Origin: Antedon mediterranea
Lineage: Eukaryota > Echinodermata > Crinoidea > Comatulida > Antedonidae
Assembly: GCF_964355755.1 (NCBI RefSeq)
Contig: NC_092678.1
Coordinates: forward strand, 23,416,365 to 23,480,364
Direction: 5' to 3'
Length of the DNA stretch: 64,000 nucleotides
In this document: in pieces, positions 1 to 64,000 of the stretch
Numbering within the stretch: position 1 is the stretch's first letter
Layout of the letters: every line of letters begins with the position of its first letter
The notes under the pieces: model-generated
What the model was told of the DNA's origin: nothing
Databases searched by the model: none
Seen by the model: only the letters and a program-made list of their open reading frames with translations
Made by a program: the position numbers and the translations under genes

Positions 1-396
1 CTTGTTGTCTCTTTTTTTGGGATCCTATATGTGACAAGAAACACAGGGTTCCCAATAATGGTCTTTAAAATGTCTTAATTATATTTTGCCATTATTGAAA
101 TTAATAAATGTTCTTGAAATGAAAAAAACAACCCAAAAAACTGTCCTTTACATTCTGCGCTTAGTAGTTTTGTTTTGATTATATACAAAAAATACTGTAT
201 TACATTAAAAAACATATCTTTTACTGTCAAAAATATGAAGTGGAAAATTTAAAATTGTTGAATTTTTCACATTTACTTCATACAATCAATAATCATCAAA
301 TTGGCATTGTGGGAAATAAGTCGAAAAGTTCGAGCATGGAATGCACACCCTAAAAATATGATTATTGGAATTTACAAGTATAAGTTTTTACTTTAG
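1..396. other. NAMPT intron, partial
   Basis: AT-rich sequence with no recognisable coding exon. It ends in a pyrimidine-rich stretch and an AG at 395-396 that serves as acceptor for the first visible NAMPT exon. The exons for the first third of the protein must lie left of the window. Confidence 0.7.
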
Positions 397-3423
<3,027 letters not shown>

Positions 3424-3936
3424 GTATGCAGACTAAAGTCACCTTGTAAAAATGGAGTGTAAATATTCACAGTATCCTAAGTTTATTCAGATATAAATAA
3501 TGGTTTATTATTTATAAAAACAAAGGACCATTGTTTTGAAAAGCTGATTTTTGATTGGCCAAAAGTTGTTTGTATCTAGTTGGTACATTTATACAGTACT
3601 GGTTTATTATGTGTATATAAGCTTTCTGATTGGCCAACATTTACTTTCAGTTTCTTTGATTGGTTAATTGTTGCTTTCAATTTCTTTTGAAAATTCTGAT
3701 TGGCTGTTACTTTCAATTTGTTAATTGTTACGTATAAATGGGATTGGCTGAATGTTTATACAGTAGTAAAGAAAAGATTGGTGTTTATGTAGGAACTTGA
3801 TTAATTTATAGTTCAAATTATAAGTTTTTTTTTAAATATTTACATAATTAGCATTTTATTTTATATGGTGTTCCCTCTTTCATTTTCAAATTACAATAAG
3901 AACCTCAGATTAATTTGTTTAAATGTTTTTATATTA

Positions 3937-4080
3937 GCTAGTGCTAATTTTTCTGGCTGTTTTACTTTATCGTTTTGATTTCCATTGAGATCCAGCCACT
4001 GATACCCACAGTATTGTCAGTCTTTCAGTGCTTATTTTATTTTGTATCTTCATTGAGATACTCACAGAATGTCATTGCCT
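3937..4080. repeat. Dispersed repeat D, copy 1
   Basis: About 140 bp sharing blocks such as gctaatttttctggct, tttattttgtatcttcattg(a) and a 'ctgataccc...ttgtca' segment with copies at 36156-36283 and 58916-59060. No coding capacity, no clear terminal repeats. Confidence 0.65.
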
Positions 4081-4152
4081 TGGATTTATATTAAGAAACT
4101 CCATTATAGTAACTGTTATTATTTGATATTTTTTTATACTTGTTTAGAAGAA

Positions 4153-4158
4153 AATAAA
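4153..4158 (+). terminator. Candidate NAMPT poly(A) signal
   Basis: AATAAA 730 bp after the NAMPT stop. Other AATAAA or near matches occur further down, so which is used cannot be decided from sequence. Confidence 0.4.
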
Positions 4159-4604
4159 TATTGATTTGAGTCTGGTCAACATACTATTTTAGAAGGATGA
4201 CCTGAATGTTGTCCCAAAAATATTTTTATTTGTTAGATACAATACAATTTCTGTAAGTAATCGGATTATGTATAAAATATTCATGTACATATGTTTTATA
4301 ATTGAGCAATAATTTAGAAGATGTGTGTTTAATTACCAAAATATTTAAATGTTGCATTGTCAACAATTAAATATAACATATCGTTGATTTATTTTTTTTT
4401 TATTGTAAAAATTATTTGGATGGAATAATTAATTTTTAAGATTGCGCCAGAAGAATATTAAAAATTTATGTTGTGAAAATTAAATTAGTAAAGGAATTTT
4501 TGGATTGTATCCAACAGTGGCAATCAAATGATATACTTTGGAAATAAATTAAAAATTAATTAATAAATTAATTTAAAAAATAGTTTTTTTTATACTGTTA
4601 CAGT

Positions 4605-4910
4605 AAGTTATTTGTAATAATGAATGTTTGAGACTGCATCCAGGCAATATAATTATAATTATTATGTTAAATTCAATTACTATTTTAGAGAAAGTTAAAA
4701 GTCCTTTTCGGTCTTATAGAAAAATAAATAAGACCATTACAGTAAGTTATTATTTGGATGTAATTGTAATAATGAATATTTTAATCTCGCATTCAAACAA
4801 TATATATTGTGAAAATTCAATTACTATTTTGGCAAAAGTTAAAGTCCAGGTCGGTCTTCTTATAGAAAAAAAAGACAAACCGAACTGGACTTTAACTTTC
4901 TCCAAAATTG
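4605..4910. repeat. Diverged tandem duplication ending in a hairpin
   Basis: The order 'acagtaagttatt, taataatgaat, ttcaattactatttt, aaagttaaa(a)gtcc, cggtctt' occurs twice, about 4600-4715 and 4737-4865. The second copy continues into an inverted repeat whose arms start AAAGTTAAAGTCCAG and end with its complement near 4905. Confidence 0.7.
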
Positions 4911-5437
4911 CAAATGGTTTGGAGTTTATCCAAATTCAAATAATAATATACTTGCACAATACAGTGATGTTTTAATGTTTATATTTAGTAGGATTAAAAA
5001 TATATACTTTGTGATAATAAATTTGTTTTCTGTTTTTTATCTTGTTTTTTTTTACAGATGATCACGAACAGTTTGTGTGTACTATGATACAAAGACCTTA
5101 CAGATATCAATCATTTTTTGTGGTCTGTTTTGTTGCGCAATGCTCATCAAACATTTTATCTTAATTATGTAATCAAAATTACCCCATCCCCCAACATCTA
5201 TATAGTATTTATAGTATTGTACAGTAAGAAATGGTCATATAAGCTTTTAAGCTTGTTAACCGACCCATTATTATCAAAGCAAGTAAATTGTACAAACATT
5301 CAAAGTTTAGTGTTTATTACATGGATAACTAGCATGTATCCCCATTCTACAACACTACACATACAAAATAATGTTAAAGTGCAAGAAACACAAATTAAGT
5401 GACTTAACAGTATTATGTAAACAGGTTTTAACAGAAT

Positions 5438-5586
5438 TAAACTCTTTTCCACACTATCAAACATTATGTGAAATGTGATGTGCCAATATATGGACATTAT
5501 GATGTCATATCACTACCATATTTGGGCACATCACTCCCATATTTGGGCATAGCACTCCTAGTTTGATAGTGTAGACAGAGCTTTAT
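5438..5586. mobile_element. MITE family A copy
   Basis: Left end ttaaactcttttccacactatc, internal atggacattatgatgtcat, right end gtttgatagtgtagacagag followed by cttta. Intergenic between NAMPT and PSMA5. Confidence 0.85.
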
Positions 5587-6108
5587 AGATTGGGTGCTAC
5601 CTAGTGAGATCAAATTCTTTCATATCATTTTTCATATTCTTGCTAAATATAAAAATAAGGGAACGATGGTGCTGTAAATTTATTGAATTTTGTGTGAAAG
5701 AAAGTGATTTTGAACCGTTCAAAAAACAGTCTCTGTATAAATTAAAATATAGAAAGTGATTGCAAAACGAATTAATGAACAGGGCATTTACTGACCTTGA
5801 GGTCGTTTGATGTGACACAGTGACCGACATGCAATCTGTCCTGTGATTGGTTAACCTGCTATTAATAATTTCTAGTCGTGGACACTGAAGAAGCCTAATG
5901 AAATAATTATACCATTGTCAATATATTAAAGTACAAGTTTCTTAATAGAATTATTTAAGTGTACTTATATTTTACCAGATATTGTTGGCTTCTTACAAAT
6001 ACAGAAACAATGCAATTTCAGACTAAATTGTGATTACACGCAATAAAAAAAAAGTTCAGAATTCTTTTAAAGATGTACACAAGTTGATTTCAGTTCAATT
6101 GTTAATTT

Positions 6109-9481
<3,373 letters not shown>

Positions 9482-10495
9482 CCTGGACAATTTGAAATCT
9501 AAAAAGTAATAATAGTTGATAATTACATAATTTATTTTAATTTGTGTGTTGTTTGAATATTCTGTCTCAATGCAGTATTATCCATTCCTAGCGCTTTCTT
9601 TTAAAATAAAAAAAATGTCAAATATATCATTCAATTCCCACTAATCTAATATACAGTCTACCCGGGCTTAAATACTTAATTAGCTTTAGCTATATACTCT
9701 TATAGTAGGCCTGTTTTTGTATGATATACAAATGTACTGAGACCACACACAACAGAGGGCAGTCTTCAGTTTTTCACATTAAAAAAGTAAAATGTTTAAA
9801 ACGTACAATTAAATAATATCACAATAAAACATTAAATATAATTTTAGAATATACTTGATAAGCGGCGGGCGTAGATTAGTATGACCCTCCTAGCTAGGCA
9901 TCTTATACCGGCCTAGACTAGGCCCGACTGCGACAGTCTCCGGCCGGCCACAAGTGTCGCACTCGTCGATCGAGTTGGATTGGGGGCTAGGCCTATAGGC
10001 CTAGTTACTATTACTTGTAAAATGCTTAACAAAATATTAGACCAACAAACATGTGAATCAGGATAGCTTCTGTATTGTTGTGCTAACCTAACATTTATTT
10101 AAATTAAAACCTTTGTTAATTAACTGTTATTTTAAGCGTGAAACTTACAACAAATTGGCTGAACGTGCAAAGTCACCGTGTGTTTTTGCTGAAAACCGTA
10201 CAGTATGGAACGCCGACACTGCCTTCTTATTTCTTTCCAAACTTGAAAGTGGAAGGACGTGCGATGGTCCCCTCGTGTTGTACCTCACAATATTTATTAT
10301 ATCTTTGCTAGTCATATATAAACGCGCATTTCATTCAAAATATAAAAACTTATTGGCGAATTTATTTCAATGTTATAATAACTAGACCTGAGGTTCGGAA
10401 TGTGGAGAATTAAAACTTATTAATTTATTTCTAAGTTATTATACCGATCGCGACATCTTTTATCGGCGGTACACAAGACTCATTGTATATCAGGT
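9482..10495. other. PSMA5 5' UTR/promoter region
   Basis: The stretch holds a CpG- and GGCCTA-rich block at about 9860-9990 and a possible non-coding first PSMA5 exon (reverse strand, donor GTAAGT at 10148, exon upstream of it to about 10290). The 90-codon + strand frame at 10113-10385 has no recognisable domain and overlaps this putative exon. The region ends at the SLC6 stop codon. Confidence 0.5.
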
Positions 10496-13400
10496 CTATT
10501 TCTTCTTCCCTTGCAACTCAATTGAGTGTTCATTTTGTGATATCGGTAAATGGTCGTGGTATTGTCGCAGGTTCGGAGTACTCAATTTCTTCAAACGCTG
10601 GAAAACAAAGTAAAAAGAGTGTACCAATTTATACAATAATGTATCGATCATAAGCCATATTTCTAGTAGATATTTTATAGCGTTGGCTATAGAAATGTAT
10701 CTATCTATTTTAAAATGTCTATGAATAAAATTCTCTCAATTCAAATAAGCACACATCAAAACCCCTATAAGGAATACACATTGAGGACCAAACAAGGTAT
10801 TCACTTAGGCGGGAGTGTAAGAGGAGTAGGTGCAGGCAGGGTGATCTTCCTTAGTGTAGTAGTACAGTTGGCCAGTGTTGAAAAGCTATCCTTCGTTCGT
10901 ATTGTTCGTTTCACCTACAGGTTTAAAATGGCCGTATCCTCAATAGGAATGTCCCGAAGGATTGTGCTTCTATAAGACTGTTTTCGACAGCGTTTTTTCA
11001 GCTAAATAATACATCGTTCACATAAATGTATAGGCCTAGGCCTACTACTGAAATTTAAACTGTACTCTTACCTCTCTGAATGAACCCTGTGTCGTAGCTA
11101 CTGAAAATACGACCCATGCAGGAATACAGATCATGGATGACGTAGCGATTAACAAACCCAGAGCCACACCCCAGGGAGGGTAAACGTAGTCTTCGTAAAC
11201 AAGCGGTGTCCACGTCACCACACTGAAGATCCAGATAGTCTACAAACGGACCATATATCATTTAATGCACACTAATAGGAGGCCTATGTACATTATAAAT
11301 GCCATTAAAGTTATTAAAACGAAGATAATAAGAGTTATGCCTATTTGACTGGTCGACGGATATCTAACTTAGGCTGGTGAGTGGAGATCTGCTAAAGTTG
11401 GACAACCGGCTTCTACTGCTTGTCACACGTGACAATGAAGATGTTTAAAGAAGAGCGGGGAGGGGGCGGGATGGGGAGAGTATGGAGAATTAAATAGAAA
11501 GGGAAAGATGAATGAACTTTGAACATCTATGGTAAACGTACCAGGCTAATAGCTGGTGTTATTATCTTCCAACACCATTTGAAAATGACCAGAGGTCGAT
11601 AACCAATCATCCTCTCCAAGTCATTATACAACCGCTCTCCTCCTAAAAGAAAATAACAATAATAATAACGATAACGACGATAATCATTTTAGGTGTCAAC
11701 TTGAATTATAGTGTCCTATCTTTTGCATTATAAGTGTTTAATTTAGGGAGGTGAAGGGTGGGGGGGGGGGCAGGCCGGGTGACCCCTCTTCCCATTGAAT
11801 CCGCACATGATATAACTTGCCGTTTAAGATTGCAATATTAAACAATTGCTTACATCGGAGTAGAGTATTATGCCGTTTTCAGAATTATACTGTCACGGGA
11901 TTTCCGTTATTGTGACATGGCTTCGTTTAGGCCTATACGCTTCAATAAAATACAATAATACATATAAAGAAATCATTGTTGATAATTCACAATTATACCA
12001 ATAATACCTTATTTAGTTTAGTGTACATGTTCCTTTGGAATTGAATCCGTCATTCGACCAGAACACGTAATTATACATTTCCCGACGTTGTACCAGAGAG
12101 AACATAACAAAACCTGAACCCTGCGACGGTTAGTGTGTAGGCCTACAGGCGAAACTGAACTCCATAATATTGTATTGAACCAGAACGCAGAAGCAGGTAA
12201 AACATATATATAAGAAACATAGGCCCTATCTCAACAAATGAATAGGTTTAGGCCTACTGTTAAAATTGTTATTCTTATTACATAAATTACTAAAGTATAA
12301 CAAAAATCAGGAAAAACATATATATCTCATGAAATGGTCAAATACAGAATTTGGCAAAATTCAGCTAAAAAATGTAAGACTCTTTCCAGTAGTTAGGTAG
12401 TACTGATTTCGTGACTTCATGCCCACCACCAGGAAATGAAACGTTGTTTCAATGAAATAGAATAATTCAAGTTATTAATACGTATATAATACTGTCAACA
12501 ACGTAGGCCTACTTGTTGTCGACAGTATATATTCCTACACAATTTATTTAGCACAAATTAATTAATAAAGTAGGGTCTACCCAGGTTCAATTTCAGTTTT
12601 TGTTGCAAACGGATCTTCTCTTGAAATACTCAAGGTGAAGACTATTAGGCCTACACTAATTTTCCGACGCTTTAACAGATACAAGAAAGGAACTTTGTAT
12701 TGAAAGTAAACCCTGGTAGATGTTACGGTTCAGTGTACAGCATCCATTTTGGAAACTAGTCCTTTGTTATTGAACACAACCCTTTTTGAATAAGTAGCCT
12801 ACCATTATTGTTCACAAACAACAACTGGTAAAGAATAAATCAGTACAGTACAGAAAACATTGGCAGACAGTGTCTTAAAGTTCACCAAGGTTTGCTAAAA
12901 GTTCTTGCCCACTAATAAACGTAGCCTACAACGCGCAGCTGATCGAACTTCAATCAGCAAAATATGAAGAAAATTATAGTTAAACTGGATTTAGACTTAT
13001 ACAATTGATTCCTGGTCCATCTGAGTTCCTGTCGTCGTGGACAGACGAAACATTGGTGGCATCACCCGATCGACATGAAGGGCCCTTATTTATAGGAAGA
13101 TAAAAGTCTACTTTGCTTTGCGACGATTACCACATTTATTATCCTAATATTTTCTTTTTTCCTTTATAGTATTAGTGTTGCTGTCATCTTTGATATTAAA
13201 TACTACACTCATAATACAAGAATAGAAAAAAATGGAAGAAAAGTTCAGTGTCTTGAAACGTGATCTAAGTAGATGCTACGACGGTGACAAGTACATTCGG
13301 TTAAAATGCATCCTATTTGATCAATTACCTACGGGTGCCATTGCAAATCCAGATTTTATCGCACACGATCTATTTAATAAACTCCAAGACAAAGGTCTAA

Positions 13401-16400
13401 TCTCACCTACTAATATTAACTTGCTATTAGAAATTACAGAACTGATTGAAGTGAGGGGTGCTAAAGATCTTGTTATAGAGTACATGGATGACAATCAGGT
13501 GCAGAAAACAGTGGATGAACCAAAGTTGTCATCTTATCGCAAGCGATTGTTTAAAGCTATGGAAAATGTCAGTCAAGGTGAATTGCGAAGTATTATTGCT
13601 TTTTACGAAATACAACAATTTAGCTACAAAAATATTTGGGATGTAGTGCTTCATTTGGAGAATACCTTACATCTCGCAGATGAACGAGATAAAATACGAA
13701 ATTTAGCAGGCTGTCTCAATCAAAGAGGAAAAGACATTCTACTTGGTAATGATGGTATGTATTTTATAATTTCTAAAATCTCTAAACGAAATATTGCAAA
13801 TTAAACGATATGGCCTCCTTGTTCTAAAAATGTAATAATCCCCATAATGCTAAATTAAAAAAATGTAAGTTTCATGTCTTTATTCATTATTGATTTCTAC
13901 CTTGAAGTGTCAAATCAAGGTAATAACAACTCTTAATAAACGTATCCAGTAATCTATCTATTATGAAAAATAAACAAATTTTGAGTGTCGACATTTTGCA
14001 AGTAGTATGGCGAGTAGTTTTATTAGCCAATTTCCTCAATCAATAATTTGTTTTCAATAATATGATCATTCTATACTATTAATTCATGTTTTTTGTAATC
14101 TAAATTACAGGTTCCATAAGGGAAGAATTTAGTATCTTAAAAGAAAAACTAAGTACATACTTTGACGGCATCAATTACCATAAGTTAAGATTCATCTTGT
14201 TTTATCATGTATGTCTGGGTGACCTTACATGTCCACATTTGATCGCACACGATTTATTCAATATACTCGAAGAGCAAGGTATTATCTCACCTACTGATAT
14301 AAACTTATTATTAGAAATTACGAAACTATTCGGAATGAAGGATGCTGAAGATCTTATTAATATGTACATGAATGACAATGATATACTGGACGGACCAGGG
14401 AGTTGCTTCATGTACAGACCAATATCGTCATCTCATCGCAAGCGATTGTTTAAAGCAATTGAACAAGTTAATCCAGGTGAATTGCAACGTATTATTGCTT
14501 TTTACGAATTACAACGATATAACTACACAAATATTTGGGATGTAGTTTTTCGTCTGGAGTGTGATTTACTCGTAGACGACAACTACAAAAGCCTACAACA
14601 ATTTGCAAACTGTCTCAATCAAACCGCAAAAGACATTCTACTTGGTAATGGTATGTATTTTATTCTTTATCTCTTTAACAGAAATATTGCAAATTAAACG
14701 ATACTTTGTTCTAAAAATATAACACCCAAAATGCTAAATAATTTTTTTAATAGTTTCACGTCATTATGCCTATTCACAAATCTAATATATAAACTTTCAC
14801 GTATCCAAGCCATCAATTATTTTTTTAAATAAAAATTCCGATATTGTTGCCAGCATTTTAGCCAATTTTTCTCAATCAATAATATAATTTTGTTTCTATT
14901 GATTTTATACAATTAACATGTGGGACAGAATGAATAGAATAACACAAACAAATTTAGGAATACCAACAGGTTAATTCATCTTGAACATAAAATTAAATAA
15001 AAATGTTAAAAAACAAATGTTTTTGAAACAGATAGAAAAGTAATTTAATTACGATAATCTTTGTATCGTCGATTTAGTATCAATATCATATATTTATATT
15101 TAAACAAATACTACTATCCTAGTACGTTTCGTATTGTTACTGTGTGCAAGGATTTTTGCGCACTTTCAATTTGAGCAAGAAATTGCGTAAAGATTTCCTT
15201 GCGCGTTGAAATCTAATATTCAAATCGCGTATTAACGTAATTACATGCTCATACTTCATATATTTATTACTTTATACTGGAACCAATGAATGAATGATTT
15301 TATATTTCTTTTGCGTTGTGTTTGTTTAATTTGTTGATTTGTATTATATTTTGTAAAATGTATCTTTTGCCTGAATAAATAATAATAATAATAATAATAA
15401 TAGTATTAAATGAATAGAAAAACATAATTATCAATATCACAACCAAAAGGGCGACATTATTAGTATCATATTTCTTTCATTACGATTTATTTTTTACATT
15501 TGTAAAAGAGAACTTGATATGAATTAAGTTATTAAAAACAAAAAAAATTGTTATTAGCCTGAAATAGAAAGTGTTAATCACGGATTTACCTGTATAAGGT
15601 ACATCATGTAAATTAGTTAAATTAAAAAAGGTCATATTATTTATTTAAATAAAAAAAAAAGAAAGTTATTAATTAGTCTAAATTATTTAATTTTTAAGAT
15701 TTCCATGGGGTTTACAATTTAGTTTCTTGAAAATATATTACATTTTTTTTCTCAGCAGATAGGCAATTAGGGGAAGAACCGGAAGAACCGGAAGAACCGG
15801 AAGAACCGGAAGAACCGGAAGTACCGTTGTCACCGTTGGATCAGTTAGGCGCACGGAGAATAGGCCTACAAGGTATGCTACCAATATTCAGTAGGACAGA
15901 ATCCAACTGATAACAAAACAATGATATAAAAAAACATTTCAAAATTTAGTGTTTAAAAATAGTTCCAATAATCCTAGTTTATACAGGCCTATTATCAAAT
16001 CTATATACAAATATATAAATTAGAAAAAAAGGTGGGACACTCTAATTAAAAAAAACATGAATATAGCTTCATCAATGAACTTGTATAGACCTAATATTCC
16101 CACCAACATTAGTAGTTGTAGTAACATTATTAGAAAATCCCACTGTCTCTATCTACAGATGTGGAATGGAACTACTGGGAAAAAATGATCGTTGTTGCAG
16201 CTGGCCTGGTATATTTGTTGAACAATTTGTATTATCTTTTGGTAAATATAGGTGAGTCACTATTGGGAAGAATATGTTGTACCGTCGTATAAACATTGGT
16301 CAGCATCATTTTATTAGTTTGAACACAACTGTGACTGGTATGCTGGGCTTATACTCTCCTAAATGTAATTTACGATCCAATAATAAGTTGCTTTTATTTC

Positions 16401-19400
16401 AACCGAAATCTTATCACTCTTGCTTTTTCTATTAATATTATATTATATTATATTACTACGATACTATGCTCTCGGGAGCAGTGGCCAAGTTCTACTAATA
16501 AATCCTACATTTAAGCGTGACCAACACACGGCACACTTTATAAATGATGCAACAAATATCAAATATAGGCCTAGATTACTAGTACTAGGCCTACACTATA
16601 TTTGCAAATTACGGTATGCTATTGTTAGTAGTTACTGAAATGATATGTGGAATGTGGTTGCTTATTATAAATTTAAATTTATTTTAATTTAGTACCAATA
16701 ATTCGAAGAAACTGGAAATCTTTATGTAGGCCTATACCAATATGTACCGGTAAGTGTTAATAATGAACTAATGATTATTTTCAATGAAATCACTATTAAT
16801 CAAAATTATTTATTACGTGTTCTTCTATTAAACTTAAACCTACCATTTTGGACTCCAACAGCGTTGTTAATTTTGTTTCTTTCTTAATAGTTTTAGCAGT
16901 ACTGGTCGGTGCAATCATCATTATACTTATGCCTAACATGATATCGTCATATCCTCCGTCTCACTATTTTGAAAATGGTTATGGTAGGTCACTATTTTTT
17001 CATTATTTCTTCTGTGAGATTTCTAATGTAATATATTATGTTTAATGTTATACACAGGGGTTTTAATTCTTATAATTTTGACGTAGGCCTAACATTATCA
17101 AAATAATAAAAAGTGGTTCAGAATTGGGATCATGATGTCCAAAATGTAATTATCTACTGTCTGTTGTTAAATGTGGTAAAGACCCGTCTTTAATTTTTCA
17201 CGATAACCTGCTAAAAGACAGACACACATACAAACAAATAACACAGACAGAAATATATAACCACCTTGGTTGAGGTAATTAATACATATACAATTTATTC
17301 TTTTCAGACACAACAGAATATGGTGAAATGATCGAACAAAGGTTTCAAACCATGAATGCTGCTCTCAGTAGATGCTATGAGGGTGAACGATATTATTGGT
17401 TAAGATTTTGTCTAATTGATTATTTAAGTGTTGGTGATACTACAGATGCTATTGGAAATGACTTGTTTAATGCACTTGAATTAAAGGGCTTAATCACACC
17501 TACTGATGTAAACCTGTTGTTAGAGATTACGAAGCTAACAGAAGTGAAGTCTGCCGAAGATCTTATAAGAGGATATATGAAGGACAACAAACTTCAAAAT
17601 TATGATGGCACAATGTTGTCAGATGATCGGAAACGACTGTTTAAAGCCATGAGACAAGTTCATAAAGATGAATTAAAACGTTTGATTTCTAACTACAAAC
17701 TAAAACATCTTAACTTACAAAATATTTGGGATGTCGTTTTTAGACTAGAAATTGAAGAACTAGTCAAGGGTCCAAACAGAATTAAGAACATTCATGAAAA
17801 ACTGATTGGTAATTATTAGGGCATCAAATTATTATTCATTCTCAAAATATTTTAAATTGTATACAACACGAAAAAGCGTTTCACGTAGATTTTAGGTAAT
17901 TCTCTTAAATCATAATTATTAGTGGCGATAATTTGAACTTCAGATGAAAAAAAGGGTGGAATAAAATATTTACATGATATTGGATAAACTATATGAAATT
18001 TCATCTAAATTGTGTGAAAGTGTGAATAGGCCCAAGTATATATCACGCGGACCACATGAACATACATTAAGTTAGGAAATACGTTTTTTTTATTTCTTAT
18101 GATTGACGAACACTTGGTATACTGTAGGCGCGGTTTATAGATCAAACCTTTCGAAACCTTAGTTCTCTGGCTAAATAATAACTGGCTAGAGACTTTCCTA
18201 AGTTTCAATAACTGTATTGACGCAATGGTAAACGAATACATGGAACGAAACCATTTCAAAATCTTGCATATTATACAAATTTGGATTGGTTAAATGTCTC
18301 CATAGGGAGGGCGTACAACTTCTCCACTCTTGACTAATAACTCATAGTCTTTATTTTAATAATTGTTCAAGAGAAAATTTAACTTAAATGATATAAATAA
18401 TAATAATTATCAGTTTAAGAAAGTTATTTGTTTCAATTTGTTTAAATACATTATTTATTACTGAAATACGTTTGGTTATTTATTTGTTTTATGAGCAAAG
18501 TTTTTTTTAAACCAATAGCCAACTTGGTATGAATTACATTCAATGGGCCTGTACATTTGACAGTGTTTTAAATACAAATAAACATGTACTGAAAACAATA
18601 AGGCAATAATCCCATTATTTGTTTTGTTTAAAAGAATCAAATATAAATATATCCGTTTCAGATTAATTTCATAAAGATATAATTGAAACGATCGATTCTG
18701 TACTCCAACAGCAGAAGGAGAACACACAATATCATAATGATAGAAATAGAAACATTTAGCTATTTAACTAAGTATATAATTGTTAATATATATTATGTAT
18801 GCCTATAATTCGTGCTTTTGTTAATATATATTATGTATGCCTATAATTCGTGCTTTTGTTTCGACCTTCCTTGATATCACATTATATTGTTTTTTAATAT
18901 AGGATAGGCCAGACCTATCTGTATATACTTAAAGTAAGTTTCAAAACTCTTTTTTACTTGCATTTTTTTATTCATACGTGTGAACAAACTGTTATATTTA
19001 TTTTTTAAACATTTAGGCCTATTTTCACTAAAATGTTTAAGGTCTACTGGAAAATAACACTTGACAGCTCTTGTAATTTTGTTGTTCTCAGATTTTTTTT
19101 ATTGGTTTTAACTATAAAATAGCCTTACCATTGAATAAGAAACGGGTGTACTACACTTAAGATGGTAATGCTAGTATTGTATTATACAATTCAAACATAG
19201 ACCAATATTTAAATATGAAAATAAAATATTTTTAATGCAAGCATGATTACGATAGTTTGCTGTTATATGGTATTTGTCCACAACAAGCACTTTTATTGAG
19301 AAAGAATGTCATTGAAGAAGCGCAAAAACGATCCGGCGATACCACCACGTCACAAAATCACGTCTTTGGGTCATGTTGGTTAAGACCATCCAGAAATAAG

Positions 19401-22400
19401 TTAACTTGGATAAGATAACCATGGAGAAATAAGTTAACTTAGATAAGATAACTTGGAATAAGTTAACCATGGAGAAATAAGTTAACTTAGATAAGATAAC
19501 TTAGAATAAGTTAACCATGGAGAAATAAGTTAACTTGGATAAGATAACTTGGAATAAGTTAACCATGGAGAAATAAGTTAACTTGGATAAGATAACTTAG
19601 AATAAGTTAACCATGGGGAAATAAGTTAACTTGGATAAGATAACTTGGAATAAGTTAACCATGGAGAAATAAGTTAACCATGGAGAAATAAGTTAACTCG
19701 GATAAGATAACTTGGAATAAGTTAACCATGGAGAAATAAGTTAACCATGGAGAAATAAGTTAACTCGGATCAGATAACTTGGAATAAGTTAACCATGGAG
19801 AAATAAGTTTTCCATTTCTCTATGTTAAGACTGACTACAACTACCCGAAACGCAGAGAAGATACACATTAGGATGAGGATGTTTATTGCATAAAGTGAGG
19901 ATGAAAGAAAGATGAATAAATGGTGGAGTTTATCCAAAAAATGTATACAATTATAATCATTTTTTAGTGGTCGATGGGAACTGTCATTCCTTCTTTAATT
20001 ATAAATCGCAAATTAAATTACTTTAATCCATTCATTTTACAATACTTGCGCATCCGTCGAAGAAGCTAATTTAAGAATTTAAGTTATTCTAGTACCGGTA
20101 GTGAAAATCTAAAAATAAGGTATTGGTACACGTTTAAAAACCGATCAGCAGTATGATCATAAACCGCTTGAAAGGTAAGTACGTAGGTCTTCTGTGTCGA
20201 TTTAAAGTCGATTAGTACGGAAACCTCAGGAGAACTTTTACGGTCTAACCGAATATTGGACAAATTGGTATAGTAGCATAGGGATCCCGTAGCATAGATG
20301 TGTGCTAGGCCTATAACTAAATAGTCTAGGCCATTATACCACCTCAAGATGAGGAGGGGGCGGGGGAGGATGGCTGATCCGTTATTGAATTATACCATTG
20401 ATTTCTCGTGGTTTTCTGCTTGCAATGTTTCACCTCTTTTCATCTTTTTAATTTTATAAACCTGTATTTTATTCATTGCCTTTTATTGGATGAATACAAT
20501 GAATTGAATGAGATAAATTTAGTATCTGCCACCTCATATTCTTCGATTTCCTTTTTATATTATCAAAACAATAAGATAACAGAGGTGATTTGAAGAATAA
20601 AAAAAACATAAACTCGCATAAATTATATTGCAAATGAATATTGTTGATCAAATAAAATTGCAAAATTTTATTTTAAAACGTACTCCTAAATTCTATCTCG
20701 TCAGTTCGTAAATAATATAAAGTTCTTTTTTTGGTGTAAATTATATGATTACGGTAATTAATTTACAACAAAAATGTACCACTTACTTCGATTTTCTTCT
20801 GAAGTGATAGGTAGGTGATAAAACAATGGGAAACACTCAAAAGTTTATATCCGATCTTTCTTGTCACGCGAGCACTTTCTATAAATAGTCCCTCTAAGAG
20901 ATATGGTGAATTATAGGCGAAACAATTAAAATATTATTTGATTCCATTTTTATCATAAAAGACTTCCTATTAAAATGTTTAGGCTGATAACGAATCTCTA
21001 ATCACCGTATTCCCATCACATAATATCTTGCTTCATTAGATCCACTTTTAGAGTCATTTTGTCGTTTAATTCAAAATTATAAAGCAATTACAAATTTGAA
21101 TTACAATTTAATGGTTTATGACGATCGTCGTCTGCCAAGAACTTAAACCGCCGCGATATATTCCATTTTTATTGATAAGCCGAGGCGATTTAAAATAGCT
21201 CAATCCGGGTAAATTATTGTATTACGTCACGAGTTCGGTTTGCGCGTCACTCTCAGGCAATACGCCAATCTCATAGGCTATAATAATAATTGGCCTTAGA
21301 AGGGTTTAAGCGGACGTATGGTTTCTACAATTGGGACTAGCTTAGCAATCGTTCTTGGCGACTTAAAATAGAACAGAAATGATATCTTTAGCTTCATGAT
21401 ACGAACTTAAATTAAATTTAGCTCCTTCACTCGTCGTTGTCACATGATTGTTAAAATTAGAAAAGAAAAGTGCATTTTTATTATCATAATTCGGACGGTC
21501 AGAAGTTATAATTTAGTCGTAGCATTATAATTATTTTATCTCTCAGGCTGTTACTTATTATTTGCGCTAATAAAACATTCCTTTCTTAATACAGTAGGAA
21601 TAATATAGGGCCTATTTCTCGGACATTATGGTTGAATAAATAAATAATAAATAAATAAATTATGCTGTCTTTCACAGGTCAGAAAGAACTAGTTTAAGAC
21701 ACATAAAGGCCCGGTCGGGTTTAAATCCGACTACAGGCCTATATCGTCATGTGATTGTTTTTCTCGTGTAATTGTCCCCTTTTCTGTCTACATTGTACGT
21801 ATGTAAGTAATGGTTTCAATGACGAATCCACCAAACGTTATTTATACAATTTCTGAAAATGCACAGGTTTTTTTTATGGTCGAACATATTACCGGGTAGG
21901 CCTATTATATCAAATGACAATAAAAAAATGGATTCCTCTTTTATTTAGTTTTTAATTTTTGCATCGGACATTAAAATATGAGAGGCCTAATTCATATTTT
22001 ATAATCATTTTCTTATGGCAGTAAAGGCACTGTTTTTTCTGTTAATTAAGTCAGGCATATTATATATGCAGTATTATGCCATATGCAGAGAGCGTTTACA
22101 TTAGCCATGGATAAAGACTTTGAGAGGCCACGGAGCTATAGACACAACCTGTTATACAGAGATAATTAAATACCCGGTCGCCTTGCAACCTACACAATGC
22201 CCCGTAGAGTGTAAATTTAGCACAAACCCAGCTAATCTGATAATACCAGTATTCAAAGGTCATAGCGGTATTAAGTAAATGCTTCTCATTGGTTGATATA
22301 TCGTGGGCTGATTCGGCCCAGCTGTTTTCTAATACCGACATTAACCGGCACAAAAGCCGCTTACGCTGCTTCTAAATCCATACGCTTAATCCTAGATATT

Positions 22401-25400
22401 TTAAGCAGTTTCAGTGCAGCAGACAAAACCATCGTTATCGAGCTATTCTGGACAGTCGCTTCTCTGTTACCGTAACGAGAGTACTATTCGTCCGTAAAGA
22501 TGGACATACGATCAGCTATACGGCCACAGTTCAACAAGAAACGAAAACCTAACTGGTCAGAAAATGAAATTAGTTTTTTACTTCGAGAATTTGAGAAACA
22601 TAAAATAATATTGACATCAAAGCTGTGTGGTGAGACAACGTCTCAGCAAAAACGACAAGTTTGGAAGTTGATTTGCGACGGGTTAAACGCACGAAATCCT
22701 TACGTGAAACGCACTACAGAAGAAGTGCGACGCAAGTGGAAAAACTTGTTATCAGCGTCAAAACGGGAACTTGTCGAATCAAAAAGACCGTACATCGAAG
22801 GCGGTCCCCCTCCCAGGCCGATTTCAAGCATAAGTCGACGTGTTATCAAATTGAGGGGTACGGTACGGCAGCAGTCATATGCACACCCTGGTGACCAGAA
22901 CCACCCGAATGTTAACTACCATGGTCTGCCTACCATGGTTGAGGTCGTGCACCATTCAAATCATATTGATTCAGATGATTTGGATGATTTAGATGATAAT
23001 CTTGATGATATGGACCAAGATGATTTTGATACCGTCGAAGAACATTCGCCAAATGGTAAAATTCTGCGACTTTCACCAAAGAAAGAAAATCATCCGTCCA
23101 GCAACGCGTCGATCACAGAAAATAAATATTCACCAATTTACGAAGAAGAAAATCATAAAGAACACGTAAGCCTACGAATGGATCGACAAAACCAAGAAGT
23201 CACAAACGATTCCAGGCTAAGCGAGTCCGAAGTACTACCGCGTATTCATGGTAACGACACGCATCGGGACGCGCACGCAGGCCTAGTACAGGACGACGGA
23301 GAAAGTCATGAACATAACCAACAATCGAACGGCTTATCATCCCGGTCGTCTTCGCCGTTTTCAGACGTGACGACATCACGTCACATAACAGCAGCCGATA
23401 TGTATCACCCGGTACTACCATCAGACGGATACCCGCGGATTTTCACAACCAATGGCTTTCGTCCGGAGTATGCTATGTATGACAGGACAGACGGTTCGCT
23501 TGCCCGACCGACAACAACAACGTCAGAGAGACTTGACGTCGACGAAAACGGACAAAGCGTCGCGGAAATACAAGCGGACATGGTACGCATACAGCGGGAT
23601 AAACTAAAGCTAGAGAAAGAAGTGCTCGAGTTATATAAAGAAAGAATGACGCTAGAGGTGGAATGGTGGAGAAATCGTTTACAGCGAACAAAAACAACAC
23701 AAACATAATCACTTATGATGCGCTACTAACTCCGTGCTACATAAAGTGTTATGTTTGTCGTAAAGTATTCATTGTTATGCTACAGCATCCGATATTCGCC
23801 ACAGAACAATCGGCGTGGTCTCACGGTGCAACAGGACTTTCTTTGTGCTACAAACTGTTTCCAGCAATTTGTGGTCACGGCCGCCGGACTCATGAGTACT
23901 CATAAACGCTATTTGCTTACATTTTAATTATTTGAATTTTCTAATTCATTAATGTGACAAAAGAATGTGTAGAAGAGAAACATTAATGTATTATCGTACG
24001 CACGCAAATAAAAGCAACTCAATCACGACTGTAGCATAATGTGTAATAGCATGTTGTATATAAATGACATTCGCATGCAAGTTAAATGATGTAAGTTGCC
24101 ATATTCAAAACCAATTTACCTGACTAATGTATACTAATCGCCGCTCTGATAGTATTACGGTGAAAAAGATGTTCTGCGCTTGCGCATTGTCAACGGCCAG
24201 TGACCTTGAATGACATTATAATAATGTTAGTGTCGCATAATGACGTGACAAGGTATTTGACAAGATGATCCTACCTATTATTACTGGAGCTCAATAAGAG
24301 ATGCTCATTTTTTAAATACATTTTCCTTAGCTGCAAAGACCTGGATTGTAGCTTTCACTTAATTAAAAAATGTTGATATTGAAATGCATTTTATATAAAA
24401 CAAATTTATTTTGGTTAGATTTAACTTGGTTTAACGCAAGGATGTAAGTCCACCGTAAAGCGTGGTTCCTTCTGGAGACGCAACGCAAGCGTAACGTAAG
24501 TGATTTGACCAATCACAAGCGATGGATTATCCGTCACCGTGATTGGTCACTCACGTGCGTTGCGCCAACGTCGTTGGGTTGGTCCAAGTGGGAAAAAAGC
24601 TTCAATTCTTCAGCTTCAATTTGTCAACTTTATCAATATTTTTCAAGTGAAAATGCATCTTTATTTTGGGCTCTATACTTCAGTAGGCCTACAATACTAA
24701 ACACTAAATGCTGTATGCAGCTTAAAAAATGTTTTAATAAAATATCTAAAATGTTTTTAAAAGATTTTATTTTAATGCGTTTTCAATCGAATACGTTTAC
24801 GGTTTACTAAATTTTCGGTGTAGAGCTAATTATGCGAGGCAATGATGATGATGAATATGACGACGATGATGATGATGATGATGTCGATAGGTGATAAGCT
24901 AGTATGTTAATGATACGACTATGATTTATCATGTAAACCTATTTAAAATTATTCAAATTCATTCGTAATATTATTCTACAAAATACAAGTCCAAGAAAAT
25001 CCCTAATTCCCTGCAATATGCGCTCGATACACATCCAGGGTTGTCAAGATTGATATTTTTATCTGCTGAAATTCAATTTCGTCGAAGTACGCCTGTGCGA
25101 GGTAAAAATAGACGTGCGGATTTAGAAGCAATCATCAGGGACTCAAGCCCCTTTACGTATATATAGTTTCGAATTTAAGCCAGGATTACTATAATATGAA
25201 ATCCCGTGTAAAGTATCACTAGAACTGCTGCTATGACGACGTGTAAATGAGGAAATCTATACAGTAAGCCTTTTACGTCGAGGACATTAAAAATAACTTG
25301 GGTATCTACGATTAGTGATATCAATTATCAATGAAATACGTAACTGTTGTCTTAAGCTCCGTCCACACTATCACACTAGTGATGTGCCCAAATATGGTAG

Positions 25401-28400
25401 TGATATGAAATCATCGTGTCAATATATGGGCACATCACATTTTTTGTCACATAGTTTGATAGTGTAGACAGAGCTTTAGTAGATATCTTAACGTCACCCC
25501 TGGATGATCATGATGCCTCGTTAATAGGATGTTTATAAATATTATATCATGTCTTCTATTTGACCTTTTTCTTCGATACATATTTTAATAATTATCGAAT
25601 ATTTCCGTTTGAACGTTTAAGAGAGAAGAGGGCAGCGTTAAATATAGAATCTATGTTATTCCTTATGACCATTTAGGCCTATACACACAACGCGGAGCAG
25701 ACGAGCGGTTTCTGCTCAGGATAGATACAGATTCTATGTGGGACAAGCTACGCGGTTTTCCGCTTACCGTTACCGCTCGTCTGTGTATATTGGCCTTTAC
25801 TAGATAAAAATACAGTAACATCATATTAATAGTATATTTATAAAATACTCTGCAAAATATAGATAGATTGCTTGTTTTATCATCAAACTATACGCTTATA
25901 TCTATATCATTTCTTATAGCACGGCTGTTGTGATTCTATTGTTTCCGGTGTACTTATTACTAAATTATAAATCACTGGCATGGCTTGACTAAAATAATAA
26001 AATATAAATACTTACCATAAACCCATCCAATGGCGACGCATTCAAAGAAAGCCATACATAAAAGAACCATCCCGCTAGCCGAAAAATAGTCGTAGATTTG
26101 AAACACATACATACCGCCCTATCGAAAAATGCAAACAAAAAAAGTCTAATACCCGAACATACGAAGAGACAACGCGCGTACAACATATGTGAACGCGCGC
26201 GCTATACATTTAATATAAGTGTGGTTCCCACTAGATGCAACACAAGGACGTCCGTAGTAAATCCATCGCCCGTGATTGGTTAAATCACTTACGTTGCGCG
26301 TACATCCTTGCGTTAAGAGTTTCTTGTGAACTATATTTAATCATAATATTGTTTTAGTCATAATATTGATAACCATAACAACGTCTACAGTACAGAGATT
26401 TTTACAAAAAAAAAAAATTAATTGTAAAATATATACAGGGTTGCATCTCTAGTGGGAACCAATCATTAATCGGCAGCGATTTTACTAATAATACATTATC
26501 GAAAACTCACCCGTGTAACCATGAACAAACCACAAAGGAATGAGATTGTACAAATGAAGAGAACAAACAGCTCACGATTGTAACCACGATTCAGAAAGCG
26601 CGGGAAAAAGTCACTTATAGCAGTCACGAAACCTTCAACAGTTACAAACTAAAAAGACAAGACAATAATAGTTTATAGACACAGGGGAAAATAACATTTT
26701 CTTTTCAAGTCACACTAACCTACTCGTTTCATACTAAAAGCAGCTTCCGTGCGTTCGCGGTTGTCAACCATGGAGTACCAGTAATAATAGTAATATAATA
26801 CTCAATGGTAAAATAAAGCGATGATTATTATACTAGAAATAAAACAGTAAAAACGTGAGTAGGCCTAGATAAAATGAATCTGGTACCTGACTGTCCATTC
26901 CGACCAATAGAATCATGAAGAAGAACAGACATGACCAAAGTGGTGACAATGGCATCATGGACACCGCTTTAGGGTATGCGATGAATATCAGTCCAGGCCC
27001 TGTTGACAAATATACACATTTATTATTAACAAACCACCAGAGCGTCAACATCGGGGTTTTGTATGGTGTGTAAACTCCGGAGTTTTAACAAACCACCGGA
27101 GCGTCAACATCGGTGTTTTATATGGTGTGTAAACTCCGGAGTTTTAACAAACCACCAGAGCGTCAACATCGGTGTTTTGTATGGTGTGTAAACTCCGGAG
27201 TTTTAACAAACCACTGGAGCGTCAGCATCGGTGTTTTATATGATGTGTAAACTCCGGAGTTTTAACAAACCACAACATCGGTGTTTTGTATGGTGGGTAA
27301 ACTCCGGAGTTTTAACAAACCACCGGAGCGTCAACATGTTTTTATGATGTGTAAACTCCGGATTTTTTTAGGCGGTGTAAAGGGGGTATTAATAATATTA
27401 TTAAACAAAGAAAGTACCTTTTGTGGCAACATCTTCAATAGGGACACCCTGTTCAACCGACATGTATCCAAGCACGGAGAAAATCAACAATCCGCCATAG
27501 AAACTTGTAAAGCTATTCACACAGGCTACGATCAACGTATCCCTGAAAAAAATTTAGTGAAATATGTCATTACGTACGTCATGGTCCGTTTAGTGGGACG
27601 TGAAGTCGTAGGATCTGCGTACGTAACAATGGACATAACGGTAATTCGACACAACACAATTATAAAATACAAAGTAGTACGAGCCACACACAAAATTACT
27701 AATCTTAATATTACCTAAGATAATTATGGTAAATGTTAAAATTTCAAACTATCCAGATGCGACTTCAAAGTTTTAGGCGGTTTTTTCTTCTTTTTTTTTT
27801 AAAAAAAAGCTTCATAGGCTAGCCCTGCGGCGGGTTAGAATTGTCTTACATTATAACGTGGGTGTTCCTGCACAATCTCATTTGCATAACAACGGACGAC
27901 ATACCAAGCCGTGTCGTACAACTACGATGAGATATTAATTCTCTTCTAAACACGTAACGAAGAGAATTATCAATTCCTTTTTTCTGACATTAAAATTGAG
28001 GGCGCTAAACATAAAATTTATGAGATCGAATACCGGTGGCGAAAACCACAGGAAAAATAAAAGATGTTAAATGTGCTCTCCCTGCCTCAGCACTAAGGCC
28101 CTGCCACAGCCTTTTGGGGTCGTTTCCAGCACATCACCAGATGCATTGATGTTACCGCCTCATGATGTGTGGTGGAAAGGGGGACGTATAATTCTGTGAA
28201 CCTCAAACACAGTTGGTCGCATACCTTTAACTCTATTCCACCAGACCAGCGTGGGACTCGAACCCACGACACTCGTGTTGGTAACACGACGTTCAGTCGA
28301 CTGAGCTAACCGGTCATTTTGTTTGTAAACAGGTTAATACAAGCTTCGTTCCGTCAAGGTGACGGTCATGAATATGCATAATATGAAGCACGTATAAATA

Positions 28401-31400
28401 GACTATTGTCAGCGGGTAATGCTCTGTTTCGATTAATCTATGCTCAAGCTTGGTTTCGAATCTTTTTCTTTTTTTAATGGAAAATAAATATTGTTTTTCT
28501 TTTATTTTGATATCGAGATGGTTAAGTTAAATTAGGAAATATGTAAATCTTTGCGATTCCCACCGTCATATCCCTTTTAGTTACAAGACAAAGATAAACG
28601 TGTTATTAATACCTATAACAATTGTTGTTAAATTTATTATAGCTACCAAGCGCTGTAAGAGAGCCAAGACCAATGGCGTATGAAAAGAAAACTTGAGTTC
28701 CGGCATCTACCCATACCTGAAAGAAGGGAGAGCAATATTGAGGCAAACACAGATCTTGTGATGGGACGTTTGCGTTCCTGATTTGCATATGAGAACAATC
28801 ATGGGATAAAGCTGTCTACACTATCAAACAGTTTGACAAAAAAGTGTGATGTGCCCAAATATGGTAGTGATATTTCTAAATAAGGTAGTGATATTCCCAA
28901 ATATGGTAGTGATATGACATCATCATGCCCATATATGGGCACATCACATTTGTTTTGTCCCATAAAGTTTGATAGTGTTGACAAGGCTTTATAATGGCAT
29001 TTCTTATATATTTATCTATCTGTCCTTTTTCCGTTCCTTTATTGTCTTGCTTATTATAACATTAGTCTTTCATTTACCTGCGCGTCTCCCAGCCTGGTTA
29101 TATTTGGCTTAATGTAGTAAACAAGTCCTTCCGTAGCCCCTTTCAGCAGTAAACTTCGGACTAACAGGATCGTAAGGACCACGTACGGAAATGTCGCCGT
29201 GAAATACACAACCTAAGATGTTGTTAAAGACATTTATTTGTAATACTTTATTTAGGGTAGGTTTATTGTAGTGTAACAACCCCGCCTTTTGTATACTATT
29301 ACTTTCCCGTGAAACAAACGTGTAATTATTATTAGTTTTAACGATTAAGCGTGGTTGCCACTAGCAACGCAACACAAGGACGTAACGCAACGCAAGTGAA
29401 TTGACCAATCACAAGCGATGGCTTATTCGCTTGTGATTGCTAAAGCGTGGTTCCCACTAGCGACGCCACACAAAGACGTAACGCAACGCAAGTGAATTGA
29501 CCAATCACAAGCGATGGCTTATTCGCTTGTATATAACTTCGCTTGTCATTGGTTAAAACGCCTGCGTTGCGTTTACGTCCTTGCGTTACGTTCTAGTGGG
29601 AACCAAGCTTAAGGGCCAACCCCTAATCAGGGAACCGTTTTTAAAACTTTGTGCAATAAAGTGTGTGTATTCTATATTTTAATTTCTGTTTTATCGTAGG
29701 CCTACTAATATTTGCAAATCTTTCCATTGTTATTTTATTATGATAATGGACAAATAAAGCTTTTCAGTATTCAGTGTACACGTTTTTGGCGACATGTCCT
29801 CTTAATATGAGTGTGCTATTATATAAAACTATATACAGTATTATGTTTAACGCATAGAGATGCGGCGTAAATACGTTGAAGCGGCAAAACTTACCTTTCC
29901 TGACGAACGAACACCTTTCCATATACAAAAGTACGTTAGAATCCAGGCCAGCAGTAGGGTGCCTACCAAAGGCCACCGTAGGCCTCCCATCTCTGATAGT
30001 CCACTCGATATCTGTAAAACTTCCCGCCTAAAATTACAAATATGAATTATCTTTACTTTATACTTATATAGAGCGTTTATTTCGAATATAAGCCCAAATC
30101 TCATGATCCATAATTTGTGCATATGAAGTATGCATTTCGCCAAATTCCTACTATAACAATATGAGTAGTTTGAAATGCATTTATGGTGCATTTATGTTTA
30201 TTAAAGCACGTGCTTACGTACTCCCAGAATTCAGATACGGATGACGTCGATAAATATTCGTCAGTAATGTTGATAGTGGTATTGAAATCTTCAGTATAAT
30301 CCTGGAAAGGAAATTTAATAAATAGAATACGTAAATCATATAAAATAAACATTTATTTCATTAAATTCAACAATAATATACATCATTATTTTAAGAGTGA
30401 ACTTTTGACGCAAAGTATCGACGTAGGCGCACGCAATGCAAGTAAGTTGACCAATCACAAGCGACGTTTCAGATTATCCATCACATCGTGATTGGTCAAA
30501 TTACTTGTGATGCGCTTACGTCATTGCGTAGCGTCCAAATAGGAAACAACCTTTACGGTAACGCCACAAGAAGAACCAATGAGAAGGTACAAAGATTGTG
30601 TTGGAAGAAAATCGTAAAATTGGAAGTTAGTTTAACACTACTGTACGTACTTTGAACTCCGTACAGTTGGGGGTGTTCCATGGGTTCTGACAGTGCGACC
30701 AAGGTAGTTCAGATGAGAATGAGTTAAAGAAATAAAACAGAGCCCATGCAATTATTACGATATAGTACTGGTTCAACCAGAACACAATCACAGTTGTCGC
30801 GTATCCAATACCTATGGGAAGAAAATTGACAAATATGGTGTTGCTTAAGCTCTGTCTCCACTATAAAACTTTATGTGACAACAAATGTGATGTGTCCATA
30901 TATGGACATGATGATGTCTTATCACTATTATTGAGAACATCACACTTTTTTGTCAAACTAGTTTGATAGTGTAGACAGAGCTTTATTCATGTTTTTAATC
31001 ATGTTTATGTTCTTAATTGCCGTACTGTACCGTAGCTTATGGTTTTACAAAACATTACAAAGTACGCGCGTACAAACTTAGATAAAACTGATTACGACTT
31101 TTGTACGCGTGCGCATTAACTGTGTCTCTTTTGAGAGGTAGACTCATCAAAAACGAGTAACCTGATTTCTAACATTTCAGTATAAGGCCCACCTTTAAAG
31201 ATAGGACAAATTTGCCAAACTCGTATTCCACCATATGACATAAACTGACCAATAGTCACCTCCAATAGGAACAAAGGGATGCCGCCAAAAACCATAAAGA
31301 TGATATAAGGAATAAAGAATGCACCTGGTTAAAAGAAACAGAATAGAAATTTGAAGAGCAGATATCAGATTGATTTATCTCACACCTCATGCAACACAAA

Positions 31401-31866
31401 TATTATTTATATTTTCGGTGTATACTAGTGATAAATAAATGTTCCTATACAAGTTTTTTAAATATCTCAGTGGCCCCACAATAGAGGTGAGACAAATTTG
31501 CGGAACTAAATTAGGTTTTTTTTTTTGCATTTTTTTTGCATTTTTCTTCATTTAAAAACCATAGAAAATTATTATTATTATTATAAAATGGCAAGAAGGG
31601 GGCAAGAAAAGATATTTAAAATTATTAACCATGTTGTTTAACTAGATTAGCTATAGAATATAAAAAAGTAAAATTGTAACAGTACCTCCACCATTTTTGT
31701 AACAAAGATAAGGAAATCTCCAAATGTTACCGAAGCCGACAGCGAACCCGATACAAGACAGGATAAAATCTAGTTCTTTATCCCATCGTAATCTGTCATC
31801 CCCAGCAGACACCATATCCTTTTCATTAGTACATTTGTCTTCTTGGTCTAACTTCTCATGCTGCAT
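10496..31866 (-). CDS. SLC6-family Na+/Cl--dependent transporter, complete (14 exons)
   Basis: Plasma-membrane symporter of the neurotransmitter:sodium symporter family, amino-acid/GABA/creatine branch. Exons (5'->3'): 31866-31686, 31324-31193, 30811-30651, 30301-30222, 30027-29895, 29212-29078, 28716-28613, 27542-27418, 26999-26887, 26648-26511, 26118-26016, 11642-11542, 11239-11072, 10597-10496. Phases agree; 1776 nt, 591 aa. Seen: TM1 [22 protein letters not shown]2 [15 protein letters not shown]; second extracellular loop with two Cys and NCT/NTT/NIT glycosylation sites; TM6 [21 protein letters not shown]8 LLVGMDSQF with the Na2-site Asp-Ser; [32 protein letters not shown]. The TM1 position that is Asp in monoamine transporters is Gly, so a carboxylate substrate is expected. 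TM6 most resembles creatine and GABA/taurine transporters. An in-frame TAA lies 27 nt upstream of the ATG. Substrate is not assignable. Intron 11 (14.4 kb) contains two opposite-strand genes. Confidence 0.93.
11643..13231. other. SLC6 intron 11, part upstream of the DED gene
   Basis: AT-rich, with scattered GGCCTA palindromes and no supported exon apart from possible 5' UTR of the DED gene. There is an acceptor-like tttcctttatag at 13158-13169 and a TATTTATA at about 13087-13094. Confidence 0.45.
13232..17819 (+). CDS. Multi-DED transmembrane protein (predicted, 7 exons)
   Basis: Proposed exons: 13232-13754, 14111-14650, 15759-15872, 16159-16251, 16693-16749, 16891-16983, 17308-17819. Every intron is phase 1; total 1932 nt, 643 aa. 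Exons 1, 2 and 7 each encode a homologous ~170-aa module. Its first ~90 residues look like a death effector domain ([20 protein letters not shown], then a charged xxDL motif: AKDLV, AEDLI). Its second part starts [10 protein letters not shown] and contains the shared NIWDVV. The start resembles the second DED of caspase-8. Exon 3 encodes an acidic EEP repeat. Exons 4 and 6 each encode one hydrophobic segment ([20 protein letters not shown] and [17 protein letters not shown]), joined by a basic loop (exon 5). DED proteins generally assemble apoptotic or immune complexes; the role here is unknown. The gene is nested antisense in an SLC6 intron. The exons could instead be split between transcripts, since any can be skipped without a frameshift. 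Confidence 0.68.
15377..15402. repeat. (AAT)n microsatellite
   Basis: About eight uninterrupted AAT/TAA triplets in the intron between DED-gene exons 2 and 3. Confidence 0.9.
15772..15829 (+). repeat. Coding 9-bp minisatellite (EEP)n in DED-gene exon 3
   Basis: Six GAA-x-CCG units (the last GAAGTACCG), in frame, encoding five Glu-Glu-Pro followed by Glu-Val-Pro. The 9-bp period keeps the frame for any copy number, so length polymorphism is likely. Confidence 0.85.
18781..18858. repeat. 38-bp tandem duplication
   Basis: Two near-identical adjacent copies starting tgttaatatatattatgtat, including cctataattcgtgctttt. Confidence 0.9.
19391..19815. repeat. 48-bp minisatellite with internal sub-repeats
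   Basis: About nine units built from the phrases gagaaataagttaactt, ggataagataactt and ggaataagttaaccatg. Units differ by small substitutions (tagat/tggat/tcgga) and by loss of one sub-unit in the right part. It is not in frame with any recognised exon. Confidence 0.9.
22500..23708 (+). CDS. Myb/SANT-like DNA-binding protein, single exon
   Basis: An uninterrupted 402-codon frame. N-terminal residues ~14-95 form a Myb/SANT-like domain of the type found in MSANTD/NAIF1 proteins. The tryptophan pattern is [19 protein letters not shown], then RQVWKLI, then [14 protein letters not shown], spaced as in three-helix Myb repeats. Next comes an acidic Asp/Leu stretch ([19 protein letters not shown]) around residue 160, then a low-complexity Ser/Asn/His-rich middle. 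A C-terminal heptad-like segment ([20 protein letters not shown] and onward) is probably a dimerising coiled coil. This layout is common in chromatin/transcription regulators, some derived from Harbinger-transposon proteins. Lack of introns in an intron-rich neighbourhood fits a retrocopy or domesticated origin, which is inference. CpG content is higher than in flanking DNA. AATAAA at 24007-24012 could end the transcript. It is nested in SLC6 intron 11 on the opposite strand. No specific orthologue assigned. Confidence 0.82.
   Translation: MDIRSAIRPQFNKKRKPNWSENEISFLLREFEKHKIILTSKLCGETTSQQKRQVWKLICDGLNARNPYVKRTTEEVRRKWKNLLSASKRELVESKRPYIEGGPPPRPISSISRRVIKLRGTVRQQSYAHPGDQNHPNVNYHGLPTMVEVVHHSNHIDSDDLDDLDDNLDDMDQDDFDTVEEHSPNGKILRLSPKKENHPSSNASITENKYSPIYEEENHKEHVSLRMDRQNQEVTNDSRLSESEVLPRIHGNDTHRDAHAGLVQDDGESHEHNQQSNGLSSRSSSPFSDVTTSRHITAADMYHPVLPSDGYPRIFTTNGFRPEYAMYDRTDGSLARPTTTTSERLDVDENGQSVAEIQADMVRIQRDKLKLEKEVLELYKERMTLEVEWWRNRLQRTKTTQT
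24007..24012 (+). terminator. Candidate poly(A) signal of the Myb/SANT gene
   Basis: AATAAA about 300 bp after the stop codon at 23706-23708; the first canonical hexamer downstream. Confidence 0.5.
24457..24602. mobile_element. MITE family B copy
   Basis: Left end aagcgtggttccttctgg, then acgcaacgcaagcgtaacg. In the centre the motif gaccaatcacaagcgatgga faces its complement in cgtgattggtcactc. The right end is gggaaaaaagctt. The whole element can fold as a hairpin. Confidence 0.75.
24842..24885. repeat. (GAT/GAC)n simple repeat
   Basis: Imperfect run of gat, gac and gaa triplets, non-coding as far as can be judged. Confidence 0.85.
25352..25478. mobile_element. MITE family A copy
   Basis: ttaagctccgtccacactatc at the left and gtttgatagtgtagacagag plus cttta at the right; inside SLC6 intron 11. 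Confidence 0.85.
26216..26461. mobile_element. MITE family B copy, expanded
   Basis: Left end gtgtggttcccactagatgc, internal cccgtgattggttaaatcac and ttacgttgcgcgtacatcct, right end ctctagtgggaacc. About 100 bp of AT-rich sequence lies between the internal arm and the right end, probably an insertion. Confidence 0.6.
27027..27363. repeat. 59-bp minisatellite filling SLC6 intron 8
   Basis: Six units starting taacaaaccaccggagcgtc, each holding the palindrome ctccggag. The start-to-start distances are about 59, 59, 59, 58 and 50 bp; one unit lacks about 9 bp. The array makes up most of the intron between SLC6 exons 8 and 9, beginning 28 bp from the exon 9 acceptor. Confidence 0.9.
28085..28315 (-). 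mobile_element. tRNA-derived SINE
   Basis: Reverse-strand 28315-28243 folds like a 73-nt tRNA. It has acceptor GACCGGT, A-box-like TTAGCTCAGTCGACTG, an anticodon stem TCGTG/CACGA with loop TTACCAA, a perfect T arm GTGGG-TTCGAGT-CCCAC and B box GGTTCGAGTCC. The D stem has a mismatch. It continues without a break into about 160 bp of unrelated sequence ending near ctgaggcagggagag. This is a Pol III-type SINE in an SLC6 intron rather than a functional tRNA; the loop would read ACC. Confidence 0.65.
28806..28992. mobile_element. MITE family A copy with extended interior
   Basis: taaagctgtctacactatc at the left, then three tandem variants of cccaaatatggtagtgatat, and gtttgatagtgttgacaagg at the right. 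In an SLC6 intron. Confidence 0.85.
29345..29611. mobile_element. MITE family B, compound copy with TTAA ends
   Basis: Left end TTAAGCGTGGTTGCCACTAG, then a second left arm at 29451 (aagcgtggttcccactagcg). One right arm follows, acgtccttgcgttacgttct then agtgggaaccaagcTTAA. The first left half is duplicated in tandem. Confidence 0.8.
30395..30555. mobile_element. MITE family B copy, diverged
   Basis: Contains gaccaatcacaagcgacg opposed to catcgtgattggtcaaat and flanking acgcaatgcaag / ttacgtcattgcgtagcg arms. The ends are eroded. In an SLC6 intron. Confidence 0.65.
30845..30985. mobile_element. MITE family A copy
   Basis: ttaagctctgtctccactat at the left, atatggacatgatgatgtc in the centre, gtttgatagtgtagacagag plus cttta at the right. 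In SLC6 intron 2. Confidence 0.87.
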
Positions 31867-32124
31867 GTTTTTATGTTTATTATTAGTAGTTTAGTACCTC
31901 TAACTATTCAGTATTCTATTTATTTCAATATTAATATTCTTCTTTTGATTCTGTAAATAATAATAAACAAGAGATAGGCCTAGTTTAATAGACCAGTTTT
32001 CTGCTATTACTGTGGAGAGCCAGGTCCAGGACCTGCTAAGCCTACTACCTTGGCCTAGCTTAGAGGCAATCCTACCTGTCATGCTACAGGCCTACATACT
32101 ATATACGTACATACTTGTCATAGC

Positions 32125-32180
32125 CTAGTCCTAGTCTACTAGGTCTAGTCTAGTCTAGTCTAGGCCTAGGCCTAGGCCTG
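32125..32180. repeat. CTAGTC / GGCCTA simple repeat
   Basis: Tandem tctagtctagtctag running into three adjacent taggcc units, upstream of the SLC6 start. Confidence 0.8.
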
Positions 32181-33118
32181 CCTCGGCAGTCAGGCCCAGC
32201 TAGCCCAATTTGGGAATCGGAATTGTTCACAAATATGCTTACTAAATACAACTTAAATTAGTAAAAGTTCGTAGAAAGTTCTGTTGCAATACCTTCATGC
32301 AACTGGTATTATTTTATTCAACTGAGAAACAGTTAAATTTAAGTGAAAAAACGACGTGTCTTGTGCATCGCATGCTGTCTGCTGCCGGCCCATGCCTGGC
32401 GCGCTGCTGCCAAAAAAGTTTTGTGAGTACCCAGCCGTTGATGGCGCAAATATGAATTAGGGAAAGGTCTAATAAAAAAAAGTCTCTGGTTCAATCCCGA
32501 GTTTAGGTATCTTTTACAGATATCGTTTCTAGTGCATTTGTTTTGGTTTCAGTATAAGATTGTTTTCTATGTATAAATGGTTTACTTGGAAGCGTCAAAC
32601 TGAACCTGGTTCATTCCCGGGTTTCAGAACATATATTTTTTTAGTGCACTATTTAATATCTAATACAATAAATCTATCGTAACTTAGTGCATTTATTTTT
32701 GTTTCAGGACATAATATTAAATATTTTTTTCAATGTAGACTGCATTTGTCTAACTCGTAAAATAATAACATATTCTATAATATCCAAGGCATTTTTCCCA
32801 GTAGGTCTTAATTGAGTTTATAGAAAGTTCGTCAAATATACGTGGATACCAACATTTTACTCACCTGTATACTACTGTACGATTTCTGTAGCCTTCTACC
32901 ATTTCAGTAAATAATGAGGGGATATTTGAATAGCCTACCTAAAGTCAACCTTTTGTTTATTTACCTGCATCATCAAGGACAAATTTAAATACGTTATCAG
33001 TAGTAGCGCCCATGTGTCCAGCAGCAAGAGGCACCGAGTTCTTTTACTATTGGTTGATTCACGTATCTTCAGATATAATTAGTTGACTTAGCAATCGAGG
33101 AAATTGCATAAAGGTCGA

Positions 33119-33250
33119 AAGTTTGGTCACACTAGAACCTAACGCAAGTACGTACGAGCAACTCAAATAATTTGATCAATCACAAGCGACAGTTCAGATC
33201 AGACGAACCGTTACTTGTGATTGGTCAAATGAATTTGTTATGCGTCGGTT
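33119..33250. mobile_element. MITE family B copy, diverged
   Basis: gtttggtcacactagaacct, acgcaagtacgtac, gatcaatcacaagcgac facing gttacttgtgattggtcaaat. The right terminus is lost. Confidence 0.65.
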
Positions 33251-33754
33251 TCTATATCAGAAACATTTCTCTCATTAAATAATAAATCATAAATGCAATA
33301 TCTTTCAAGTTGTTTTTATTTTTTACAAGTCTTTCTACCATTGTCTTTATAATATATTTAAATGAATTTAAAACTAGAAAATAAATTGATATCAATAACT
33401 AAGCATATTATTTCAGTATATTATAGTCCTCATGATTTGTTACTTCTTGGCAATTTCTCATTTCAAGTGTTCTTATCAAATATGTTGTTCCATTTGTGTC
33501 CATTCTATGTTTTGCCAATTTCATAATGTTTGTTTCTTATAAAACATATCTATTAGGTTACATTTGTTTAAAGTCAAAATAAACTACAAATTAATTTAAA
33601 ACAAATTTGATATTTTCAAGATTTTCTACAAATTTTCTTTAGAGTTTAATTTGATTTTGTAGTGCAGTATATTGAACAATTGGAAAAAAACCCATGCTTT
33701 ATCTAATTTAATTCAATACTGGTTGTAATCATAATAAACATTATTAATCATATT

Positions 33755-33760
33755 TTTATT
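33755..33760 (-). terminator. SUCLG2 poly(A) signal
   Basis: Reverse-strand AATAAA about 22 nt after the SUCLG2 stop. A further AATAAA overlaps the stop codon itself (33782-33787), so the 3' UTR is probably very short. Confidence 0.5.
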
Positions 33761-33782
33761 TGGATTTAAATAATAAGAGTCT

Positions 33783-36700
33783 TTATTGAAGACAAGACAC
33801 AGCCTTCTTTGCAGCATCATCCAAATTGTCGGACGTCTGGATTGGGAGACCACTTTCCGCTAGAATTCTGCTCGCTTCGTCGACATTCATACCTAAAATT
33901 GATAAAAAAAAACGTTAAAAATTAAAAACATTATAAAAATATTGATAAAAAAAATCATAATTTGACATTACTATAAATTTGTACTACAAAGTTTATCCAC
34001 AACAGTGGGCTTATACAGAACGAGGCGAGCTAAGGTGGGCTTATAGGTGAATATTACCTGCTAATCGTACTACAACTGGTATCTTCAGGTCCATCCCTCT
34101 ACAGGCTGCTGTAATACCATTAGCAACTGTTGCGCAGTTTACAATCCCGCCAAAAATGTTGACAAAGATGGCTTTTACCTGAAAAAAAAGTTAAGTGAGT
34201 GAAAAACTAACAAAAATATTACATTACAGTAAAACCCAGGGACATCTTTAGGACCAACAAAATGCCCCTTAAGTTGAACGAATTCCTCTATGCTGTAAAA
34301 CTCTGTGGATATTGTCAGCCTATAGAGGGCGACATAGGAATATTATTACATATCAATATGTTAACTTACACTTTTATCTGCATTCAGTAGTTTAAATGCT
34401 TCGTACACTTGGTTTTCTTGAACACCGCCCCCTAGATCAAGGAAATTAGCAGGTTCTCCGCCATGTAGTTTAATAATGTCCATTGTAGCCATAGCTAAGC
34501 CAGCACCATTTACTAAAGAAAAAATAAATTGAATTAGAACTAATAAAACTATTAGTTCTGAATAATAATAGTTTTTAATAATTTTTTTCCATTTTATACA
34601 TACCTAAGCATCCTATATTACCATCCATTGCAATAAAGTTGAGGTTGTGACTGGCTGCCTGTACCTCTCTTGGGTCACTTTCTGACGTATCTTCCAACTT
34701 AAACAATTCCTTCTGTCTGTACTCAGCATTATCATCAAAGTTAATCTTAGCATCAAAGCAAACAACTTAAAAAGAAATGAAATAGCATTGTAAAAACCTT
34801 TGTAAAAGATGTAGTAAGATGCTAACATGCAACAAAAAGATTATTTGTGAGGTCACGCATATTATGCTGTAAAGCTCTGTCTACACTATCAAACTAATTC
34901 AACAACAAAAAAGTGTGCCCAAATATAGTAGAGATATACCCAAATATGGTAGTGAAATGACATCATCATGTCCATATATGGGCACATCACATTTTGATAG
35001 TGCAGACACAGCTTTATTTATAATTATTACATTATAATTTTGTTTAAATTCTTAATCTAGTAATTTACCTTTGCCATCTGGCGTCTCACCAAATGGATTA
35101 ATTTCAACTTGTGTGGCATCTACGCCTAAAAATAACTCGTACATTCGTTTGATTTCCTCGGCAGCCTAAAAACAAAGGTTGGATCAACTGTTATTAATAT
35201 CATCATACTGAAACACTACCAGACTTTATGCTACAACAAAATGCGATGTGCCCATATATGGACATGACGACCTGTCAAACTAGTTTGATAGTGTAGACAG
35301 AGCTTTATAAAGGCAGTGGTTCAAATCTTACTCGCCTCTCTTTGTAGTGATCCTTCAAACTTTAGATTAGATGCCATTTCCATAGCTTGTTCATCGGTTA
35401 TTCCAATCTGGATATCAATTGGTATCTTGGGTAAAATAACAATATTGTAAAAATAATATTAAATAAAAATAATAATAAAATCATTTAAAACCCAATAAAA
35501 GCAGAAAAGGAAGAACACAAAATCTGTAAATCTGATCTGTAGCAACCTTTTGTAAGATTTCTCGACAATCGGCTTGATTTGAACCCATCATTCTAAGATT
35601 GTTAAGCAAGAATAAAAACCACCTGCCATGATAACCAGATTCATTTATACACATTTACATGGTTATAACAATAATAACTGGGGCATACGCTAGAAGCAAA
35701 GGGCCGCAACAATACGTAAATGTATAATACATGAAAAGAAATAAAAAAAACAATAAACATTTGCTTCATTCAATTCAAGTTACTTACTTTAAAAATAAGT
35801 TCTGGTGTTTTTTCTGCAACTTCTTCAATATCCATACCGCCCTCTGGACTGCCTACCATTACAGGTCCATTGTGAGCTCTATCCATCAAAATGGCAAAGT
35901 ATGTTTCCCTCGATATATCAAATGCCTCCGCTACCATTACCTGTAAGTAATTTTTTAATTAATAATTTAATATTACAAATGGTGATACTTAAGTTTCATT
36001 ACTAGTTGAGTGCTCTAAGAATGTAGGGATGTCATGTAAAAACAACTGTCATTGCCTAATTCTTCGAATGGGAGCTTAAGCAGTTGGTTAAGGGTACAAG
36101 TAAAGTGTAGGGATTGTCTTCTAGTGTGCTGCTGTTATACATATATATTGTGTTTCCCAAAAGCTCTGCTAATTTTAGTTTTATTGTTCTGATTTAGCTT
36201 TTTTCATTATTTTATTTTGTATCTCCATTGAGATCATGACACTGATACCCTCAGCATTGTCAATTTTTTCATAATTTTCCTGTGTATTTATATATATTTG
36301 AATTTAGTCTTACCTTACTGACTAAAACGCCTTTTTCAGGTGTTTGTTTTGTTATCAACCTATTACCAATCATCTGTTCAACCCACGGACTTAATTCTTC
36401 TGGGCTATAAAATATAATTAAGTTTAGAATAAATAAATAAATAACAAAAGCATTACAATATTTAGTTTAATTACTACTGTGCATCTCTATGAAATGATTG
36501 ACTTACTTCTTGGTTAACTTTACTCCTCCTTTGAATCCACTGGGTTCAAAATGTCCCTTTCCTCGTCCTCCAGCAAGGATCTGAGCTTTTAATACATACT
36601 CATCAGCACCTGAAATTAAATAAAGACAATTTTATTTTTCTTGGTGGTCACATTAGTGCATTAAGGTTGATACAGATACATAATTTAATTGTTGTGAGAC

Positions 36701-37512
36701 GAGAGGCGAGTCATTTGTCTACCTTTAGTTAGGCCACGCACCTATTTTTACGTATTATGACCATGTTGTTCATGATATAGTGGGTGGTAAAGTGACAAAC
36801 ATTGTACTCGCACACATTTTTGATGCACCCCTGCGTCAATAATTATTTTTAAATGACGCACTTCTCCCAGGGGTCTTATACTTATTATAGTGGGTCATAC
36901 TTTTGACAACTGTATAATATCTTTATTTCTCACCTAATTCTTTGGCTAGTTTTACAATAGTCTTATGACTGTCGGCTACTCTGAATCGCTGTACTGTACA
37001 TCCATATTTGGACATTAATTCTTTACTCTGATATTCTTGCAGATTAAGGTTCCGGGATTGTGTGACCGATGGAAGTGCTACACTCTTTTTAAAATAAAAT
37101 GGAAAAAAAAAATTGTTTACGCAAACAATCAACAGCAATCAAATCTGGTCTAGTCTAGCCAATACATGTATGAATCAATATACATATAGGACAGAATGTG
37201 GGCCTAGAATTGTCAAGGCCTAGGCTAGTTGGGTATATGTCCATCTCCACTGCAGTGAGTAGGGAGGAAGAGCATTCTCAACCGCGATGAGTAGTGCCCG
37301 GATGACTGACTGATTGTATGACTAGGCCTAGCCTTCAGTGGGCTCCATTTGCCTAAATTTATAACATTTATTCAATAATTAAACGAATCTTATACGAGAC
37401 ACTTTACTTATTAACATTTAAAAATAAAAATTAGAACCTGTCTCTGGAATAAGCAGGAACATCTCGAAAGTGTTCGTCCATATCTCGCAACGCCACTGCT
37501 GAAGTTCGCCAT
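33783..37512 (-). CDS. SUCLG2: Succinyl-CoA ligase [GDP-forming] beta subunit, complete
   Basis: Mitochondrial TCA-cycle enzyme subunit. With the alpha subunit it converts succinyl-CoA, GDP and phosphate to succinate, CoA and GTP. Eleven exons: 37512-37438, 37084-36934, 36609-36507, 36404-36314, 35940-35788, 35425-35336, 35165-35069, 34765-34604, 34512-34370, 34178-34058, 33892-33783. Total 1296 nt, 431 aa (human 432). An Arg-rich, acid-free N terminus ([20 protein letters not shown]) fits a mitochondrial targeting peptide; an in-frame TAA lies two codons upstream. ATP-grasp part: [51 protein letters not shown]. Ligase/CoA part: [76 protein letters not shown] and [10 protein letters not shown] favour the GTP-specific form over SUCLA2. 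The exon 6 donor reads GAG|GCGAGT, a GC-AG intron. Confidence 0.95.
34870..35016. mobile_element. MITE family A copy
   Basis: taaagctctgtctacactatc to gatagtgcagacacagcttta; in a SUCLG2 intron. Confidence 0.87.
35210..35308. mobile_element. MITE family A copy, shortened
   Basis: Degenerate left end, gatgtgcccatatatggaca in the centre, intact right end gtttgatagtgtagacagag plus cttta. In the SUCLG2 intron that uses the GC donor, 27 bp from that donor. Confidence 0.8.
36156..36283. repeat. Dispersed repeat D, copy 2
   Basis: Shares ctctgctaatttt, tttattttgtatctccattg, agatcatgacactgataccc with the copies at 3937 and 58916. In a SUCLG2 intron. Confidence 0.65.
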
Positions 37513-38378
37513 GTTTTATTTTAGTACGCCACCAACGACAAACCAAGACAGGTATGGAACGCCATACATGCCACAAACATTTATTTTGATGTGAACAAAA
37601 AAACAAAGGCAACGAAAAAATATATATAATGCGCTATTAATGTTTATTACATCTTCTGGGCTAATGTGTTCGACACACCAGGTTCTACAGATTTCAAAAA
37701 TATAATATAATTTTATATAATCCCAAAAAAACTAGTTATTTAACAGACCATAACCCACATCCAGAAAAAAACAATATAAAATGCAATAATATAACCTATA
37801 AAAAATTAGTTTGTCCAGAATGTTCTAAATGACATTTTACAATGGATATTTCATATTGGAATGGTTACTTTTTTTATTTTTACAATTCTATACCATAATA
37901 AAAATATCAGTTGTTGAGCAACTTAGTTTTTGAAATTATTTAATGCACTGCCAAGATTAGATATACATCTTTATGCTTAAACTTGCTAAAAAATTGCTAC
38001 CATAATTCGAAAAACCGGTTATCATACTTTAAAATTATTAATTACACCTAAGGATAGTTCATGGGTTGACTTGCAATTTTTAATAACATTTTCATCAAAG
38101 GAGCATTATGTGAGAAAGAAAGGTTTTGGTAGCAACATTCTGGGGTAACAGCAAGTCTTCAGAATTCAAATTGCGAACAAGAATACGGTGGATAATTGTG
38201 GGTAATTCTTAGAGAAACTGCTTTCCATTCGAAAAATATTAAACTTTACTTATGGAATTGTTATTGCATGTGTCCATGGTTTCAATGACATTTAATATTT
38301 ATCCAAAGAATTTCTAAGCTACCAAGAAAACATTGGTGGTATATTTTTACCCTTAAGATAAATTACAAAAAAATGTGT
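37513..38378. other. SUCLG2 5' flank and transketolase 3' UTR
   Basis: Head of SUCLG2 and tail of transketolase on the same strand, 866 bp apart. AT-rich, no ORF of interest. Reverse-strand AATAAA candidates for the transketolase transcript lie around 37870. Confidence 0.5.
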
Positions 38379-41300
38379 TTAAAAGCCTTTAACAGCTTTA
38401 ACAATACAGGATGCACTGATCCCGAAGCGCTCAAGCAGAACCGTTGGTGGACCACTGTAGGGAATGTTCTGAACAGCCAATCGTCGTACTTTTACTCCTT
38501 CCTCAGACAGCGCAGCAGACACAGCCTCACCAAGTCCACCTATAAAACAAAAATCAGTTTAATACCATATTTTACATAATTATTGAATCACTGTTATGTT
38601 ATATTTTTTTTAATTATTTCATAAGCATCCAACAGCGAGCACAAAATCGTCAATTATTTAACATTTAATAATGTATCATGAGTGGAGTTACAAGTCACTA
38701 GTTACAACCCTGGCACAAGGTCAGAATTGAACCCTGGACCTTGGGATTGGAAGGCAATCATGTTAACCCTCATGTTCATGTTCTCACCTTCAGGGTAATG
38801 GTCTTCAACAGTGAGCACTTTGTTTCCACTGGCTTTGGCACAAGTGAGAAGTGTAGCCTTATCAATTGGTTTCACAGTGAAAGGATCAACCACACACACG
38901 TTGATACCCTCTGCAGCTAGAGTTACCGCAGCCTTCTCGGCTTCTGGAAGTGTTACTCCTGCAGCTACGATGGTCACCTGATCTTTATCACTTTGACGAC
39001 GAACCTACAGAAAAAAACAGATTATTACAAGAATTACTTGTTGACTTCATAAATAACAAAGCTCCCTTTTAACTAGTGAGTAGACCACATAGACATCTTG
39101 AATACTAGTGGGAACCAAGCTTTAACTACCAAATTTCAAATGTAGGATAGTAACTGGTACCAAGTATCAGTGAGTTGTATGAAACTTGATAAGAAGTTCT
39201 ATACAGTTGCTATGGCAACACAAGGGAAGTCTTTGATCTCGATAGTAACGCAAGTCAAAGAGGCAAAGTGTTGCGGAGTAAAAACAAACAAAATCTAACA
39301 AAAATGTTTAACAATTGGCATATTTAACTGGGCTGTTTTGAGCAGATAACCAGCTGATGTAGCATCTCAATTTTGCATGTATTGCAAAATATAAAGAGAG
39401 CATTGAAAGCCAGGAATATTATACCTTAGCCTTTCCAATCTTGAACTCCTCAGTGTTTCCATAAACCACTGGAGTGGTCGGCCTAGACGCACGAATAAAG
39501 CACATCCCTGGAGTGTTAGCTGCAAGTTCTACTGCTCTCTCCATGGCAACCGCATCACTTGGGTAGAATACTGTGCAGCCTGGAATTGCTCTGAACATGG
39601 ATAGATCTTCCAGTGCCATTTGAGATGGACCATCTTCACCTGATAAATAAAATACAGATGAATATCATTAAAGAACAAATAAAATTGTAGGCCTCAATTT
39701 TGTTATATCTGTAGAATTGGCTATCCACATGTGCAGATCACAGCATGTGACAATGTGCAGATCACAGCATGGGACAATGTGCTGTTAGCATACCCCGTAA
39801 CAGTCCTAGATTTTTTTTCATTATTCTGGAGAAACATTTATAGTATAACAAATCTAATTCACTCTTTTCAAAGCAATAATATTTATTTTATCTATTCCTC
39901 GCCAAATAAGGGCGTGTCTCTCCAATAAAATGTCTTACCAATGGAAATGCCGACATGGGATCCCATGAAGTTGACGTTGGACTGCGAGACAGCACCCATT
40001 CTAATCTGATCGTAAGCACGCGACAAGAAACATGCAAAAGTACTAGCAAATGCGACTGTTCGGTTGCGACATGCAGCTCCCATTGCAACTCCAACAAGAT
40101 TTTGTTCGGCGATGAAACACTCGATGAATCGGTCGGGGAATGCATCCCTGAATTTTATCGAGTAGGTGGAATTTTTCATGTCTCCATCAATGGCAACAAC
40201 ATGTTTGTTATCCTTGCCGATCTTTACAAGAGCTGTTCCGTAGGCAACACGAGTTGCAACCTATAAAACAATTGAGTAAATTACAAATCTGAACAGTCGT
40301 ACATGTTAACTTAAAATTAACAATCAAATCTCAAATGTAGGATAGCAATTGATACCAAATTTCGGCGAGTTGTGCGAAAATTGACTAGAAGTTGCATCCA
40401 GTTGCTATGGCAACACAAGGGAAGTCTTTGATCTTGATTGACAGGACAAGTCAAAGAGGCAAAGTGTTGCGGGAAAAAAAATAAATCAAACACAAAAATG
40501 TTTTTTTCTTTCAAAACCGGACACCTTGTGTCAAATGTATTTTAAAAAGAAGGTGCCTTGTAGTAGTTAGAAATAATATAAATAATAAATGGAGAAATTT
40601 TTACCATATCTCCCAATGAATAGCTTGGAGCCTCAAACAACTTGACTTCAGAGATATTAACTGCTGGAGCATCATCAACAGGTACTGGAGGAGTCAAGCT
40701 GTGTTTGTTGTTTTTGATCAATTTTGAGATGGCATCAATAGCACCCTCAGCTTTAGCACCAAGAGCTTTACCGTGCCAATTTTCAAGGTTTTCTACATCT
40801 GTGAAACGTAAAAGAAATGCTCATTTACTTTCTTGAAAAATCCAAATCATTGTAAAAAATTATTCAAATCATTTTAAAAAAAATGATTTACATCGAAAAA
40901 GAAAATTGTTTCTATACCTGGACAACCTTTTCCTTTGAAGGTCTTTGCCAGAATAGCTGTTGGTTTACCAGTAGTGACCGAAGCCTCATGGAATACCTTA
41001 CAAAGATCTTCAACATTGTGTCCATCAACCACAATGGCATTCCAACTATAAATAAAAATAACAATTTTAACCACTATAATGTCATTGATTATGACAACTA
41101 TGATGTCATCATTATTGATGATAAAAACTATGTTGTCATTATTGATGACAACAACTATTATGTCATCATCATTGATGACAACTATTATGTCATATCTTTG
41201 ATGACAACTATGATGTCATCAACTATGATGATTTTACTTATATGTTTATGATTACAATGTAGGATAGCAATTGATATCAAATTTCGGTGAGTTGTGCGAA

Positions 41301-44300
41301 AATTGACTAGAAGTTGCATCCAGTTGCTATGGCAACACAAGGGAAGTCTTTGATCTTGATTGGTGGACAAGGCAAAGAGGCAAAGTGTTGCGGATAAACA
41401 AAAAAAAACAACAAGAATTTATAATTATAATATAAAATACTATAACCTCAAAAAACCATATTTTTAACTAAAACTTGGCATCAGACCAAGATTAGGAATA
41501 TTCGCATAATGTAGCAGGTGCGAAATTTAAATAAATTTAATAAAATAGTTAATAAAATATACTCGGTACTTACCCAAAAGCATCAAATCGTTTCTGGTAA
41601 GTGTCCATCTGATGTCCGAGGGCTGTGGGTTGACTTTGTCCGAGTCTGTTTGCATCCAAGATGAGCACCAGATTGTCCAGTTTGTATTCACTGGCAAATG
41701 CGCATGCTTCCCAAATGGATCCTTCGGCACTTTCACCATCACCGATGAGGCAGAAGACACGGTAGCTATCAAAGATGAAAATAATGAGGTGAACAAAGAG
41801 TTGTAGCGACTACTTCTGCTTTACCACCAGAAATAAGGATCGTTAAAATGTTGTGTGTGTGTAGTGTAAAACTAGTTTGATAGTGTAGATAGAGCTTTAG
41901 ATAAAATATATTCTCTCTCCCTTCAGACTGAACATTAAGAGGTGTGATCTCCTCACCTTGCTTTGTCAAAGTATTTGCCAGTGTATGCCATACCACATGC
42001 ATTGCTAAGACCCTGGCCGAGTGAACCAGTGGCAACATCTACGAAATCCAGTCTCTAAAATAAACCAATAATTATATAATGTATTAAAAACCTATGTTGA
42101 AAGAGATGTCACTTCACACTTTATATTCTTCAGATAGCTGTGATGTATAGTAGTTAGAGAAAACCAATATTGAGGATAGGTGGTACATTTAGCAATGCAT
42201 TGCTAGGCCTAGTAAAGTTAGTATGGAGATTTCCTAGATTCTAGGTATTAGTAAGGGGCCTGATAGCCTAGTCTAACTGTAAACCCCTGCTAGGCCTAGT
42301 AAAGTTAGTAGTTTAAACAGAGGTTGAATAAAGGTTTCTTAGGTAGATTTCTAAGTATCACAAAGGGCCTCGTCATTGTCCACCATTGCACCAACGATAT
42401 ATCTTGCTTACCGGTGTTGGATGTCCTTCAAATGTATTGTCAATCTTGCGAAGTTCCATCAACTTCTGCTCTGGGTATCCGCCATTTTCTACCCAACAGG
42501 CGTACAGGATAGGAGCAGCGTGGCCCTAAAATTAAACAACAAAAGCTTAATTAATGTTAATTTATAACATGGATTAGATGACATGAATATTTAGTAACTT
42601 TTGTAGGATAGTAACTTTTGTAGGATAGTAACTGGTACCAAGTATCAGTGAGTTGTGTGAAACTTGATAAGAAGTTGTATCCAGTTGCTATGGCAACACA
42701 AGGGAAGTCTTTGATATCGATAGTAACGCAAGTCAAAGAGGCAAAGTGTTGCGGAGTACAAACAAATGTTTAAAAAATGTTTAGTATAAATTGATTAGAC
42801 ATGTTAATGTTTAGTATAAATTGATTAGACATATTAATGTTTAGTATAAATTGATTAGACATATTAATCTTTGCATTGTCACACCTATATAGTTTGACAG
42901 ATCTTTAGGAAGGATGATGCTCACCTTTGAGAGGACAAACCTATCGCTGTTGCAGTCTCTCTGGTCATTGACCTTGTACTTCATGACGTGGAAGAACAAG
43001 ACTGACATGATGTCGGCCATACTGCAACATGATGTTGGATGTCTAACAAAACGAAAGAAACATTGTCACCACTCACTGGTTAGGATACACATTGCAATAG
43101 TATTACATTTGTTTTATTCAAATATGTTGGATTTTTCAATTGAAGGAAGATCAGTGAATTGAACATTTAATGAGTGAGTGGGAGTGTGGGGGAGGGGATG
43201 GGTGCTACAGTATAATATCAGTCAGGGAGAAATGGAATAAGGCTTCCTACTTTCTAGGAGTTTTATCAGATAATCCATATTGTTTTGACAACTCTTGTAA
43301 CATGACCAAAGTGCTGATTTTGCCATTTTCCATTAACTCCGATATGAAAATATTTTTTGGGACAGTGTAATAAATAACTTTTTTATTCAATACAACTTTG
43401 ATTTAAATCTACAACAGTATTCTAAAAATAAAATTGCTCTTTTGTAAGTTATTCACTGAAAATTTAACAAGCCAGATTTTACAATTAAATAAATAACGCC
43501 GGCATTAGGCAACAGCACAGTAGGTTGGATTAGCAAACAATACCGTCAACTAAATTCCTCGATTCAGGATATCTAGTGTACTTTATTTCCATTTTAGTTC
43601 CTGGTTCGTAAACAATACAACATGCAAGTCATCCGAGGTGTGAAAGAAAGGGAAGTAATTTTGTTATTCCCCTAAAAATGTAAAACTATTTAATTTATAC
43701 ATGTTTGTAAAGTTGACAAAAAACACCACCATGTAATATTATTAAAGTCTGGACTACTGAACATTTTTTAACAATTAAACAAGCCCTAATTGTGTAGACT
43801 TTGAGAAGTAGTTAATTAAATCATTAGTTAAGCTCTATCTCCACTATCGAACTTTATGTGACAACAAAATTGATGTGCCCATATATGGACATCATATAAC
43901 TACCATGGGCACATCACACTTTTTTTGTCAAACTAGTTTGATAGTGTAGACAGAGCTTTAAAATGGTTATTGGAAAAAAACATTGCAAGATTAAACAGCG
44001 AATGAATGGAGGCCTAAGCGGAAGTGATACGGAAACAGAACCAGATTCATGTTGGTTTGGGTTTATAGTGAATATCATTGGTCCAAATTAAGCTACCCAG
44101 CTCACCTCATCCATGTACCTTTATTTATCAATTCAGATTTAACAAAAGAACATTGTAAGAAATTAATAGTAAAAAGAACAGAGTAGATAATATCTGATGT
44201 TTAAACCAAATTTCCTTCTTATTCATTCTTGTACAATGGGGTTGGTGTAACCTCTATTCACAGGGACCTGGCCTTCATAAATAAAGCTGAAATCAACTCA

Positions 44301-46709
44301 GTTTGTGATACACATGATTGGTTTTCAAGATAATTCGTAAGCAGTATCAATAAAGTGTATTGTTCAAGTTTGAAACTTATTATTCAGCATGTTTGTGCAT
44401 TCAATGACCTGTATGTGAGGAAGAGGTATGATAATAATGCAGTGTAGTTAGATAGGCTAGGCTATAGATTTTTAGCAGCAAAAAGCAGAAACCCAAGTGT
44501 TTTAAATTTCAGTAACAAATTGAACATTTAATGTAGTCAATGACACGACCATACATAGGCCTATATCATAATTAATAATATCACAATCTGTGGAAATAGG
44601 AAGTAACTGATGTAGAACAAACCAAGCATTAGTTTAAAAAAAAAATTATTTTTAATCTATCTAATTAATCTTATGTACTACACAGCATTATTAACCAAAT
44701 ATGATGCGAATATATATAATATTATTATTAATAATTAATATCCTTTTGTTGCAACGCAACATATAGGCCTAGCTCAGACCTGGCTGGTCACAAATACTAA
44801 GTTAGGCTCAGGGGTGGCGCCAGGATCTTCCCGACGCGGGGGCTACATTCCCCGACGAGGGGAATATGCGAGCGAAGCGAGCATCACTAGGCTGGGGGCC
44901 CGGGGGCCGCCAAGGGCCCCTGTGGGGGTCCAGGGGCGATGCCCCCGGAAGCAACGCGTTCTAGCGTCATTTGAGGTCATTTTAATCAGATTTAGGGTAG
45001 CCATTTTTTCCATTTTTTATAATGCATAAATAAACTACTGCGTGCAAAAAAACGATGCGCGATGACTGTTTCATTCAATCCATATTTTTCAATTTAAAAA
45101 ATAAAAGTTCAAAAAAAATTTAGAAAAATAGAGTTGGAGGTCCCGGAAATTGGACTTATTTATACTTCAAAACATGAAACAAAATATATAAGTCCCTATC
45201 ATGGTTGTGACTGAGCTAAGAAATGTTTGAAAAATAGAGATGTTAGGTCCCGGAAAATGCACTTCTTGTACTTCGAAATATGACCAGCTTTATTGTTGGG
45301 GCTGAGCTAAGAAAATTTTTAAAACTAGAGCTGCAGGTCTTCAAAAAATTGCATTTTATACTTTGGAAACATCAGGCCTAGAGGCTTAAAAAAACGCAAG
45401 CGTAGACCTTTTTCAGTCGGGGAAATAAGTTTATTCCTCCCAAGTGTATGCGTGCGTACCATCTGGACTTCCGAGTGGTGAGAAATTCATGACATACACA
45501 GGACATTGAAAATGTAATAACTTAGCTATAATAAGATGTTGGCTAAGCGAAAATTAAGTTGCATGTTTTTTTGTTTAGTAATGGATGAAAAATTTATTTC
45601 AGGTGCCCCACGGTACAGAAGGTTACTTGTAAATAAAAAAAATTGGTGAACATACGAACAATTAACATAATTCGTTTTTGCTGTAGTGTAGCGTACGTCG
45701 ACGCAGTACACGACGTAACCGTCAGTAAACTTCGCCTGGAAAATAACTACAGTACACATTTTGGTCGCTGGATGGAACATGATATCACGCGTCTCGACAA
45801 CGTTGAACGATTGGTACAAATGGATACCGCCAGACAAGTGCGAACCTAGCTATTGTTTTCTATAGTAAGTTAGATCGCTGGCAATAATGAATGCATATAA
45901 AGTGCATAATATCACTCTGACGTACTCTCACGGTCAATGAAACGTCGCGGTTTTCTAGGCGCTGAAGCTAGCTACGAAGTGAACGCGAACCCTTTTTACT
46001 GTATATTATATTCCCCGACAAAAAGTACCCGTGTTCCCTTCGGTAACCGTCGGTAAACTTCGCCTGGAAAATAACTACATTACACATTTTGGTACCTGGA
46101 TGGAACTTGATATCACGCGTCTCACCCAACGTTGAACGATTCGTACAAAGGGATACCGCCAGACAAGTGCGTACCTAGCTAATGTTTAGTAGTAAGTTAG
46201 ATCGCTGGCCATAAATGAATGCATAAAAGTGCATATTAGCCCTCTGACGTACTCTCACGGTCAATGGAACGTCGTGGTTTTCTAGGCGCTGAAGCTATGA
46301 AGTGAACGCGAACGTTTTTTACTGTATATTATATTCCTCGACAAAAAGTACCCGTGTTCCCCGACGAGGGGGCTAGAGCCCCAGTAGCCCCCCCGCTGGC
46401 GCCACCACTGGTTAGGCTACCAATATATAAAGCATAATCTGGCCCTCCCTCACGATCACTACTACTAGTCTACTAGCAGCTTAGACTAGGGGCCTATGTT
46501 TGAAAAACCACGTGTATGCATACCCTAACATTCAAATAAATCCATGCACCCACCCAGAGTACCCGGCGTACAAAAAAGACAAAACCGGCCCGAGAAACTT
46601 ACCCAGAACCTGCCGCACTGGTTGCTTTTATACTCAAAATTCGGAGTTTATTACCAATATCTTTTAGTGCTTGAATCTTCTCATTGTCTGGTTTATGATA
46701 TTTCGACAT
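38379..46709 (-). CDS. TKT: Transketolase, complete
   Basis: Thiamine-diphosphate enzyme of the non-oxidative pentose phosphate pathway. It moves two-carbon units from ketoses (xylulose 5-phosphate) to aldoses, in the cytosol. Eleven exons: 46709-46603, 43042-42925, 42525-42412, 42054-41957, 41765-41574, 41045-40918, 40798-40605, 40260-39939, 39639-39425, 39004-38788, 38539-38379. Total 1866 nt, 621 aa (human 623). Start [18 protein letters not shown]; an in-frame TAA lies three codons upstream. Seen: [47 protein letters not shown]. The ThDP/Mg motif runs from [13 protein letters not shown] to [11 protein letters not shown]. Then [32 protein letters not shown] with the catalytic Glu, [38 protein letters not shown] and [18 protein letters not shown]. 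Four introns carry copies of one repeat; intron 1 (3.6 kb) carries a hAT element. Adjacent to SUCLG2 on the same strand with no sign of co-transcription. Confidence 0.96.
39099..39122. mobile_element. MITE family B terminal fragment
   Basis: tactagtgggaaccaagctt, a solitary right end of family B in TKT intron 9. Confidence 0.7.
39141..39277. repeat. Repeat C, copy 1 (TKT intron 9)
   Basis: tgtaggatagtaactggtac, cagttgctatggcaacacaa, gggaagtctttgatctcgat, gaggcaaagtgttgcgg. Antisense to TKT. No terminal inverted repeats or poly(A) tail seen. Confidence 0.85.
40335..40473. repeat. Repeat C, copy 2 (TKT intron 7)
   Basis: Same order of blocks as the copy at 39141, with gcaattgataccaaatttcg in place of the gtaactggtaccaag variant; same orientation. 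Confidence 0.85.
41065..41235. repeat. Degenerate minisatellite, TKT intron 5
   Basis: Repeated gatgacaactatgatgtcat-like units, about 20-27 bp, with internal near-palindromes. Confidence 0.8.
41259..41393. repeat. Repeat C, copy 3 (TKT intron 5)
   Basis: Closest to the 40335 copy (caattgatatcaaatttcgg, gaaaattgactagaagttgc); same orientation. Confidence 0.85.
41862..41899. mobile_element. MITE family A right-end fragment
   Basis: aaactagtttgatagtgtag then atagagcttta; no left half. TKT intron 4. Confidence 0.7.
42602..42754. repeat. Repeat C, copy 4 (TKT intron 2)
   Basis: Closest to the 39141 copy (gtaactggtaccaagtatca, gatatcgatagtaacgcaag). The first 16 bp (ttttgtaggatagtaac) are duplicated at its left border. 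Confidence 0.85.
42778..42873. repeat. 32-bp tandem repeat, three units
   Basis: Units starting atgtttagtataaattgatt and ending agacatattaat, TKT intron 2, directly after repeat C. Confidence 0.9.
43828..43960. mobile_element. MITE family A copy
   Basis: ttaagctctatctccactat to gtttgatagtgtagacagag plus cttta; TKT intron 1. Confidence 0.87.
44809..46410. mobile_element. hAT-type non-autonomous DNA transposon, 1.6 kb
   Basis: Starts CAGGGGTGGCGCCAGGATCT and ends with the inverted form ...CTGGCGCCACCACTG. It is flanked on both sides by the exact 8-bp sequence GTTAGGCT (44801-44808 and 46411-46418). An 8-bp target duplication and CA...TG-type ends fit the hAT superfamily. The subterminal 130 bp is strikingly GC-rich. 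Inside are three ~100-bp tandem units (about 45110-45390) and a ~320-bp direct duplication (45715-46037 and 46043-46360). No transposase frame is present. It sits in TKT intron 1. Confidence 0.88.
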
Positions 46710-47213
46710 ATTTGGTTATGTTTTTAGAACTTTTTCAGACAAATCACAGTTCCTGAGAAAATTACTCACTGATGCTCTCTTCTCCTCGGTCGCGTTCAGA
46801 CTGCCGAGTCATCAACCACACGCGTTCGGGGTTTTAATTCGGAACAGATTCAGCAAAAAAAACAAGGGGCGTTTTATTCAATATCTACAAACAGAGGGCG
46901 ACAGATTAGTTTTTCACGCTGTCGAAAACTGTTGTCCAATCATTTTTACAGAGAAAGTTCAGATTATGCGGAACGACGAAACTCACTCACTTCATACAGA
47001 TTACGAATAATGCAAACTAATAATATCAACAAATAAAATTGCTGTTTCTACATTTTATTCAATAACAACAAATAATGTGATCACATAAGAATTACAGAGA
47101 GAGCATAGGCCTATCTAATAATGTTGATTGATGTTCACACGAAACATGAAAAGATAAGCTTTAAAGGTGTCGCGAGTTAAGATAAACCAGCGTCCGTTTG
47201 TCCATTCGGTGTT
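46710..47213. other. Transketolase promoter / peptide-gene 3' flank
   Basis: Upstream of the TKT start the sequence is moderately CpG-rich (about 46750-46850). Further right is the 3' UTR of the small peptide gene, with a reverse AATAAA at 47054-47059. Confidence 0.5.
47054..47059 (-). terminator. Poly(A) signal of the peptide-precursor gene
   Basis: Reverse-strand AATAAA 155 nt after the predicted stop. Confidence 0.5.
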
Positions 47214-48261
47214 CTAGTTGGCATTTTGGATTGCCTTCTTCAACGATGCTTCTGTTAAGAAATACAAAATAATTTTAGAAAATTTCTACTCGATTGTATT
47301 TTTGACGGAAATTAAAACTCATCAACAACAAGTTAATATCACGGTCGTCGCAAATTATAACGAAAACTTACCTCGTTTAATTCTCAAGTTGTCAAGGGCA
47401 ACGACGTCATTGTCAAGCTCAGCAACGTTGTCAACATCTGTAATAAGAGGATTCAATTTACAAATGTAACAACATTTAATTTAAGCACATTTCAATTAAA
47501 TTCATTTTTTTTTAAAGCTACTGATGCCATCAATGGCAAATATCCAAGGAAAAAAAACAGACAATAAATATAGGTATCAGATAGGAGATGGGAGGAATGT
47601 CGGTATTTTCGGGGAAAAGATAACAGTAAAGTCTGGCAGCAGACCACGCATATACGGTATTGCTCAATAGACGCCAGAACTCAATTTACTGTACACTCAG
47701 CTCATCTCTATCCCTAAAAAAATACACGTAAAAATCAAATAAAACCACTACAAACCTCTTTTGCGTCTGGAGCTGTCGGCGCTGCTGTCGGGTGCAGATG
47801 TGGCCCCAGGATCAGATGTAGCCCCAGAAACCGATTCGGCACTACTACTTTGAGCTTCGCACATACTGACAATAACGGCTAAAAAGCAAACACACAGTAG
47901 TTTAAATAAAATTGAGAGTTAAGCGATCGGGAACAAAATGTAGCAAACTGTCACAAAAGGAAATGCAGCGTGTCTAAAGCTTGGTTCCCAGTAGAACGTA
48001 ACGCAAGCACGTAACGAAACGCAAAATGATTTGACGAATCTCAAGAGATGGATCATCATTCGAACAGTCGCGTGTGATTGGTCAACTCGCTTGCGTTGCG
48101 TCTACGTCCTTGCGTTGCGTTCTAGTGGGAACCAAGCTTAAGTACGCGACGCCCAGCGTGAATTCACTTGTTAGATGGTGGTGTTTTACCAATATTTAGG
48201 TCTTGGCTACATCAAACTTACCTCCAATAATGAGCAAAACGAGACAAGTTGTAGTCTTCAT
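47214..48261 (-). CDS. Small secreted peptide precursor (prohormone-like), 88 aa
   Basis: Four exons: 48261-48222, 47878-47756, 47437-47372, 47251-47214. Acceptors and donors are present, all three introns are phase 1, total 267 nt. The protein starts MKTTTCLVLLIIGAVIVSMC, a clear signal peptide with likely cleavage after CEA. A Ser/Ala/Asp-rich spacer follows, ending in SSRRKRG. Next is an acidic segment with a VDN/LDN rhythm (DVDNVAELDNDVV...) ending LRIKRG, then the C-terminal EASLKKAIQNAN and the stop. The two basic sites (RRKR, KR) both fall at exon ends and are followed by Gly. This is how neuropeptide or antimicrobial-peptide precursors are laid out; exons then match processing units. 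There is no Cys outside the signal peptide and no C-terminal amidation Gly. A TATA box lies 98 bp upstream of the ATG. I do not recognise a named family. The weakest point is the exon 2 donor GTTTGT. Confidence 0.66.
47975..48140. mobile_element. MITE family B, full-length copy
   Basis: Left end taaagcttggttcccagtag, right end ctagtgggaaccaagcttaa, internal facing motifs around cgtgtgattggtcaac. It lies in intron 1 of the peptide gene. Confidence 0.85.
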
Positions 48262-48358
48262 GTTGATACGGTAGGTTGCTAAGATTCGACGATTGGTACG
48301 ATGATGTTATCTTGACGAAGTCAGGAACTGTGTGATGAATGTTGCATTTTACTGTCCA

Positions 48359-48365
48359 TTTTATA
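48359..48365 (-). promoter_or_regulatory. TATA box of the peptide-precursor gene
   Basis: Reverse strand CTATAAAATGG, 98 bp upstream of the predicted ATG, leaving room for a 5' UTR of about 65 nt. An equivalent CTATAAATGG lies in the duplicated region at 49626. Confidence 0.6.
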
Positions 48366-49559
48366 GAAAATTTTCGAAGGGCAAATATTATTTGTTGTCT
48401 ACAAACACACAAACATAATAAACAAACGTATTTGAAACTATTGTTATTAATTAATATAGTTAATATTCGTGTTTCAAACATCACAAAGCATGGATTGTAC
48501 GACCGTGGACATATAAATGATTATATTGTATCGTTCTTACCTGACGTAATCTTGTTTTAGAATTGTTTGTATTTAATAAATAATCGCACATAAAACGCGC
48601 CAACTGGAACATAGAAACTCAGGGTCAATGGGATTAATGTATTTTATCCCCGTGACAACCGCGTTTTTTTCCATCTGTTGTTTTGGTCCAATGATTAATT
48701 TTAGTGACTACTGTATATAGAGTTTAAATGCTCGACTTATTTTTTTTATTGTATTATCATCGGAAACAAATTTGGGTGTTTTGGGTACATTCATCTCGGA
48801 ATTATATCGGGATTAGGCCTACGTTTATTCGGATTAATGTGAATTGTTATTCCACCCACAACGGGGTTACAACAACACAAAAAACGGAAGAATTTACAAA
48901 ATAATGAAAACCTATCATTGCACACCGGCTATTTTCAAAATAGAGGACCTATTCTAAGGCTCTCGATTTACAGATTTCTTGCCAGAATAATGAAAAGAAA
49001 ACATAAATTGTTTAATTGTATATAGTATGAATATGTTGGATTCCAGAATTTGTTTTAAATGGAGAGAGGCGATTTTGTTGATGGTTTTTACATATCATGC
49101 TTTGTATTTCTTTTCTTTTTCTTTTGTATTGTATTTATATATCATATGGACAGTTGTCTGAAATAAAAGTTGAATTGAATTAAATTAAATGAATTCGTAT
49201 GCTTAATGAAATTATTATAACGATAGTGCTATCTCTAGTGAATGATTAGTAAACTGTCAGTACAGAAATAGAAACGCACAATTAATAAAAAAGTGGCACT
49301 TTTTCAAATTTAGAACGGAGCTTTCATTTACACCAATAGTTAATTGATCGTAAGGTAATTAATATAGGCCTACTAAAGGCGTTGTACATTGTAATTTCAT
49401 GTAGGATAATTCATTTATAATATTTTGTATTCGATATTTTAAACAACCTATAGATACGTCCATCAATTGATAATATAGTATTAAGTAACCGATTAATATT
49501 GATACAAACCAGTTACAGTTGTTAGTATGTTGTGTATCAATCTTAGAATAGTAGATACG

Positions 49560-49895
49560 TTCTCACGTAACAATTCAAAAGTGTTGAAACACAGTTCTTC
49601 ATAAATGTTGTTCTTCTAACATCCATTTATAGAAAATTTGCGAAGGGAAAATATAAAAAACATTAAGATTCGTGTGGTGTATTTTAAGCATGGGAGTGTA
49701 CGGCCATGTACAAATCCTTATACAAACTCACTTGATATAATCTATTATTGTTTTTTCCCATAAAATAACTACATACACAAGACAAAGACTATAACATTAA
49801 TGTACAGTAATGTGTTGATGTCGACTAAATTCGGTCAACGATGCGATTAATGTATTTCCTAGTCTGATATCCATCTGTTGTTTTTGATCCAATTA
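49560..49895 (-). repeat. Diverged duplicate of the peptide-gene promoter
   Basis: Shared ordered blocks: 48357-48388 with 49623-49653 (ccatttTATAGAAAAttt, cgaagggaaaa), 48463-48520 with 49663-49715 (attcgtgt, aagcatgg, gtacg), 48618-48690 with 49842-49893 (gattaatgtatt, ccatctgttgttttt). No signal-peptide exon is recognisable downstream of this copy. Confidence 0.7.
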
Positions 49896-50215
49896 ATATG
49901 AACTTTGTAATTATCTTTGATTTAATTATTTTAATATGATATATGACGTAGAAAATATTGGGGTAGACAAAAAGAGAGCGACATACTAATAAACATTTTA
50001 GGTTGAAAAGCAACAGGGGACTAGCATACACAACGTGCGATTAGAAAGGCGCATAATTATATTGCAAAACAATTCTGCCTGACAGAAAATTATGTCATTT
50101 ACGATACAGTTGTTATTAATATTATAGAAGTAAATGTTGGGGTGTTTAAATTGGTGTACTGCACATATGAGGGGAGTTCTAGAGATGATGTTATATTCAA
50201 CGAGCTGTCTAATCT

Positions 50216-50323
50216 GTAAAGGTCTGTCTACACTATCAAAATATTTTGACAAAATAGTGTGATGTGCCTAAATATGATGTCATATTTTTGTCACATAAAG
50301 TTTGATAGTTTAGACAAAGCTTT
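50216..50323. mobile_element. MITE family A copy, short
   Basis: taaaggtctgtctacactatc to gtttgatagtttagacaaag; interior reduced. Confidence 0.82.
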
Positions 50324-51452
50324 AGTGTGAGCTATCAAAAAAGAGATGTCACATTTTTCGCATTAAACAGAATGCAACAATTCAAAATCATGAAAAATTC
50401 AAATCAAATTTACTATATACTTGCATTTATTATATTAATAATCTCATCCTAGATATATAATATATAGAAAAATAATCATAGTTTTACATTTTTTTAAGTA
50501 GATAACTCAGGTAAGCAATTAAATGAAAATGTTACTATGCTTATTCATATTAATTACATTAAAAATAGACTCTATACATTTATAGTACCAGCTATTATCA
50601 CAGCTATAAGCTTCTTATTTATATTCAGTAAAACTGATTAAATTGTACAAATTAGACATGGTTTCATGTCATAGCGTAAATATATATTGTACAGTACTAT
50701 ATTGTAAAAATATATTATATATTATACAAAAATGAAGTACTGTAAACATGGTAGAGAGTTATGTATACAGTTAATAAACAGTCAACCAATCAAATGATAG
50801 TATTGTATGCTAATCTATCACTGTAGCCAATCAAATTGCAGTATTCTAGTATATCACTGTACATACTCTAATACCATGGAGCTAATGTTATAGCTCCACG
50901 CTTCTACAAATTGCATTATACATTAATATTCCTATTGGTTCTCTAAAATCATAAAATATTAAAATAATACTAAAATAAAATGAATATATTTAAGAGTAAA
51001 AATTAAAATGAGTACATATTGTATAATCTTAAAAAAAAGTGATATTTAGCATTATTTTCAGTATCAAGGCCTTATAAAGTATTAAAGATATCTTGCATAT
51101 ATTAGTACTATGACTTGTATAGTGTACTGCCTGAAATACAGTGTATTATTAATATAGTATGCATAACGTATGTTAAAATAACGTAGATTTCTAAAGTGAC
51201 GGAACGTACAGTAAATGCTTCCAGACTGTAAACATGATAAAAAGTCATGGAAGGCTTAAAATAGCACACATTAGTATTTATTTATTCGAATGAGGCACTT
51301 TTTTTTATTTGGGAGGAGCAGTTATTGGAAGAATTACTTTATCCTCTACAATGTTACTCCATACACAAAAGACTTTAAACAGATTTTAAATACCATATTA
51401 TAATATGTATACATTGGTATATTTATTATTTATTTGTTGTATCTTCAATATG

Positions 51453-54400
51453 TTATAGACTAGTTGCACTGTGCATAGCATCTCTCCATCTACAAAAAAT
51501 AATTAAAATATTATATTAACAACAATAGAATGGGAAATTGATGATTTTAAAAGGCAATGCGTACAGTATATATACCCAAATTATGTAAGCCACAGATTTT
51601 TTACCGTTTTCATAGTAAATATTTTAAATTTGAGGTTATGCAATGTATACATGTATTGCTATTAAAATTGATGTGACCAAAACATTTGTTGTTCCCATAT
51701 GGATATGAAGATGTCATATCACTACCATATTTGGGCACAACAACTTTTTGTTTGTCAAACTAGTTTGTTAGTTTAGACAGAGCTTTCTAAAATATCTTGC
51801 TGATGCTATAACGAATCAAAAACATTATTTTATTAAAAAAAAACATTTTTTATAAAAACTTACTTTTCAGTCGCAACTTTACTCTCGGTTTTGAACATTC
51901 GAATCTGTCGGCCTTGATGGAATAACTGTAGTACAAGTCCAGGCTCTACACCTTCATAATACTAGAAACAACAAAATAAAAAAGTTTAGAAGCGAAAACA
52001 TATTTAATGCAGTAAAGTACAATAGAGAAGCAGAATGAAAACGTGTATTTTGCCTTGAAATAATTATACTAATTGTTCAATATATTAATTATCATTTTGA
52101 TATCATCATTGATTTTGTATCTGTGTGTTTTCTATATATTTATTTTAAGAACGCACCGTGTATGAGCGTGTGCCACTGTTGTAAAGGTGTAGCTTCAATA
52201 ATCTTAGATCCATAAGTTTCCACTAAGTTACATACTCATAAATATGAAATATTAGATACTTCATTCAATCTTTTATTTCGGAAACTCTGGTCCAGAGAAA
52301 GTAAAAAATTACATATAAATGAAATAAAATAAACAAGACTGGTGATAAATACAATCTGTAATACGTACCTCTTTGATGACTTGAATGTCGTATCCTAACA
52401 GCGGCATACTCTCCAGCGCGGCAACGTCTTCGCTAGCCTTGTACGTGTACAGTACTTTATCTTTTATCACGTACCAATACTTCTTCCATTGTTTTTTAGC
52501 TCCTTTCTGGAACAGATAGCCACTCATTGTAATGTTGCACTCATTAGCAGCAACCTGGCGATAACAAAAACAAGATTAAAAGTTAAAAAAAATTATTATT
52601 ACTACATAAACTTTCTAACCCCAAGAACCAGTAGGGCTAGAACAGGCACACCATAAGCCTTGTCCACACTATCAAACTTTATGTGACAACAAATGTGATG
52701 TGTTTATATATGGTAGTAATCATTATCATATCACATTTTTTTGACACATAAAGTCTGATAGTGTAGACAGAGCTTTAGATAGTGGTACACATTCCATGAC
52801 ACTAACACTATCAAACTAGTTTGACAAAAAAAAAGGGGATGTGATGCCCAAATAGTAAGTAGTAATATTCCCAAATATGGTAGTGATATGACATCATCAT
52901 ATCCATATATTGGCACAACAATTTTTTTGTCACATAAAGTTTGATCGTGTAGACAAGACTTTACACTCACTCACCAAACCTTATGTCACAAAAAAATCTG
53001 ATGTGCCCATATATGGCCACGATGATGTCATATCACTACCATATTTGGGCACAACACATTTTTTCGTCACATAAAATTGATATTGACAGAACATTATACT
53101 GAAAGAAAATTCATGGCATGAATACATTTAACACACCTTTTAAACACAACATTTAAATCATGTATAGAATGTGTTTACCTCTTTGAGTGCAGATGGTCTT
53201 GACATCTTGCGGTTTGCTTTTAAGTTTTTCTTTTTTGGTACATGCTTTTTCTTTTTTATTGTTTTATTGATAACTTCATCTTCTTTATCTTCCTCATCGG
53301 GGCACTCTGTAAATAAAATGAAACAAATTAATTGGGATGATGATGATGGTAAAGTTGTGAATTTATCTCTTACTGATACTATTTTTTTTTCTCAAGAAAC
53401 AAGCCCTTCCCATGATACATTAGATGTTTGTTTACAATAATTATGGTTAATTTTAGGTAAATAAAAGAAAAATTAACTAAATTAATTGGGATGGAAAGAA
53501 AGAAATCTAACCTTTTTGAAGAACAGAGTAACACTCGTCACAACATCTAGCCACTTTGCTTGAGAGGTATGACAGAGGTAGCTTGTTATCTGAGCAATTC
53601 CCACATACAACCTGTAAGAAATAAAAATAAAGTTATAATCTTATCAAAAAAACTACATTCTCATCATCTAATTCTCAGTGCTGTATCTCCATACATGACA
53701 ACATTTTCTCGTGTCATAGGCAAATGCCATAATACAGTGTCACATATGTTCACAAGTGGTGCCTGTATTACAGAATGGTAGGTGAATAGATAGGATCTGA
53801 TTCATGCTTTCACATGTGATGCTAAATCATGGAATTTGCCTATGATAGTAGACAAATAATTTCATTTCAGAAACATGACAAATGAATTTAAGCAGGCGTA
53901 CCTTTCCACAGGCCCTACAGTGGTGCCTCCTCCATGTGATGGTGAACTCACAGGTACAGATCATACACATCGTCACACGCCCATCTGGAATCCACACCGG
54001 TGCCTTACGGCCAAGACTCATCAAATTGTTCTCGGTCATCTAAACAAAAATAACAAAATTATTCAATAATTATACTATAATATAGTTGTGAAAATATATG
54101 AAACATAGGATTTGTACCCAAGACTCTGGAATTAGCGGTCAAGCATATTAAGCTATTGTGCCACTACACTACTTCTAAATCTCAATATATATCTTGTAGA
54201 TAGACTCTTTAAATTAGAAAGGGCAAGAAATGAATAACTTGACTCCAGCACACTGCAAAGATTACACTTATCTTCCTGGTGACTTTGTTGTAAATAATGC
54301 ATTTCACGAGATAACCGGTAATGTGAGTGTACCTTACCAGTATACCGCCTGAAATACACTATTAACAACAAACATTATAGCGACAGACAACTTCATCAGC

Positions 54401-57400
54401 TCAGCAGAAATTCCAATTTTACATCTTAGCTCCGAAACTTATAAACAATCATTTAACTATATAGTGACAGACCTTTTGATAAGGTCACAGGCTTCTATAG
54501 GAAGAACCAAGGACTGGAACCCAGGACGTAGTAGTTAGTAAGCAAGTTGAGATTGTACTTACAACTGCATTAGGTCCCATCAGGTTGAATGAACTCTTTT
54601 TCTGAGCATAGTCTGTGATAGCTGTCATAAGGGCTTCTATCCATTCATCTCTTAGCTCTGGTGTACTGAAAAAAAAAACAACATCAATTTATAGAAACTT
54701 TATTTACTCGTATATATACCATTCTGAGATGAGTAGTAGTAATTAGTACAGTCTTTATTTTTAATTCATTTATAAGTAATTTTACTTTCTACATATTCCG
54801 AAATAAAAGATTGAATGAATATATTGATTATTGAACTTTATTTTATAACTTCCTGAATTATTATATTTGCTTTAAAAAGAAAACTAATATTACATTGATA
54901 CATACCTCGCTGAGAGGGTGAACGACCTCTGTACGCTAATGATACTAAACTCATTTTGGAAGTCTTCTTGAACAGGTCTGCTGACCTAAAAAAAAAATAT
55001 AAAACCACGAAATTATATTTTTAGTATTAATATTAGCATTATAGATAAAAATTAAAAAAAAATCCACCGTGATCACAAGACTAAAAAAAATGGTTCTTAT
55101 GGATGTTGCCATTTGATTTTCTTTTATTTGATTTCCACAAATAATACATAATATATTTCTTTATAAATAATTAGTTAGTATAAATTAGTATATATTAGTA
55201 TAAATGTGAATGGTGGTCAAAATAAGTAGACTTTAAGCAGACACCACCATTAGCATTTGAGAGTGGGCCAAAAGCACCTTAAATTGAAAGAAAGTTGATG
55301 ACCGATTGGCTAGCTAGTCTAATTAAGTCTTACCTTCATTCCTGCTAAAGACAACTCATTGTTTAGTTTGAACTGGCCACTTGGATATGGTGTAGTATAC
55401 AATAAACAGTCACTCATCTGTAAACAAATATTACCATATTAAAAACTTATTTTGTTGATTAATAATTAAAATTATAGTATATGTATAAAACTCTGTCTAC
55501 ACTATTAAACTAGTTTGACAAAATTTGTGTACCAAAATATGGTCGTGATATGCCTAAATATGTTAGTTATATGCCCAAATATGGTAGGGGTATGACATCA
55601 TCATGTTCATATATGGGTACATCACATTCAGTTTTATATAAAGTTTGATGGCGTAGACAGAGCTAAAGCCAAAGTAAGTCTTAAATTCTGGCTTTTCAGA
55701 AAATTTAGACTTTTGGCCATCTTTATTTGGAAACTTGGGTGTGTAGAGATTTGAAATAAGAAAAACTTACTAAGTAGAACCTTCTCGGCTGCATCACCTT
55801 TCGCGACAGTTTTTGTAGAATTCCTTCCTTTTTGTAGATCTAAAGAAAACAAATTATTAATAAATAAATTATTATTACAATTTGGATATTTTTAATTAAA
55901 TACTTTTGAATAAAAGAAGTTAAGTATCTAGACAAGTGCGTTGGTTTCAGTATCTATGGCGGTATGACCTTTACCCTACATCTTATTTCCTGCTAGCTGC
56001 CATCGTCGGTGATTATTTTATAAGTATATGCAAGGTATTAGTAGTAGCTACTTCCTTTAGTTTACCCTCTGGGCCAGAAACAGGAAAACACAAAGCATGG
56101 CTGGGTATAGCGTGAATCATACCCAACGTTAACATGTTCGAAATCTAATCAATTAAGTAATTCACACTTATTTCAAAATGTTCACGCAAATAAATAAAAT
56201 CCATTGATTACTGTAAAGACACAGAGCACATTAAACATTATAATTTGAACTTTGAACTCACCCTTCCTGGTTTCACTATCTCATGATTTCCCATAAGGCT
56301 GTGCTGTATTTGAAGTAACTTTTCAAAATTGTCCTATAAGAGAAATACAATTTATGAATATATTAAGTTATATGTTTCGAGCATTTCGATTTTTAGGTGA
56401 AAGCTGATTGGTTTTTTGCCTTTTTATTAACCAGAGCAGCTGAACACCTTGAGTATAAATATGTATAACAATGTCATCATAATGTAGTTAGTATTGTGAA
56501 GAATTAGTCATTTGAAATACTTACACCTTGTCTCATAGTCTCATTTGCATGGTTGGCTACCTCACTCACAATTTTAAGTGCGGCTGTAAAACAATAAATT
56601 AAATCAATACATTTTAAAAATAAAAGGACAAACTAGGTATACTGAAGTTGTATATTTAATTTATGGTATATGAAAGTAGAACTCGTATAAGAGGATATTT
56701 AAGGGATACAAGAGAGTGTCCTCTTAATAGAGATGTCTCCTAAATAGTGTAGTGTTATTCATTGCCACTTATTTGTGTCACAGAAAAGTGTCCTCTTAAT
56801 AGAGATGTCTCCTAAATAGTGTAGTGTTATTCATTGCCACTTATTTGTGTCACAGAAAAGTGTCCTCTTAATAGGGGTGTCTCCTAAATAGTGTAGTGTT
56901 AAACTATTGCCACTTATTCGTGTCACAGAAAGGTGTCCTCTTAATAGAGATGTCTCCTAAATAGTGTAGTGTTAAACCATTGCCACTTATTTGTGTCACA
57001 GAAAGGTATCCTCTTAATAGAGATGTCTCCTAAATAGTGTAGTGTTATTCATTGCCACTTATTTGTGTCACAGAAAAGTGTCCTCTTAATAGGGGTGTCT
57101 TAAAGGAATTCTGCTATTGTTGTAGATTGATAACAAACGAAGTAGTTTTTTCTTTAAAGCTCTGTTTACACTATCAAACTAGTTTAACAAAAAGTGTGAT
57201 GTGCTCGAATATGGTAGAGATATGCCCAAATATGGCAGTAATATGACATTATCATTTCCATATAATGGGCACATCACATTTTGTTGTCACATGATAGTGT
57301 AGACAGAGCTTTAGTTTTTCAGCATCTAAATTTGAATCAGTAACCTTACCTTCTGTATCAGCAAAGTCATTGCTGGCTGGGTTCAATTTCTTGAGGTAGT

Positions 57401-60400
57401 CTGCAAAGAGAAAAATTCAACTTAGTTAAAATATAATCATTATGAAAGTTTACACTGTATTTTAAGTTTAATAAAAGGTTGGCGAGTGGGGTAAAAATAA
57501 CTACATCCAACAGACATACTATATAGTGTACTGCACACACACACACATATATATATATGTATACAGCATTATCACATAATAAGTAATGTTACAAAGTTTT
57601 GTGCGTCAAATCTTGCACAAAGATTGCACATACCTGTTAGAAGCAACTTATACTGTGGTATCCTCTGTATCGGTTTCAGCATGTAGTGCTTGACAGCAAG
57701 ATGCATACAACGTGGGCTAGCCTGTAACAAAACACTATTATTAATAATTCACATCATAATTTATGTAGCCTGTATGCTTTAATGCCTAAACACCAGCAGA
57801 CCTTGACTACTCTTTGAACTAGGATGCTTAGGTCTTGGAGGCATATATCAAAGACTGAGGCTTAAGAAACCTTTAAAAATGTAAGTGTATGATTAAGTGG
57901 ATTAACAGTTTAAAAAGAAATTCATATCTGGGTCTAGCAAGTCCTAGGGCTTGAAATAAACAAAGAGGATTTACTAAGAAAAATGGGTAACTTGCATTAT
58001 AAACTTTTTTCAAAAATGTTTTTACAATGTTATATGAAAGAAAAAAAGAAAGATGCTTTATTTTAAACCTAGTTAAAATTTGCTTGATTCGATTTTTTGA
58101 CTATTCTTAAAGTGACTCATGTGTATTGTAAAAAATGGGAGATTGAGGATTGGTTTTAACATGAAAAATGGCAGAAAATAGTAGGGATAATTTGTTTGCC
58201 AATTGTAGAAGTAAAATATTTATAAATGTTATATCATAATAAATTATGATAATAATATCTATGACTATCTTACCTCAAAATCCCTGACAACTTGCCCGAA
58301 GTAAGAATACTTATTACACGCTTCGTCAAAGATTGTACCAAGTCTCTCAAAGTCGCGGAAGTAAGATGTATAAAGCTTCAGATAAGGACCCTTCTTGAGA
58401 AAGATATCGGCTAATTTTGGATTCTCATCCCTGAAAAATTGATCACAAAGAATATTAATAATTCAGAAACTAATAATAAATTCATAATTATTTATTTAAA
58501 CATAATGTGAGCTGTTAAACATTTTTTGAAATATGGATATTATAAACATATGGCTTTTTTCCACAGGTTGTTTCCAAACCTACATGTATTTCACATAACT
58601 AAATACATAACTTTAGTATTAAGATGTTTTTTACCATTCTTCAATTCTTTTGTCGAGATCTTCCAGTAATGTTTCATTAAACATCTGAAGCTGCGGAAGC
58701 TGTCCAAGAATTTGATCAAGAATTTTTTCGTCAATCACCGGTCTGGACGTGTTGAAGCTGGCGTGCTCTATAGCAGATCGGAAATCCTTCAAAAACAAAT
58801 TTATATTAAAATTATGAAATATATTTACTATGTGTTCTACTGTATGTACAATTAATAATTTTCTTCATATTCCCCAATTTTGTCCAAGTACTCTCACTTG
58901 CACTGATAAAGAGCTAGTGTTGTCCTAAAGCTCTGCTAATTTTTCTGGCTTTATTACTTTATCGTTTTTATTTAGCTTTTTGCTTATTTTATTTTGTATC
59001 TCCATTGAGACCAAACCATTGATCATACCCATAGCATTGTAATTTTTCAGTAATTTGCCTTTTAATGAAAATAATAATTGTATATATATAGGAAAGTCTT
59101 TTTCCTATATTTATGACATAAATAATGGCAAATTTGCGTGCATTCCAATGTTTGGATTATATACACTATACTTTCATATCCATATTACATTGCAATATAA
59201 TTGTAAACAAAGTTTAAGTAATAAAGAATACTGTGCACATTAAATAAGTAATAAATAGAATCAGTATCTGCGATATCCGAATTGATAAAATATAATATTT
59301 ACCTCATTTAATAACTTCAAGACATCAACAAATCTGCAGAATAGTAAGAAATATAACTGTGAATATTTTTATGTAAAATATAATAATGTTTTAGTAAAAT
59401 GTTATTTATTAGTCACTGTTACATAACATTGATAAGATACCACCTAATAAACTAATGCTGGTAGTAAAAAGGATGCTTTAAACTTTAATATTGATTTTTT
59501 TATATTAAACTCGGAAATTGTTTTTAGTTTTTATAGTGTTTGCTGTTAAAAATAGAAATAAAGTATCTACTTAGTAACATAAGCTAATAATAGGAAAAAT
59601 TATATATATCACATATTTTATAGTATATTCATTATTATGTGAAATTTTTTTTTTTTTTGCTGAAAAATGTTGTCAGATAAAAGATGAAAACACTTACACT
59701 CTTTCCGAATCACGAATTTCGTTTGCGACAAGTAAAACTTTGCGTTTGTGTTCTGGCGTCATTTCTACATCCTCTCGCGGCATTTGTTTACCCGATGACG
59801 TCAGTTCACTGATTGGTTCATAATTTCTGTAGCCTTCGCTTTCTTCGCCCGACAACGATCCACCTTCTTCATCTTCGTCGCCGCTACTTTCTGTGAAGTC
59901 TGCACATCCACACTTTCCATCTTCATTCGGGGTGTGACTGCATGCTCTGTAAGTAAAAAAAGTTCATTTTTATTAAGGTATCTTTATTACAACTCTTTAC
60001 TTGTTTATCTTTTAACTTATATATATTGTATGTCATTGTATTTTTATGTGAGCAATTGTGCCTGTCATGAATTTCCGCAAGGACCGAATAAATCTGAATC
60101 TGTTAGATATAGCTATGTGATCAAGTAAAACTACGGTGTTTACTGCATGCTTTATATAAAGTAAACAAAACTATCATATTATATTTGTTGGGAAGCTTAG
60201 ATATAATATCAAGCCAATTTTTGTTGTTGACATTTTTACACAAAATGTTTAGATTTAGTAACTGCATGTTTGTTTTCTTAAAATGTATTCTTTTAAAGAT
60301 GATAAAAAACCATTATGTTAATCACAGATAACATTTATTTGGTTTAAATTATAGTCACCAGGGAAAGAGATTAGTAAATTCAATGGATTTGGATGATATA

Positions 60401-63400
60401 TGTATGGGCTAATCCATACGGTGTGTCTAATCTTTGTACTTTTAGAACTAAACTTAAATTATGAAGTCTCAACTTAAGTCTCCATGCTTAAACATAACAA
60501 AGACATTAATTACAATGTCTAACAAACCAGGATTAAATAAATGCTTAAACATTCAACAGCTGGTCAGCACTGACCAGAGCTGACCACTTGAAAACAATTT
60601 AAGCCCAGCACCAGTCTTTACTATTCAAGGTCTTTTAATTTATTTTCTAATCTATTTAGAATTGATTACATAATGTTACATAATACTGCAACAGATTCTG
60701 AGCATATTTACTATTCATTGATATCACAATGCTATTCAAGGCTATATCTTTGTTAGCTGTTGAATAGCTTTGAATTCTGGGTGGTGGTGGTGGTGAAACT
60801 AAAGACAAATGGCTGTAAGCAATTACTCTGTTACTAATTAATATTTGTAATTAGGTGTATAAACTATTCTAATTCAGAGACTGAAATGATTTTAAAGACA
60901 ATTTATTTATAATAAAGCTGTGATTACTGTATAATTAAGCTACTGGATAAAACACTTAACTTTTTAAATAACGGGCACGATTAGCTAATTTAAAAGTATA
61001 TTTCTTCTGAATGTGTTTTTTAAGTTTAAAAAATGTGGGACCTTTCAGACCTAACAAAAAAAGTTTTGGGAATGTTTTTTAGATTTCAGAAAAAAAATTT
61101 AATATATAAGAAAATGGAGGACAAAATACATTTTAAAATTGTAAATATAATATCACAAAAAAAAAAATGTGACTACAAAGAATATTATTACTACCTTCTC
61201 CACTCGGCAATCCCTCCACTCACTGCCAATGGCCAATCACTTTTGAATAACTTACTGATTAAATACAAATACTAATATATACTATCTTACTATGCATTAC
61301 ACCTTATTATAGTAGAGAGTGTTTTTTAAATGTCAAAGAAGTTAATTTATATATGTTTTTAGTTTAAAATTTAATAATGATTTAACTAAGTAACAGATAT
61401 AATTTTGATATATTAGGTTTCTTTATAAAAACTAATACAATCCAATAAAATGGTTAGTACACTCTGCTTACACTTGGTTGGGTTAAACAATGTAAAAACA
61501 TTCTACAAATTCTTAACTACTTATTAAGTCCTACAACTTTTTTAAATACAAACTATTACAATAAAAACCAACTGACCTCCTGACCAAGGATCTCCTGACA
61601 AATGCTTAGCTGAATGCTAACCCTGTTAATGCAGCCGACTCCAGCTCTTAAATGATACTCTACAATCCTGCCTGCCAGCATGGCCAAGCTGACTGATTAT
61701 GTAATGTTACATAACACACAAACAGGATGGATGATAATCAGTTGTTACCACTGATTACCATTCATGCATACATAAGTGTATAATTTATTCATGGATTCTA
61801 CTGTGTATTTTACTCTGGGTTGTACCATTATATTTAAAATGTGCCAATAGGATTGTGATTGTGTGGGAGGGTTAGGGCATTCAACATTACCATAACAAAA
61901 AGATAAAATCAAATAATGTAAATAACAATACAGTCAATTCTACCAGATAAGATAAGATAAATTTATTGAACAGACTTTCCTTTAAAAATCAAAAAATTAA
62001 ATAAAACAATTTCCAAATACTAGACTTTCGTGAAAACCAGACATACTGTACTTGGCCAGTCTAAAGTTGTCCGGTATTGGGAGAGTTGACAACACAATCT
62101 ATAGCACCAAATCTAATTCACTTAAACTACTTATGATGATTTTGTGAGAATAATAAATTGAATTGAATTAAAAAGAAATGCAATCATAAAATGCAAAGAG
62201 TATGTTATCTAAAAAATGATAATTACTGTCATTATTGTTAATTATTGTTCTAATAGTTAGTAATTGTCTACAGAGATACGTCAATCATTATATTGTACAT
62301 TCACTTTTATTTTCTTAAATTGAGCTGTAATGCATTTCAATATCAAAATTATAGATAGAGTAAAATTTGAGTACAAACTCTATGGTGATTAAAGTACAAA
62401 CAACTTGCTTGCTTCTTGTCTATGTGTGGTGCATAGAGAGGTATACATCTAATATGAAAGTAAATAATACACAAATATGCCTAGAGCTGAGAATGAAGTT
62501 TCACATAAGCTTAGTATGGTATTTCAAAAAACACTAGCCAACATTGTTGAGAATTCTAATTCAAACTTCAAGCTGCTACCAAAGTCAGCGATATCTATGC
62601 CCATGAAACCAACATTATTTTAAGGTAAGCAACTAAGCCTGAATGAGAAGTCTAACTCTGTGAAATTACACTGACGACAATCATGAATTGTATAGACATA
62701 TTGCTAATATCCCTAGCACTTCACAACATAGATACAATATTTGAACCATAGAGTAATCTTTAATCCATGTTTGAAACCAACCTGGTGACTGCAACCAACA
62801 TTTTTAAAGATATTATGCAATTTCCCTAAAAATGTGATGATGTTTTCACTCACCCAAAAACACTAAGTAGAGACTCACTAAAGTCCTCCAGACACAAACT
62901 TACTGTCCAATCATCCAACATTGTTTAACAATTTTTAGAATAATATTTATGAGATAGTGTAAATTCTTCCTTTTCTATTGAAACTGAAACTAGTACTTCA
63001 ATGTATAAATATAACACTTGATAAATAAATTTGGTTGTTAATATATATAACTACTTTGATATTCATGAATTTTACTGATGTTAAATTAAAATTATTGTAT
63101 AATTGAATATCGTATATCCTCTGGTGTAATCCCACCACAACCCTAGAACATTGGGCCGACTTTGGGGGCGGGGGGAATATACCCAGGGAAACATTTTTTT
63201 TCCAAATACTGTATCCTTTATTGATGTTAGTCAACTCATTTAATTTCGTTCCATTGCACTATTTTGAAACATTTTATGAATAAAAAGTGAGCTAGAAAAA
63301 CAGAAATTGTGATTTGGTTAAAAAAATAAATAAATTACCTTGGCACAGAATAGATATTCAACTTTGACATGTCCTCATATCCGTCCTGTTGCTCCGCATC

Positions 63401-64000
63401 CAATTGGTCACCAGTCAACGTGTCAGGTTTATCATCCGTCATTGGTACAGAACGTGTTCCAAGAACAGGTGAAACATGTTTGGGTTTCCTGTTTACATCT
63501 GGTGACGACGCGGCCATTTGATTAACGTAAATTTTTTCATCAACGTTTGTGTCCAAAGGTTTAATATCAGGCAACACGTAATCATCACTCAAACCGCTGT
63601 TTCTTTGTCCGTCTGCGGAGTTCCGATTCTCATTAGAAAGAAGACTCCCTCTACCGGAACTGCCGCTGTTATCGCGACTTAGTGGAGACTTCAACTGTTC
63701 AACAGTTGAATTTTCAAGTACTTCCAAGTTTTTGCTTTCAGTTACTTCTGATCCGGCAGAAGAGTCTTGTATTTCCACTGATGTTCTTGCAGTCATTTTT
63801 GAGGAATCTATTACACCAGATGGAAAAGAGAATGTATGCATGTCCGAAAGAACCATATGTGGTGTCGAAGGTTGTCTGGAGTCGGTTGCTGCTTCCTCAG
63901 ATTTCTTACTTTTTTGTGTACCTTTGCGATTCTTATCAACCACTGCATACGTGGTGTTTGCAACTAAAGAATATGATTTATCTTTTGCCAAACTGGATGC
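51453..64000 (-). CDS. FGD6: FYVE, RhoGEF and PH domain protein 6 (3' part, 19 exons)
   Basis: Guanine-nucleotide exchange factor of the FGD family (Cdc42-type GTPases, endosome/actin links). Exons: >64000-63339, 59946-59698, 59333-59303, 58786-58635, 58430-58274, 57721-57634, 57400-57350, 56583-56525, 56333-56262, 55839-55771, 55417-55334, 54985-54906, 54665-54563, 54039-53902, 53611-53512, 53306-53179, 52554-52369, 51961-51864, 51489-51453. 847 residues are visible. The first 220+ are Ser/Asp-rich and disordered, open at the window edge. DH domain ~285-485 ([40 protein letters not shown]). PH1 ~500-610 ([14 protein letters not shown]). FYVE ~640-700 ([40 protein letters not shown]). PH2 ~745-845 ([35 protein letters not shown]). 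FVDVLKLL and the PH2 sequence point to FGD6 rather than other FGDs. A Lys-rich linker ([11 protein letters not shown]) precedes PH2. The start is outside the window. Confidence 0.94.
51669..51786. mobile_element. MITE family A copy, left end eroded
   Basis: gatatgaagatgtcatatca in the centre, gtttgttagtttagacagag at the right; FGD6 last intron region. Confidence 0.75.
52654..53099. mobile_element. Three adjacent MITE family A copies
   Basis: Copies at about 52654-52776, 52799-52963 and 52966-53099 lie nearly end to end in one FGD6 intron. Each has a caaact(a/t)-type left arm, a gacatcatcat- or gatgatgtcat-type core and a cataaa(g/a)tttgat right arm. The third is the most eroded. Confidence 0.82.
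55485..55667. mobile_element. MITE family A copy with extended interior
   Basis: taaaactctgtctacactat at the left, three tandem variants of ccaaatatggtagtgatatg, and gtttgatggcgtagacagag at the right; FGD6 intron. Confidence 0.85.
56690..57103. repeat. 72-73-bp minisatellite in FGD6 intron
   Basis: About 5.5 units starting gtgtcctcttaatagagatg and containing tctcctaaatagtgtagtgt, cattgccacttatttgtgtc, acagaaa. Units are 90%+ alike, suggesting recent expansion. Confidence 0.9.
57153..57313. mobile_element. MITE family A copy
   Basis: ttaaagctctgtttacactatc to acatgatagtgtagacagag plus cttta; directly after the minisatellite. Confidence 0.87.
57536..57560. repeat. (CA)n(TA)n microsatellite
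   Basis: Six CA followed by six TA dinucleotides in an FGD6 intron. Confidence 0.9.
58916..59060. repeat. Dispersed repeat D, copy 3
   Basis: ctctgctaatttttctggct, tttattttgtatctccattg, catagcattgtaatttttca; in an FGD6 intron. Confidence 0.65.
59947..63338. other. Large FGD6 intron
   Basis: 3.4 kb of AT-rich sequence between the Ser-rich exon and the exon that leads into the DH domain. It holds no recognisable exon, MITE or long repeat. A small perfect inverted repeat (TGGTCAG-CA-CTGACCA) lies near 60561. Confidence 0.6.

Follow-up and report, generated by a model that had tools for sequence, protein, structure and literature searches.

The locus at 13232-17819 raises the question of whether one gene can bring several DEDs of the caspase-8 type together with membrane segments in a single protein and, if so, where that protein came from and what it would do. 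It lies on the forward strand of the window, a stretch of 64,000 nucleotides from the crinoid Antedon mediterranea (contig NC_092678.1, positions 23,416,365 to 23,480,364). Splicing the window DNA across seven exons gives a single open frame of 643 residues that ends in TAG; the six introns are all GT-AG and all in phase 1, and every internal exon is symmetric (1-1). Exon 1 (13232-13754), with its phase-1 donor GTATGT, holds the ATG start and a first tandem DED module (tDED), made up of DED1 and DED2, and exon 2 (14111-14650), a duplicate of exon 1, holds the second. The acidic linker of exon 3 (15759-15872), which has good splice scores, carries the EEP repeat that the initial annotation had reported, and at the DNA level it is a 9-bp tandem repeat, GGAAGAACC, in 6.1 copies with 97% match (15772-15826). 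A marginal hydrophobic segment is found in exon 4 (16159-16251; splice scores 4.2 for the acceptor and 6.6 for the donor), a short basic segment in exon 5 (16693-16749) and a strong TM segment in exon 6 (16891-16983), and exon 7 (17308-17819) adds the third, terminal tDED and the stop codon.

That exons 1, 2 and 7 encode homologous modules of about 170 residues was confirmed (46-52% identity at the protein level). Each had been described as a DED-like fold with a second helical part; the death fold holds, and the second part is actually DED2, since the alignment with caspase-8 spans both. Residues 10-151 of exon 1 match the tDED of caspase-8 (5h31, 8-155) in a phmmer search (E=1.4e-6), positions 14-167 of a profile built from the three modules match caspase-8 tDED chains (11-168) with E=0.0012, and a profile of 30 family members reaches the same chains with E=0.0037. 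A DED match at E≤0.01 was found in 28 of these 30 members. Against the Pfam DED model PF01335 the whole 643-residue protein scores 41.7 bits in three stretches (cut-off 35.9, E=1.4e-10), and the single modules, with 17-23 bits, are under the cut-off. The fold check on exon 1 gave a model (AlphaFold, pLDDT 55) that is confident in DED2 only and poor in DED1; Foldseek ranks the caspase-8/cFLIP DED assembly first for it (E=0.009, TM 0.45). The model of exon 7 was poor and gave no usable structural match. On these grounds each of the three exons is read as a complete caspase-8-type tDED, and the predicted protein as an assembly of six DEDs. Modules outside the death fold were ruled out by the caspase-8 sequence matches and the Foldseek ranking. 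A weak match to a chain of the thiol-activated cytolysin family, covering part of DED2 only, was set aside, and the weak Pfam matches to HEPN, Cpf1 PI-like and C23 peptidase models were all under their cut-offs. The Pfam search of the spliced protein found no Peptidase_C14 (caspase) domain, no NACHT and no TRADD-N.

The E/D-RxDL motif is a conserved feature of DEDs and not a strict requirement, so that membership of the DED family rests here on the profile and caspase-8 matches. In nearly all of the 30 family members the arginine of this charged triad motif, described in PMC4558505, is replaced by alanine in DED1, with the DL part kept; exon 7 is also without part of the last DED2 helix. Because of both changes, the contacts made in a filament may differ from those of other DEDs. 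Exons 1 and 2 are 52% identical in amino acids, with dS of about 0.36 and a dN/dS of 0.90, a value that indicates weak constraint or diversification.

To see whether the exons between the second and third modules could be a product of chance, they were compared with a background of 128 kb, both strands of the remaining window, scanned for phase-1/1 open exons with generic splice-site weights. Exons 3, 4 and 6 were recovered in the 2.7 kb separating exons 2 and 7, exon 5 being missed by the splice filter because of its weak acceptor, and the background rate of such candidates is 0.055 per kb. Only one other distinct spot in the 128 kb reaches a KD19 of 1.6 or more, and it is a real exon, from a sodium:neurotransmitter symporter (SLC6) gene at 32677-32808 on the reverse strand. 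Against this background of splicing, phase and hydropathy, an artefact of chance or composition was ruled out for the two hydrophobic phase-1/1 exons that lie within 1.4 kb here.

The genome in which this gene resides (354 Mb in 18 contigs) contains at least 150 tDED-family exons, a lower bound as 150 candidates were scored, and some of these contain stops. For at least 42 of them a NACHT exon follows downstream on the same strand within 15 kb, against a chance expectation of 0.33. The genome also has, at C2:9.12 Mb and C2:8.90 Mb, caspase exons preceded by two DED exons, and so contains a DED-caspase pathway that could be regulated. It carries let-7, which marks it as bilaterian; a search for bantam found nothing and was uninformative. 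The family thus reads, from its sequences, as a large expansion of DED-NLRs in a bilaterian genome with DED-caspases of its own. Amphioxus has DED-NACHT genes (PMC2575513), and DEDs are put to similar use in the 42 exons upstream of NACHT here; the window gene differs from such invertebrate NLRs in that it is without NACHT and LRR, has a tDED in their place and has a TM exon added. The closest relatives of exon 1 are the tDEDs of three loci, L038, L039 and L040, to which it is 58-66% identical. In L038 (C9:22618000-22627999, reverse strand) and L040 (C9:22851000-22860999, reverse strand) the tDED exon is followed by a basic linker exon, a phase-1 TM exon (5329-5466 and 6737-6874, respectively, in the oriented loci) and a large NACHT exon, which scores 64 bits and ends in more hydrophobic segments; L039, with its TM exon at 6735-6803, has a similar layout and a weaker acceptor. 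The order tDED-TM-NACHT of L038 and L040 is an unusual, membrane-bound layout for an NLR. A TM exon is present in the window gene and in five of the seven loci that were read in the C9 cluster (L031, L032, L038, L039 and L040), and was not seen in L041 and L042 of the same cluster. No hydrophobic phase-1 exon was detected, with relaxed thresholds either, in any of 15 tDED-NACHT intervals on C3, C4, C5, C7, C8 and C9, and the TM exon would therefore mark one local branch of the family. The window gene is best read as a member of this TM branch that has a tDED where the others have NACHT-LRR. Its TM exon aligns only loosely with those of L038, L039 and L040, and a common origin with the TM exons of its tDED-NACHT neighbours is likely.

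Whether the seven exons form one functional gene can be judged from the two closest paralogs, L031 (C9:22.71 Mb) and L032 (C9:22.81 Mb), which lie in an NLR cluster at 22.62-22.95 Mb, 0.6-0.7 Mb from the window gene. In both, the terminal tDED exon shares 77% identity with exon 7 and has its stop at the equivalent position. Reading by hand around exon 7, we found that exons 5, 6 and 7 keep their frame, splice phase and splice sites and that exon 6 is hydrophobic; all indels that separate their exons 5 and 6 from those of the window gene are multiples of three. This conservation is the strongest evidence at hand, and it makes it well supported that exons 5-7 are genuine coding exons of one gene that starts with a tDED. 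The single transcription unit proposed by the initial annotation is thus well supported for exons 5-7 and plausible for exons 1-7 with their membrane segment. It is improbable that two adjacent genes are present, a soluble protein with two tDEDs encoded by exons 1-2 and a small membrane protein with one tDED encoded by exons 4-7. An in-frame methionine, Met402, does begin the hydrophobic segment of exon 4, and the frame that continues past exon 2 without splicing meets a stop within 16 codons, as such a pair of genes would have it. However, exons 5-7 of L031 and L032 are preceded, about 1.7-2.3 kb upstream, by one tDED exon, with small basic phase-1 exons as linkers between them, and in the window gene every junction is compatible in phase, including those between exons 2 and 3 and between exons 3 and 4. 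Nor does it seem probable that the gene is a recent duplicate in decay, with an intact frame and little or no function, as could arise in an NLR cluster with fast birth and death. The dN/dS of exons 1 and 2, the stops in some family exons and the related locus L041, which is without a TM exon at the expected place, are consistent with decay, but none of the seven exons or of their splice sites is damaged, and the dN/dS of exon 7 among the three paralogs (0.54-0.62) is below 1.

The manner in which the protein would sit in a membrane is less simple than first proposed. With commonly known residue scales, exon 6 and its edge have a KD19 of 2.96 (2.5-2.96) and a summed Hessa value of -2.7, and exon 6 is by prediction a strong TM segment, hydrophobic enough to span; exon 4, with a KD19 of 1.92, a Hessa value of +2.0 and two asparagines inside, would be a marginal membrane span. 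Thus, of the two hydrophobic segments with a basic loop between them that had been annotated, exon 6 and the loop (charge +4, with a C-terminal flank of -2) stand and exon 4 is doubtful. Genome search and reading of the loci revealed no counterpart of exons 3 and 4 at L031, L032 or any other copy, and a whole-genome search with the TM part matched only itself. DEDs ordinarily act in the cytosol. If both segments span, the positive-inside rule would place all tDEDs outside it; if exon 6 is the sole span, as in L031 and L032, modules 1 and 2 would be cytosolic and module 3 would not. Either topology leaves at least one module in conflict with the ordinary role of a DED, and we know of no partner for a DED outside the cytosol, where it could not meet a caspase. 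A simple two-pass protein with cytosolic DEDs was therefore not borne out: the fourth exon is borderline and lacks conservation, and the distribution of charge speaks against this topology. A protein in which exon 6 alone spans, exon 4 being peripheral or skipped, with the first two tDEDs and the basic segment in the cytosol and the third in the lumen or outside the cell, is possible but less likely than not; the marginal nature of exon 4 and the single TM exon of L031 and L032, basic on its N-side and acidic on its C-side, speak for it, but it leaves a non-cytosolic DED and a fourth exon whose splice sites are good and for which the 128 kb of background offered no match by chance. The hydrophobic exons could tentatively be regarded, from their arrangement, as optional cassettes that yield soluble and membrane splice forms, a reading suggested by the 1-1 symmetry of all internal exons and by the presence of a TM exon in some paralogs and its absence from others, and compatible with the explanation that we prefer. 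That there is a subfamily of DED proteins (tDED-TM-tDED and tDED-TM-NACHT-LRR) whose TM exon lies between two death-fold or NLR assemblies, with signalling DEDs on both sides of the membrane or a hairpin platform of six DEDs, is rather unlikely; such a membrane-integrated NLR/DED system was not encountered in the literature searched.

Our preferred explanation is that the window gene would be a single gene, with exons 1-7 joined in one transcript, for a membrane-anchored protein with three tandem DEDs of the caspase-8/FLIP type and no enzyme. It could have arisen by phase-1 exon shuffling within local immune-sensor genes of the tDED-TM-NACHT(-LRR) type, with exon 1 as the retained N-terminal tDED of the family, duplicated into exon 2, with the TM exon retained as well, and with the terminal tDED of exon 7 standing where its relatives have NACHT-LRR. 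Exon 6 would be the membrane anchor, and exon 4 may cross the membrane a second time or give rise to an alternative form. This structural and evolutionary part, a three-tDED, membrane-anchored and NACHT-less offshoot of the local DED-NLR family, is quite probable from the sequences compared. The role is harder to judge. Because the protein has DEDs only, is without an enzyme and derives from DED-NLRs, in a genome that has DED-caspases, it most likely binds the DEDs of its partners. Made of DEDs without a sensor or enzyme and tethered to a membrane, it could be a partner of DED-NLRs and tDED-caspases that retains, seeds or caps their filaments there, in the manner in which FLIP or the POP and COP proteins tune theirs. 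By analogy with such proteins, a regulatory role as membrane DED scaffold or decoy is nearly an even call, and the origin and the role taken jointly fall somewhat short of that.

Comparison with known systems suggests what may be new in this arrangement. The likeness to caspase-8/10 and to cellular and viral FLIP lies in the modules, each a two-DED unit aligned across the whole caspase-8 tDED, but the window protein has three such units, no caspase domain, a TM segment and alanine for arginine in the RxDL of DED1. The statement that known DED proteins are soluble has to be given up. BAP31 (BCAP31) resides in the ER membrane and carries a variant DED; it is reported together with procaspase-8L at the ER (PMC12328794), and oysters have a lineage-specific expansion of immune ectodomain-TM-DED-TRADD-N proteins (PMC8195603). 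BAP31, compared here by its description, shares with the window protein a membrane location and a DED-type domain, but has one variant DED in place of three tandem ones. The oyster proteins share a DED and a TM helix within a lineage-specific immune expansion, but are receptor-like, with a cysteine-rich ectodomain and the TRADD-N that the window protein does not match. Pyrin-only and CARD-only proteins, adaptor-domain-only offshoots that regulate NLR complexes (PMC3775265), are proposed as a functional analogy, with the difference that the window protein has DEDs rather than PYD or CARD, plus a membrane segment. The novelty claimed for the architecture thus holds in part: the general combination of a DED and a membrane segment has precedents, and the arrangement of three tandem DEDs with TM (six DEDs), like the tDED-TM-NACHT branch, was not found in the open-access literature searched. 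If our reading is correct, a DED-NLR family can give rise, through phase-1 exon shuffling, to membrane-bound DED arrays that have lost the sensor, and modules of the FLIP/caspase-8 type are linked in one locus to a sensor of the NLR type. With the window gene, the templating of DED filaments at a membrane could be put to the test, and the TM-carrying loci next to it on C9, against none of 15 elsewhere, may be the more general point.

Other multi-module arrangements occur in the genome. Several genes at C4:30.74-30.85 Mb have, after a strong tDED exon, a second, strongly diverged tDED-like exon that scores about 28-30 bits with the family model (L033, 4664-5131; L034, 7152-7643; L043, 6067-6540; L044, 5560-6018; L045, 5711-6175), and four tandem tDED exons about 1.3 kb apart at C1:2295494-2299897 (reverse strand, G000) could belong to another multi-tDED gene. 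Elsewhere in the window, an open frame of 410 residues on the forward strand (22476-23705) contains a Myb/SANT-like DNA-binding domain (PF13873, 62 bits) and is possibly derived from a transposon, and the reverse strand carries a tRNA gene detected with Rfam (28243-28315) and a transketolase pyrimidine-binding exon (39895-40260).
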